64,000 nucleotides of DNA from Branchiostoma floridae (Eukaryota > Chordata > Leptocardii > Amphioxiformes > Branchiostomatidae): positions 12,885,189-12,949,188 of the forward strand of contig NC_049993.1 of NCBI RefSeq assembly GCF_000003815.2, written 5' to 3'. The notes under the pieces were generated by a model, which ran no database searches, was not told the origin of the DNA, and saw nothing but the letters and a program-made list of their open reading frames with translations. Below, in pieces: positions 1-64,000 of this stretch. Numbering within the stretch: position 1 is the stretch's first letter; each line of letters opens with the position of its first letter. Position numbers and translations under genes: made by a program.

Positions 1-905
1 ATAATGAAAAGAAAAAAGGAAATGACAGAATCAAAGAAAAGCTCAAAATGAAGCAAACCAAACTGCACATTTGGACAGAGACACAAACAAAATGAAAAGG
101 GAAAGAAATGAACACATAACTATCAGACAACAAATGTCCTATTATGTGTCTTACTGATAGAAGCTGAAGATTTCATTGACAAAGAGAAGACGATATATAC
201 TACCTACTACCATTAAGAAATTACAAGAGTGACATTTTTCTGTTATCATTTGTGTATTCTATTACGTCACACAATTCTACAGGTGTACCAGGCTGGACTA
301 TACCCCTGACCAAAATATACCCAGGGTACAATTTAGTCAGGGGTATTTTCTGGCCTTTTACACTGGTGCAAATTCATTAGCATAATTTCTGAGTGCTCTA
401 AAGTAAGACACAGTAGAACAGAGAGAATGACTGAATGTGTAGGGGTGTTACCATCCGAGGGTAGAGACACACTGCGAAGGAAGTTGTACCGTGAGCTAGC
501 AACTGTTAGGGGAGGGGGGTGCCGGGTACAGGTGAACAATACATGTAGCGAAAAGAACAGAAAGAAAAAGAAAAGAAAGAAAAGATGTCAGTGTATGTGG
601 AGTAATCATGCAAATGTATTCAAGGGTAAAAGATGCAAGTCAAAATAACTGGTTAAAACAGACTGCTGTTATTGTAGCTTAATGTATACTAGGGTTTATA
701 GTAAATAATTCTTCAATGACATTTATTTCAGGTACAACATAAGTGCTGCAAGACATTGAACTGGACAAAATGTACAGAGAAAAGTATAAAATCATTTGAA
801 GAGTTTCAATCCAAAATACTTAGTGCATTTATATATATTCTAAAGGGATGAAATATAAGTTGGAAAGAAATGGAAGTGTACGAGAGATTTACAGCATTAA
901 CTGAC
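1..905. other. AMPK alpha intron, no exon seen
   Basis: Sequence 3' (in gene direction) of the last visible AMPK exon. It contains a purine-rich stretch near 540-590 and a hairpin with 11-bp arms (ATACCCCTGAC at 300-310, complement at 336-346). Similar CCAGGCTGGA/TACCCC..CTGGCC units occur at 1645-1735 and 1800-1895, suggesting a small dispersed hairpin repeat. No conserved AMPK exon was recognised. Confidence 0.5.
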
Positions 906-8520
<7,615 letters not shown>

Positions 8521-8682
8521 ATGTTCAGCAGCCAGGAATATCTGGAGAAGAAAACCGGTCCATCTGGTGTAGGGCGGTTACAGTACCTCCAGTCACTGGT
8601 CACAGAGTTCCAGGATACAGATAAAGAAGGTATAAAAAATTCAAGTCTACAATCATAAGTTTTACAATACTGTTGTAAAATA

Positions 8683-8746
<64 letters not shown>

Positions 8747-11183
8747 CTTGACTCTTTCACCCAAGCATTCGTTTTGTTCCAGACATCTCCGTTGTTTCAG
8801 ATTACCTCAAGTAGATATAAAAGTCTTCATGTGGTTTGATTGTAAGATTGTACTGAAGACGCAGACATTGTTTGTGATCTATTGTATAATCATATTTTTC
8901 AGATTGCAAAGAACAAGTTTTAGCTAATCTGGCCAATTTTGCTTACGACCCAATCAACTATGAACATCTCAGGAAACTCAATGTCATCGACATGTTTTTA
9001 GGTAAGCAAAAATGTATTCAAGAAGGAGTTGTTGCTTCCTTTTAGATTCTGTTATTGCTAATTTTTCCACATTTTAAAGAGGGCCATTCAATATTGCCAT
9101 GTCACAAGTATGTGTTTAGATGTTGGGATCTCATGATCAATGAAAAGCACAGGTAATGTTTATGACAGCCAACATTTATGCTAATCATTGCTGAATGATT
9201 CTTCCTGCCAGACTCTCTAACAGAGGAAAATGAGAGGCTTGTAGAGTTTGGAATTGGTGGTCTGTGCAACCTGGCTCTCGGTAAGTGGCAGAGGTCATTA
9301 TGATATTGTTTTTGGTTCCATGTATCATTTTTTCCCCTTTAGTAAATGCATTAGAAGCAGAACTACATTTGACCAAGAATACACAAAATATGTTCAGTGG
9401 CAACATCTAGACATGCTATTAAAACCTCATATTCAAATGAGCCTTGCAATACCAGCCTGCTGCATTCTGTGCTTCTTGCTTACCAGCCAATCATGTTTCT
9501 TTTTATGGCCAAGAAGCAATGTGATTTATTGGTTGGCTGGTAACTTTCCCTCCAACAACAGGTGGGGGTTGTTTTGATTGGTTGTAATGTGCAACTGCAA
9601 AGAAGCACAGCTTGCAGTCTGGTACACGGCTTTTGCTAGATATATACAAATGGCTGCTGAGGCCTGGTTTGAGACAATGCATTTGAATAGCACAAAATAC
9701 AATGACATTACATGCCCCCTTTCACAGTTGACCACGAATATTTGGAAGCTTTGTCATTCAGCATTTTGCCCATAATCTCTACTTCTGTGCAGCACTGAGT
9801 GAGCTCCTGCGCTCCTGTTTAAAACTTTGTTTTGGTTTTTCCATTTTGCAGATAAACAGAACAAGGAACACATTCTAGCCAATGGAGGTGTGGACCTTGT
9901 CATCCAATGTCTTTCCAGGTCCGTCTCTTCCTTGCCTTGGAATATCCTACCTACCTTACCTTGGCCTCACCTTAGCAATCATCTTGTATCGAGGTCATCT
10001 GAATCATGATCATTAAGCACTAAGTTGTCTTTTTTTTCAAATTTCATCTCCATCCTCCATCTTGTTGTCTAGATTTATCTGTCACTGATAGTGATATTCA
10101 TGTCCCACAACTAGCATTTTGTACCCTTCAAAATTCATTTAACTATTGTTCTATTTTGTTTTTTTTGCCTGGTACCTGTCATTATACATAAATATGTTTC
10201 TAATGTCTATGAAATTGTGTTTTTTCACCCCTTTTCAGTCGAAATGAGGAGACAGTGCTGAATGCCATCACTACCTTAATGTTCCTCACCACACCTGCTT
10301 CAAAACCAGGTATAGAACCAGTTTAAACTCTTGTGGCCTTCTTCCTTCCATATTCAGTAGCAAAACTAAAAAGACTATTATAATATAATAGTTTTAGGGG
10401 GCTGGTATCTTTTAATAACATAAGTCAGATCATGGTGAGAAAGATAGAAATAGATGTGGACTTATAAAGTTTGTACAATGACACATTGTCATTGTTTATT
10501 TGAACAAGCCTGTTGTTTATTCTTGTGTTTGTACAAATGTTTGACTGTAAATATTGTCTCCTGTCCACACAGCTATTACTCGTGTCTCAGTGGTGGAGTG
10601 TATGCTGAGATTTCAGCTGTCCAAAAACTCTCGACTCAGCAACCTGGCAACAGTCTTTTTAGAGGTATGTCTGGATCAGCTTTTCTGTCAAAACTTTGTA
10701 CAATGTATTATGCAACTATTATCCTGTCATCATATACATTTATGTAATTAAAGTTTCTTTCTCCTGTCTGAAGCACTTGATTTGTGCCATTTTGATTTTT
10801 TGACGTTTTATAGTTGGTTAAGCTACGAGAACTCATAATACACACACAAACACACATACACACAGTCAACCATACACACACACACACACACAATCCAGTT
10901 TATTGTCTGAGTGTCATCTTCCCACCTTGCAAGCGTTTGACGTGCTTGCACATAGATGTTGTGGCTTGATAGCAGACCCCCAAGTGTCTCTGTCCTGCGG
11001 TTTAACACTGTGTAGATTGAATAGGTGTCCTCCCTTCTGTTGTTAATCCATCTCTGATGTTTAAATCATTGTTTGGTTGACGTTTAGGACTACTGCAGTA
11101 AACAGCAGGTAGAAGAAGCCAGACAGGCCCAGGCTGGTGAGGCTGTGGGGATCACACTGCCTTCAGCACCACAGGAGACATGA
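8521..11183 (+). CDS. ARMC7: Armadillo repeat-containing protein 7
   Basis: Seven exons, all with consistent phases: 8521-8629, 8903-9001, 9212-9280, 9852-9918, 10239-10309, 10573-10664, 11088-11183 (TGA). The product is about 200 residues, the same size as vertebrate ARMC7 (about 198). Recognisable blocks are [72 protein letters not shown] and [16 protein letters not shown]. These make armadillo-type helical repeats over nearly the whole protein. The ATG at 8521 is followed directly by the conserved N-terminus. ARMC7 is a small scaffold-like protein; I can say nothing of its role from sequence. An AT dinucleotide tract lies in intron 1. Confidence 0.95.
8684..8745. repeat. (TA)n microsatellite
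   Basis: About 31 uninterrupted TA units in intron 1 of ARMC7, about 55 bp after the exon 1 donor. Confidence 0.95.
9430..9697. repeat. Imperfect inverted-repeat element in ARMC7 intron 3
   Basis: The left end TATTCAAATG..ACCAGCCTGCTGC mirrors the right end CTGAGGCCTGGTTTG..GCATTTGAATA. An internal pair (TTACCAGCCAATCA / TTGGTTGGCTGGTAA) makes a second hairpin. Looks like a decayed MITE; family not recognised. Confidence 0.4.
10841..10893. repeat. (CA)n microsatellite, interrupted
   Basis: Two CA runs split by a short CAGTCAACCAT segment, in intron 6 of ARMC7. Confidence 0.85.
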
Positions 11184-12231
11184 CAGCAACACTGACAGGT
11201 ATAGTAGGCCAAGCCGGATTGGACAATCCCTGGTATAAACGCAAATGGCAGGAGCTACTCCGAGGCTAGCAGCTGGATATGTACAGATTCGCGATGCCTC
11301 GTATGAATACGGGGTTGTTGTACCAAGGAAGTTTCAATAAGATTGACATCTCCTTGGAAAGTATGGAGTATTTCCTTATACTGCTGTAAGGTCCATGACA
11401 CAGGTGGGAAAGAAAAGGAAAGTGATCTCAATCCAGTTTTAGCACACTGAAGAGCTAGTGTTCCACTGGTCATAACAGAGAAGACGGGCCATGTACAATA
11501 TTTACAGGTTCATTGTACCACTGAGGGAATTGGACCCACTAGCTCTTTTCGGCAAGCACAATGAACAGTGGACAACGGTTTCACATCCCGTCCTAAGGAC
11601 TGCAACCTTTTACGTCAGCGTGCACGTTGGGTGAGCGGCACAGCTGGAATCGAACTCAGGGCTTCTACTACATGTAGTAGGTCCAGAAGCAGGGCTGCAA
11701 GCCACTAGACTATGCATACACATGGGCAAGAAGTCGGCTCTCTTTACACCGTGCTTTAAGTGGCTCTGTCCAGCGGGTCCACACGAGAGGCTACCCACTG
11801 TGATGTTCTTCTTCTATCCAAGATTTCCTCAGTTTAACATCATGGCCATGTTACCTGGTAACTGCAATTTGGTCATGGTGTTGATCAAGTCACTGGCTCA
11901 TTCTATGTGCACTTACCACCTGAGAGTTGGCTTGATGACAACACTGAAGTGAAGTTAATGCAAGACTGGACAGCTGTAGTGCTTATTTGCATTATGTCTT
12001 TATGTAGGTAGTGTGCTACCAAAAGACTTCATGAAAGGGCTTACAAGGGACATTGGTGAAGGTGCTATCAGCAATTTTGCATGGATGTACCATGCAAGGA
12101 CTTTCAGTGTATCTGACAAAGTCAATTGCATTTTAGGCAAAGATGTACATTTTCAGCAATGCCCCATTTTTGTTGCTTTTTGTAGTATGAAATGCACTCT
12201 CTTAGACTATTTAAGGTCAGAAAATGGTTGA
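11184..12231. other. ARMC7 3'UTR/intergenic, no gene seen
   Basis: Follows the ARMC7 stop codon. No conserved coding frame. Sequence at about 11525-11710 (GGACCCACTAGCTC... and GGAATCGAACTCAGGGCTTC) resembles an interspersed repeat with a tRNA-like 'GAAC' box, but I could not fold it as a tRNA. Confidence 0.4.
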
Positions 12232-12239
12232 TTATCAAT

Positions 12240-12572
12240 CAGGGCTCTAGCCAGCTCAAAATTTTTTTACGTCAGCCAATTCCCATTGTTGCAAAAACAC
12301 TATTCCATGAGTTAGAGAGACTGAACTGAGACCTTGAAAAACGGGTTTTTAATGAGATTATTGTATGCGAAAGGGCGCCGACACACATTGTCAGCAATCA
12401 TAACAATAGCAAAACAAACAGTGTGTGGCTTTTATGGCCGTGGACGGTGTCCCCAAGCCGCCTGTAGCTTCCGCCAAGGATTTTTGTCTGTCAAGGTTGA
12501 CTGATTGGTTTTCCGTCAGACGCAGCAAATTTCCGTCAATTGACGGAAAAACGGAGGCTGGCTAGAGCCCTG
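12240..12572. mobile_element. hAT-like MITE with 8-bp target-site duplication
   Basis: Termini are CAGGGCTCTAGCCAGC (left) and its exact complement GCTGGCTAGAGCCCTG (right). The flanking 8 bases TTATCAAT are repeated exactly at 12232-12239 and 12573-12580. CAGGG ends plus an 8-bp duplication are the signature of hAT transposons. The 333-bp body has no transposase frame. The intact target duplication suggests a fairly recent insertion. Confidence 0.85.
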
Positions 12573-12580
12573 TTATCAAT

Positions 12581-13557
12581 ACAGTACTATTAACAGGAAG
12601 TTACCAACATGCCAATAATACACATCAGATAAATATTGGAGGTACAAACTTTATTTTGAGGGGTCAAAGTCAGCAAAGATGTTTGCAGCACTTTATAATT
12701 AATACCTTACATAGCATAAGTTTTGAATTAAGACACATCACCAATGGATTTTCAAATAAAGTCTCAAAGTCTCATTCCTTTTCACTTCTGGTGCTGTGAC
12801 AGATGACATCAGAAAAGTGTAGCCAATACATTCAGTACACATCGCAATATTCAACAAATGTGATGCCACATACATTGTGTTTTCACTTCCTAAGGAAACA
12901 TGTACACATGTTTTAGGACTTTTGCCTACCATTACATATAACACTAATTGGGTATCTCCAATTAAGATCTTCGAAGATATTAATTATATTGAGAGGGAGG
13001 ATAATAGCATTTTTTGGTAGCAATGAAAACTACTGTATCACTCTTCTAATGTTTGCTATTTCATATTTCTTGATGTATGATAACAACAATTCAGTATTTA
13101 TTTAGTTCTTGTTATTGAGTTGTACCTTTATTTTCCATGTACCAATTTCTGTCTTGTCTAAGATATTTGTATTTTTCTGAATTAATGAGTATAAAAAATG
13201 CAATATTGTAACCCAAGGGTTCAATTGATGCATATTGTGCATATGCACTAAAACACTGGAATTAGAATAAATGTTATGATTTGAAACAACTTGATAACTA
13301 CCACTTATGTTGTTATTTTTAAGGCATGACTATATTTGTTATGTCTAATCAAACAAATCAGTATTTGTTCAGCTTGTTTAGATCTAGCTGTGGTCATTTA
13401 CATTTGGCTGTTTGACTTAGATTTTATAAAGCAAGCCTTCAGTTTTTTTATGTTTACAAAGACTCCATTAGTTGTTTTGTTTAGTATTTGTCTTATCAAT
13501 TTTTACCCTTTTACATTTTCCTGAATAATGTACATGTATGTAGATGATACTACAACA
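12581..13557. other. AT-rich intergenic stretch
   Basis: No conserved frame. A possible AATAAA at 13267 could serve a long ARMC7 3'UTR, but this is a guess. Otherwise nothing recognised. Confidence 0.35.
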
Positions 13558-13558
13558 T

Positions 13559-14492
13559 ACGAGGGGTGATCAATATGTTCTCGGCCTAACCCAGAAATAA
13601 TAAGCACAACTCAAATTTTGAGGCACAACTTTATAGTATGAAGTCTTTTATCAATATCCTCCAAATTACAAATCATTGGAGACATCACTTTCCAGGCATT
13701 CGTTTTATGCAAATTAGAAGGTAAGTGGCGAGAAAAAGAAGGGTGAAGTGTGATCAGACAATTTGACCCGCACACCTCAGGTTTCAGATCAATTGTCCAC
13801 TTTTTTTTCGTTATCCCTTACCTAACGTTACTGGGTGTCGCCTGCAACGTAATGATCNNNNNNNNNNNNNNNNNNNNNNNNNNNNNNNNNNNNNNNNNNN
13901 NNNNNNNNNNNNNNNNNNNNNNNNNNNNNNNNNNNNNNNNNNNNNNNNNNNNNNNNNTACGTGGGATTATCAATAAGTCCTCGGTTTTGCGGAGAAATAA
14001 TAAGCACATCTCAGATTTCGAAGCATAGATGTCAAGTATAACGTCTTATATAAATCTGTACCAAAATTCAAATTATTGTGATCATTACTTTGCAGGCGAC
14101 ACCCAATAATGTTAGGTGAGTGAGAAGGACAAAAACGTGGACAATTGACCTGACCTGATGTGGCGGGTCATCTTGCGCTGCTGGAAGGCAGACACCCAAA
14201 TTTTTTGCTTGAAATAGGAGGAGAATCATTATCAAACATTTTGACAATGTCTTTTGTTAATTTACGGCATCGGGAACTCGACCCACACATGTCTGATCAC
14301 AATTCACACCACTTTTTTCTCGCCACTTACCTTCTAATTTGCATAAAACGAATGCCTGGAAAGTAATGACTCCAATGATTTGTAATTTGGAGGATATTGA
14401 TAAAAGGCTTCATACTATAAAGTTGTGCCTCAAAATTTGAGTTGTGCTTATTATTTCTGAGTTAGGCCGAGAACTTATTGATCACCCCTCGT
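13559..14492. mobile_element. Mariner/Tc1-like fold-back element, interrupted by an assembly gap
   Basis: The outer ends TACGAGGGGTGATCAATA and TATTGATCACCCCTCGTA pair, and near-perfect complementarity runs inward for roughly 190 bp (AGAAATAATAAGCACAACTC; AAATTACAAATCATTGGAG). TA at each end fits a TA target duplication. Inside is a second, diverged end-like sequence (TACGTGGGATTATCAATAAG at 13958) and a second pair (GGGTGTCGCCTGCAACG against GCAGGCGACACCC). This suggests one related element inserted in another. No transposase frame is visible. Confidence 0.65.
13858..13957. other. Assembly gap (100 N)
   Basis: Exactly 100 N at the middle of a long inverted repeat, the kind of structure that stops assembly. 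True length unknown. Confidence 0.99.
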
Positions 14493-15577
14493 ACATGTAT
14501 AGGTCAAGGGCCTAACCGTTGTGTACTATGCACATGCACTAAACTAACTACTTAGAATTAAGTTAAACATTATAATTCAAAACTACATGATAACTACAGC
14601 AAAAACACATATCATTCATCATATATCAGTTTGACTAGACACAGTGCGATTGTAGCTTAGAGTTCAAGTTCCGGCCCGGCCAACTTGGTATCATTAGAAA
14701 GGTCCCGTAGTGAGGAATCGACGGGTGAAAACCACAGTCCAATCGGATACAACCATTTGGAGTTATTCTTGAGTATAGGCGCTCTGTTTAGGTGCAACCG
14801 ATAGCTACTCTTTCAAATACCGCCTGTCACGGCACCTGGTAGGGCCATGGCTTAAGACTGCGATTGTAACTTAGGGTTCAAGTTAACTAATAAGCAACAT
14901 CTCTATCTATGGTTTCCCTGTCAAATGATAATCTATTGCATGGGCCCAATATACGACTTTGGGCCTGAATAAACCATAAACTCAATAAAACAGCTGTTAA
15001 TGCCTGTATTTGTAGAGAAGTAGAATTAAGGTAGTTCGGCAGAATATGACGACAAACGTATAAGAACTGTCGTGGTGGAGGAGGAACGATGATCAGATCT
15101 TAATCCTACACTGTCACATCTGTGGCATATCTATCTCTGTCTCTTAGCTGATCTGCTTATCTATAATCTGTCTTCTTTTAATTTTTCATCTCTCAGCTGA
15201 CTCTCCGTATATGACAATGACAGGTCAATTAATCATGTTACTAGCCGAATAATCCCTCTCTTATATCTTCCCTCAGGAGCATTTCGTCAGCAAAGTATAA
15301 GACTTCAGCTTTTGTAGACTTCTCAGAAACGTAACCGAGGGTCGTTCTTAGTTCATGTGTGATCAGCATGAGGAGATACAAACGTCTGTTTGTCACAGTG
15401 ATTTTACGTTGAGTCCATTCGACGAAATGGCTGGAGAAGGCGAAGAAACGTCAACATAACAACAAATCTCTCTCGTTGTGCTATAGGAGTCAAATATGAT
15501 AGATCATGATATTACTACAATGTGACTGTTAGTTTCAAATCAGTACTGTACAGTTTCATGTCAGTGCTGAAGATTAG
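14493..15577. other. Intergenic, no gene recognised
   Basis: Between the fold-back element and the 3' end of the PLCXD gene. It contains a repeated phrase, GCGATTGTAGCTTAGAGTTCAAGTT (split here only for description) near 14646 and again at 14861-14883, about 215 bp apart. No coding signal. Confidence 0.4.
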
Positions 15578-17469
15578 CTAAGTGTAGTTTAGTTTGATAA
15601 CAGCTAGTAGGAACTCAAGGTCCACAAAGTCGGCGATGACGATGTTCATACCATTGCTGCCGGATCCTGATGATCTTTTTCCGTTCAGCCACTTCAGGAT
15701 CTCCGGCATGGCAGGAGTCGCCAGCACGCTCTTCAGACTGTGGCCCAGATTCCCAACAATGGTTGTCGCGTCAGGCGTGAGGATGGCCTGAGACACGTGG
15801 AACTTGGATTCATCGCAAACTCCTTCATTTTCGAGCCACGCAATCAGTTTTGCGCTCTCGTACGTGGTCGGACTGTGAGAGTGAACGTACTCCCAGTCAC
15901 TCCACAAGTAGTTGTGATGGTCGGCAATCCCATTGTTGTTGTAGAACACCATCACCTGATGCCGACTCTCCCACAGCTTGATCAGGGTTGTGTCAGCAGC
16001 CTGCGACACTATGGTTTTAGGACACAGCTTTGAACCGAACTTTTCTTCCAGGATGACACTCAACTGCCTGTGATGGGAATCATTCATGTTGTAGAAATGA
16101 TTGAAATCCAACAGTACGACCTCTTTCGGATGGTTGTTGAGCCAGTCGGCAATCTCCTGCATCGCAGTCTCCACTTTGCTGCCATACAGTCCGTGTACAA
16201 AGTAGAGGGAGTTGTCACTCTCTCTCCAGGCGACACGGAGATCGAAGTACCGCACACCAACGTTGAGCTGCCCGCTGAAGCCGATGTCATGTTGGGTAAC
16301 GGACCAGTTGTTCACCACGTCATTCACAGTCAGCCCCAGGATCTTTATCGTTTCCTCGTTGATGATTTCCAACAGAGTTTGCCCAACAGGCGAGAGTCCA
16401 GACGACTTGTCCTGGTAGAAACTCCCGGAATCATGAGTGCCTGTAACATGAAGCAAACGCAACTCAGTATCAACAAGTTTTCATAATCCCAGCTGTTCAT
16501 ACAAGGTATTATACATCTTTATTTTCCTGTCCACCCTATCAATTACTAGAATTTAAGAACCAACCTTGACCAAACCTAATCACACCTTCTACATGATGAC
16601 AACGCTAAATGAAACTAACAGATGGAAAAAATATATAACTAACACGAATAGACAGACCATAAACACAATGAATTAATAGCATCTTCTATGGACTCTATGT
16701 CAATTATCATTTATGATTAGTTTTACCCACTTGGACCTGTCACTTCCTGCCTCTGACTTTTGCGATTATATTTCAACTCACTCATTACAATCTACTGAGA
16801 GTGTATTAACTGACAACAAACTACAGAATCTCATACCTCATTGAAATATTTAGAGTTTATATACATCATAACTTCTTAATGGCTTTTCTTGATTATGTTC
16901 ATCTTCAATAATCTCTAAGTACCCATGGATAAAACACATGCAATCGGCGCCTTGGGAAAGCTATGTACTTGGGGCTATTAATTATTCATTTCGTCGAACT
17001 TCTTGTTATTGTCCCTGTGACGTGTCTAGCAGGGACCGAGTCCAACAAGACACGAGCACTGAGTGAGTGCAATCCCCCATTTAGCGGCAGTAGTTAATGG
17101 TCAATGACCCACCGTTAGGTGTATATGATGTCCCAAATGGGAAGGAGTTTAGCCGGCAAAGGAGCTTCGCTGTGGCCAATAACTCTTCTGTCGGCTTAAC
17201 TCCTTCCCATTTGCCACAGCAAGATCTGCTTGGATATTACTGTAGGTCCCTATAGTCACTTCTGTCCTCTCCGCAAATAGGACTCGGGAGCTATATACAG
17301 TAGTACGTCTGGATATCGTACTGGAAAAAGTCTGACACCCAGGGTACTAGATCTACCTACCGGGAATGGCGAGGTTCTTGAGCGGTGCGGCACGCAGATT
17401 GGGCGGTAGATCTCCCATCCAGTTGGCCAAGTCCAGCCCGTGAGGCAGATTCCCCGCCATTCTTGACAT
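15578..17469 (-). CDS. PLCXD: PI-PLC X domain-containing protein (PLCXD family)
   Basis: Two exons: 17469-17361 and 16440-15578, joined G|GC to give the conserved IPGTHDSGSF. The product is about 323 residues, the usual PLCXD size. The X-box phosphodiesterase catalytic histidines are His39 (PGTHDSG) and His119 (YFVHGLYG); DLRVAW, KEVVLLDFNHFY and VMVFYNN are further family blocks. No Y box, PH, EF-hand or C2 domain, so this is the minimal cytosolic-type enzyme, predicted to act on phosphoinositides by homology. Either Met at 17469 (MSRMAG) or 17460 (MAG) could start. The frame stays open upstream and encodes a hydrophobic stretch up to a stop near 17587, but with no in-frame ATG. Confidence 0.9.
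17135..17212. repeat. Hairpin, 23-bp arms
   Basis: AAATGGGAAGGAGTTTAGCC at 17135 pairs with its complement at 17190-17212 with two mismatches over 23 bp; loop about 33 bp. Lies in the PLCXD intron. Probably a small MITE remnant. Confidence 0.6.
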
Positions 17470-19697
17470 TCCTGTCACGTATGACCTCTTACAGCGTGAC
17501 GCCCTGTTGCGTAAAGCGAGCAAATAGACAAGGTAAAAGGTAAAACAATCAAGCAGAAGGACTATGGTGAAGCCAGTGCTTTTTTACTTGCTAGCCATAT
17601 AATACATAACGTTACGTCGATGAAGATTAGACATTCAGGAAACAAGATACGCCCAAAAGCATTTACTCAACCAACTCTCCAACTAGAAGACCTCTTTGCA
17701 TACTAGTATCAATTCACAGCTAGGATATGAAAGCTCTCTCCAACAAGATTTCCCCAGTGTCACTGACGGAAGACACCGGATCATACCCAGTTGCTGGAGT
17801 ATCTGCGTTTTGGCGGAATACATAACGTTATAGTGCTAAGCCAAATTGTAATGACTAATGGTACAACAAGGTTTCATCTCAAATTACAATAACCAGATGT
17901 TTTAGATAACAGTTTTTTAAAACTTTTTGCTGTCCGGAATGTGGTTGTTATTGTTAATGTTGTCAAATTTGTAGTTGCTCGGTCTTTCCGCATAATTGTA
18001 TTTCACATACTCTAATATTGGAAATCCAACACCATTCAACGCACCTGACTGGTACGGTATTTGTTTTGTTGTCTTTGAAACAAAGCACAGTCACCAGGTA
18101 GTTTTTCTCAATGCTAATAATGGTACAACATGTCAGATACAACGAACCCATCCAAATATTCTTCTACTGGTTTATTTTCACACTGTGAGGAAACTTTATT
18201 TTCTCTGACTCACATGCATAATCGTTTAACATACTTGCCACAAATGTTACGATCACTTGCAAAAGGTATTATTGAAAATGAACCGAATTGATATCGGATA
18301 GGACAAGAATGACAAGACTGAAATTAGTGAAAACAAACTCACTTTGTTCCACCGGACTCAGAAGTCTGCGACGCCCCAAGACGAGTTTGTGTTCGCGTGA
18401 CAATGATCTGTCCAAACGCAAAGTCTTATATCCGTGATCTCACCAATATTTCGGTTCAACCAATCGAGGCATCTGGCACGAAAGGACTTGGTTCGTTTGC
18501 TATGTATACCCACTTGACTTCAAACAACCAACCAGCACCCCCCTTACTTAAGGGTATGTATATGAGGCCTTTTCATATGTACATGACAGGGTTTCGAATT
18601 TCTACACTCAAGGTTATGTGATGCTATGGCCTACGCTTACCTTTTCTACTGGTCATGCACGAAAAAGTAGCCAAACAAACAAAGGAACGCCTGGCCAAAC
18701 AGCTTGGCATTTTCAATGTTGACCAACACGAAACTAGTCGGTGTTTTGTACGAAAACGTATGCGTCATTGTAACCAAATGCACATACGTCCCTTCAAATT
18801 TGCACCTGCATTTCTAACCGTCATGTACACGAAATACTATTTTTGGAAGCAAAGTAATTCTTGTTAGAAACAAGTAGTACTGTCAAGACTAAGGAAATCA
18901 TACTTTGTACTGCAAAGATATTTTGTCCAAGAGTGAGTTCTCGCATTGTGTGGACATGTGCATCACTGTAGATATTGTGAAGAAAATGAAAACCGACCAT
19001 AAAACACGGTATACAAAAGAAAGATATGAGCACCATAAACAATCATCAAAAAGAGTACATCTAAGATGATTATCCCATTGGATTAATCAAATGTTGTACA
19101 ACAGGAAGACAGGAGTATCCATAATAATTTCTGTTCTTAAGACAAAACGTAAATTACCAATTATAAGTTTATTTTTTATCACCAACATCCGGTATGAATT
19201 GTACATTTGTAGTGTCATTATTTGTATATCTACAAAAATAGCCATCAAAATTCAAACATAACCATCAGTGAAGTTTATAATTCATAAGAAATTGGACATC
19301 AAATGACATAAAAAGATTTGAAATCTTCCAAACGTAATGATTGGAAATGCACTACACTTGCATCCTCTACATTCAACTTTGATTTATGTTAACAACAAAG
19401 ATATTTGTAAAAACTTATTAATTCTTACACATCAGTGCCATTACGTTTACTTACTGGAACCAAATGTACCACCATTAATATATTTTGTTAAAAAGATTGA
19501 ATCATACCATGTAAAATCATACTGCCAGGGAAGTTGTGTCAATCCCCTTTTGTACGAAACCATTTTCTGTATTTATCATAAGCTATACAGATATAAGAGA
19601 TCCTCACAGTGCTTGCATTTGTCAGTGGTTATTCTGTCTTTATATTTCTACCGTGTCAGAGCTTGATGATGTTTTATATCGGGTTCTGTTGTAAATT
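17470..19697. other. Spacer between PLCXD and PHF24-like A
   Basis: Contains the PLCXD 5' region and the PHF24-like A 3' region. I saw no coding exon, RNA gene or terminal-repeat element that I could defend. Confidence 0.4.
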
Positions 19698-22600
19698 TTA
19701 GCTTCTGTTTGCGACTGGTAGAAAGTGTTTCTTGCCGGAGATGTTGGGACGCGCTGACAGAATGGAGATAGCGTGTTCCCGGAGGAAGGTGTCCCACTGA
19801 ACAATCCTGCAAAGAAAAACATACATTTTTATCTCTTTATAATAATTATTCAGTTTGAAGAAGGTGCAGTTATAAATATGTTACAATGACATTATGTATA
19901 GCTATGGTTATATCTTAGCACTGTAGTTGTTGAAAGAATTGTAATACATGATCAGTTTTAGGTTTTCTTCCTATACTATCGTTGCTAAGGGCTACATCTT
20001 AAGCCTACATCACGTTTCCAAACCGGGGCCCGACCGGGCAGCTTTCGGGAACGAAAGGTATCATATAATAGACACCAAACTACGCAAGACGTTAAGAAAA
20101 TAGTCGTGTGTGTTATTTGTGTTTATTCTTCCGTATACATTTCTATTTTTCGTTTCCGCAAACAGTCCGACCGGGTCCTGGTTTGGAAATGACGTTATTT
20201 TTAATAGTATACTCACACAGACTCCACCAGTAGGTACTTGGTGTAGTCCCCATCCTTGGGTTCCAGTCTACAACAGAGAGGCATCGAGTTAGAGAGGGTT
20301 TATCTGACACTTATTGGAAGGTAAGAATCATAAATTTCTCTAGGTGAACGGAAACAAAACACTGTTTCTGAAAGCAACATACTACACTTCATACTGCAAA
20401 GAAAGTGAACAGTAATTGATTAATGAATAAGTAGTTGCGAAAAAGAAGGGTATGTATGGTTAGCCGGTGTAAATATGGCAGTATAGTGGGTAAGAAACAT
20501 TTTATTGTCCACCCCTTTGCCAGCGTGTAATGGAATGACCCTCCTTGAACAGAACACCATGTACCAGAAATACATTGGCGACTATGGCCCTGTCCTTGGT
20601 GCTGACGTGTTGATCAGAGAGCGTGGACTTATCATTCAGGGTTTTTGGCTTGCATTTCGTCAAAGGCATCCGCTAAATGTCTAACAATTGCACAGAATAT
20701 CAAAATCAACTGTCTGTGTTACCGTATAGTTCTCTCGAATATAATATAATATAAGATAATGTAAAGCTGTACAAACTGGCAAACTGGGCAATACGCAAGC
20801 GCTTCAACACAAACCCGAGATCACTGAACGCTCATAACATATCACAAGATTTATGGAATTGACATGACGCCATGCATTGAAACGAATTTAGCCATCATGG
20901 TAATTAGGAAAATTAGAAGCCATAAAGGCTATATAATTTCTTCAACGTTACCTTTCGTGCACAATTTCCCTACTTATCTCCGCCCAACAATAGCAGGCAA
21001 CAGGCAATCGACGCCAATTTTTCGCTATGTGTCAAGGGCGCCACCAAGCGGATTTAAGATTAACGGCATCACGGTAATATTGGCAATGAGATTGCAGCAT
21101 CAACATGACACACGGAGTTAGTTGCAGTTCTATTTTATCCTGCTGAGTGTTTGTGGCGTCCTTCTATCGCAACGAGTGAGAGAAGAATCTTGACAAACAG
21201 ACAGAAACTTGGTTAAAGGCTTATAGAGGTAAACAGGAATTTGTCAGGTGCTATTGCGTCTAGACCCCTCTACAAATGTCAAAATAATGCTGTCATTGAG
21301 TATTTAGAACACAGATAGTGCCATTGTAAAAGTGCTATTGTGCTATTGACCCCATAGCACTTTTTTTGTAGTTTCAATTGCCCTGTAACAAACTTACCCA
21401 AGACCAACCATCCACTGCTTGATGACTTCCTGGTAGTTAGCTTGTAGTAGCATTCCCTGACCGTTAAAGTCTTGTTCCTTGAAAATGTCCCGGATGCGTT
21501 TGATTTCTCTTGGGTTCAGCTGTTTGACCAGGTACTCCTGCATGGTGCACAAGTAACACAAAACTGTCATCACAAGAGTTCGTTGACCTCATACCTACAT
21601 GAAATGTTGAGAACGTTTGTAAATTCCTGGTGATTGGCTGGTGGTTGGGAGTAAGTGAGCAAGTCAGTCGTAGTTAGGGTGTGTTTTATGGAGTTTAGTG
21701 TGTCTAAAACTGGTCAGACTGCTCCAGACCTGCTGCCAAACTTGTTCGGCTGTTGGTCTTTAGACATGGTACTTCCGCTATGTGCAACCGAGCAATGAGG
21801 TAATGTTATCTGCATACTGAATACATTGTACCATGGAAATCCGTCTTTCCTTTGTCCAGGTGATCTCATTGAAAGAATACAGTCTCTGCAGTTCCAGAGC
21901 AAGCGGCTAAGGGGTCCTAAACCTATAGCTATATCACCTTTTTCATCAACAAAAGCCATATGTCATATTAAAGAATCAAGACCTCAAGAAGTTCTGCAGC
22001 AGTGCCAACGTCACACACCAGGGGCCCAAAATCAATGTTGACCACTGTCTTCCCAACAGTTACCCACATACCAAATATTATCATAATTCACCCCGAGGTT
22101 CAACGATTATATTGTCTTCAACTATCCGAATACACAAACCGACACCCAGAGACAGCTAGAATCTGACAGACACAATCAAAACAAAACCGACATAGTTGTA
22201 ACGAGAATATACGTTATCTAAGTGCGTGTGACACCGATAGCTAGTGCCAAAGCTCCATGAAATACTGCATGTTTCAGAGTATCAACTGTATCAACGCGGA
22301 ATGGGGAAAATTAAGTAGCGCTTTGCAAATTTGCTCTGGTAAAGACAACGAAAGGCGTCAAGCGTCAACAATTTGCCGGACGTGTAACTTTATACACAGT
22401 AGTGTGCTTAATGCAACAAATCGTGGGAAAGAGGTAGCTGCATATAAAACCTGCATTTGGGTGCGTCATATCATGTGATTCTTAAACGTACAAGATCTCA
22501 TGATCCCCCATTTACTGCGTTGCTGACCAAAAAGACTGTCGCATTTCAGTTTTTGAACATCGCAGTCATTCAAGACTCCAATCTTATGCAGTACGTGCTT

Positions 22601-25600
22601 TAACTCACCTGTAATATCAACAATGGAGTACAACAGATATTGTCTGTTCCCCCTGTTCTTTGTGTTCGGTGTGATAGCTGTGCTGTTTGTGTGTCTGGGT
22701 CTAACCATAGGCCTGGGACATAACACAAGTCCCGTGTTCATCAGTGAGACTGGGCAGTACCCTCCTGAGCAAGGAATCTTCACCATGACAAATAACATCG
22801 GCGCTGTCGGCATCGCTACAACACAGATTCTACACTATCGCTACGTCGCACAATATGGCGGACCGACCAGGCTGAACAAGGTTACCCTGGTAGTGGGGCT
22901 GTTAGCAGACCTGGGACTTAGTATTGCCGGCGCTTTTCAGATCAACAACATACCTGAGGTTCACGACTTAGGAGCAGCGATGACTTTTCTCCTTGGTACG
23001 ACATACGGGTGGCTACAGACTCTCCTCACGTACAAACTACGACATACTGGCACAACCATGGGTACATTCGGTCTGAGGTTGTTTCTATCGGTTCTCGTGA
23101 CGGGAACTTTGGTGCCGTTTTTAGTAACCTACAGTTTGTTAGCGGACACTCCAGACATGCGAGTAGTGCCTGTGACCTTAGAATGGATCCTGGCAATCTC
23201 GATGCTGACCCATCTGGCCACACTTGCGTGGGAGCTAAGGAAGGTGACAGCTATCGTCATTTCCTTGGACATAGAAGGGTTATTTGACGTACAGAAGAAA
23301 GCAAAGGCTTCTCTCTCTAGCATTTCGACAGAGACCATTTAGTAAGTACTGTACAAATGGCGAGTGGGGCGCATTTGTAAGCAAATATACCTTCAACAAT
23401 ATCTAAGTGCATACTACACTATACACATGGGCCATGCTAGTTTCAAAGCTCCACGAATACTCTATCGTTCGGAGTATTAACGACATATCAATAGGGAATG
23501 AGGAGGAAGATTATAAGTACATTTCGTACTTGATTCAATCATAACTATTTATTCTCTGAGGAATTATGACTTTAGTACCCGCTTCTGGAGTGGAATGCTC
23601 TTCTAAATGTAGAGCAGACTATATGTAGGTTCTATGAATTAAGTATTTGAATGAATGGAGAATTGAATGGAGACACAGTGAGGAGCTAAAGTTGAACATG
23701 ATGTTTCAACGACCATGAATAAAGCTTAGTATGCTAACCCAAGAAATCTTCAATGAGATTGGAATTCGAAATGCTGGACATTCTTTTTTTCATTGAGCAT
23801 GTTCCTTATGGAATAGCCATAACCATAAACTTACTTTTGGCTTCTTTTGTAAGAAGCGCACGCTCTCTGCTGTCACAAACTCCCACCAGCCGATAGACCC
23901 GTCCTTGTTTATGTCGATGTTGTCAAACTGCGACAGAAAATATCAAAACAGTGTGCATCAATCATACGAAGGCCCACAACGACAACAGTACAAGACTCTT
24001 TGTATGGCAGACAACAGAATTTTGCTTGACCAGCGTTTATGTAATTGCTTCAAATATATCGTTGTTTTTAAAGTATATATCCTATATTCTACAACCAATT
24101 ATTTTCGTAAACAAAAGGAGCATTATGTCAACTGCACAGAAAACAAGAAACAACAATTCGGCTTTCGTACCGCGTCTCTTGCTCCTTGTTCCTCTTCCTC
24201 GCTCAGTTCTCTGCCTTTCATCTGACGGCACAAGTTCTGCTGGAAGGCTACAAACTCATCCACACTGACCTGTGTGTCTGAAACGTAAATATCGACATTT
24301 ATTTACACACAGTGGCCTCGTCCGTAAAGTTTAGTATTGTATTTCGTAACTTCTTACCTTAGCTTGTAATCAAAACGCGACCTACGGGGACTTTTATCAC
24401 GATATAATACAGTGGAAACCTTCTAATTGTACACCCCATTTTGCTAGCGTACTTCGTGCAATTATCCAGGTGGTGCAATACTGCGAAGTTATCCAACTGG
24501 ACCACACCGGTTTTGGATTGCGTGCACTCACAAGATGTGTGCAGGAGTCCGTTGTGCAATTCACTGACTTCTCCTGTATATTCATCGAATGAATACTGAG
24601 TAGTGTGCCAGGGTCATACCTAGCGCCCCCTAGCCTATCACTGAATGTTAACACCCTTACTTTGGTCGGGATCGTGCTGGTCAAAGTTGTCCATCATAAG
24701 CTGGGTGTCCTCTTCCTCCAGTAGTAAACCGAGGTTTTCCTATGGTTCAGAAGATAGACAAGCATAATGTGTATGGACAACAAGCCTATAAATATTTTCT
24801 TTAACACTTGAATTATATTCTATCAGGTTGACAAACAAGTGAATGATAAAATTCAATGTTTTAGTAATCTTCTCTCACTTTACTTAAATTAGTAATGACC
24901 GATTCTACTTCGCACTGCAGCTAGGTGTGTGGGTAAAATAATCCACAAAATTCCATGAACATCATCCATGAAGGGTTTAGATGTGCCATTTGGGGCCGCG
25001 TTCTTCACAATGTAGCAGCGACACCTAGCTGCAGTGCCAATTACAACAAGTCACATTTGCCCCGAAGAAGGCGAAAGACGGTCACCGAAACGTCTTTGCT
25101 TGTGATTAAGAAAATTTTGTTGTTCTTCACTTTCCTCTGAATGCAGCTGCAGCAGCGCCCCCTTGCTGTAGTGCCTATTACAACAAGACACATTTGCCCT
25201 GAAGAAGGTGACAGACGGTCACCGAAGCTTCTTTGCTTTTGAATAACTTTGTTGCTCTTACTTTCTTTGTGTCTTCAATCACCCATTTAATAGCTCCGAC
25301 GACAGAAAAACTTAAGGCTTTCTTTCCTGTACAAATAAATGAGAAACCTACACGACTATTCCATGGCATGCCAGAAACGTTATACCCTATGTATACGTAA
25401 TACTTGATCAGATACCATTTCGAGTGGATAAAGACAACTGACTTTGTTTTTTATACGTCAAGCGAGGTGAGAGGGCAGGCAAAACTGTATCGTTATGAAA
25501 ACATGTGGTCGGGTTACGATTTCTTCCAGCTGTATTACAATTTCGTAAAAAAAATACTTAAATTTAGTCAATCACGCTTATTTATATAGATACTAAACCC

Positions 25601-27147
25601 TGTTTTTTTTCCAGGTTTTGAGGATTGACAAAAGAGCAGTTGGGCCTATCCGAGCCCCTTTACTTAAATGTAGATCTAATACTTGGCTACATCACAACAC
25701 GCTGATATTGACTACTAGAGTAACTGTATGATACACGAGTGTTTGCGTACTGGTATACATTATCAAATGTGTTGCGGCACCGGTGCGGCACTGTGGGTTT
25801 GGAAGATTAATCAACGAATTTCGATTACTCAACGAATTTCGAATTTTCTTACATTTTGTGTGTTTTTCGTCCTCTAAGTCATACTTTATTTAATATTGGA
25901 ATTATAACAAATAGGCGAAAATAACATAGCAGTGCGGCAGTGAACGAACCCCGCAGTGCCGCAGAGGTGCCCCAAGTGCAATGAGATATCGCCTACACAA
26001 AAATCTGATTTGTAACCATTTCAAGGAGCCAAATAAACGACCTTCAACTTCGTAAAACTCACACAGTCGAAGCAGCTCCAGCCCTTGTCGGTGTTGGCGT
26101 TCTCCATGGCTGCCATGGCGTGCTGGTCCCCCTTGTTCTTCCTGGTGAGACAGGACGTGTGACAGCACCGGCCGCACACGCGACACTCCAGCTTCACCGA
26201 GCTGTCGAACCCCGGGCAGCCGCGGACAGGGCACGAGCGGTCGGCGGAGGTCTGGACCATGCGGGGTAAAAAATTGGTGGCAGGGTTTTTCGTTTGTTTT
26301 GCATACCCGGTAAACCACCTTAAGGCATAACACACTATGTTTGTACTGAACAATACAAGCTGCATATGCTGACGGATTTATTTGATCCACTCACACCGGG
26401 AAAGATCCCTACTTTTTCCGATTTATGCGGTGGGTTCTTTAACGTGCTCGAGGTGTCGTTCTCCACAAACACTATAGCTAAACCTCCATTTAATGTCCTA
26501 TCCGAGGGACGTCCTTAACCGAAGCTAGGTACTCATTTACACCTGGGTAAAGTGAGGAAAGTCGTGTAAAGTGCCTTTCCCAAGGGCACAAGACCGGTGG
26601 CACTTCAACGGATTTGAACCCAGAACGATAGGTAGTCGATACGTTAAGGAAAGATCGACTATATTTGTGCTTGCGTTGTCTTTTTTTAGAAGAATACTTC
26701 AGCTGTACTGATAGTTGACACCCAACCCTTCAACAGTGGTTCTGTTCCAATTAAAACTTATAAACAGACGACACACTGCTCTAAACAACTCCATGGGGCG
26801 TAACACATATCAACACTAGCTTCTATGTTAAAATTGAATTACGTAAACATTATGTTCTAAAGATGTGACTGACACGAAGAACAGTAACGTCATTCAGGAT
26901 TCAAATAGACTAAAGAGCGTTGGCCAGAAATGGTGCCATTCAATTATACAATGCAAACACTACAAAATCTGCCGCATTGGCAATGCATCTGTGTCAAAAA
27001 ATACTGTCCGTATCCGCCTTATAGAAGACCAAATGACCCCCTTTATAACATAAAAGGCTGCACTCCTGTGTAAGAAGGTTACACGTGTCTAAGGTAATGT
27101 AGACTTTGTATAATACTTACATCAAGCTCTGCATCGTATGAAGCCAT
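19698..27147 (-). CDS. PHF24: PHF24/GINIP-like protein, copy A (zinc finger + EF-hands)
   Basis: Eight coding exons: 27147-27121, 26251-26063, 24739-24661, 24277-24171, 23927-23835, 21537-21398, 20267-20217, 19806-19698. Phases match throughout; product about 264 residues, against about 400 in human. Order: short N-terminus MASYDAELD; PHD-like zinc finger (ECRVCGRCCHTSC ... GWSCFDC); EF-hand with loop DPDQNTQVSVDE; second EF-hand with loop DINKDGSIGWWE; a helical block REIKRIRDIFKE; and the C-terminal signature VQWDTFLREHAISILSARPN, which parallels VDWPTFLQENVLYI of human PHF24. In vertebrates PHF24 binds active G-alpha-i; that role here is by homology. Both EF loops keep acidic or polar positions 1, 3, 5 and Glu12, so calcium binding is plausible. 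The start codon is the first ATG joining in phase. Confidence 0.88.
22623..23342 (+). CDS. DRAM/TMEM150 (Frag1/DRAM/Sfk1) family membrane protein, intronless and nested
   Basis: Single exon of 239 codons, ATG at 22623, TAG at 23340. About six hydrophobic helices (near residues 7-29, 51-73, 87-105, 115-135, 147-170, 182-205). Family blocks: VFISETGQYPPEQGIF after helix 1, FTMTNNIGAVGIA, GLLADLGLSIAGAFQ and FLLGTTYGWLQTLLTY, all matching the DRAM1/DRAM2/TMEM150 layout. Vertebrate DRAM proteins sit in lysosomal or plasma membranes and modulate autophagy; the role here is inferred. It lies wholly inside the 21538-23834 intron of PHF24-like A, on the opposite strand. A possible poly(A) signal AATAAA is at 23718. 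Lack of introns suggests a retrocopy origin, but the frame is intact. Confidence 0.88.
   Translation: MEYNRYCLFPLFFVFGVIAVLFVCLGLTIGLGHNTSPVFISETGQYPPEQGIFTMTNNIGAVGIATTQILHYRYVAQYGGPTRLNKVTLVVGLLADLGLSIAGAFQINNIPEVHDLGAAMTFLLGTTYGWLQTLLTYKLRHTGTTMGTFGLRLFLSVLVTGTLVPFLVTYSLLADTPDMRVVPVTLEWILAISMLTHLATLAWELRKVTAIVISLDIEGLFDVQKKAKASLSSISTETI
23718..23723 (+). promoter_or_regulatory. Candidate poly(A) signal of the nested DRAM-like gene
   Basis: AATAAA about 375 bp after the stop codon, on the gene's strand, the first canonical hexamer I noticed there. Position alone supports it. Confidence 0.45.
24985..25250. repeat. Two diverged tandem copies of an interspersed repeat
   Basis: TAGCTGCAGTGCCAATTACAACAAG..CCCGAAGAAGGCG..ACGGTCACCGAAACGTCTTTGC at 25026-25101 recurs as GCTGTAGTGCCTATTACAACAAG..CCTGAAGAAGGTG..ACGGTCACCGAAGCTTCTTTGC at 25162-25240. 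The GAAGAAGG(C/T)GA..GGTC core recalls the repeats in the UBE3C introns at 58683 and 61187. In a PHF24-like A intron. Confidence 0.6.
26388..26650. repeat. Dispersed repeat, copy 2
   Basis: Same ordered blocks as 1063-1220 (GATCCACTCACACCGGG; GGGTTCTTTAACGTGC; GAAGCTAGGTACTCATTTACA), continuing into CAAGACCGGTGGCACTTCAACGGATTTGAACCC. The end has a tRNA-like GGATTTGAACCC box, so a SINE origin is possible. In intron 1 of PHF24-like A. Confidence 0.55.
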
Positions 27148-28364
27148 CCTAAGAACCACACACTCTCCTTAAAGATCTCTTCAATAGTTCTGTAACAAGT
27201 TGAGCAGGGCTACAGCCGTTGGGTCAGGCAAGAAAACAGTTTTACTCCGGTACGGTAACCTGATAACTCCCCCCGCCCGCCATGAATGCACGTGTTTGTG
27301 GTTTAACTTGTCTTTCTTAAGAACGCTACGTCGCACGTGGTGTAGTCTTTCTGTGGCCATTCAAAAGGCGTTCGTCTGTGAGGAAAGAAAAACACTTCCA
27401 CTCATTGTGTGTTAAGTCTCGTTGTATAAAGAAAATTGTTACCTGTAAATATTTCATTGGAAGATTTAATCTTGTCAGAAATACCAATATTTTCGCCTTT
27501 CGTTGGAAATGGCTTCTTTTTTAGACCGACGCCAATGTTGTTATGGTGAGGACTAAGAAAGATCAACAAAGTAATACTTTGAAACAGCTAGATCAACGAA
27601 GCTACTTATCCCCAAAATAGCACAAAAGAAGAGCTTATCCCTCGCGGTTGGAGGGATTTTCTGATATTACCGCCTCGTTATACTGCTGACTGAGGTTAAC
27701 CAGCTGCCATTGTGACTGTAAACTGTTTTTCTCCTGTAGCACATTTGGGTCAAGTGACGGATTATCAAATAGCGTCTCCTGTTCCTAACTGGCTGCGCAT
27801 GTAAAGAGGTTGCTGAAAATTTGACCAGGTAGAAGTCAAGCAGGTTTTAGTACTACAGCAAACACTTTTCTTTAAGCTGGTTCCGAAAGGTAACTAAAGC
27901 TATGTTCTCTTTTCTGGGGGGAGGGGGAGCAGCCACTAAGCCATAACACTCAAAGACAGCTAGTACGGCGGACCATAAGTACAAAATTGCAAGAAATAGG
28001 GGGTATTTAAAAATGCAAACATTGCATTCAATTTGTTTATTCCAAGCACAATATATCACAAACTAATCCTCAATATTTGAACTAGCAGTCAATTTTATTG
28101 CATCTACAACTGTTGTTGTCCAAACTGGCGATCTCACAGTTCTCAATACTAACACAAGCATCTATTTTACGTATGGATATCTTATATCTTACTAGATAAT
28201 AAAAATCTAGACTTTTCAATACCAGCACTTTTTACAATAGCATTAGATTACACTTACTTAGATTATCATTTGTGCGGAGTGCTTCATGGTTTACTATATA
28301 TTATATTGGTCAATAGCTCTCGTGTCGTCCACATCGCCCCCTCCCCCTTGTGTAACAGTTCTCC
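27148..28364. other. Spacer between the PHF24-like paralogues
   Basis: About 1.2 kb between the stop of copy B and the start of copy A, on the same strand. Should hold the promoter of A and the 3'UTR of B. No coding signal recognised. Confidence 0.5.
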
Positions 28365-31300
28365 TCAGCTCTTCCTCTTGACCGGTAGGAAGTGTTGTTT
28401 GCCGACGTTGTTTATCCGAGCCGCGATGATGGTGACGGCGTGTTCCCGGATAAAGGTGTCCCAGGGAATCACACTGGTATAGAACAGAAGAATACATTAT
28501 GTTGGAAAGATTTTCTATTAGCATGGGAGTTTATCTAGGTTGTAACGTTAACGTTACAGAATGTATTGAAAAAAAAATTGTAACTTTGTTCCAACACAGA
28601 AAGAGTGGAATTGAACTGGGTCCTCAGTTCGTCTGACCTGAGGAATGGTGGAAAATTTTGTCTAATGAATCTTTTGCGTGAATCAAGTTTTTTAAAAGTC
28701 CTTGACTCTGGGTTGAATTGCGAACAATTTACACACCGTGATTCATAGACATGAATTATCACTTTTAGATGGCAAAAGTCTAACTCGGATTCAGTGTTTG
28801 CGCTTCATTTATTTAGTCGCAGTTTGTCAACAACAGGAACAACAACAACAGTAACGAAAACAGTCGCATGTACCATGATGACGTCAGCAGGTACTTGGAG
28901 TAATCTCCATCCGGGGACTCCAGGCTGCCATGGAAACAAAAAGGTCATGGTCAGGATTATACCATGGATGGAGGGGGGGTGTATACGGGCATGTCCTACT
29001 TTTGAAGTGGAAGTTCAATATTCAGTAGAAAAAGTTTGGGGATCATCTTATGTATCGTGATTCGTAATCGCTGCAACACTCTCTAGCATACAAAAGCGTT
29101 TACTTGCCCTGTCCTTGGTGCTGATTGGTCAATCCTGTCCTATTGCAAGACAAACAATCCATGGACATCCCATCAAACTGCTTGTTTTGAATTATTTTAT
29201 CTAAAAAGCATTATGTGTGTCACCCACCCGACACTATTCATCCACTCCTTCATGACCTTGACAGCCTCTTCACGGTCAAGGACGCCATGATAGCTCATGT
29301 CGTTGGCCTTGAAGATGTCCCGGATGCGCTTGATCTCTCGTGGTGTCAACTGCTTCAAGACGTACGACTGGAAAAGAAGACAGCGAAGAATATATTTGAA
29401 GATAGGCATCTAAGATTCTATAAGATCTTAACTTAACCAAATATTCACTATTTCATTGGTGAAAATTTCGTTTATAAAATGACGTCATGACAATCTGACC
29501 TTTGGCTTCTTGTTGAGAAAATGGATGCTCTTTGCCGTAAGGAACTCCCACCAGTTAATGGCGCCGTCCCCGCTGATGTCGATGTTACCGAACTGTTGAA
29601 GAAATACGACATGAAGGTTGTCAAAGATCTAGACACTTCAGTCGATAGTTGTTGACTGGATGATCCTTTGGATGAGCAAGTATGGGAGCGAGCGATCTTA
29701 AACTAATGATACCAAAATGCAGTATGAGGTATCTGACTCCTCCCCTCATCGCGGGCCAAAGTTTCCACTTTTGTAGGCGTGGCCTCTAACCGGCTGTTTG
29801 AGAATCGGCTTTACCTAGATAAAACATTTAGATAGGCGACTCTTTGACTGGCTGGTAGCTGGTTAGAGCCGACAAAAGAAGCAACCTCAAACCCGTATAG
29901 CAGAGTCTCATCAAGGTACTCTTTATTCAAGCAGAGACTAACGGGGGAGATCGTCACCTTTTTCTTATATGCCGTGTATGACAGAACAAGAAAGCATGTT
30001 TCCCCCATCAATCTCTGCTTGGAGAGCATGTTGTAAGGCTTTGTAAAGGAGAATGACAAAACTTTTCCGTACCAGTTCCCGCTCCTCCTCCTCTCTTTCT
30101 TTACTCATCTCGATTCCTTCCGACTCCAGACACAGGTCCTTCTGGAACTCTATGTACTCCTCAACTGTGATCTGGGTACCTGCGTAAAAATAATTATTAT
30201 ACACAGTTGTAGAAAACATTATTGATACTCATAGAATTGGTTTTGAAATGAGAAGAAAGTTAGGGATAAGAGATGCAAGCTTACTTTGGTCCGAGTCGTA
30301 TTCGTCGAACTTGTCCATCAGCATACTCGTTTCATACTCGTCTAAAAGTTGTCCTAGATTTTCCTATAAAAACACAAAAAGAACAATATCATTGCAATAA
30401 CCTTCTATGTAATCCTGCTAAGTATTGAGTGAGTGCATGAGAGAGGGGAGTGAAACAAAAAGAGAGGGGGCGAGAGAGACAGACAGACAGAGAGATAATG
30501 GGCTATTGTACATTATGGAATATGTTCTGAGACAGTCTGCGCCGGCAGTAGTCCAAAAAGTGCCATGATAATGATCTTCATGATTGAGGGCGCTGAAAGG
30601 AAAAAGGAGAAGCAGACAGACAGACGGACGGACAGACAGGCAGGTAGACAGAAAGACAGACAGAAAAACAGACAGGCAGGCAGACAGACAGACAAACAGA
30701 CAGAAGACAGAAAAAAGACAGATAGATGGACAGAAAGACAGACAAAAAAAAACTGACAGACAGACAAACAGAGGGGGAGGAATTATTAGAATACAACATT
30801 TCAAGTCCTTACGCAGTCGGCGCATGTCCATCCGGCCTCCGTGTCCGCCCGTTTGGAGGCCTCCATGGCCTGCTCGTCCCCGCGGTACCTCCGCTCGAAA
30901 CAGTTGGTGTGGCAGTTCCGCCCGCACACCCGGCACTGGATCTTAGCTGACCGCTCGAAGCCTTTACATATCGTACAGGTCACGTCTGTGGTGATCTGAA
31001 GAAAAGATCAAGACATACAATTTCACAGATCAAAGAAGATCAAAATTAATCTTTTGAGGTCGTTATTCTATGATTTAAATGAATGTTGGTATCAGTAATT
31101 TTGTAGACTGTCTCTGAGCTTAGCCCCTGCTACAGTAGCCTGATTAAATCGCGCTTACAGCGGCCCGCCCAACATCCACCCGGCCCCAGTTATAACAGCC
31201 TCGGAGATCGAAGTTTGTGTGACACTGACTTTTGCTTGTTTGTTTGTTTGTTTTGAGTAGCCGGTAAATAAACACTACAGTAGAGACTCACTGGCCACTG

Positions 31301-34300
31301 TTGCAGCGTGTTTACCTTGCAAGGCATGCCCTCTGTTTGGCATAAGAAATAAACTAACGGTACATACGGTATAGAGAACTAGGCCCTTATACTATAGTGT
31401 TTGTTTCGCATATACGAAACGTAATGCGGAACAACTGCACAACTGTGTTGCTCACGGCCTATAGAAACGGAGATAAACTCTACACTGTCCTATGCATGAA
31501 AGGTTTCAAATAACTAACGTTGTATTTTACGTAACTGGCAGTTACGTAAAATACAACGTTAGTTATTTGAAACCTGTAACTGGCTATCCAGAGAAAGATG
31601 TTGATGGACTGACTGTACCGCCAAACTCACCCGTGGTTCCTCGTCATACATGATGGTGTAGTACTCCTCGTCACGTGGTACGTACGGTTTCCTCCTCTGA
31701 CCAGACAGACTGAAGACTTTCCCGCCACCCACGGAGCTGAAAATACATGTGCACAACAAAATCACCACATGACTGTATGAACATTTTGAGGCTTTGACGA
31801 CAATTGCTGTATTGCAATGGCACGGTCACATTCGTTCTAGGCAGTCGCTGTGTTTCGTGCGATCATTTTTTGCTAGTGTGAAACAGTTTTTTATGCTGTC
31901 CGTGCAGTTCATACTGCAAGGTACAGCACAACCGATACAAAAAGCCTTTGTTGACCTGCTCGTCTACAAATATAGAGTTATTTCTGGACAGAATAGGTCG
32001 AATAATTACGTCTGTCAAAATCTGATTATCGCTCCAATGCTCACGGTACTATTTGCTTAGCATTTGACGCGCTCAAGTCGAAGGTAAATAATCGCTCAAA
32101 CATCACCGACGTACTTTCCTCTTGAACTTTTTTTGTGTGTACGAGTAGAAAGGTGGAACGAAGTACATGTACTTATCATCTGGTTGGCGTTTTGAAAAGT
32201 CAAAGTCAAAGTCAGATGCCCTTGTTACACTACCATAGTGAAACTACCTAGCAAGCAACAGTCAAGCAAATTTCCGACACTTCAAACAAGATCATATCAG
32301 AGCAAGAAAAATTCATTCTTTTTTTGCCACAGAATTCTTTCCTGTGCATAACGTTAACTAGCAACACAGCGTACACAGTACAGAAAGTAAACTACGCGAC
32401 ACAAAAGTGTATGAAGATTGGACACAGACTTTGACGTTTCTTATACCAAAGTTCATTACTTTGTATTCCGACATGTTGTATTTCTCTTGTAGCCACCCGT
32501 GTCTTGATTTGAGGCGTGAACAATTGATTCTGAAGGGCTGTTGACATTCCTCATTGAGATTTTGCCGACCCGTAACCCATCTGTCTCGCTGTAGGGTAAC
32601 AGGACCCGTATTGTACCTCTTTCAACAGCGTTCTCCGGAATATTCAGCATTTAACAAGGTGTTACATAAAATCACTTCACTCTAAACGTAACGCACGTCT
32701 GATCATTGTTGTGGACATATCAATGTATGAACGATAAAGTTCAATTGCAAATCTTAATTGTGCAAACTTTAGAATGAATTCTATTCTGTTCATGACAATT
32801 AGAAGCATACATAATGGATTGAATGTTATAGCTGATACTTCTATGTTAGATCTAGAATGAATACTGAATGAATATGCAATTTTTTAAATCTCAAATTAAA
32901 TATATCAGTGTCATTTTGTGGCCTGCTCTGTGGTTTACGTGTCTCCAAACAGAGGATGAACATAAAGAGGATTAGCAATAGTGCGAAACGTAAAAACACA
33001 GCAAAGTTAAGACCACCACAAAATGCCTTCAAAACAAACCCAACCTTTACATCTGCTTGAAAATGACTAACCTGTAAGGTTGTCATACAATAAACAGCAC
33101 GATAACATTTGTCGCAGGTGGTCGTACGACTCTGTAGTGTCGTAGAATTTTCGTGCAGGCTGCGACAGAAACAGCCACCGCCGAGGCTTTAGATCTAGGA
33201 CAGCTTTTTCTAAAGCAAGAATTTTGTACGACACCGGCACGAGTAACCCAAGAATGTCCTCGTGCATTTCCAATCGTACGACCATCATACGACTAATGAG
33301 ACCAGGCCCTAAGTCTGTATTGCCTTACCTTCCACAAGCCATGCTGGACGAAACAGTCGGAGACAAGACCTTGCCGTTATGTCCCGAACAAAAGTGTCTG
33401 TTCAACGACTTGGCAATTTCTCTACCCTTTTAGAAAGAGCACGGATCTTACGTCAAGACTCATTTTTCAATCAATTTGTCGCTGGATTATATAATTATTC
33501 ATCCTATGTTATGTAACCATAGCTTTGGAGGGGAGACATTGCGCTTAATTTCCGTGAAAGCTAACGTAGCGTATGTCTGTTTTACGTCATGTGTCGCCGC
33601 GTGGTCCCCCAGTCTTAGTCAGAGACACACGGATTTGGTTGGTGTACGTTTGTATTTCCTCTTTAAGATTAAATGCGGGTGCTTGGATGGTTTTGTCGCG
33701 TGTTTTCATTGCGTCAGACCCGCGTACTTGTTTTGATGTTGGGTCGGAATTAATTGCAGCATTCATAATTGATAAAGTAGCTCACCATACATTGATAGCT
33801 GGCCACCCTAAATCAACCGGCGCTGTTGTTGTCATGATTCTATCCCATTGCTCAATTTTCTTCTTAAAATGACATTTCTTCTTCTTGTTTAAGCGACATA
33901 TCGACTGTACTAGCCGTTAAAATGTATATGGTCTTTCGTATCGTACTTTGTTTGTGAGATGTACGATATTTTTCGGGACGTTTGCAAAAAAAATGATGAC
34001 AACCTTTATCAGTGACGCACAGAAAATATCGCGGAGACATTTAAACTTTAAACAGGAAAAGGTTAAATCAATTTTATCGTTTGGGAAGATTAAAAGAACA
34101 TATTTGTTATGATGGCATTAATGTGTCGGATTGATTACAAAGATTGTTATCAGCAATCGACGACGATGTATAAGTTACAGGCAAAAATGTTGATGTTATT
34201 GTAACTAGATACAATATAAAAATACAATGGGGACATGTTCCACGTAATTGTAGTTGTTTCCAGTTGATCGTATTTTTGTTGTTGTTGTTGTTGTATAAGT

Positions 34301-37104
34301 GGTTAACGTTAACTGTCATTTACCTGTCATTATCTGCCATCTGTTTCCTTTGAACTCAAGAGTATGTTAGGGATGAAGTGGTGGAACATACGCGTAATGC
34401 TTTCCTTTGTACAAAATTCTACCTTATCACAGAAAGGTCAATTAGAGGTCTTTTCTGTCAGCGTTCTCATGTGAAAAATAGCCTCTCTCTGATTGACTAA
34501 TTTTGGTAAGTCACGCTACTGCAACATATGACTCAACAACAGCAACACGCATGGTTATAACGCTAGTTCACCTTTACCCGCGAGGTAACCTATATAAAAA
34601 CAGAGTATTTAGTGATATCAAGTCGACGGACGGCGGTTTCAAATTGCAATTATACTTTCAAAATGATGCAGCTTGAAATCACAAAGTAAACTTGATATCC
34701 CTTAATACTTTGTTTTTAAAAACAACGGATATATCTTATCCCGCATGCGCGCAGAAAAAGGTGAACTAGCGTTAACTCTTCTAACTCTTCACCATGCATG
34801 ATGCTCGTGATACGTTATGTGCTTTCGGATCCATTCTACTCAAAATTCATTTCAGAGCCCTTAACTAATCACTGGTCATTTTGGAATGTAAATAAGTCGT
34901 GAAACAAACTATAGACTATGTGTGACACAAATAGAAACTGAAGGCATTCTTGAGATTCATAGTCGTGTACGTGTCGTACAACATCCAGCTGCCTTGTTAC
35001 TTACGGAAAAAAAGCTGTCTTAGATATTCTTGTCGGCGTTTGGTTCTGTCATTGCTTGAAAACTCTACGACCTCATACTCATAACAGTCGTACGACGGCA
35101 TACGACGAATGTTGACACATCGTAATGCAGTTTTTTTTATCGTCATAACAAATATCAGTCTGAGAAACATTAGCGATAACATTTATATCACCGGCTGTGG
35201 GTGACAAATATTTTCTCATAATTAATTCATTCTGATTAACCTTCAAACACAGACCCTTGAACTCCAAGCCGAATGGAACTCCTAGCTACTGTTTAAATCG
35301 TCGTGTGGCAACAAAATATCGGCGCCCTTTCTTGTCAAATGCGTTAGAGAAATGTCAAAACTTTGCGACAGAGCCTTCTGACATTGTGACAAATTGAGGC
35401 AAGTCAAGGGGCGAAACTTGTTGGTCTCTGCGACACCTCTGGCGCAAAATGAGAAGCGAATGATTACTAAACAAGTACACCTTTTTAACAGCCGTTGTTG
35501 TGCTTCCCTACTACTACTCACCTCTTGTTGAAAGCGTTGTTAGCTCCTTCCACGCTATTTCGTCTCCTCACGGACCATGTTGTAAAGGCACACACGCGAA
35601 CCTCTGGCACAGGTAGTCCGGATTTGTCGGGCGGCTTCAAGGCGTGAGCCATGCGGGTAAAACGCACGACTCTCTGCCACTTTTCCAGAGACGGGCGGTC
35701 GGAGTTAGGATGATGAGAGGCCATGGCGTCCGTTCGCAGACGATCGACTAACACCACAACGAAGCCCCAGACTCACAAATGCTGACAGAAACGTAGGAGG
35801 TCTTGAGTGGATAATTTTCAACTGAATGACACCATACACTGAGACACCTGTACATAAGGGGCTTTGCTTGCCGCGACTATTGTCAAGTGGACTCTCTCCC
35901 ACGGCAATTTGCAACTTCCGCACACGTTGACATGGCCTGAACGCTCTGTGGAGAACACTGCCAAAAAAAAACTCTCGTGCTATTGATCGATTCAAAACCG
36001 CAACAAACGGGCTGGCGTACTTCAAGAGTTTGGCTGACGTCCTATGGTTTACACCTAACACAGGCACACTTGCATAGGCTGTGCCCACTTCTTACTGACT
36101 CGCCACATGTACAAAGGCTTTCTACACAAACTACGACTACGTAACTGTCACGCACGAAAACATGACAACAAGCACATTCTCCAAACCCAATTGTAAACTT
36201 GTTAATAGTTTATTGACAGGCGTTTGTTAGAGGAATAAAGAATCCTGATATCTCTGAAGAGGGGTGTGTTTTGCTGTATTGTCCTCCATTATGCTGAGTA
36301 CAGAGCAGTGTTTAAATGGTATATAAATCTTTATTCAGAAAGGGTGACACTGTAAATGTTTTATTAATCCACGCAGCAAGCGCAGACTGACGCCGACATG
36401 TTATTTTATTAAGAGCCGTCTGAGGGTATCAATCTAACGTATTTGAAGCATGGTTTGAAAGCGCATTGTGCGATGAATGGGTGACAAAGGACATTCCACG
36501 CGCACACTGCAGCTGTATCCAACGTGATGTTGACCTATAGATATATAGGCCCTCTGTAACCTTGGGGTGGGGATGTGTGGGTGGGGGGAATAGTACCGCT
36601 CTTGTTCCCATCAACGGTAGAACCGCAGTTGCAGTAGGACAATGTTATATGGAAAGGGGGGGGGGCTTCTTATCTCAATCAGATGTATATGCTCCGTCTC
36701 TTTTCCGATCGTGACCATACCTGTTTATATCTTTTTATGACGTGTACATGTCGTAATCAATTTGTTTGTTTATTCATGAGCTAGCACGCCCTCTATCATT
36801 AACTTTTTGTGCCTATAGATACACCTGAAATACAAAAGCTTCCAATTCTGAACGTTAGAATAATCAAGGAGGTTACCCTCCTTGGTACAGTACACGTATG
36901 ACAAAACCTACTGTATGCATGCCTTGCCCAGAGTACTAGTACTACTAGTAGTACACACCTTGTCTGTCCAGAAGCGCCCCCTAACGCCCAGCCTGAATTT
37001 GCATTCGCTCCAGCTTCCTTGAACGCCTTAACCGATGTCAGCATCTTGGGCGCAGCTAGGGCCTTTCTTTCCACTCTGGTCTTCCTAGACAGCGGCACTC
37101 CCAT
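28365..37104 (-). CDS. PHF24: PHF24/GINIP-like protein, copy B (zinc finger + EF-hands; alternative first exons)
   Basis: Shared coding exons: 31736-31631, 30995-30813, 30363-30285, 30179-30073, 29592-29500, 29367-29228, 28924-28874, 28473-28365 (TGA). Domains: linker with RKPYVPRDEEYYTIMYDEEP; PHD-like finger (CTICKGFE, CRVCGRNCHTNC, GWTCADC); EF-hand loop DSDQSTQITVEE; EF-hand loop DISGDGAINWWE; helical block REIKRIRDIFK; C-terminal IPWDTFIREHAVTI. The last six exons are 79, 107, 93, 140, 51 and 109 nt, exactly as in copy A. Three candidate first exons end in phase 2 (AG|) and would each join the C at 31736: 37104-36959, 35724-35522 and 33342-33329. They would give products of about 337, 356 and 293 residues. 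The exon at 37104 best matches the human start. Confidence 0.88.
30598..30772. repeat. (CAGA)n-type imperfect microsatellite
   Basis: Long run of CAGA/GACA/GACG units with a few interruptions, ending about 40 bp from the donor of the PHF24-like B zinc-finger exon. Confidence 0.9.
31501..31575. repeat. Perfect palindrome, 35-bp arms, 5-bp spacer
   Basis: AGGTTTCAAATAACTAACGT... at 31501-31535 is matched base for base by its complement at 31541-31575, spacer TGGCA. In the PHF24-like B intron just downstream (gene direction) of exon 2. Confidence 0.95.
33329..33342 (-). CDS. PHF24-like B, candidate first exon 1c
   Basis: A 14-nt coding piece, ATGGCTTGTGGAAG|GTAAGG, giving MACG plus a split serine when joined to exon 2 (MACGSSVGGGK). 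Phase 2 again matches. Cys3 could be a palmitoylation site, but this is speculation. Short, so it could be chance. Confidence 0.45.
34558..34774. mobile_element. MITE, family TAACGCTAGTTCACC, copy 1
   Basis: Ends TAACGCTAGTTCACC and GGTGAACTAGCGTTA are exact complements. The inner sequences GATATCA.. and ..TTGATATCCCTTAATAC also pair, so the whole 217 bp folds back. A second copy is at 42428-42647. Non-coding; superfamily not certain. Confidence 0.8.
35522..35724 (-). CDS. PHF24-like B, candidate first exon 1b
   Basis: The frame starts MASHHPNSDRPSLEKWQRVV in a strong context (GACGCCATGG) and runs 67 codons to the donor AACAAGAG|GTGAGT in phase 2, the phase needed for exon 2. No Gly2. Its sequence is not conserved in any family I recognise, so it is a splice-and-frame prediction only. 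Confidence 0.5.
36959..37104 (-). CDS. PHF24: PHF24-like B, first exon 1a (N-myristoylation motif)
   Basis: 146 nt starting MGVPLSRKTRVERK and including SVKAFKEAG, close to MGVLMSKR and SAFKDG at the human PHF24 start. Gly2 and Ser6 fit the N-myristoyltransferase consensus. The donor is ACAAG|GTGTGT, phase 2. Confidence 0.8.
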
Positions 37105-37782
37105 GATGTTCTGTTGTTTCCTCCCCAAACACACCACTTCACCGCAACACCTGTTTTGTCTTGGATTTGTACTGTGTCACAATCGTGACATCTGTAAAAT
37201 CATCCTACAGGAAATTCCATTCTGACGACACCATATTGAAAAATTTCTTCGTAACGATCTTTGTAATTCTAGAACGTAATCATGTTTACGGTACGACTAA
37301 GGTAAGAAGACGATACGAGGCTGTTTTCTTGTCGTCCGTGCCCAACAATCTTAAAGATGTTACAACAAGACGTACTAGGGAACAGGAATAACCAAGTACA
37401 TGTGTTTAACCAAGTACTACCGTCCGTATTCTGTCTGTTTCTCAAAGTTCTCTAAGTGTTCAGCTGTACATCTTTCAAAGTCACTCTTAGCTTGCTTACT
37501 AGTATTTGTAGAACGCCACCCAACACTTGCTAAAACACATGTCTGTTTATACTTGTTCAATGATACTGTGATTGACAACTGTCCTTTTATTTGTGAATGG
37601 TAGTGATACCCTGTATCTAAATTTAGGTCACATACAGCAAGTAGAATCCTTGTAACGTAACTGAAAAGAACAAAATTTGTACAATGCAAAGGATGTTTGT
37701 TTAATTCTTTTTTTTCCTGTCATCTTTTCATACATTGTCTTGCTCGGTCATTTTGTATTTCCTTTAAGTTCTATAAACTTCA
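37105..37782. other. Region 5' of PHF24-like B
   Basis: Should contain the promoter for first exon 1a. No coding signal or element recognised before the tandem repeat at 37783. Confidence 0.4.
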
Positions 37783-38078
37783 ACGGCCACTTATAAAAAC
37801 CTCAATCTGGCTGTCTGTAAAATTCTACAGCCACTTATAAAAACCTCAATCTGGCTGTCTGTAAAATTCTACAGCCACTTATAAAAACCTCAAGCTGGCT
37901 GTCTGTAAAATTCTACAGCCACTTATAAAAACCTCAAGCTGGCTGTCTGTAAAATTCTACAGCCACTTATAAAAACCTCAAGCTGGCTGTCTGTAAAATT
38001 CTACAGCCACTTATAAAAACCTCAAGCTGGCTGTCTGTAAAATTCTACAGCCACTTATAAAAACCTCAAGCTGGCTGT
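37783..38078. repeat. 44-bp tandem repeat, about 6.7 copies
   Basis: Unit ACAGCCACTTATAAAAACCT + CAAGCTGGCTGTCTGTAAAATTCT, starts at 37783, 37827, 37871, 37915, 37959, 38003 and 38047. Copies are nearly identical (first two have CAATCTGG in place of CAAGCTGG). Each unit contains ACAGCCA and TGGCTGT, which can pair. Confidence 0.95.
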
Positions 38079-38884
38079 GAAATTTATCTTCCATCATTTT
38101 CTCATAACGCTTCTCATGATCACCCTACCTGGTTTGTCTGGAAGATACTATTTTCAATCTTGTATCTACACAAAGAACTTATTTCTAGCATCACCACCAA
38201 CAACTAGGTATGGTCAGTGGTCACTATCGTGTAACATGTATCTGTGTCTATACAATGTATACGAAACCTTTCCTTTGGCGTATATCATAATGCGTCCACA
38301 TTATGATAGTATTAATACAAGTTCTAGAACTGCATTTCTCTGTATTTGGATAACATAGGGTTACTGTTACCATGACCACATCAGAAGGGAATTGTTTGTA
38401 GAATCTATCGTTGATCCAGAACACGGTCCTTCATTGAACGTGCTTCAGACACTGAGGTCATCTAGACATACTTTGTTTCCTTGCTAAGCACAATTTTTAC
38501 TTATATCTATGTGTGGAATTTTGTAACTTTGTCATTTGTCCTAGTTTTGTACTTCACTTGTCAATGACGAATGTTTATATGAATGAACATCTTCTTTTCG
38601 AATTGTTACTAGTTGACATACAATTCAATTAATACTAATACTAGATTTACATGTATGTTGGACTCTGGCTGAAATGTGCTGTCTAGCGACTACTATCTGA
38701 ACTGCAGTGTAGTACAGCAAATGTACGTACATGACGTGAACTAGTAAAGAAGTAGATCAAGAAATACAAGACCAACATATATCCATACGTCTTTACGACG
38801 CATTACGTACGTTACATGCAGTGTCAATGTTTACGAACATGTTCTTATCGTTCCTTATAATTGTTAGTAAGACTAACTTTTGCC

Positions 38885-41800
38885 TTACATGTATCGGTAC
38901 TTTTTGACACAGTGGTTGTACGTGTCCGCTACAAAGACGTGCCCGTCGTCTGTGGCTGCCACGCCGTGAGGAATGTTCAGCCGGCGTTCCGCGCTACTTA
39001 TCACCGACAACACCTTCCCGTCATCCCGGAACACCTGGACCCGGTGGTTGTCCGTGTCCACCACAATGATCTGACCGTCCCTGTCTACTGCCACTCCGGC
39101 CGGACACGAAAACTGACCCAACTTGTGTCCGTACGAGCCGAACTTTCGCTTGAAGTTCCCGAAGAAGTCGAATACTTGAACGCGGTGGTTGGACATCTCG
39201 GCGACTATGATGTCGTCATTTTGGTTGGTGGCCACGAAGTACGGCTGTTCGAACTGACCATCGCCGGTCCCTCTCTCTCCGACCGTCCGGACAAGCGTCC
39301 CGTCCGGAGCGAGTACAAAGACGCGGTGAGCCTTCGCGTCGGCCACGACTATCCACCCGTCCTGTCGCACAGCTACCCCGTACGGCTGCCGGAAATGTTC
39401 GCAACGAAACCGCTGGAGAAGTTTCCCCTCCGCAGAAAATATCATCACGGTATTCTGTTCCCACTCAACAACCACGACGTCACCTAGCGGACTAACACCT
39501 ACACCTGTAGCGTGTGAAGACAGCGTCGGAAACGCACGCAGAAACTTTCCAAGGGGGTCAAAAATCTGAATCCTCGCGTTGGTTGAATCCGCGACCACGA
39601 CTTGACCTGATTTGTCTATGGCGATCCCGATTGGTTCTTTAAAGCGACCAATCCTCGTTCCTTTCTTCCCAAACTGTAGGACGGGATTGTTGCTCTTGAC
39701 ATTGGTGACGTAAGGGCTATCTCTGATGGGGTACCCGTTGATACAGGCCACCACGCAATGCTCGCCGGATACCCGTGGTTTCCACTTTACGTCCCAAGTA
39801 CCATCAGAATTTGTCTCTATGTTCGCCTCTTGTATACTACCAGAAGGTTCTTTAATCTCAACTTCTATGTTCTCATTATCTATGTGACACTTTTGGTCGT
39901 GTTCGTCCCGTGGCTGTAGTTGGATCGTTGTCAAAAACCCCTCCGTAACTTCCTGGATGGAGAGTGTTGAGTTTGAGGGTGAACAGGGCGCTGATTGGAT
40001 GTAGCCAACTTCGAGATCTTGTAACGTTTGCAGACAAGTCTTATCCGCCCTATACACGATTAAAGTATTCGTTGGAGGATTGAAACCAACTTTTCGTGAT
40101 AGAATTTGTGTAAGGTTCCTCTGTATTTGTTTCTGTAAAGGTACAAGTTCAGCATCACTAGTGTGAGACAAGGCTTGCTCGCAAAACTTTACCTCAGACT
40201 CCATGTTTGCTAAAAAGTCGTCCAACTCACGGGACTGTTGAGTCAAGGTCGCCATTTTGTCTGCGCTGACACGTCGAACCTCGTGCAAAAGGTCCGTTTT
40301 CTTCTCTTCCAACAGTGCAGTTAGTTCATCAAACAAATCTTTGATATCCTCCTCGGCTCTTTCTTTCTCAAGTCTAAGAGCATCTTGTTCCGATTTGACC
40401 TTGTCACTAGCTCTTACAGTCTCCGACGTCAAGTCCCGAACATTGTTCATCAGCTCACGAAGGCTGCTTCGGTGCCTTTCGGCAATCTTCGTCAGCTCAC
40501 ACGGGTCATGGTCGGGCCCCGGGCGATGGTCGAACTGGGTGCAGCGCAGACATAGGAGAGCCTCACATGTGTTACAATAGGCCGTCACTACTTGGTCTTT
40601 ATGTGTGGGACATGGCGTGGCATCGCGAAGTTTAACCCCCTTATGGTACAGCTCTAGATCTTCAACCCCAGGAACGTCGTGAGAGTTTCTTAAGGACATG
40701 CTAGAATAATGTACAATCCTTACAGAGAAGCAACGAATGGTCACGGCCTGAAAAATGCTTCCTGATACGTTCTCGTCTGACAGTCTTGTGTCTTAGACCC
40801 TTTACCGTATGGTTGACTCGATCAGTCCTTTCACATAGAAGTTGTCGGGCAGACACTTCACTGTACCCGACGGGAGAGCAACTGCGGCACGGACACTGGA
40901 AAAAGCAATCTTAAATACACCCCACCGTACGGTAGACTAGAGCAGGCACTTCAGGTACAAGTTGTCGGGTAGACTGTCAACACCGCCCGACGAGAGAGCG
41001 TCGACGACACGGCAAGTCCGAACGGCACCTGAAATCGCGACTAGACCGACGAGATTTCCTCACACACTCCGTCGTATAAGATCTATAAAGACACGGAAGA
41101 ATCTTGGGCTTTTGGTAGCGCTCAAGACACAACACACACTTGAGGAAGTTATGGTGAACTCTAGTTGGTTTTCCCTTCCACTATTTTCCTCCTTATATCG
41201 TTATTCATGGTTACAACTTGAGGTGTGTCAACGCAACGCCTTTCTAATACCAGTACGTGACAGTTGTTTAGCCTTGGGGCAAAGGGGCAAATGGCGAATA
41301 ATATGTAAATGGAGGACACGTGCGGGATATGGTATCATTAGAAATATGGTAAATGTAGTATTCACACAAAATTTCCTACGATGCACACGATCTGTGGGAA
41401 AAAGTCCACGCGAACCGTCTAGAAACCAAAAATTGTAGCATTATTTATCACCCCCCTCCCAGGGTCTCTCAGACCCAGTGACCCCACGCTCGTGATGAAT
41501 CACAGGTAAGATAGCTTTGATTAAAGAGTCAACCACGCGGAAAGACAATGGAACAAATCAAGTGTACAGAATGAAGGCGTGTAATGGGTGTTCTATGAGT
41601 TCATGATGTCATTTCCGATCTCCTCAAGTAAGCATTCTACAAATATTATAATTATGAATCATGTGTTTCAGACTTTATGAAATTGACAACATAGCTTATA
41701 TAGCGGTTACCTATTTGTTGAACATATGAAACAGCAAAATCACGTGCAAAGTCTCTTTTATTCAAACCTTGAAGGAAAGTACACTCAGTGGTGCCATACT

Positions 41801-43552
41801 CGAGCGATACGCTTATATTAGCGGCACAATTGGATAGAATTTACAACATATACAAAAAGATATATATAGAGAAAATACATACAAAAATATGATATTCGTT
41901 AAAGACTGCTTATAGCTTATACATGTAAGCAAGCTAGAGAAATACTTGGATGCGTTTCATTGAATTTGAAGAAAATCTAAGTGCATCTCTTTTGACTTGT
42001 AGTAGGAGGAAAATATATGTATATGTATATGTAGGCTGTGCAAGATAAAATTTGTACTGTCATATGTGTATCTATTAAAGAAATAGACCATATACCGACT
42101 AGCTACCATGATAACGCTTACTTGTAAATGTTACATAAGTAATTTATGTTTTTTAAGGATTTGAAACGTCAAGAATTTTTTTCTCGCAACGACAACTTTT
42201 CCAGCTTTCCGATTATTGCCATGAGCCGTGAAAAAGTAAGCTAGAAAGGTACGTGTCGTCACACAACATAGCATGGTCACGTCATTTTGAATCAACAACA
42301 TGTTCCCAGTGCTTACTTAGTGATGCACCGTTTGTTATACAGACACGTTTGAAGACAGAAATCATACAGTAGCTTTTGTAAGGCCGTAATTCTTTCTTAA
42401 CCGACACTACATTCATTCGCCACTGGGTAACGCTAGTTCCGCGGGGTAACCTATATCCGTTGTTTTTCAAAACACGGCATTTAGGGATATGAAGTCAACG
42501 AACGCTGCTATACTTTGAAAATAAGTGCAAGATTTAAAAAAAAGTAAACTTTAGTGAAACGACCATCCGTTGACCTGATATCCCTAAATACTTGTTCTAA
42601 AAACAACGGATAAAGGTTACCCTGTGGATAAAGGTGAAGTAGCGTTACCTCACATTTTGTCCCTCCATATTGTTTGTTGCAGGACTCAAATGCATCCCAC
42701 ATCGATCTTTTCACTTTTATTTTCACTTTCGCCGTCGTGCATACAAACCACCATTGACTCAAAGTCCTCGGAAGTGTTTTGGTCCAGTCAAAAGTGGTCG
42801 AAGACGCTTTCAAGCAGTTACTTGTTCGAATTCAGGAACGACCTATTTTCTTGAAGACTTCCAAAACTTGGCAGGTTTCTTGTCTTCTTTCCGTTTTCTT
42901 AGTTTCGATCTTTGGTAAAAGGTTCTTGTGTATTCACGTACAACTATAGGCAGGATCCTCTGTACTACTCTGAGAGTCTAGTGTCTGACGTGTCGATACC
43001 TGTGGTGACGTCTGTCACTTTGTGGTCAGGGACATCAGATTTTCTCGTCAGACACAAACAGTCCATCTTCGCAGAGATGTCACAGCTATCCCCACAAGCT
43101 CTCTGACGATACTTAGCCCTGCACTTTGGATCGTAAGATTCTTCTAACGTATAAAATCTCACTCCTTGGAACATTTGGGAAGCTCGATCATGACAGTTCT
43201 TACAGAGGAAAGAAGAACAATCCTGGCACCAAGATGTTGCCGTTTGTCTGGACGGACAGAACTGGCAGACAGGGTGCGAATCTCCACCACTGAAAAGCTC
43301 GTTTAACTGCACCAGACTGTTGATGTGACGGTTGTTGAGAAATCCGTCCACACCAGTTCCTGGTACGTCCGTTACTCTGTGACACGATGGGCAGGAGAAG
43401 GTATTCTTACCGCCGACATGTTGCTCCAGGCAGTCCCGACAAAACGTGTGAAGGCACGGCAACTCTTTCGGCTTGAGGAAGCGGCCACGACAAATGGCGC
43501 AGGTCAAAATATGTTCTGGATCGTGCAAGTCTTCCGCTTTAGCGAGCGCCAT
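38885..43552 (-). CDS. TRIM protein, RING-B-box-coiled coil-filamin-NHL (TRIM2/TRIM3 type)
   Basis: Predicted as two exons, 43552-43163 and 40747-38885, joined in phase 0 (GGA|GTGAGA to TTTTTCAG|GCC); product 750 residues, the size of TRIM2/TRIM3 (about 744). C3HC4 RING at residues 18-57 (Cys18, Cys21, Cys33, His35, Cys38, Cys41, Cys54, Cys57), B-box1-like Cys cluster about 95-122, B-box2 from about 176 (CPTHKDQVV, YCNTCEALLC), a charged coiled coil about 225-340, filamin/ABP280 domain about 385-475, then six NHL repeats to the end (for example VVVADSTNARIQIF, IIVVDTDNHRVQVF, VFVADTYNHCVKKY). Expected role: E3 ubiquitin ligase with an NHL propeller for protein or RNA binding. The join is not proven: the two exons could belong to separate genes, as amphioxus TRIM genes are often rearranged. 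The 3' exon lacks a convincing start of its own. Confidence 0.8.
40799..41150 (-). pseudogene. Decayed TRIM RING exon in the TRIM-NHL intron
   Basis: On the minus strand, NFLKCVLCLERYQKPKILPC starts at 41150 and matches the first half of a TRIM RING, but the following HTxC is replaced (LYRSYTTEC) and the last Cys pair is spaced wrongly. After a frame change, GGVDSLPDNLYLKCLL (about 40998-40937) and, in a second copy, VKCLPDNFYVKGLIE (about 40860-40805) match the RING-to-B-box linker of such proteins. Two diverged linker copies and lost zinc ligands indicate a dead duplicate exon. The linker copy nearest 40800 lies just before the acceptor at 40748, so use as an alternative exon is not excluded. 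Confidence 0.65.
42428..42647. mobile_element. MITE, family TAACGCTAGTTC, copy 2
   Basis: Left end TAACGCTAGTTC and right end GAAGTAGCGTTA are complementary with one change. The internal GGGGTAACCTATATCCGTTG pairs with CAACGGATAAAGGTTACCC. Same inner words as the copy at 34558 (GATATCCCTTAATAC/GATATCCCTAAATAC; AAAACAACGGATA). In the intron of the TRIM gene. Confidence 0.8.
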
Positions 43553-44330
43553 TTTTTATGTCAAAACTGCACGCTAGTCGGTCAATACTGGTAGCTAGAT
43601 TCTGTCAAAACATCTTCGTAATTGGGCAGGCCAATGGGAGTTACGTAACTATTAATGGCTCGTGACACACTTGTTTCTTCATGGAAGTCAGCCTGTTATG
43701 TTTTTTCTGGGCTGTGATTGGATAAGAACATGATGGATTTATTGTGCCATGGAAACCAAGTAACGGTTGAGATCAAACACCTGTGCCAAGGGTTCAAAGT
43801 CTATATACTATATACATGGTGTAGATTTGTCTGTTGACTTTGTGTCTGCATATGGGTATACCGGTACAATGTGACACAAGAGCGGTTACAAACACTACGA
43901 CCTGCACACTTGAGGTATTGTTCAGGCCATTTGATTTTATTATATGGATGGCATCATTGGGAACCCCAAAACTGATGCACCGTGAGAATGAAAATGGCCA
44001 AAGAAATTTGTATTCATTCTGAAATCTAAGTGGTCAGAAATGCTAAACAACTCTGAGCATACAGAGTATGGTATAGTAAAGAGCTTCTCTAATGGTTTCG
44101 TAGACAAGCCATCTTGTGCGCCAATAAACAATGCTAAATGGATCAAAAGCGCCGACTAGTGACCAAAATTGTTATTGCATCAAGTCTAGCATAGTATACC
44201 TTGCCGTCCAACAACGGCTTTTAAACTATCAATAACCGTTTGTTCAGAGCCCACGAGAATCATCACCACCCGGACCAACACCACTAGCATTTGAAGTTTA
44301 TTCTAGGTCATTAGCGAGACTTTTGATGTT
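43553..44330. other. Region 5' of the TRIM gene
   Basis: Should contain the TRIM promoter (ATG at 43552, minus strand). No TATA box placed and no other gene recognised. Confidence 0.4.
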
Positions 44331-44331
44331 A

Positions 44332-45150
44332 CAACAAGGTGAATAACTCCAAGATTTCGGCCGTACTACTTTGTACCGCGGATAACAACTGTGTTGTGTG
44401 GTCTGCAGGTGGTATTTACGCGGATTAGTCGCGGTACGTACATTCAGATAATTATATCACTCAATGTGCAACCAATGAGCTTTTATCTTGGTGCAACACT
44501 ATAAATACGATCTAAAAGCTGAATTATTATACCACCACACAGTAAAGTTCAGGCCTCGCTGAAGTGTTAATAAATAGTGTACAGATGGTGGTAATTATAT
44601 AACAAGAAGGTTAATATAGTTTCAAGATTTCGGTAGTACTACTTTGTACCGCGGATAACAACTGTGTTATGCGGTCAGCGGGTGGTATTGACGTTGATTG
44701 GTCCAGTGCATGTACATTCAGATAATTCTATTGGTATAGTACTGCACATCAAACAATGTTATGTGCTGATTGGTCAAGCAGAATTAACTGACCAATCAAT
44801 GTGCATTTAGTGCATGATACTCTATGTATACATACGATCTAAAAGCCGACGTTTTGCACCATCACATAGTAAAGTTGAAGTCTCGTTGGATTTTACGTTG
44901 AAGTGTTAGTAGATAGTGTACAAATGATGGTAATTATACTGCAACAAGTTGAATAATTTCAAGATTTCTGTCGCACTACTTTGTACCGCGGATAACGACG
45001 TTGTTATGCGGTCTGCAGGTAGCGCTGATTGGTCGTGTGCATGTACATTCAGATAATTCTATTGATATAGTATTGCACATCTAACAATGTTACATGCTGA
45101 TTGGTCAAGTAGAATTAATTGTCCAATCACTGAGTAGTTACTATTACACA
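44332..45150. repeat. Tandem repeat, about 270-340 bp unit, about 2.6 copies
   Basis: AAGATTTCGG..CTACTTTGTACCGCGGATAAC starts at 44351, 44624 and 44961. Each copy continues with TGTACATTCAGATAATT, then (copies 1 and 2) ACGATCTAAAAGC, CACATAGTAAAGTT-like and GTGTACA.ATGGTGGTAATTAT words. Unit length differs (273 and 337 bp) through insertions rich in CTGATTGGTCA. No coding frame. Confidence 0.8.
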
Positions 45151-46043
45151 CTTGTCCAGCTGCAGTATTTATTTCATTAACTGCTAGGGGTCGCTCTTAA
45201 ACTATCAATGTAAAATCGTATTTGCAGTATAATCTTCTGTCGTTCTATTTTAATTCGCCTAGTAGCGCGCTTGACACAGAGAAAGAAGGTGCCGGTTGCC
45301 CTGGTAATTGTTACTAATGAGTTGTTTTCGTTGAAATACGAAGGGAATACTGCATTAGAAGTAACTTTGATGGAAAGAAAGCCAGGGGAAGTCTGTCAGT
45401 CTAATACCACCCAATAAATTCGGCGTAAACTACTAGAGCTCGGTCTTCTGTTGACTGTGGTAGAGTTCACATCAGTGAGGGCTGACTGAGACCGCTGACC
45501 AACACAAGTTTCTTTTCAATTCACTAATAGAAAATTACGATACAACAGATAAAGAATCGAAGTATGATTTTACATTAAAAAAACTTAGCTTTACCTAACC
45601 CAGAATATAAAGGATCATAAAGTAATGACAATGCTTGCTTGGCTTGCTCTGGTAGCGTGAGACATGACTGGCAGTTACAGTACACGATTGCACCAGAGCG
45701 ATTGTACAGAACTTCTACATAGAGGCTGTTGGTAGACTTCCAAATAGATACCTCAGTTATAAGGAAGACATTTTCAAATTGCAAACATGTATTGTAGATA
45801 CAACAAGACACTTGATACAAAGTTGATAGAGCTGAGTTGAAAGTTTCAATTTTAGTACAAGGTTGGTTTCCCAAAATTTGAACGTTGCTGTTGTATTAAA
45901 GGACCTTGTCATGATTATATGTAACTTTGTTACAAGTTATATTTGGATCATTCTGCAGGGTTTGATAGTGTTTCTTTGAAAATCAGTAGAGAGAAAATAT
46001 TTGAATTTTTGACCAGTATTTTATGCTAATTTTATCTTTTCAA
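45151..46043. other. Intergenic, no gene recognised
   Basis: Lies between the tandem repeat and the retrotransposon. A roughly 99-codon minus-strand frame at 45575-45874 has no family resemblance or splice support. Otherwise nothing seen. Confidence 0.35.
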
Positions 46044-48591
46044 CCTCCTTGGTTATAATCCACCCCCGGGTTCGCTCAGACACAAAGCAGATAAGGATGT
46101 GATCGCGTACCTCAACGCATCAATCCAGTCAGCGGAGACGAAGTACCCCATGTCCGGAGTTGTACTACTTGGTGACACCAACCAGCTCAAGTATAAGCCA
46201 TTGTGTATGCGGACTGGGTTGAAACAGGTTGTCTCGCGTCCAACCCGAGGTGAAAATCAGCTGGACTCGATTTTCACCAATCTGTCTAAACACTACAGTA
46301 GTAAACCTTTACATCTCCCTCCATTGGGAAGTTCAGATCACCAGGTACTAGTGTTACCGGGCACGCCATGGGTAAAGGAGCCTGTCTTCGTGCACCGCCG
46401 GAGAAAATGTACTCCCGAAACAGTGCGTTCGCTTGGTCTGGCACTGAACCTCGCCGATTTCTCCCCAGTGGAAAACACTCCGCATGCAGAACAGAAAGTA
46501 CACCAGTTCTATTCAATTCTGCGCCCACTACTCGACAGCTTGTTACCCTTTAAGAGGGGGAAAGTCACCTCCAGGGACAAGGAGTGGATTACCCCCCGTA
46601 TTAAAGGACTGATAAGAGAGAGGCAGAAAGCCTTTATGTCAGGAGACACTACCAACTACCAACGTCTACGTAACAAGATACAACACTACATGAAGACAGC
46701 TAAAAGATCTTCCTACGAGAAAGAAGTAGACCATCTAAAACACGGTGACACACGCAAGTGGTTCAGTCTTGTGAAGTCCTTGATGGGAGCTCCGAAGAAG
46801 AGAGAAGGCAGTTTGCCGACCCCTGGAATAGACTGTGATTCACTGAGTGAACACTTCTCGTCCGTTTGGTCGAATGTTACCCGTGACATACCGAGCACTG
46901 CAGACGTCTCGGACCAGCTTTCCACTGGATCATTGCCAGAGCTCAGTATAGGACAGGTTAAACTCCAACTCAGAAAGCTCAACCCACGCAAAGCTACCGG
47001 AGACGACCACATTCCGACATGGATTCTGACTACTTTCCACGAGGAACTTGCTCCTGTGCTATGTAACATCTACAACTCCTGTCTGCAACAGGGCATATTC
47101 CCTGAACAATGGAAGTCGGAGTTGGTCGTTCCAGTACCGAAGACATCTAAACCCAAGGGGCCTGAAGAATACAGAAGGATCTCCCTTACCAGCTGTCTGG
47201 GTAAAGTACTGGAATCGTTTGTCCGTGTGCTGTTACAGAGAGACACTGACCACCTGATCCATGGCTCCCAACATGGCTTCAGGCCGGGGAGATCAACGGT
47301 GTCGGCCCTCAACCACATTACGCAAACCTGGCACGACGCGCTCAACAGTAAGCCGAAAATGGATGTACATGTGTCATTCATCGACTTTAGCCGGGCGTTT
47401 GACACAATTGACCACGGCAGTCTTCTGCATAGCTTGGCAAAGATGGGGGTGAGACGGGACCTGTGGTGTTGCTTGCGCAGTTACCTGAGTGACCGTGTAC
47501 AGCGTGTCAGGTGGGGTTCGTGTATCTCCTCGCCACGCCCAGTACTCGCCGGAACCCCTCAGGGTGGGATCATCTCGCCAACTCTGTTTGTCCTGGCCAT
47601 GAACAGTCTTGACAAAGGCATCCCGATCAGTGTAGCCCCAGTTAAGTACGCTGATGACCTGACAAACACAGAACTTCTCATGGGATCGCTACCAGGCCAA
47701 ATGCAACTTGCCATCAATGAAGTTGACTCTTGGGCGAAGTCCTACAGTATGGCAGCTAATGTGAAAAAGACAAAAGACATGGTGGTCAGCTGTCGTAAGG
47801 AGGCAGTGAACCCCCCTCCACTTACTTTGAACGGGGAGAACGTGGAGCGTGTGCGGAGGTTCAAACTCCTTGGAGTGATAGTAAGCGACGACTTGTCCTG
47901 GGGCCCACACATTGAGTACATGTTGTCGAAAGTCAGCCCCAGGATTCACTACCTGCGACTGTCCAAACGAGCCGGGCTACCAGCAGACGTACTTCTCCAG
48001 ATCTACAAGACATTCATCCGCCCAGTACTGGAGTACGGCTCACCGGTGTGGGGAGGTCTACCCCGCGGTCTGGCTGAAGAGCTGGAGAAAGTCCAGAGGT
48101 CCTGTTGCAGGATCATCGGTATACCCTACGAACAGCTACCTACCTTGGAGTCCCGGAGACGGGATGCGACTGTACGTGAACTGAGAAGAGTGGTGGCTGA
48201 CGCCACTCACCCTTGCCAGGAGTTCCTGCAGCCGGCTACAGAGTGTCAGTACCAGCTACGACGGGCTCCCCGTTTTAAGCTGCCACTGAGCCGGTCCAAC
48301 AGACATTCGCAATCGTTTATCCCCAGGGCCCTTGCTCTGTTGAATGACAATTAACGCACTATCAAATCCGTATGACGTGTACCGAACTCATTGTTACAAA
48401 TATTGTATAGTAAACGTCTGTAATTTGTGATTTTAAGCAAAATTATAAGTCAATGTAAAGTATGCCTTTAAAATTGTAATAACTTTTTAAACAATGTTTA
48501 ATAACGAAGCTTGTAAACACCAACACAATTCAGGCTAAATTGCCTGCAAAGTGGTGATTTTAATAAAGTTCAAAGTTCAAAGTTCAAAGTT
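46044..48591 (+). mobile_element. 5'-truncated CR1/L2-like non-LTR retrotransposon with open RT frame
   Basis: The frame opens at 46030 and runs to TAA at 48352-48354 (about 770 codons). It begins inside the endonuclease domain (YNPPPGSL; VVLLGDTNQL; GSSDHQVLVLPG) and continues through the whole reverse transcriptase: FIDFSRAFDTIDH (palm Asp), GTPQGGIISPTLF, catalytic VKYADDLT, then LLGVIVSDDLSWGPHI and RPVLEYGSPVWG of the thumb/C-terminal part. The 3' tail ends in AATAAAGTTCAAAGTTCAAAG-type 7-bp units (48560-48591), typical of CR1/L2-like elements. The upstream endonuclease catalytic residues are missing, so this copy should not be mobile by itself. No frameshift noticed. Confidence 0.85.
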
Positions 48592-48594
48592 GAT

Positions 48595-49127
48595 TATACT
48601 GGCTGAAAAAGAACAAAAATGACCTGAAGTAGCATGCATAATCTGAAGATTTGAATCAGTGTGCTGAGAAAGTAACAAGTGCCTTTTGTATATTCGCCCT
48701 AGACATATGATACGAAGACGTCACGTGCGAAGAAACTTTTTCAGCAAGTGTAATGCGTCATCATGAATACGTCATCATGATGGTGCATTTTAGAAGTGAC
48801 GCCATCAAAACATGCGGTGTTCCCTTACATTACACAACAATTTATAACCTACGTTTTGATTGGTGCAATCTGACCTGACCCGCCGATTCAACCAATAGGA
48901 GGGAGTTTCACATCCCCGTCGTTGTAAACAGAAGAAGATGACAAGACAAGACGTTTTCTAGCAAGTTCTTCACTAAGTTACTCTACTTTTTAACCACTAA
49001 GGTGTTATTTGAGCCACAACGAACACGTCTGCTACTTTCAAAGGGCTGAATTTAGAGATTTGATTTGTGTTCGACGTTATTTTTACTCGAAAACAAGGTT
49101 ATTTTCGATGTCCCTAGGCGACTAGAG
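48595..49127 (+). promoter_or_regulatory. UBE3C upstream region
   Basis: About 0.5 kb between the retrotransposon tail and the UBE3C start codon. Contains GACCAATAGG-like and ATTGG words (for example 48862 and 48893, CCAAT-box candidates) and the 5'UTR. Start of transcription not identifiable. Confidence 0.4.
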
Positions 49128-52100
49128 ATGTATACTTCGAGTTTCAGCGGTTTTAGTGGACATTTCCGAACAAAACCCACCGTAGCTTTGGGCGGAGCGA
49201 GCAGGAAGGTAGGAAGTTATATCATGAACTTGTAAATATGTGACCTGATTACGTCTGCGTTGGTCTTCTAGGCTGTTTCTTGAATCAGGAAAATTTAGAA
49301 TCTCACGTATAATGGGGGAGGGGGGCATGGCGATCTGATATCTATGCTGATTTTTGGATCTTATGACTGGGTCGTAGATTTCTGTGACACAACAGATGAA
49401 TAGAATAGCTAGCGTACATGTACACCGTATCTTCGATGATGATCCAAATTTATGATCCGATTTCCCTTACATCATACTAGTAACGTTACTTTGTAAGGAT
49501 GCATCGTGTGTGGTCTTCAGATGGAACATAATTTTGTTTTGTTTATGCAAGGACGTAGACGTCCTCGGCTTATGCATAATTTAAAATTAGCAATCATCAC
49601 TGATCAGAAATGTTATTTCTTTGCAATCACTCTCATAGATACTGGTAAACATTACGTTTTGTAATGTTATTGATAGTCTGTGCATTATATGATTACTGTA
49701 CATGCTGAAAATTGTGTTCGCGACCACCGCAAACATCTTTCCATTACAGTATATGACTATAGACTGACTATATAGCTAGTGCAGTATATGGCGCTACTGC
49801 AAACTCAAAACCCGTAACCGTGAGCATTCAATATTCCTGCTACCACGAAATTGAATCCCAGCAAACTTAAATGCATTTACAGTAGTTGATGATGAAAAAT
49901 CTCATCATGAGGTTGGTTTAGCTTTGCTTGACTTCTCCCCATATCATAGTTGATATATATATACATGTGTATGTAAGTACTATACATTATTGTACATTTT
50001 CTTACAGGAACCCAGAGATGTACTCCTCAAGAGAGCACAGGAGGAGAGAGAAAAGAGAGAGGTATGTGATGGTATCAGGTCGAGAAATAAATCTCTCCAG
50101 TTATGTAGCTTTTACTTTTCAGTACAAACCTCGTGTGTTATGCCATAGAGCAAACAAACAAACAAAAAGCTTGATTCAACTCGGCTCCTACATTGTAGGT
50201 AATTAGAGCTCGGGTCAGGTTAATTAGGGTTCAGCTAAAATGAGGTTTAAGGGGAGGGTTCGAGTTAAGCTTTGGCAGCAAAACATCTAGAAACCATCCT
50301 ACTATAGGCATCATCTGTGAAGAATTGTCCTGATTTGCGTGATTCTGAGTTGTCTTGGTACTGCCAAGATGACCGACATTCAACTTCAAGTGTCCAGTTC
50401 AGAAGGCTTTGTTGATAATTTCACATTGCACAAACCTGTCTGGTTTGGATCTTCTAAAATAGGTCAGTACTTTCTATTAGAGTAGTAACTGAGTAGTCAT
50501 CATTAGAAATTCTAATGATGACTACTCAGTTCCTCATACTCTAACATTGAACATGCATTTTCCACCATATAGGAGCAGAGAAGACGCCAGAATGCCAGCA
50601 TCACTATCCAGTCCTACACACGGGGCATGTGGGTCAGGCATGAACAGGTAAGGACTAGTGGTGGGTACTGGTCCATTGTACTGGTACAAAACCATTTTTC
50701 TTGTTGGACCGGTCCACATTTTGGGCCAAGCAGAAAATTTTTTCCATGCTCCCAAATTCTTAGGCTTGGTGTACCTTTGCACTTATAACCAAAAAGGAAT
50801 GTCTAAATCTGGAGTATATATGCATGTACATGTATAGTTCTTACTGAAGTCTTTTTTATCATCTCCCACAGAAAGACCATCAGAGACTGCTGTACGATGC
50901 CTGCATGACTGACATGGAGAGTGGACAGGTCACTCCTGACCCCAGTAACCTGTCCTGGCTGACCAGGAGGCTGCTGTTCTTCTACTCACAACAACTGGAC
51001 ACAGACAGACTGGTCAGTTAACCTCTGTTAATGTTGTTATTCATGGTACACACACCAACTGGACACAGACAGACTGGTCAGTTAACCTCTGTTATTGTTG
51101 TTATTCATGGTACACACACCAACTGGACACAGACAGACTGGTCAGTTTTTCTGTTAGTCAGGGTATATGGCAAATAGGTCAGCATTGGACGAAGGTGTAA
51201 CAAAACATTGATTTTATACAGAGAGGTGTTAGTGACTAAGCTCCTGTATACTGCAGTATAGCATAGGGTCATAGGCCATACCCCACTGCCACCTATGAGT
51301 TCTTGAATGCTTCAACCAACACTGCCTCCACGGAACATACAGTATTTGTTGTCGAGAGAGAAGTGATATGTAGTGTACTGTATGTCAATTTTTGGCAATG
51401 CCTCAGAGGTGGAGCCCACTTTAGTATTGTTCAAATTTCTGTGATTATGGCAAATCTTAGACATAGTAGATAGTAGCTTGACAGGCTTAGGATGATTTTT
51501 CTACCAGGAAGGACCTGTATCACTGGTACTTAGCATATCTAAATCTAAGATTGATTTTTAAATGAAAAGGCCTCTATGATCTATTCTTGGAAAGGAAATT
51601 TATCATGTTGGACGTGTTTTACAGGTGAAACTATGCCAGCTCCTCCTGAAGAAGAAGAATGTAGGAAGCCTGGTGTGTACCATAGGGAAAGAGACATGGA
51701 CTCACCAGATCAAACGGGTCTTACTGCTGTGCTCAAGGTAAGACTTAAGATTCCTCAAGTGATTTGTTCAAAATCAATGTCTTAGAATTAATAAACTTGA
51801 CACCTTCCACTTGTTGTGTGTCTTATTGTGGTATATGTCTGGTTTCAGCAAAGGGAGAGGGATACGCTATTCAAATAATGGTGCTTATAATTACTTTCAG
51901 TGTGTTGTATTATTGAAATATGAAAAGAAAAGTCGATGAAATGATGGTTTAGGACTTACCTTTTGGTATTACCAAAGCAGTCTCAGAGATAGCAGGTCTA
52001 ATGACAGCAGAGTAAAAAAGCTACCAGTACATTACGCCCTCTGGCAGACTATGCACAAACTCCACCACTGTATTGTAGAAATACAAACATATGTACACAG

Positions 52101-55100
52101 GCAACTGAGGCAAGCCTCTTGCTGCAAATACGGTAAGCAAAATGGCACAGTTGTCATGCTTTTAGTGTACATTTGTTGGTAACTGAAAAACTTTTGTTTC
52201 CTTCTTTTAGGTATCTGGAGATGATATCCCAGTCCCACAGTCCCATCGCTGTCCCCCTTCGGACGTTAGAGACATTCACAGACACTGCGGTGTACCAGGA
52301 GAGCTCACTACTCACACAACAACAGTCAGAGATGGTGGTGTTAGAAACCATGGAGTACCTGTGTAGTCATGGTAAGTTTTAGGGATGGTAGCAGTATAGT
52401 ACAGTGTTAGAAACCATGGAGTACCTGTGTAGTCATGGTAAGTTTTAGGGATGGTAGCAGTATAGTACAGTGTTAGAAACCATGGAGTACCTGTGTAGTC
52501 ATGGTAAGTTTTTGGGTAATAGCATCTTGGGTTAGATGATGTGTAAGTATGTAGCTCTATGCTGAAATTTCCATCTTTGAATAGTTTCTTTCTATAGTAA
52601 CTTATTTGTTCAAATGTATTTATGGATAGTGTTCAGAATAATGAACATTGCAGTCTACTGTAATGATGATTCATAGGAATCCTCAATTCATAAAGAAAAT
52701 TTTGTAGAAAATATAAGAAGAAAACTCTTGGCTTGACTTAAAAGCATATGTGACAAAGATGTGGTGATATGATGTAGATGTCTCAAACATACATGTATGT
52801 GCCAATAGTTACGAAAGCTACTGTATATGAAACAGTCAATATTTTTCTAAACTCTAAACTGGTATTTTTTCAGTTGCTTTAGTAACTACTATTTGGCATA
52901 TCTCATTACATGTATATCTAATCATCTTCAATTTTTGAATATATGACTTAAATTCAAGTAATATTGATTATTATCCACATTTCAAATGAAAATGTTCAAC
53001 TTGTGTCTTTCCCCTAGGTTACTTCAGACACATCGGAACCCTGGTGAACAACAGAATACCTGACAGTATTGAACACTCCACCAACCCTCCCACCCCTCTT
53101 GCTGCTACGTTACTGGAGTTTGTAGTAAAGCCACTAACTTTGATCAGCTCACAGCAAGCCAAAGACACATACAGGCAAGTAACAGATACAATATGGTGTG
53201 GCCTTCTTTGACTAGTAATATGCTATTTCATGTACTTGTTTTTGACTAGTTTACATTATATTCTGTATTTTTAATATATGGATTTGTTTACAGTAAAGCT
53301 CCTAGATGTTTTGCATATCTAACGTTTTTTCACTGGATTATAAAATACATAGATACACACACAAAATATGCTTTGTAAAACAATTTTCCTTTAACAATGT
53401 CTAACATATAAATCACTTTAACTTCCCAGAGATACTGTTCTGTGGGCTTTGTGTAAGGATCTCCTAACTCAACCAATCACAGAGCAGGTTAGAAACTTCA
53501 TCCTGCCTGCCATGGCTGCTGGGAAACGAGGCTTCCCATTTGAGAACCTGTTGCAGGCATTGGCTCCTGTCAGTCATGATGTTTCAGCCAATGTGGGCGA
53601 GTCCTCACCTGTCAGTCATTCTAGGGTGGAGCCATCTCCTTGGTTGCTGTATTCCCTGTTAGAATTAGGAGACTGTCAAGTAGGTAAGTGTATCTCCATG
53701 TTTTTGCTCCAGTTTTCAAGGAGAAAGTTGTAGTAGTAGTGGTATCTAATAGCAGTAGTAGTAGTAATCTAATAGCAGCAGAAGGATGTACTTTGAGGTG
53801 TTGTTTTTGCAAAACATGAGTGCTGTATCTGTCACTTTGTTGGTGTCCCTCATTACATTTCAGTGAATCATGGCACAAACACTTTCACACGTTTGGAGAT
53901 TGCCTGACCACCTTAAATGAATCTCTTTTGAATGTGAACAACTCAAGAAACGATACTTAAAAAGTTGCGATGTAAGAATCATAAAACACAGAAATGCTCT
54001 GTACTGAAATACAAGAAGGGACCCTTACATTAAAGTCAGCACCTGCCTACTTCATTGATATGGAAAGTTAATAGAAATTCTCTGTTTAACTGTACTATGA
54101 TCTAGTATACAAACAGATCAACAAGGGTGTAATCTAATGGTTAAAGTTTGAAATATTAGGTATAACCTGAAGACATAATTGGTTATGATTGAACAGTTCT
54201 GTATCCCTTCTCCCACAGAGAGGTTGAGCCAGTCGTCCCTGACGTCCTACCTGCATGTGTTAGAGACTCTCCTGCCCACCTTACCCAGTGTGGGGAGGGC
54301 TGCACGGCACCAGGCAGACGACTCAGACTCTGAAGACGAAGGCATGGACACCTTAGACCCCATGTTCTTAAAGGTAAGTACACATGTATTTGGCGTACTA
54401 TGTCTACTGTATTGTCTGTATACATGATGTCTCTTAAGAGTAGATTTTGTATGTCAATCCATTTAGGATTACCCTTCTTACATGTACTATATGTGACTGG
54501 TACAATCATACATGGTATGTTATCACACAAAAAAACTGGTGTTGTATCTCTTAAAACATTGGGATTTCAGTTCAATTCATTGCTAGTGTAACAAGATTGT
54601 ACTGTAGTGTACATTTATATAAAGTTCCAGTAATTAAAAAGATGTATATTAAATTTTTGTGTATCAAAATGAGCTTAGTTGGCAGATTTAGCATGCCTTT
54701 GATAAAACTTCCAGTATTTGTAGCGTGTTCTGCAAGTGTCAACTCTTTTCTTGGACTTAGCACAAGAAAATTAGATATAGACAATACATACATCATAACT
54801 GTCCATATAAAAAGGATTTACCGACTAATCTATCCTCCCCACCCCCCAGTCTGGCAGCCTGAACTCCCCCCAGGCCCTGAGGGAACAGTGTATCGCCATG
54901 CTGGGCTCCTGGAACCATATCAACTGTTTCCTGCGCTGCATCTTCAACGGGCTGTCCCAGGCCACACTACTGGCCCTGTGTTCTATCCTACATACTCTCA
55001 TGGCCAGGCATAACCTACAGGTCCACAAGTTCAGGTACAGTAGCGTTGAACATATGTGTTATAGATAATGAGATATCAGGATGTTTTAATAGTGAGTGAC

Positions 55101-58100
55101 TGACTACACAGTGTGAGTGTATAGTGAATGTATTTGAGTAGAGTTTAACACAGAAAGGAAACGCAATTCAATTTCTACAACTGGGTGAAAATTTTGATTA
55201 AAAAAGATTTAAAAAAAATTAACTTCTGGACGTATTCTAGAATGCCTTCCGATGCCTTTTAGTAACATTGGGGAAAAGTGATGAATGTGACTCAAAACGT
55301 CTGGAAGTAAATCTCCAATTTTCATCCAGTTGTAGAGATTGGATTGCCTTTGAACATTGTTAACCTGGATGACTACTCTTCATAAACATAATACCGAGAG
55401 ATTGTACTCTTAGAAGATTACTAACCTCCTTTGTTGGATATTTTTGTCTACTTTTTCTTTAGTTATAAGGTATAACTTGTGGCCAACATTAACACTTATT
55501 CTGTCAATGATCCTCATAAGGGATGTTGTCCTTTTTGTCAGTGTTACTTTCAATGTTAGTCTGAAAATGTTTTCCTTTGGCCAAACAGATAGTTCAAGAA
55601 GAAACAAAAGCCATTTACTGCACTGTGTGATACTGAAACCACAGTCAGCCATAAGAGTTGTGATTACTTTGTATTGCAGACTACTGTATACACTAGCCTT
55701 CAATGGAGCATTTCTGAGGCAACTATATGCTGCAGTGTTGGGTGCAACCAAGACAACAGCCACAGGGTAAGCAAGGAGTGCAACATGTTGTGTCTTTTCA
55801 GAAGCATTAAGTAAGCTGAATGATACAACTAGTGCAGAACACTGCATACAATGTCAGCAGAAGTGAAAAAATTGCTCCATGCAAGGTTCTTAGATACAGT
55901 CAGACCTTTGTTTGGTGACTGTGTTTGAATAGCTGTGTTTAAACAAAAGGGACGAAAGAAAAGAAAGAAAGAAAATGGTCGCAATACACAGGAGGCCACT
56001 ATCAACAGCAATAAATTTTGTACTTTCGTAATGATTTGGTCATTAATCAGAAAGTTGATATATAAGAAAAGAAGCAATGAATTTATCCACTGAACTAAAG
56101 AGTTTAATAAGAGTTAAGCAATTGATTTTGAATGTACCACAAGAAATGTAACAAAAGTGACTGAAAGAATTGATTTTTTTTATCTCAAGAAGACTCAAGA
56201 GACTTAGGCTCTTTTTTTCTTTGTTAGCTCGAAGGTGCAGCTGCTGCAGCTGTTGGCAGGTGGCATCCCCATGGCACCTGAGGACGCCCAGCGAGTGGTG
56301 CCCCCGCTGTCCCTGTTCTGTTCCCTCTTCAGTCATTCCCTCATGTCGCTCCATGACATCGACTTCTATGCAGAGACACCAGGTATGTTCGGCCATGGTC
56401 ACAATTTGAGACAGGAAATGAGATAAACTATGATATTACATTCTGGGACCTTTGACCTAAATTCCTGCTAGTGTCTCCAATGATAGTGGGAATAAGTGCA
56501 TAAATACACAGATAGACAAAGAGGCACATTGACGCACATTTTTTAGAGGGTTGAAGTCTGCCATCTCTGATTATCTTGTTCCCCTTGGTTCCAGACCGTT
56601 CCCACGCCATGCCGTTTCGCCTGGCGGACCTGGTGTCCATGAGTGCGGTCCTGCGTGACGTGTGTGTGGGCATCATAGAACTGGCCATACCTGACACTAA
56701 ACCTACTGTAGGGGAGGACTATAGGTAAGTAACATACCTGACACCAAACCTACTGTAGGGGAGGACTATAGGTAAGCAATGATAGGGCCATTGCTGACAC
56801 TAAACCTACTGTAGGGGAGGACTATAGGTAAGTAACATACCTGACACTAAACCTACTGTAGGGGAGGACTATAGGTAAGTAATGATTATCAAATCAACAT
56901 GGCCTAATGTAGATCTGAAGTTCATTATTTGCAGTTTGGGTGATATGTGTACCTAGCAGTGCTGTAGAGATTACTTTTTTTACAGGTAGTCTCTAAATGT
57001 TACTTGATAAGAGATGAAGTACAGTACAAGTTATCAGCTTGTAGAAACAGAGTCCATCATTGGACAGAGTCCACCAACTGTTTGAAAATGTGTGGCGTGA
57101 ATTGCTGTTGTCATTTTCTCACAGGAAAGCTATGAACAGTGTCGGTGCCAAGGTGTCGGACGGAGCTGACCTTGACTTCCAGAGACAGACAGAAGACTGG
57201 GCACACCTTTTTAAGGTCAATAACTATTGTTTTTTTTGTATAACCTCTGTTAGAACAATAAGTACATGGATTAGTATGGGGTCACAGATTTCTCTTGTCA
57301 CGAGTACTGTAAATGCATTTAAGTTTGCGGGGATTTAATTTTGCGGTAGTGGGAAAAGGGACTTTTCGCGGTGGTTTTAAGTTTGCGGTAGCACCATGCA
57401 CTGTAGTCTCTTATTGCCATGGAAAAATGTTCGCGGTGGTTTTAAGTTTGCGGTAAGCTACCACTGTGAAAACCACGAACATTAAACCACTGCAAAAGTT
57501 TCTGCATTTAATACCTTGTTGTTTGTATTTACAGTACTTCGACTAGTTTGCTTTATCAAGGAAATTTGGGGTTTTGTTTGATGTATTTGAGATGCAGGTA
57601 TTGAAAGTTTTCTATCTCACCCCACAGGTGATCACCCATGTGGTTGCCCAGCTGAAGGCCCGTGACACCAGACAGAGGTTCTGTCCACATGGGCACTGGT
57701 TATCCAGCAGGGTCAACATACAGGCTACCAGGGTAGGTGCAATTATACCGTGTACATGTATGTCTGGGTAGAAGGCCTCATGTTCATCTCATAAGGTGAT
57801 GTAAGCGTCCCAGGAATTTGCTGTTTTCTATTTATATTTGTGAGGGTATCTTTGCAAAGGACTCCACAGTACTGGCAGACTCAACTGCATGTCTCACAAC
57901 TTTAAACTGTTGTCTAGAACCTTACAGAGTCCAGCTCTACACAGCTTGTACCTACTGTTTGCTACAGATCTTGTGCCAGTTATGCAAAATAAGCAATTCT
58001 TTTGTCGTCTTTTAAAGAGATTCTTTTATACCCCCTTATAGTTATACTACATATTACTTAACTAAAGTTTTCATCATTTAAATGTTACGATGTTTCCCTA

Positions 58101-61100
58101 GCCGTCAGCCATGCAGCGTGGCCAGACCATGTTGAACTTCAGACATTATCCAAGCTGCTCAATGAACTTAAGNNNNNNNNNNNNNNNNNNNNNNNNNNNN
58201 NNNNNNNNNNNNNNNNNNNNNNNNNNNNNNNNNNNNNNNNNNNNNNNNNNNNNNNNNNNNNNNNNNNNNNNNCAGTCACAGAGACCAGACAACTCACTAT
58301 CTTAAAGGAACTACCTTTTGTGGTGCCCTTTGAAGAGAGAGTCAAGGTTAGTATGTCTTGTTTCTGTCTTTCTTGTGCCACCAAAATACTTAGTATCGGA
58401 TGTGATGAAATCAAATATGTTCCTTGCATTATTATTTTCTTTTTTTTACAGATTTTCTGACACAAGGATGAATTTCCGTTCAATGTTGCAAGTTATATCT
58501 ATTTCATTTAGTAGGTAGTAGAAATATTTTGCCAATCAACTAGTCCTAACTTTTTTGCAATTTGTACTCTTGAACAAAACTGCTTGAGTTGCACCTTAAT
58601 GCATAGCAAACAAAAATGAAACAGTACATATCAATTGTTGATTATTGTCTGTGAATATTGTACAATACTGATCAGTATTGATACTGAAGAAGGCAACAGT
58701 GGTCTGACATTGAAAATTTGATCTGTGTGTACCTTTGTGTTGGAAGAAAGTTTAGCATTGTACAATGATTACTACCGACACAGATGGGCTTCCATGATAA
58801 TGGCCTGTGCTTGTTGGGTAAGGTGTCCTGTTGATCTTTACTTTAACTTGACCTTGCCCTTGTTGCCACAGTTGTTCCAGCAGCTGATCCTGAAGGATAA
58901 AGACGAGCACCAGGCAGACTCCATGTTCTTCCTGGAGCGAGGAAACTCCCGGCTCATCGACGTCATGATTAGGAGAAACTACATCTATGAGGACGCCTAC
59001 GAGAAACTGTCGCCAGAGAACGGTAGGCTCAACGTCTGAGTAACAGTTTTAATGCAAGAGAGATTGATTGCAAGGAAGAATGGTTTGAATAGCAAAAGCA
59101 GACCAGAGTAATGTGTTATGTAAGGCAGAATAACTTATTCACTCTATCATCTGTTCAAGTACAATGTACAACTTGGATATTTCAGTAACTTTTTCCTTTT
59201 CTGCATCCTGATTATCTGCAACCCACTTTGTCTCTACAAAGACATAATCAGTAATCTTTGTATACAATCTCATGCTGGAAGACTAATACAGTAGCAGGGG
59301 AACACATAACTTCAGTTTCATAAAATGGTAACAAAAAATATCTAGGCTATACAGTTCATCTACGCGTCTACCTACGTTACTGGGTATTTGACTTCTTTAG
59401 AGTCATTAGCTAATGAATAGTCCTATAGTTTCAATTTTTGATTTTAGTATAAATGTGTTTGTTTTTTGTAATGATTTTTGTGTTGGTTAAAGCTTTGACA
59501 GTTTGCTGTATTCTACTGTAGCTAAGAAATTAGATTTCTGACAAAACCCAGGATAAAGCCACACCTTGACCATGTTTCTTTTACTTGCAGAACCAAACCT
59601 GAAGAAGAGAATGAGGGTGAACCTAGTCAACTTCCAGGGTCTTGAGGAGGCAGGGATAGACGGAGGGGGGATCTTTAGGGAGTTCCTACATGAACTACTG
59701 AAGGCAGGGTTCGACCCAAACCGCGGGTTCTTCCGTACGACAAACGATGGGCAGGTCTACCCAAACCCTGCATCAGAACTCCTGGTGGAACACTACGCTA
59801 GACATTATTACTTCTTAGGCAGGATGTTAGGAAAGGTGAGATCATAACATTGAATAGTACTATATTTTACCAAGCTCTTTGCTACATGTAATTTGCTACC
59901 TATAGTTTTCTCAACTTGGATTGAAAGGAAATACTTGTATATTAGCTAAAGTCTTTCTTACAAGGAGCAGAATATCTATCAATCAATCCATCAATAACCT
60001 TTATTTATCCTGGATAGCCCTGTTGGCATTTGTCGCTTATCCCAGAAGTCCAGACTTTTGTGCATTTCAGAGAAAGAGAGATGAATGAAAATGAAAAAAA
60101 AAGGTTTCAATTGAACTATTTTTCACATTGTCCAATGTCCCTATTTGTAACTTAACTACTGTATGTACTAGAGTTAATGGTTCTTGCACCATGTTGAGAT
60201 AACTTCTCTACTTTCACTCCCAGGCCTTGTATGAGAACATGTTAGTAGAGATCCCCTTCGCCAGTTTCTTCCTGTCCAAGATTCTCAGTAAACACAACCA
60301 TGTGGACATCGACCAGCTCCAGTCACTGGATCCTGAAGTATACAGGTCAGAAAACTCTATTATCTTTAGACTTAGATATTGAGAAAAATTGCAAAATTTA
60401 GTATATTTGTTATAAATTGTGTCCTGGATAGTGCATGTGCAGTCTTAATAAAGTGCTTAAGGAAGACATAAGGTCTAAACTGCCCAAGATGGCCACTAAA
60501 GGGGGACCAAGAAAATCTGGTCTTTGTGGACAGGTCGTTATTATAGACAGGATTGTTTAATGCTTGTGTCAATGGGGAAAGTAATCTGTGGGACCTCCAA
60601 AAAATGGTCACATAGCCCAAGTGGTACGTTTCTAGAGATGGTCGCTTGTATACATATGTTTGATTGTACACACATCAGATGGAGATGTGTACAGTCTAAT
60701 GGAGATATCAATTAACAAACAAACAAACAAACATTTAGTCAATTGTATCAATAATGGGAAAATTCTCTAGCCAATTATACATAATGTACAATATTTAGAT
60801 GTTACAATGTATATGGATTATCATTATACTGAATGTGACTCTCACATCCTATAGAAATTTGCTATTCCTGAAGAATTATGATGGAGATGTGTCTGATTTG
60901 GCCTTGAACTTCACCATTGTCAACAATGACCTTGGAGAGGCACAGGTGAGTCATTTGTTTTCTTTTCCTCTACTTTGACACGCCACGATTAACACATTGA
61001 CATATTCAGAGTTTGCTGTTGATATTTCAAAGACAGTGTCACAAAACAGATGTAACTGGAATCAGAATGTAAATAATACCTTCTTGGTTCATTGTTGTTA

Positions 61101-63905
61101 TATTCATTGGCAAGCCGCATGTTGTTATAAAAAGAGTACAATATGGCTGACTTACATACAAGAATATGATTTTATCAGTTTTGATACTGAAGAAGGTGAC
61201 AGTGGTCGTTGAAAATTTGATCCGTGTATACCTTTGTGTTGGAAGAAAGTTTAGCATTGTACTATGACTACTACCAATGCAGATGATCTTGCATGATAAT
61301 ATGATGATATGTCTGCATTTTTACAATACTAATGAATGTACATCTTTTAATTTTTTAGAAAAAAAAAGTTACCCAAACCATATCAGTCTTCTGAATTAAC
61401 GTATTTTGGGCTAACCAAATGTGACATGTTACTTGTAGGTTGTAGAGTTGAAACCTGGAGGCCAGAACATCCCTGTGACATCAGAGAACAGGATTCAGTA
61501 CATCCATCTGGTGGCAGACTATAGACTCAACAAACAGGTCAGCACTGGTGAACTCTTCACTTTGTGTACTAGGAATTTTAATAAAAATTTGAGGCTTAGC
61601 TAAACATTTGGTTTCCCTGTAAAAAGGGGATGAAAAAGTTCACATGTGACTTTTATTGTGAGAATGAAACTGTCGAATTGGGATGTTTGTATGTTGGTAC
61701 ATTCTATCGCTGCAAACCAGAATATGGTTAGATTTTTGCTTGTAACACGTATACCATAGTGTCAATTTACCATAGTGTCATGTTCTACTGATTACAAAGA
61801 TCCAAGACAATACCTAGGGTAGAAGGATTTGATATCAATTATATATCATTATATTTCTTATATGGCACAATTTTGAATGAGAGACATTGAATTGGTATCA
61901 TAGAGGAAAACTTGTCAGACCATTATTGTGAAAGTGTACATGTAGTGTTATCATAATGTATCTATACTCTGCCCCCCTCCCACCCCAGATCCGTGCCCAC
62001 TGTATGTCCTTCAGACAGGGTCTGGCTGATGTGGTCAACCTGGAGTGGCTCAGGATGTTTGATGACCAAGAATTGCAGGTAACAGTACACAAATTGTAAA
62101 GACATATATGACTGGTTTATTTCGAAAACAAAACTGACAGTAACATAGCAGCCTCAAGGCTGAATTACGACATGTCATTACATCAATCATTAAAGTAGTT
62201 AAAATCGAATATCATGAATCATTACAATAGTACAGCCCTTAAAAATCGTTGCAGACGAATTAAATCAGTATCGGGATAAAGCATATAAATTAGTATTTGC
62301 AGTAATATCAGCATATCCCTTTATCGGAAGGTAAACAAATATTTAAAATACACAATAACTTACTATTTGATACAAAGCACAAACATACAGGTTACAATTA
62401 CTTGTTCAAAAGACGGACCATGAAGGGTACAGCGCTGTTGCGATAGCGTTCAGTTCTACAGCGAGTAGTGTTCAGTTTGTGGGATGACCTTGTCTGTCTA
62501 CCACTGATCTCACCTCTGGCTGGTGGCAGTAAGTGCAAGAAATGATCGGACTGACTGAGAGAGTTAGCAAAGTGTGTGATCAGTTCAAGACGTCGTGCTT
62601 GTAGCGAAGGTAGACCCAAGTCAGAACAGGCATCAGTGTAAGACGTGTATCTCTGTCCCAGTATTATGCGCACAGCTCTCCGTTGGACCTTCTCGATCCT
62701 GTCACTAAGTGCAGTGGTGAGCCCGGAGTGCCAAACGGGGGCACAATACTCCAGGACTGGTCGGATGTAAGTCACATACACTGTGACTAGGTCGCCGATG
62801 GACACGTTAAAGTGTTTCAGATTACGGAGGAGGTAAAGGCGTCGGCTAGATTTGTTACAAATGTTGTCAACGTGAGAGTTCCAACGTAGGTCAGCCTGCA
62901 GAAACACGCCCAGGATCCTCATCACTGGCACCTGTTGTAGCTCTGTGTTGTCAATCATGAGAGATGGTGTTGGGTACGGGACCTTCCTGAAATGGATGTA
63001 CATAACTTGACATTTCTTGGGATGCAACTTCATATGGCTGGTGCGAGACCAGTGGTCCAGGTCGTTCAAGTCCTGTTGCATATGAGACATACTTAGGTTG
63101 GGGGTTCTTATTTCCAAGAGATTCAGGTCGTCAACGAATTTCCAGCGTTTGGAGGCAGCCTGATGTGCGGCGCTGTTGATATACGCAAGGAAAATCAACG
63201 GCCCGAGTAGAGTGCCCTGGGGTAATCCGCAGGTAACCTTCATGCTGTCGGAAAGTGTTCCATGGTAGCGTACAACCTGGCTCCGGTTTGAGAGGAAGTC
63301 TACGATCCATCTTGTCACAGAGGGGCGCAGGCCAAGATCAAGCAGACGTTGGATAGCGAGGTTGTGACACACACGGTCGAACGCCTTGCTATAATCGGTT
63401 GACACAAGAGAGCACAGGACGCCGGGTTTGTCGGTGGCTTTGAAAACCTCGTTGGTCAGGTCTAGGAGGCAATGTGTTGTCGATTTGCCCTTGAGGCAGC
63501 CGTACTGTTGAACATCGATTTGAGGAACGATGTCGGTCAGCACCCACCGCGAGACAAAATATCAATATTTTATATATGATATGGCTGTCCCATTTGAAAA
63601 AAACAACAACACAGTCATGATCTTTTATCTATATAATACGATATTTACCAACTTATCAGATTGTTCTGTACCATCACCTGTGTATCTTTGTAAAGAATAG
63701 TTTCACCCTCTTAGGTTTTGAGAATGGAATAGCTACAATGTATAACTGAACTGGACAAAATTCTTGTAGGAGGTTAGAATGCTAATGTCACTAAGTCATT
63801 GAATTTAGACTCACTAATAATGTTTCTTCCTGTTGAAGGTGGTGATTTCTGGATCCCAACAGCCTGTAGATGTTACTGATCTAAGGAAGCACACAAACTA
63901 TTCAG
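49128..63905 (+). CDS. UBE3C: Ubiquitin-protein ligase E3C (HECT E3), partial at the 3' end
   Basis: HECT-type E3 that extends ubiquitin chains at the proteasome (family knowledge). Exons: 49128-49208, 50008-50061, 50573-50647, 50872-51012, 51625-51737, 52211-52371, 53018-53174, 53430-53683, 54219-54373, 54850-55034, 55680-55766, 56228-56382, 56595-56724, 57125-57215, 57628-57732, 58102-58172 (runs into a gap), gap to 58346, 58872-59022, 59591-59835, 60224-60345, 60855-60945, 61439-61537, 61989-62078, 63839-63905. Visible total about 985 codons of the roughly 1080 expected. The N-terminus RTKPTVALGGASRK matches RPKVSLGGASRK of vertebrate UBE3C; an IQ-like motif (ITIQSYTRGMWVRHEQ) follows. HECT N-lobe: RRNYIYEDAYEKLSPEN, EEAGIDGGGIFREFLHELLK, ARHYYFLGRMLGK. 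The catalytic Cys exon lies right of the window. Confidence 0.96.
49694..49884. mobile_element. MITE, family TACTGTAAATGCATTTAA, copy 1
   Basis: Left end TACTGTACATGC, right end AAACTTAAATGCATTTACAGTA, with GTTCGCGACCACCGCAAAC and a middle resembling the element at 57305-57536 read on the other strand (GTTCGCGGTGGTTTTAAG). Fits an interspersed MITE with TA ends, in UBE3C intron 1. Confidence 0.65.
50487..50531. repeat. Palindrome, 22-bp perfect arms, 1-bp centre
   Basis: AACTGAGTAGTCATCATTAG.. at 50487-50508 and its exact complement at 50510-50531, extended imperfectly to about 50477-50543. It ends about 30-40 bp before the acceptor of UBE3C exon 3 (50573). Confidence 0.95.
50993..51148. repeat. 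64-bp tandem duplication across the exon 4 donor of UBE3C
   Basis: The unit starts AACTGGACACAGACAGACTG and carries the exon end, the donor GTCAGT and about 44 bp of intron (TAACCTCTGTTA, TTCATGGTACACACACC). It starts at 50993, 51057 and 51121 (third copy partial). Copies 1 and 2 differ at about one base. Use of the second donor would add 64 nt and run into TAA at once. Confidence 0.93.
52338..52510. repeat. 66-bp tandem duplication across the exon 6 donor of UBE3C
   Basis: The unit GTGTTAGAAACCATGGAGTA + CCTGTGTAGTCATG|GTAAGTTTTAGGG... starts at 52338, 52404 and 52470. Each copy holds the last 34 nt of the exon plus the donor GTAAGT. Reading through the first donor meets TAG within the next few codons, so only donor 1 gives full-length protein. 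Confidence 0.93.
53175..53180 (+). promoter_or_regulatory. UBE3C: Non-canonical GC splice donor of UBE3C exon 7
   Basis: The exon ends TACAG and the intron begins GCAAGT. The nearby GTAACA at 53179 gives the wrong phase and an immediate stop in the next exon (after GGCTTTGTG), whereas GC gives the conserved frame ...YR|DTVLWALCKDLL. AG|GCAAGT is the standard consensus of GC-AG introns. Confidence 0.85.
56694..56880. repeat. Four-copy tandem duplication across the exon 13 donor of UBE3C
   Basis: CTGACACTAAACCTACTGTA + GGGGAGGACTATAG|GTAAGT is present four times, with donors after 56724, 56771, 56827 and 56874 (spacings 47, 56, 47 bp). Copy 2 has ACACCAAACC and GTAAGC; copy 3 follows a different linker (GATAGGGCCATTG). 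Each later donor would put TAA in frame immediately after the first junction. Confidence 0.93.
57305..57536. mobile_element. MITE, family TACTGTAAATGCATTTAA, copy 2
   Basis: Left end TACTGTAAATGCATTTAAG, right end CTGCATTTAATACC..TTACAGTA. The inner part carries two copies of TTCGCGGTGGTTTTAAGTTT and pairs with AAACCACGAACATTAAACC. In UBE3C intron 14. Non-coding. Confidence 0.7.
58173..58272. other. Assembly gap (100 N) inside UBE3C
   Basis: Exactly 100 N, after the visible part of exon 16 and before the visible part of the next exon (reading ETRQLTILKELPFVVPFEER). Part of the coding sequence, equivalent to the segment just before the HECT domain, is missing. Confidence 0.99.
58683..58803 (+). 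repeat. Interspersed repeat, copy 1 (UBE3C intron)
   Basis: ACTGAAGAAGGCAACAGTGG..TGTGTTGGAAGAAAGTTTAG.. is repeated at 61187-61300 in the same orientation with about one difference per ten bases. Family unknown. Confidence 0.75.
61187..61300 (+). repeat. Interspersed repeat, copy 2 (UBE3C intron)
   Basis: ACTGAAGAAGGTGACAGTGG..TTGAAAATTTGATC..TGTGTTGGAAGAAAGTTTAG, same order as 58683-58803. Lies between the exons at 60945 and 61439. Confidence 0.75.
62100..63560 (-). mobile_element. 5'-truncated CR1-like non-LTR retrotransposon, antisense in UBE3C intron
   Basis: Minus-strand frame from about 63558 to the stop at 62398-62400 (about 385 codons). It covers the palm and thumb of a reverse transcriptase: YGCLKGKSTTHCLLDL, STDYSKAFDRV, CGLPQGTLLGPLIF, then KFVDDLNLLE where most relatives have YADD or FADD, and MRILGVFLQADLRWNSHV, IRPVLEYCAPVWHSGL. 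Truncated at FVSRWVLTDI, so there is no endonuclease and no 5' end. The 3' end lies near 62100 (AATAAACCAG on the minus strand). No frameshift seen. It is a different family from the copy at 46044. Confidence 0.85.
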
Positions 63906-64000
63906 GTAAGGCAACAAATGCTTAAACTTACCTTACGTAAACAGCATACAACTTTTCTGGGGAAAACCCACATGAACTTAAACTTAGCAATGTTTTGATT

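Follow-up and report, generated by a model that had tools for sequence, protein, structure and literature searches.

The tandem arrays that cover the donor splice sites of exons 4, 6 and 13 of a lancelet UBE3C gene are further cases of the repeats already described in amphioxus as mirages. With a probability of roughly 85%, they are ordinary short tandem duplications that have survived at borders whose exon is still delimited by the outermost splice site. This reading is favoured by repeat units that join an exon suffix to an intron prefix, by an outermost donor that alone keeps the reading frame at all three borders, and by copies that lie on one side only at other loci.

We placed by hand 23 exons of UBE3C on the forward strand of the window, by which we mean the whole 64-kb stretch of DNA that was analysed. 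Exons 1 to 15 (49128-57732) are consistent in phase and free of stops when joined, and so are the eight exons at 58275-63905, past an assembly gap of 100 N. The second part of the predicted protein matched a UBE3C chain in the PDB (6k2c, E = 2.6e-139; the runner-up, HUWE1, reached 5e-39), and its HECT part matched the Pfam HECT profile at 1.4e-56. A PDB search with the first part (648 aa) returned no matching chain, so that it is assigned to UBE3C through its continuity with the HECT part. Gene sequence is missing at the gap (58173-58272), which lies between exons; at least one further exon would be expected there, and the gap might conceal another array. Exon 7 ends (53174-53176) in a GC donor, CAG/gcaagt, and the resulting GC-AG intron fits the reading phase. 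The features on which the argument turns are the following.

49128..63905, forward strand: UBE3C gene, the part held by the window, 23 exons mapped
50872..51012, forward strand: UBE3C exon 4, ending at the sole frame-keeping donor, 51012
50983..51147, forward strand: 64-bp tandem array over the exon 4 donor (TRF, 97% match), donor copies at 51012, 51076 and 51140
52211..52371, forward strand: UBE3C exon 6, from the gene model
52338..52516, forward strand: 66-bp tandem array over the exon 6 donor (TRF, 99% match), donor copies at 52371, 52437 and 52503
56595..56724, forward strand: UBE3C exon 13, from the gene model
56683..56886, forward strand: 47/56/47-bp array over the exon 13 donor (TRF period 103, that is 47+56, 96% match)

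Four arrays with a period of at least 40 were found by TRF in the 64 kb, and three of them are those of exons 4, 6 and 13. The fourth (37770-38078) is a 44-bp minisatellite of seven copies with a 98% match, outside UBE3C and away from the placed exons. At exon 13 the donor copies end at 56724, 56771, 56827 and 56874, and 103 bp is a higher-order period. The preliminary description had proposed tandem duplications across the three donors with three, three and four copies, and the TRF arrays and the donor positions confirm this; its view that the three events were independent is supported by the arrays, the donor positions and the anatomy of the units. Used as a DNA query against its own assembly, the exon 13 border matched a single locus, with no second haplotype to compare.

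At each of the three borders the reading frame is kept by the first donor only. Every downstream donor leads to a stop at most three codons past the old exon end, the added peptides being V-S-stop, K-F-stop and an immediate stop, and the earlier claim of in-frame stops thus holds for all seven inner donors. Taking the downstream donors in order, the distance from the stop to the new junction is 58, 122, 58, 124, 46, 102 and 149 nt. GT is retained in all seven, and six score the same as the true donor, the exception being one exon 13 copy with GTAAGC. We infer that the first donor is the one used in UBE3C.

Alignment of each repeat unit with the genuine end of its exon and with the intron sequence that follows the final copy showed it to consist of an exon end followed by an intron start, with scores of 35-47 against a maximum of 10 for shuffled sequences. 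The split differs from that first proposed (20-36 nt of exon, 16-44 nt of intron) and is corrected here: exon sequence makes up about 39-46 nt of a unit and intron sequence 8-24 nt, the exon share being partly diverged in exons 4 and 6. The surroundings of the donors are near-identical among copies; in exons 4 and 6 the copies have diverged around their junctions. Since the units are made of exon end and intron start, the arrays are plain tandem duplications. Filler DNA between the copies was considered and rejected, as the sequence separating the cores can be aligned to exon and intron ends from which it has diverged. Among the 37 donors and 32 acceptors placed in the window, only these three donors carry a clear local duplication: they score 37.5, 46 and 49 when aligned across their own border, with a null maximum of 13.5 from 1254 mismatched pairs. 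Fainter remnants of duplication were sought at the other donors of the window, and 34 of the 37 were at background. None of the 32 acceptors came near the scores of the three donors; two of them, with scores of 13 (a 13-nt match) and 12 (a 19-nt match), exceeded the 99% point of their null (11.9), the maximum of which was 21.

Mirages are described in the available text of PMC3087553 for amphioxus Adh3 and for the globins BflGb6 and BflGb9, and that of PMC3902484 adds TnC and PGBD5 as mirage genes. Judging from these parts of the two papers, they have in common with the UBE3C arrays minisatellite-like tandem units that straddle an exon-intron border and repeat the splice signals. In UBE3C, likewise, the units span the border, the splice signals are repeated and the authentic exon is the outermost copy. 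The unit lengths given in the accessible part of PMC3087553 are 10-72 bp for Adh3 and 150-160 bp for the globins, and the 47-66 bp of UBE3C fall inside the published span. As far as these accounts go, amphioxus mirages occur at 5' or 3' exon ends, whereas in UBE3C they stand at three borders of one gene, all of them donors.

Intron gain by tandem genomic duplication resembles the UBE3C arrays in that splice signals are copied by a tandem duplication. When AGGT is duplicated in this way, the duplicated segment becomes a new intron. In UBE3C, by contrast, the copied segment is a border that was already there, and no new intron appears in the gene model. Such gain is the subject of PMC4974935 and PMC3443670. 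We rejected it as an account of the UBE3C arrays, as no additional intron interrupts the gene at these borders and the inner sites lead to stops. Short tandem alternative donors share with UBE3C several donors in a row. They lie a few bases apart. The UBE3C copies are 47-66 nt apart with stops between them, unlike those short tandem donors, a class treated in PMC2423196.

A false expansion of short repeats during assembly could also give such a picture, and in the available text of PMC3087553 one globin array does appear to be misassembled in the genome draft used there. For UBE3C we regard this as very improbable: the units of exon 13 vary in length (47/56/47), single-base differences separate some units, the zones where copies join in exons 4 and 6 are diverged, and arrays of this kind have been upheld by re-sequencing (PGBD5, PMC3902484) or by trace data (globin, PMC3087553), according to the same partial sources.

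Other exon borders of the genome were surveyed in the assembly (513 Mb, 431 contigs) with exons taken from Pfam matches to HECT (32 of 67 used), myosin (18 of 142) and kinesin (28 of 134), 78 in total. Survey borders are thus the ends of profile matches in three protein families and not mapped splice sites. The 75 nt across each match end were aligned to the adjoining 315 nt, and a match was counted if it scored at least 30 with a complexity of at least 0.5; the null, up to 1500 random mismatched pairs of donor type, had a highest score of 12.5. Border-spanning duplications were found at 5 of 78 donor ends, with copies in the following intron, and at 5 of 75 acceptor ends, with copies in the preceding intron. 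Scans in the exon direction gave none at a score of 30 or more (0/78 donors, 0/78 acceptors, 0/156 in all), and one weak match (L005, score 18) when the cut-off was lowered to 15. The copies are therefore intron-side at all ten survey borders, as they are at the three of UBE3C.

The overall rate of 10 in 153 border tests has a 95% interval of 3-12%. Leaving out loci L001-L008, already inspected when the test was devised, makes it 9/129, and dropping L063 as well makes it 8/127. Ten of the 78 exons were judged terminal, one of them with a donor array, which leaves about 69 real donors. HECT and myosin together gave 9/97 and kinesin 1/56 (p = 0.09); as the families differ in rate, the base rate is a rough one. 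The arrays lie at the donors of L006, L040, L049, L039 and L046 and at the acceptors of L052, L040, L049, L046 and L063, and alignments were made for eight of the ten. At L006 the end of a HECT exon recurs downstream together with its donor, the scanned copies including those at 139, 304 and 495 nt, and at L063 the start of a kinesin exon recurs twice upstream, at distances of 154 and 305 nt. At L063 and C2:31967610-31968130, three successive Pfam kinesin matches with the same profile start lie about 150 bp apart, so that an acceptor array can be read straight from the search result. A single myosin exon (L040, C1:21369331-21370452) has an array at its acceptor and another at its donor. Queries from the middle of exons matched in 3 of 78 cases, two of which are border arrays; the third crosses an acceptor array within a two-exon profile match (L005), seen by eye and outside the ten. 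Over the aligned stretch copies are 87-100% identical, and at 14 borders GT or AG is kept in 30 of the 31 copies scored.

These numbers bear on the suggestion that the extra donors are functional decoys, which would bind U1 and so tune UBE3C splicing or feed a share of the mRNA into NMD. Such a role would suit the full strength of six of the seven inner donors, the stops that follow all seven, and the near-complete retention of GT or AG at the 14 borders. However, with copies so nearly identical, the keeping of two bases needs no selection, and the same layout is found in other genes and at acceptors. The stop after the first inner donor of exon 13 is also only 46 nt from the junction, and the usual NMD distance is greater than this. 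In the part available, the globin paper concludes from its own RT-PCR, together with the Adh3 data, that splicing at arrays of this kind is regular (PMC3087553). A decoy function of the inner UBE3C donors is therefore unlikely, and we would give very low odds to this account of the arrays as a whole.

The preliminary description had considered three such arrays in one gene striking, and the survey does not bear this out. In a scan of the survey type, with shorter targets allowed, UBE3C gave 3/23 donors, 0/21 acceptors, 0/43 reverse and 0/42 intron matches. At least three in 23 donors has a probability of 0.18 at the rate of 5/78 and of 0.23 at 5/69, and the comparison of 3/23 with the 5/69 survey donors gives p = 0.41 (Fisher). 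At the survey rate the UBE3C count is thus unremarkable: three arrays are expected in a gene of more than 20 exons when several percent of the sampled borders carry them. A design specific to donors is not supported, as acceptors (5/75) are affected as often as donors (5/78), and the lack of acceptor arrays in UBE3C may be chance (p = 0.15 for a rate of 4/47 obtained earlier). A simulation of placement inside UBE3C had pointed to a strong excess on donors (7.5% cubed), and we set it aside, as it was chosen post hoc and acceptors are equal in the wider sample.

A further possibility is that a mutational process truly targets exon-intron borders, for example at composition steps, through pausing or at R-loops, to a degree that tolerance does not explain. 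Intron-only queries matched in 7 of 153 cases, five of which are parts of border arrays already counted, leaving two (L053 and L005). Against the 10/153 at borders this gives p = 0.035 with the score of at least 30 and the complexity filter; without that filter the control rises to 3/153 (the third also in L005) and p to 0.085, and at a cut-off of 15 there are 11 border against 8 intron-only matches, after six parts of border arrays are dropped. The surplus of strong arrays at borders relative to introns is therefore suggestive and not firm, and its dependence on cut-off and filter lowers the odds of border targeting; of the proposal that the process favours borders, the contrast in strong matches stands under the first setting and fades under the other two. 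All three long UBE3C arrays do lie on donors, where random placement at tolerated positions would put each with a chance of 7.5%. In 20 random stretches of 10 kb, 23 arrays passed the period and composition filters, too few for more than a hint. A strong donor lay in four of them, with 1.3 expected (p = 0.025; a single inverted array accounts for two of the four, as its two arms), but a strong acceptor in none, with 1.0 expected. At L011 (7281-8886) two adjoining 51-bp arrays are apparently mutual reverse complements, and their units each have a strong donor-like and a weaker acceptor-like signal. Given also that these tests were devised once the phenomenon had been seen, we find border targeting doubtful. 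If borders really do exceed intron interiors, however, a process blind to position needs some further reason.

For tolerated tandem duplication we would propose the following course. The source segment would have straddled the exon-intron border, and a slip or an end-joining error may have copied the exon end, the donor and the first intron bases once. Unequal exchange or a second duplication would then add copies in minisatellite fashion. For exon 13, the unit pattern suggests that a 47-bp duplication came first and that a 103-bp one, covering the two resulting copies, came second, which would yield all four. The true exon would be the first copy at a 5' splice site border and the last at a 3' border, leaving all extras intronic, and this intronic position would be why the arrays persist. 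Use of the outermost site, a choice that published cases suggest, would give the normal protein. An inner UBE3C donor adds a stop, and such mRNA would probably be lost. Other layouts may have been removed by selection or as faulty mRNA.

Mirages were hitherto known from single genes, and a search of the literature, mostly outside subscription journals, found no genome-wide survey of them. What is new here is a small survey, with arrays at both exon ends and one-sided copies; the sample suggests that several percent of exon borders carry them, with the copies intron-side. With such rows of identical splice sites, existing RNA reads could be used to test how a choice is made between equivalent donors or acceptors. 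A stronger proposition, which we think rather improbable, is that duplications arise preferentially at borders and that the spliceosome also reliably picks the outermost of equal sites, the first donor and the last acceptor. If this were true, several percent of exon edges would be natural tests of splice-site choice among identical copies. Border arrays are also a possible source of new introns.

The other genes with placed borders in the window we take to be an AMPK-like gene and two PHF24-like genes; the Pfam KIAA1045 RING profile gave one match, within the window. A retrotransposon reverse transcriptase frame (Pfam RVT_1) lies at 46030-48354, with an open frame of 774 aa, and a second retrotransposon RVT_1 frame, at 62398-63561, is found inside a UBE3C intron on the opposite strand.
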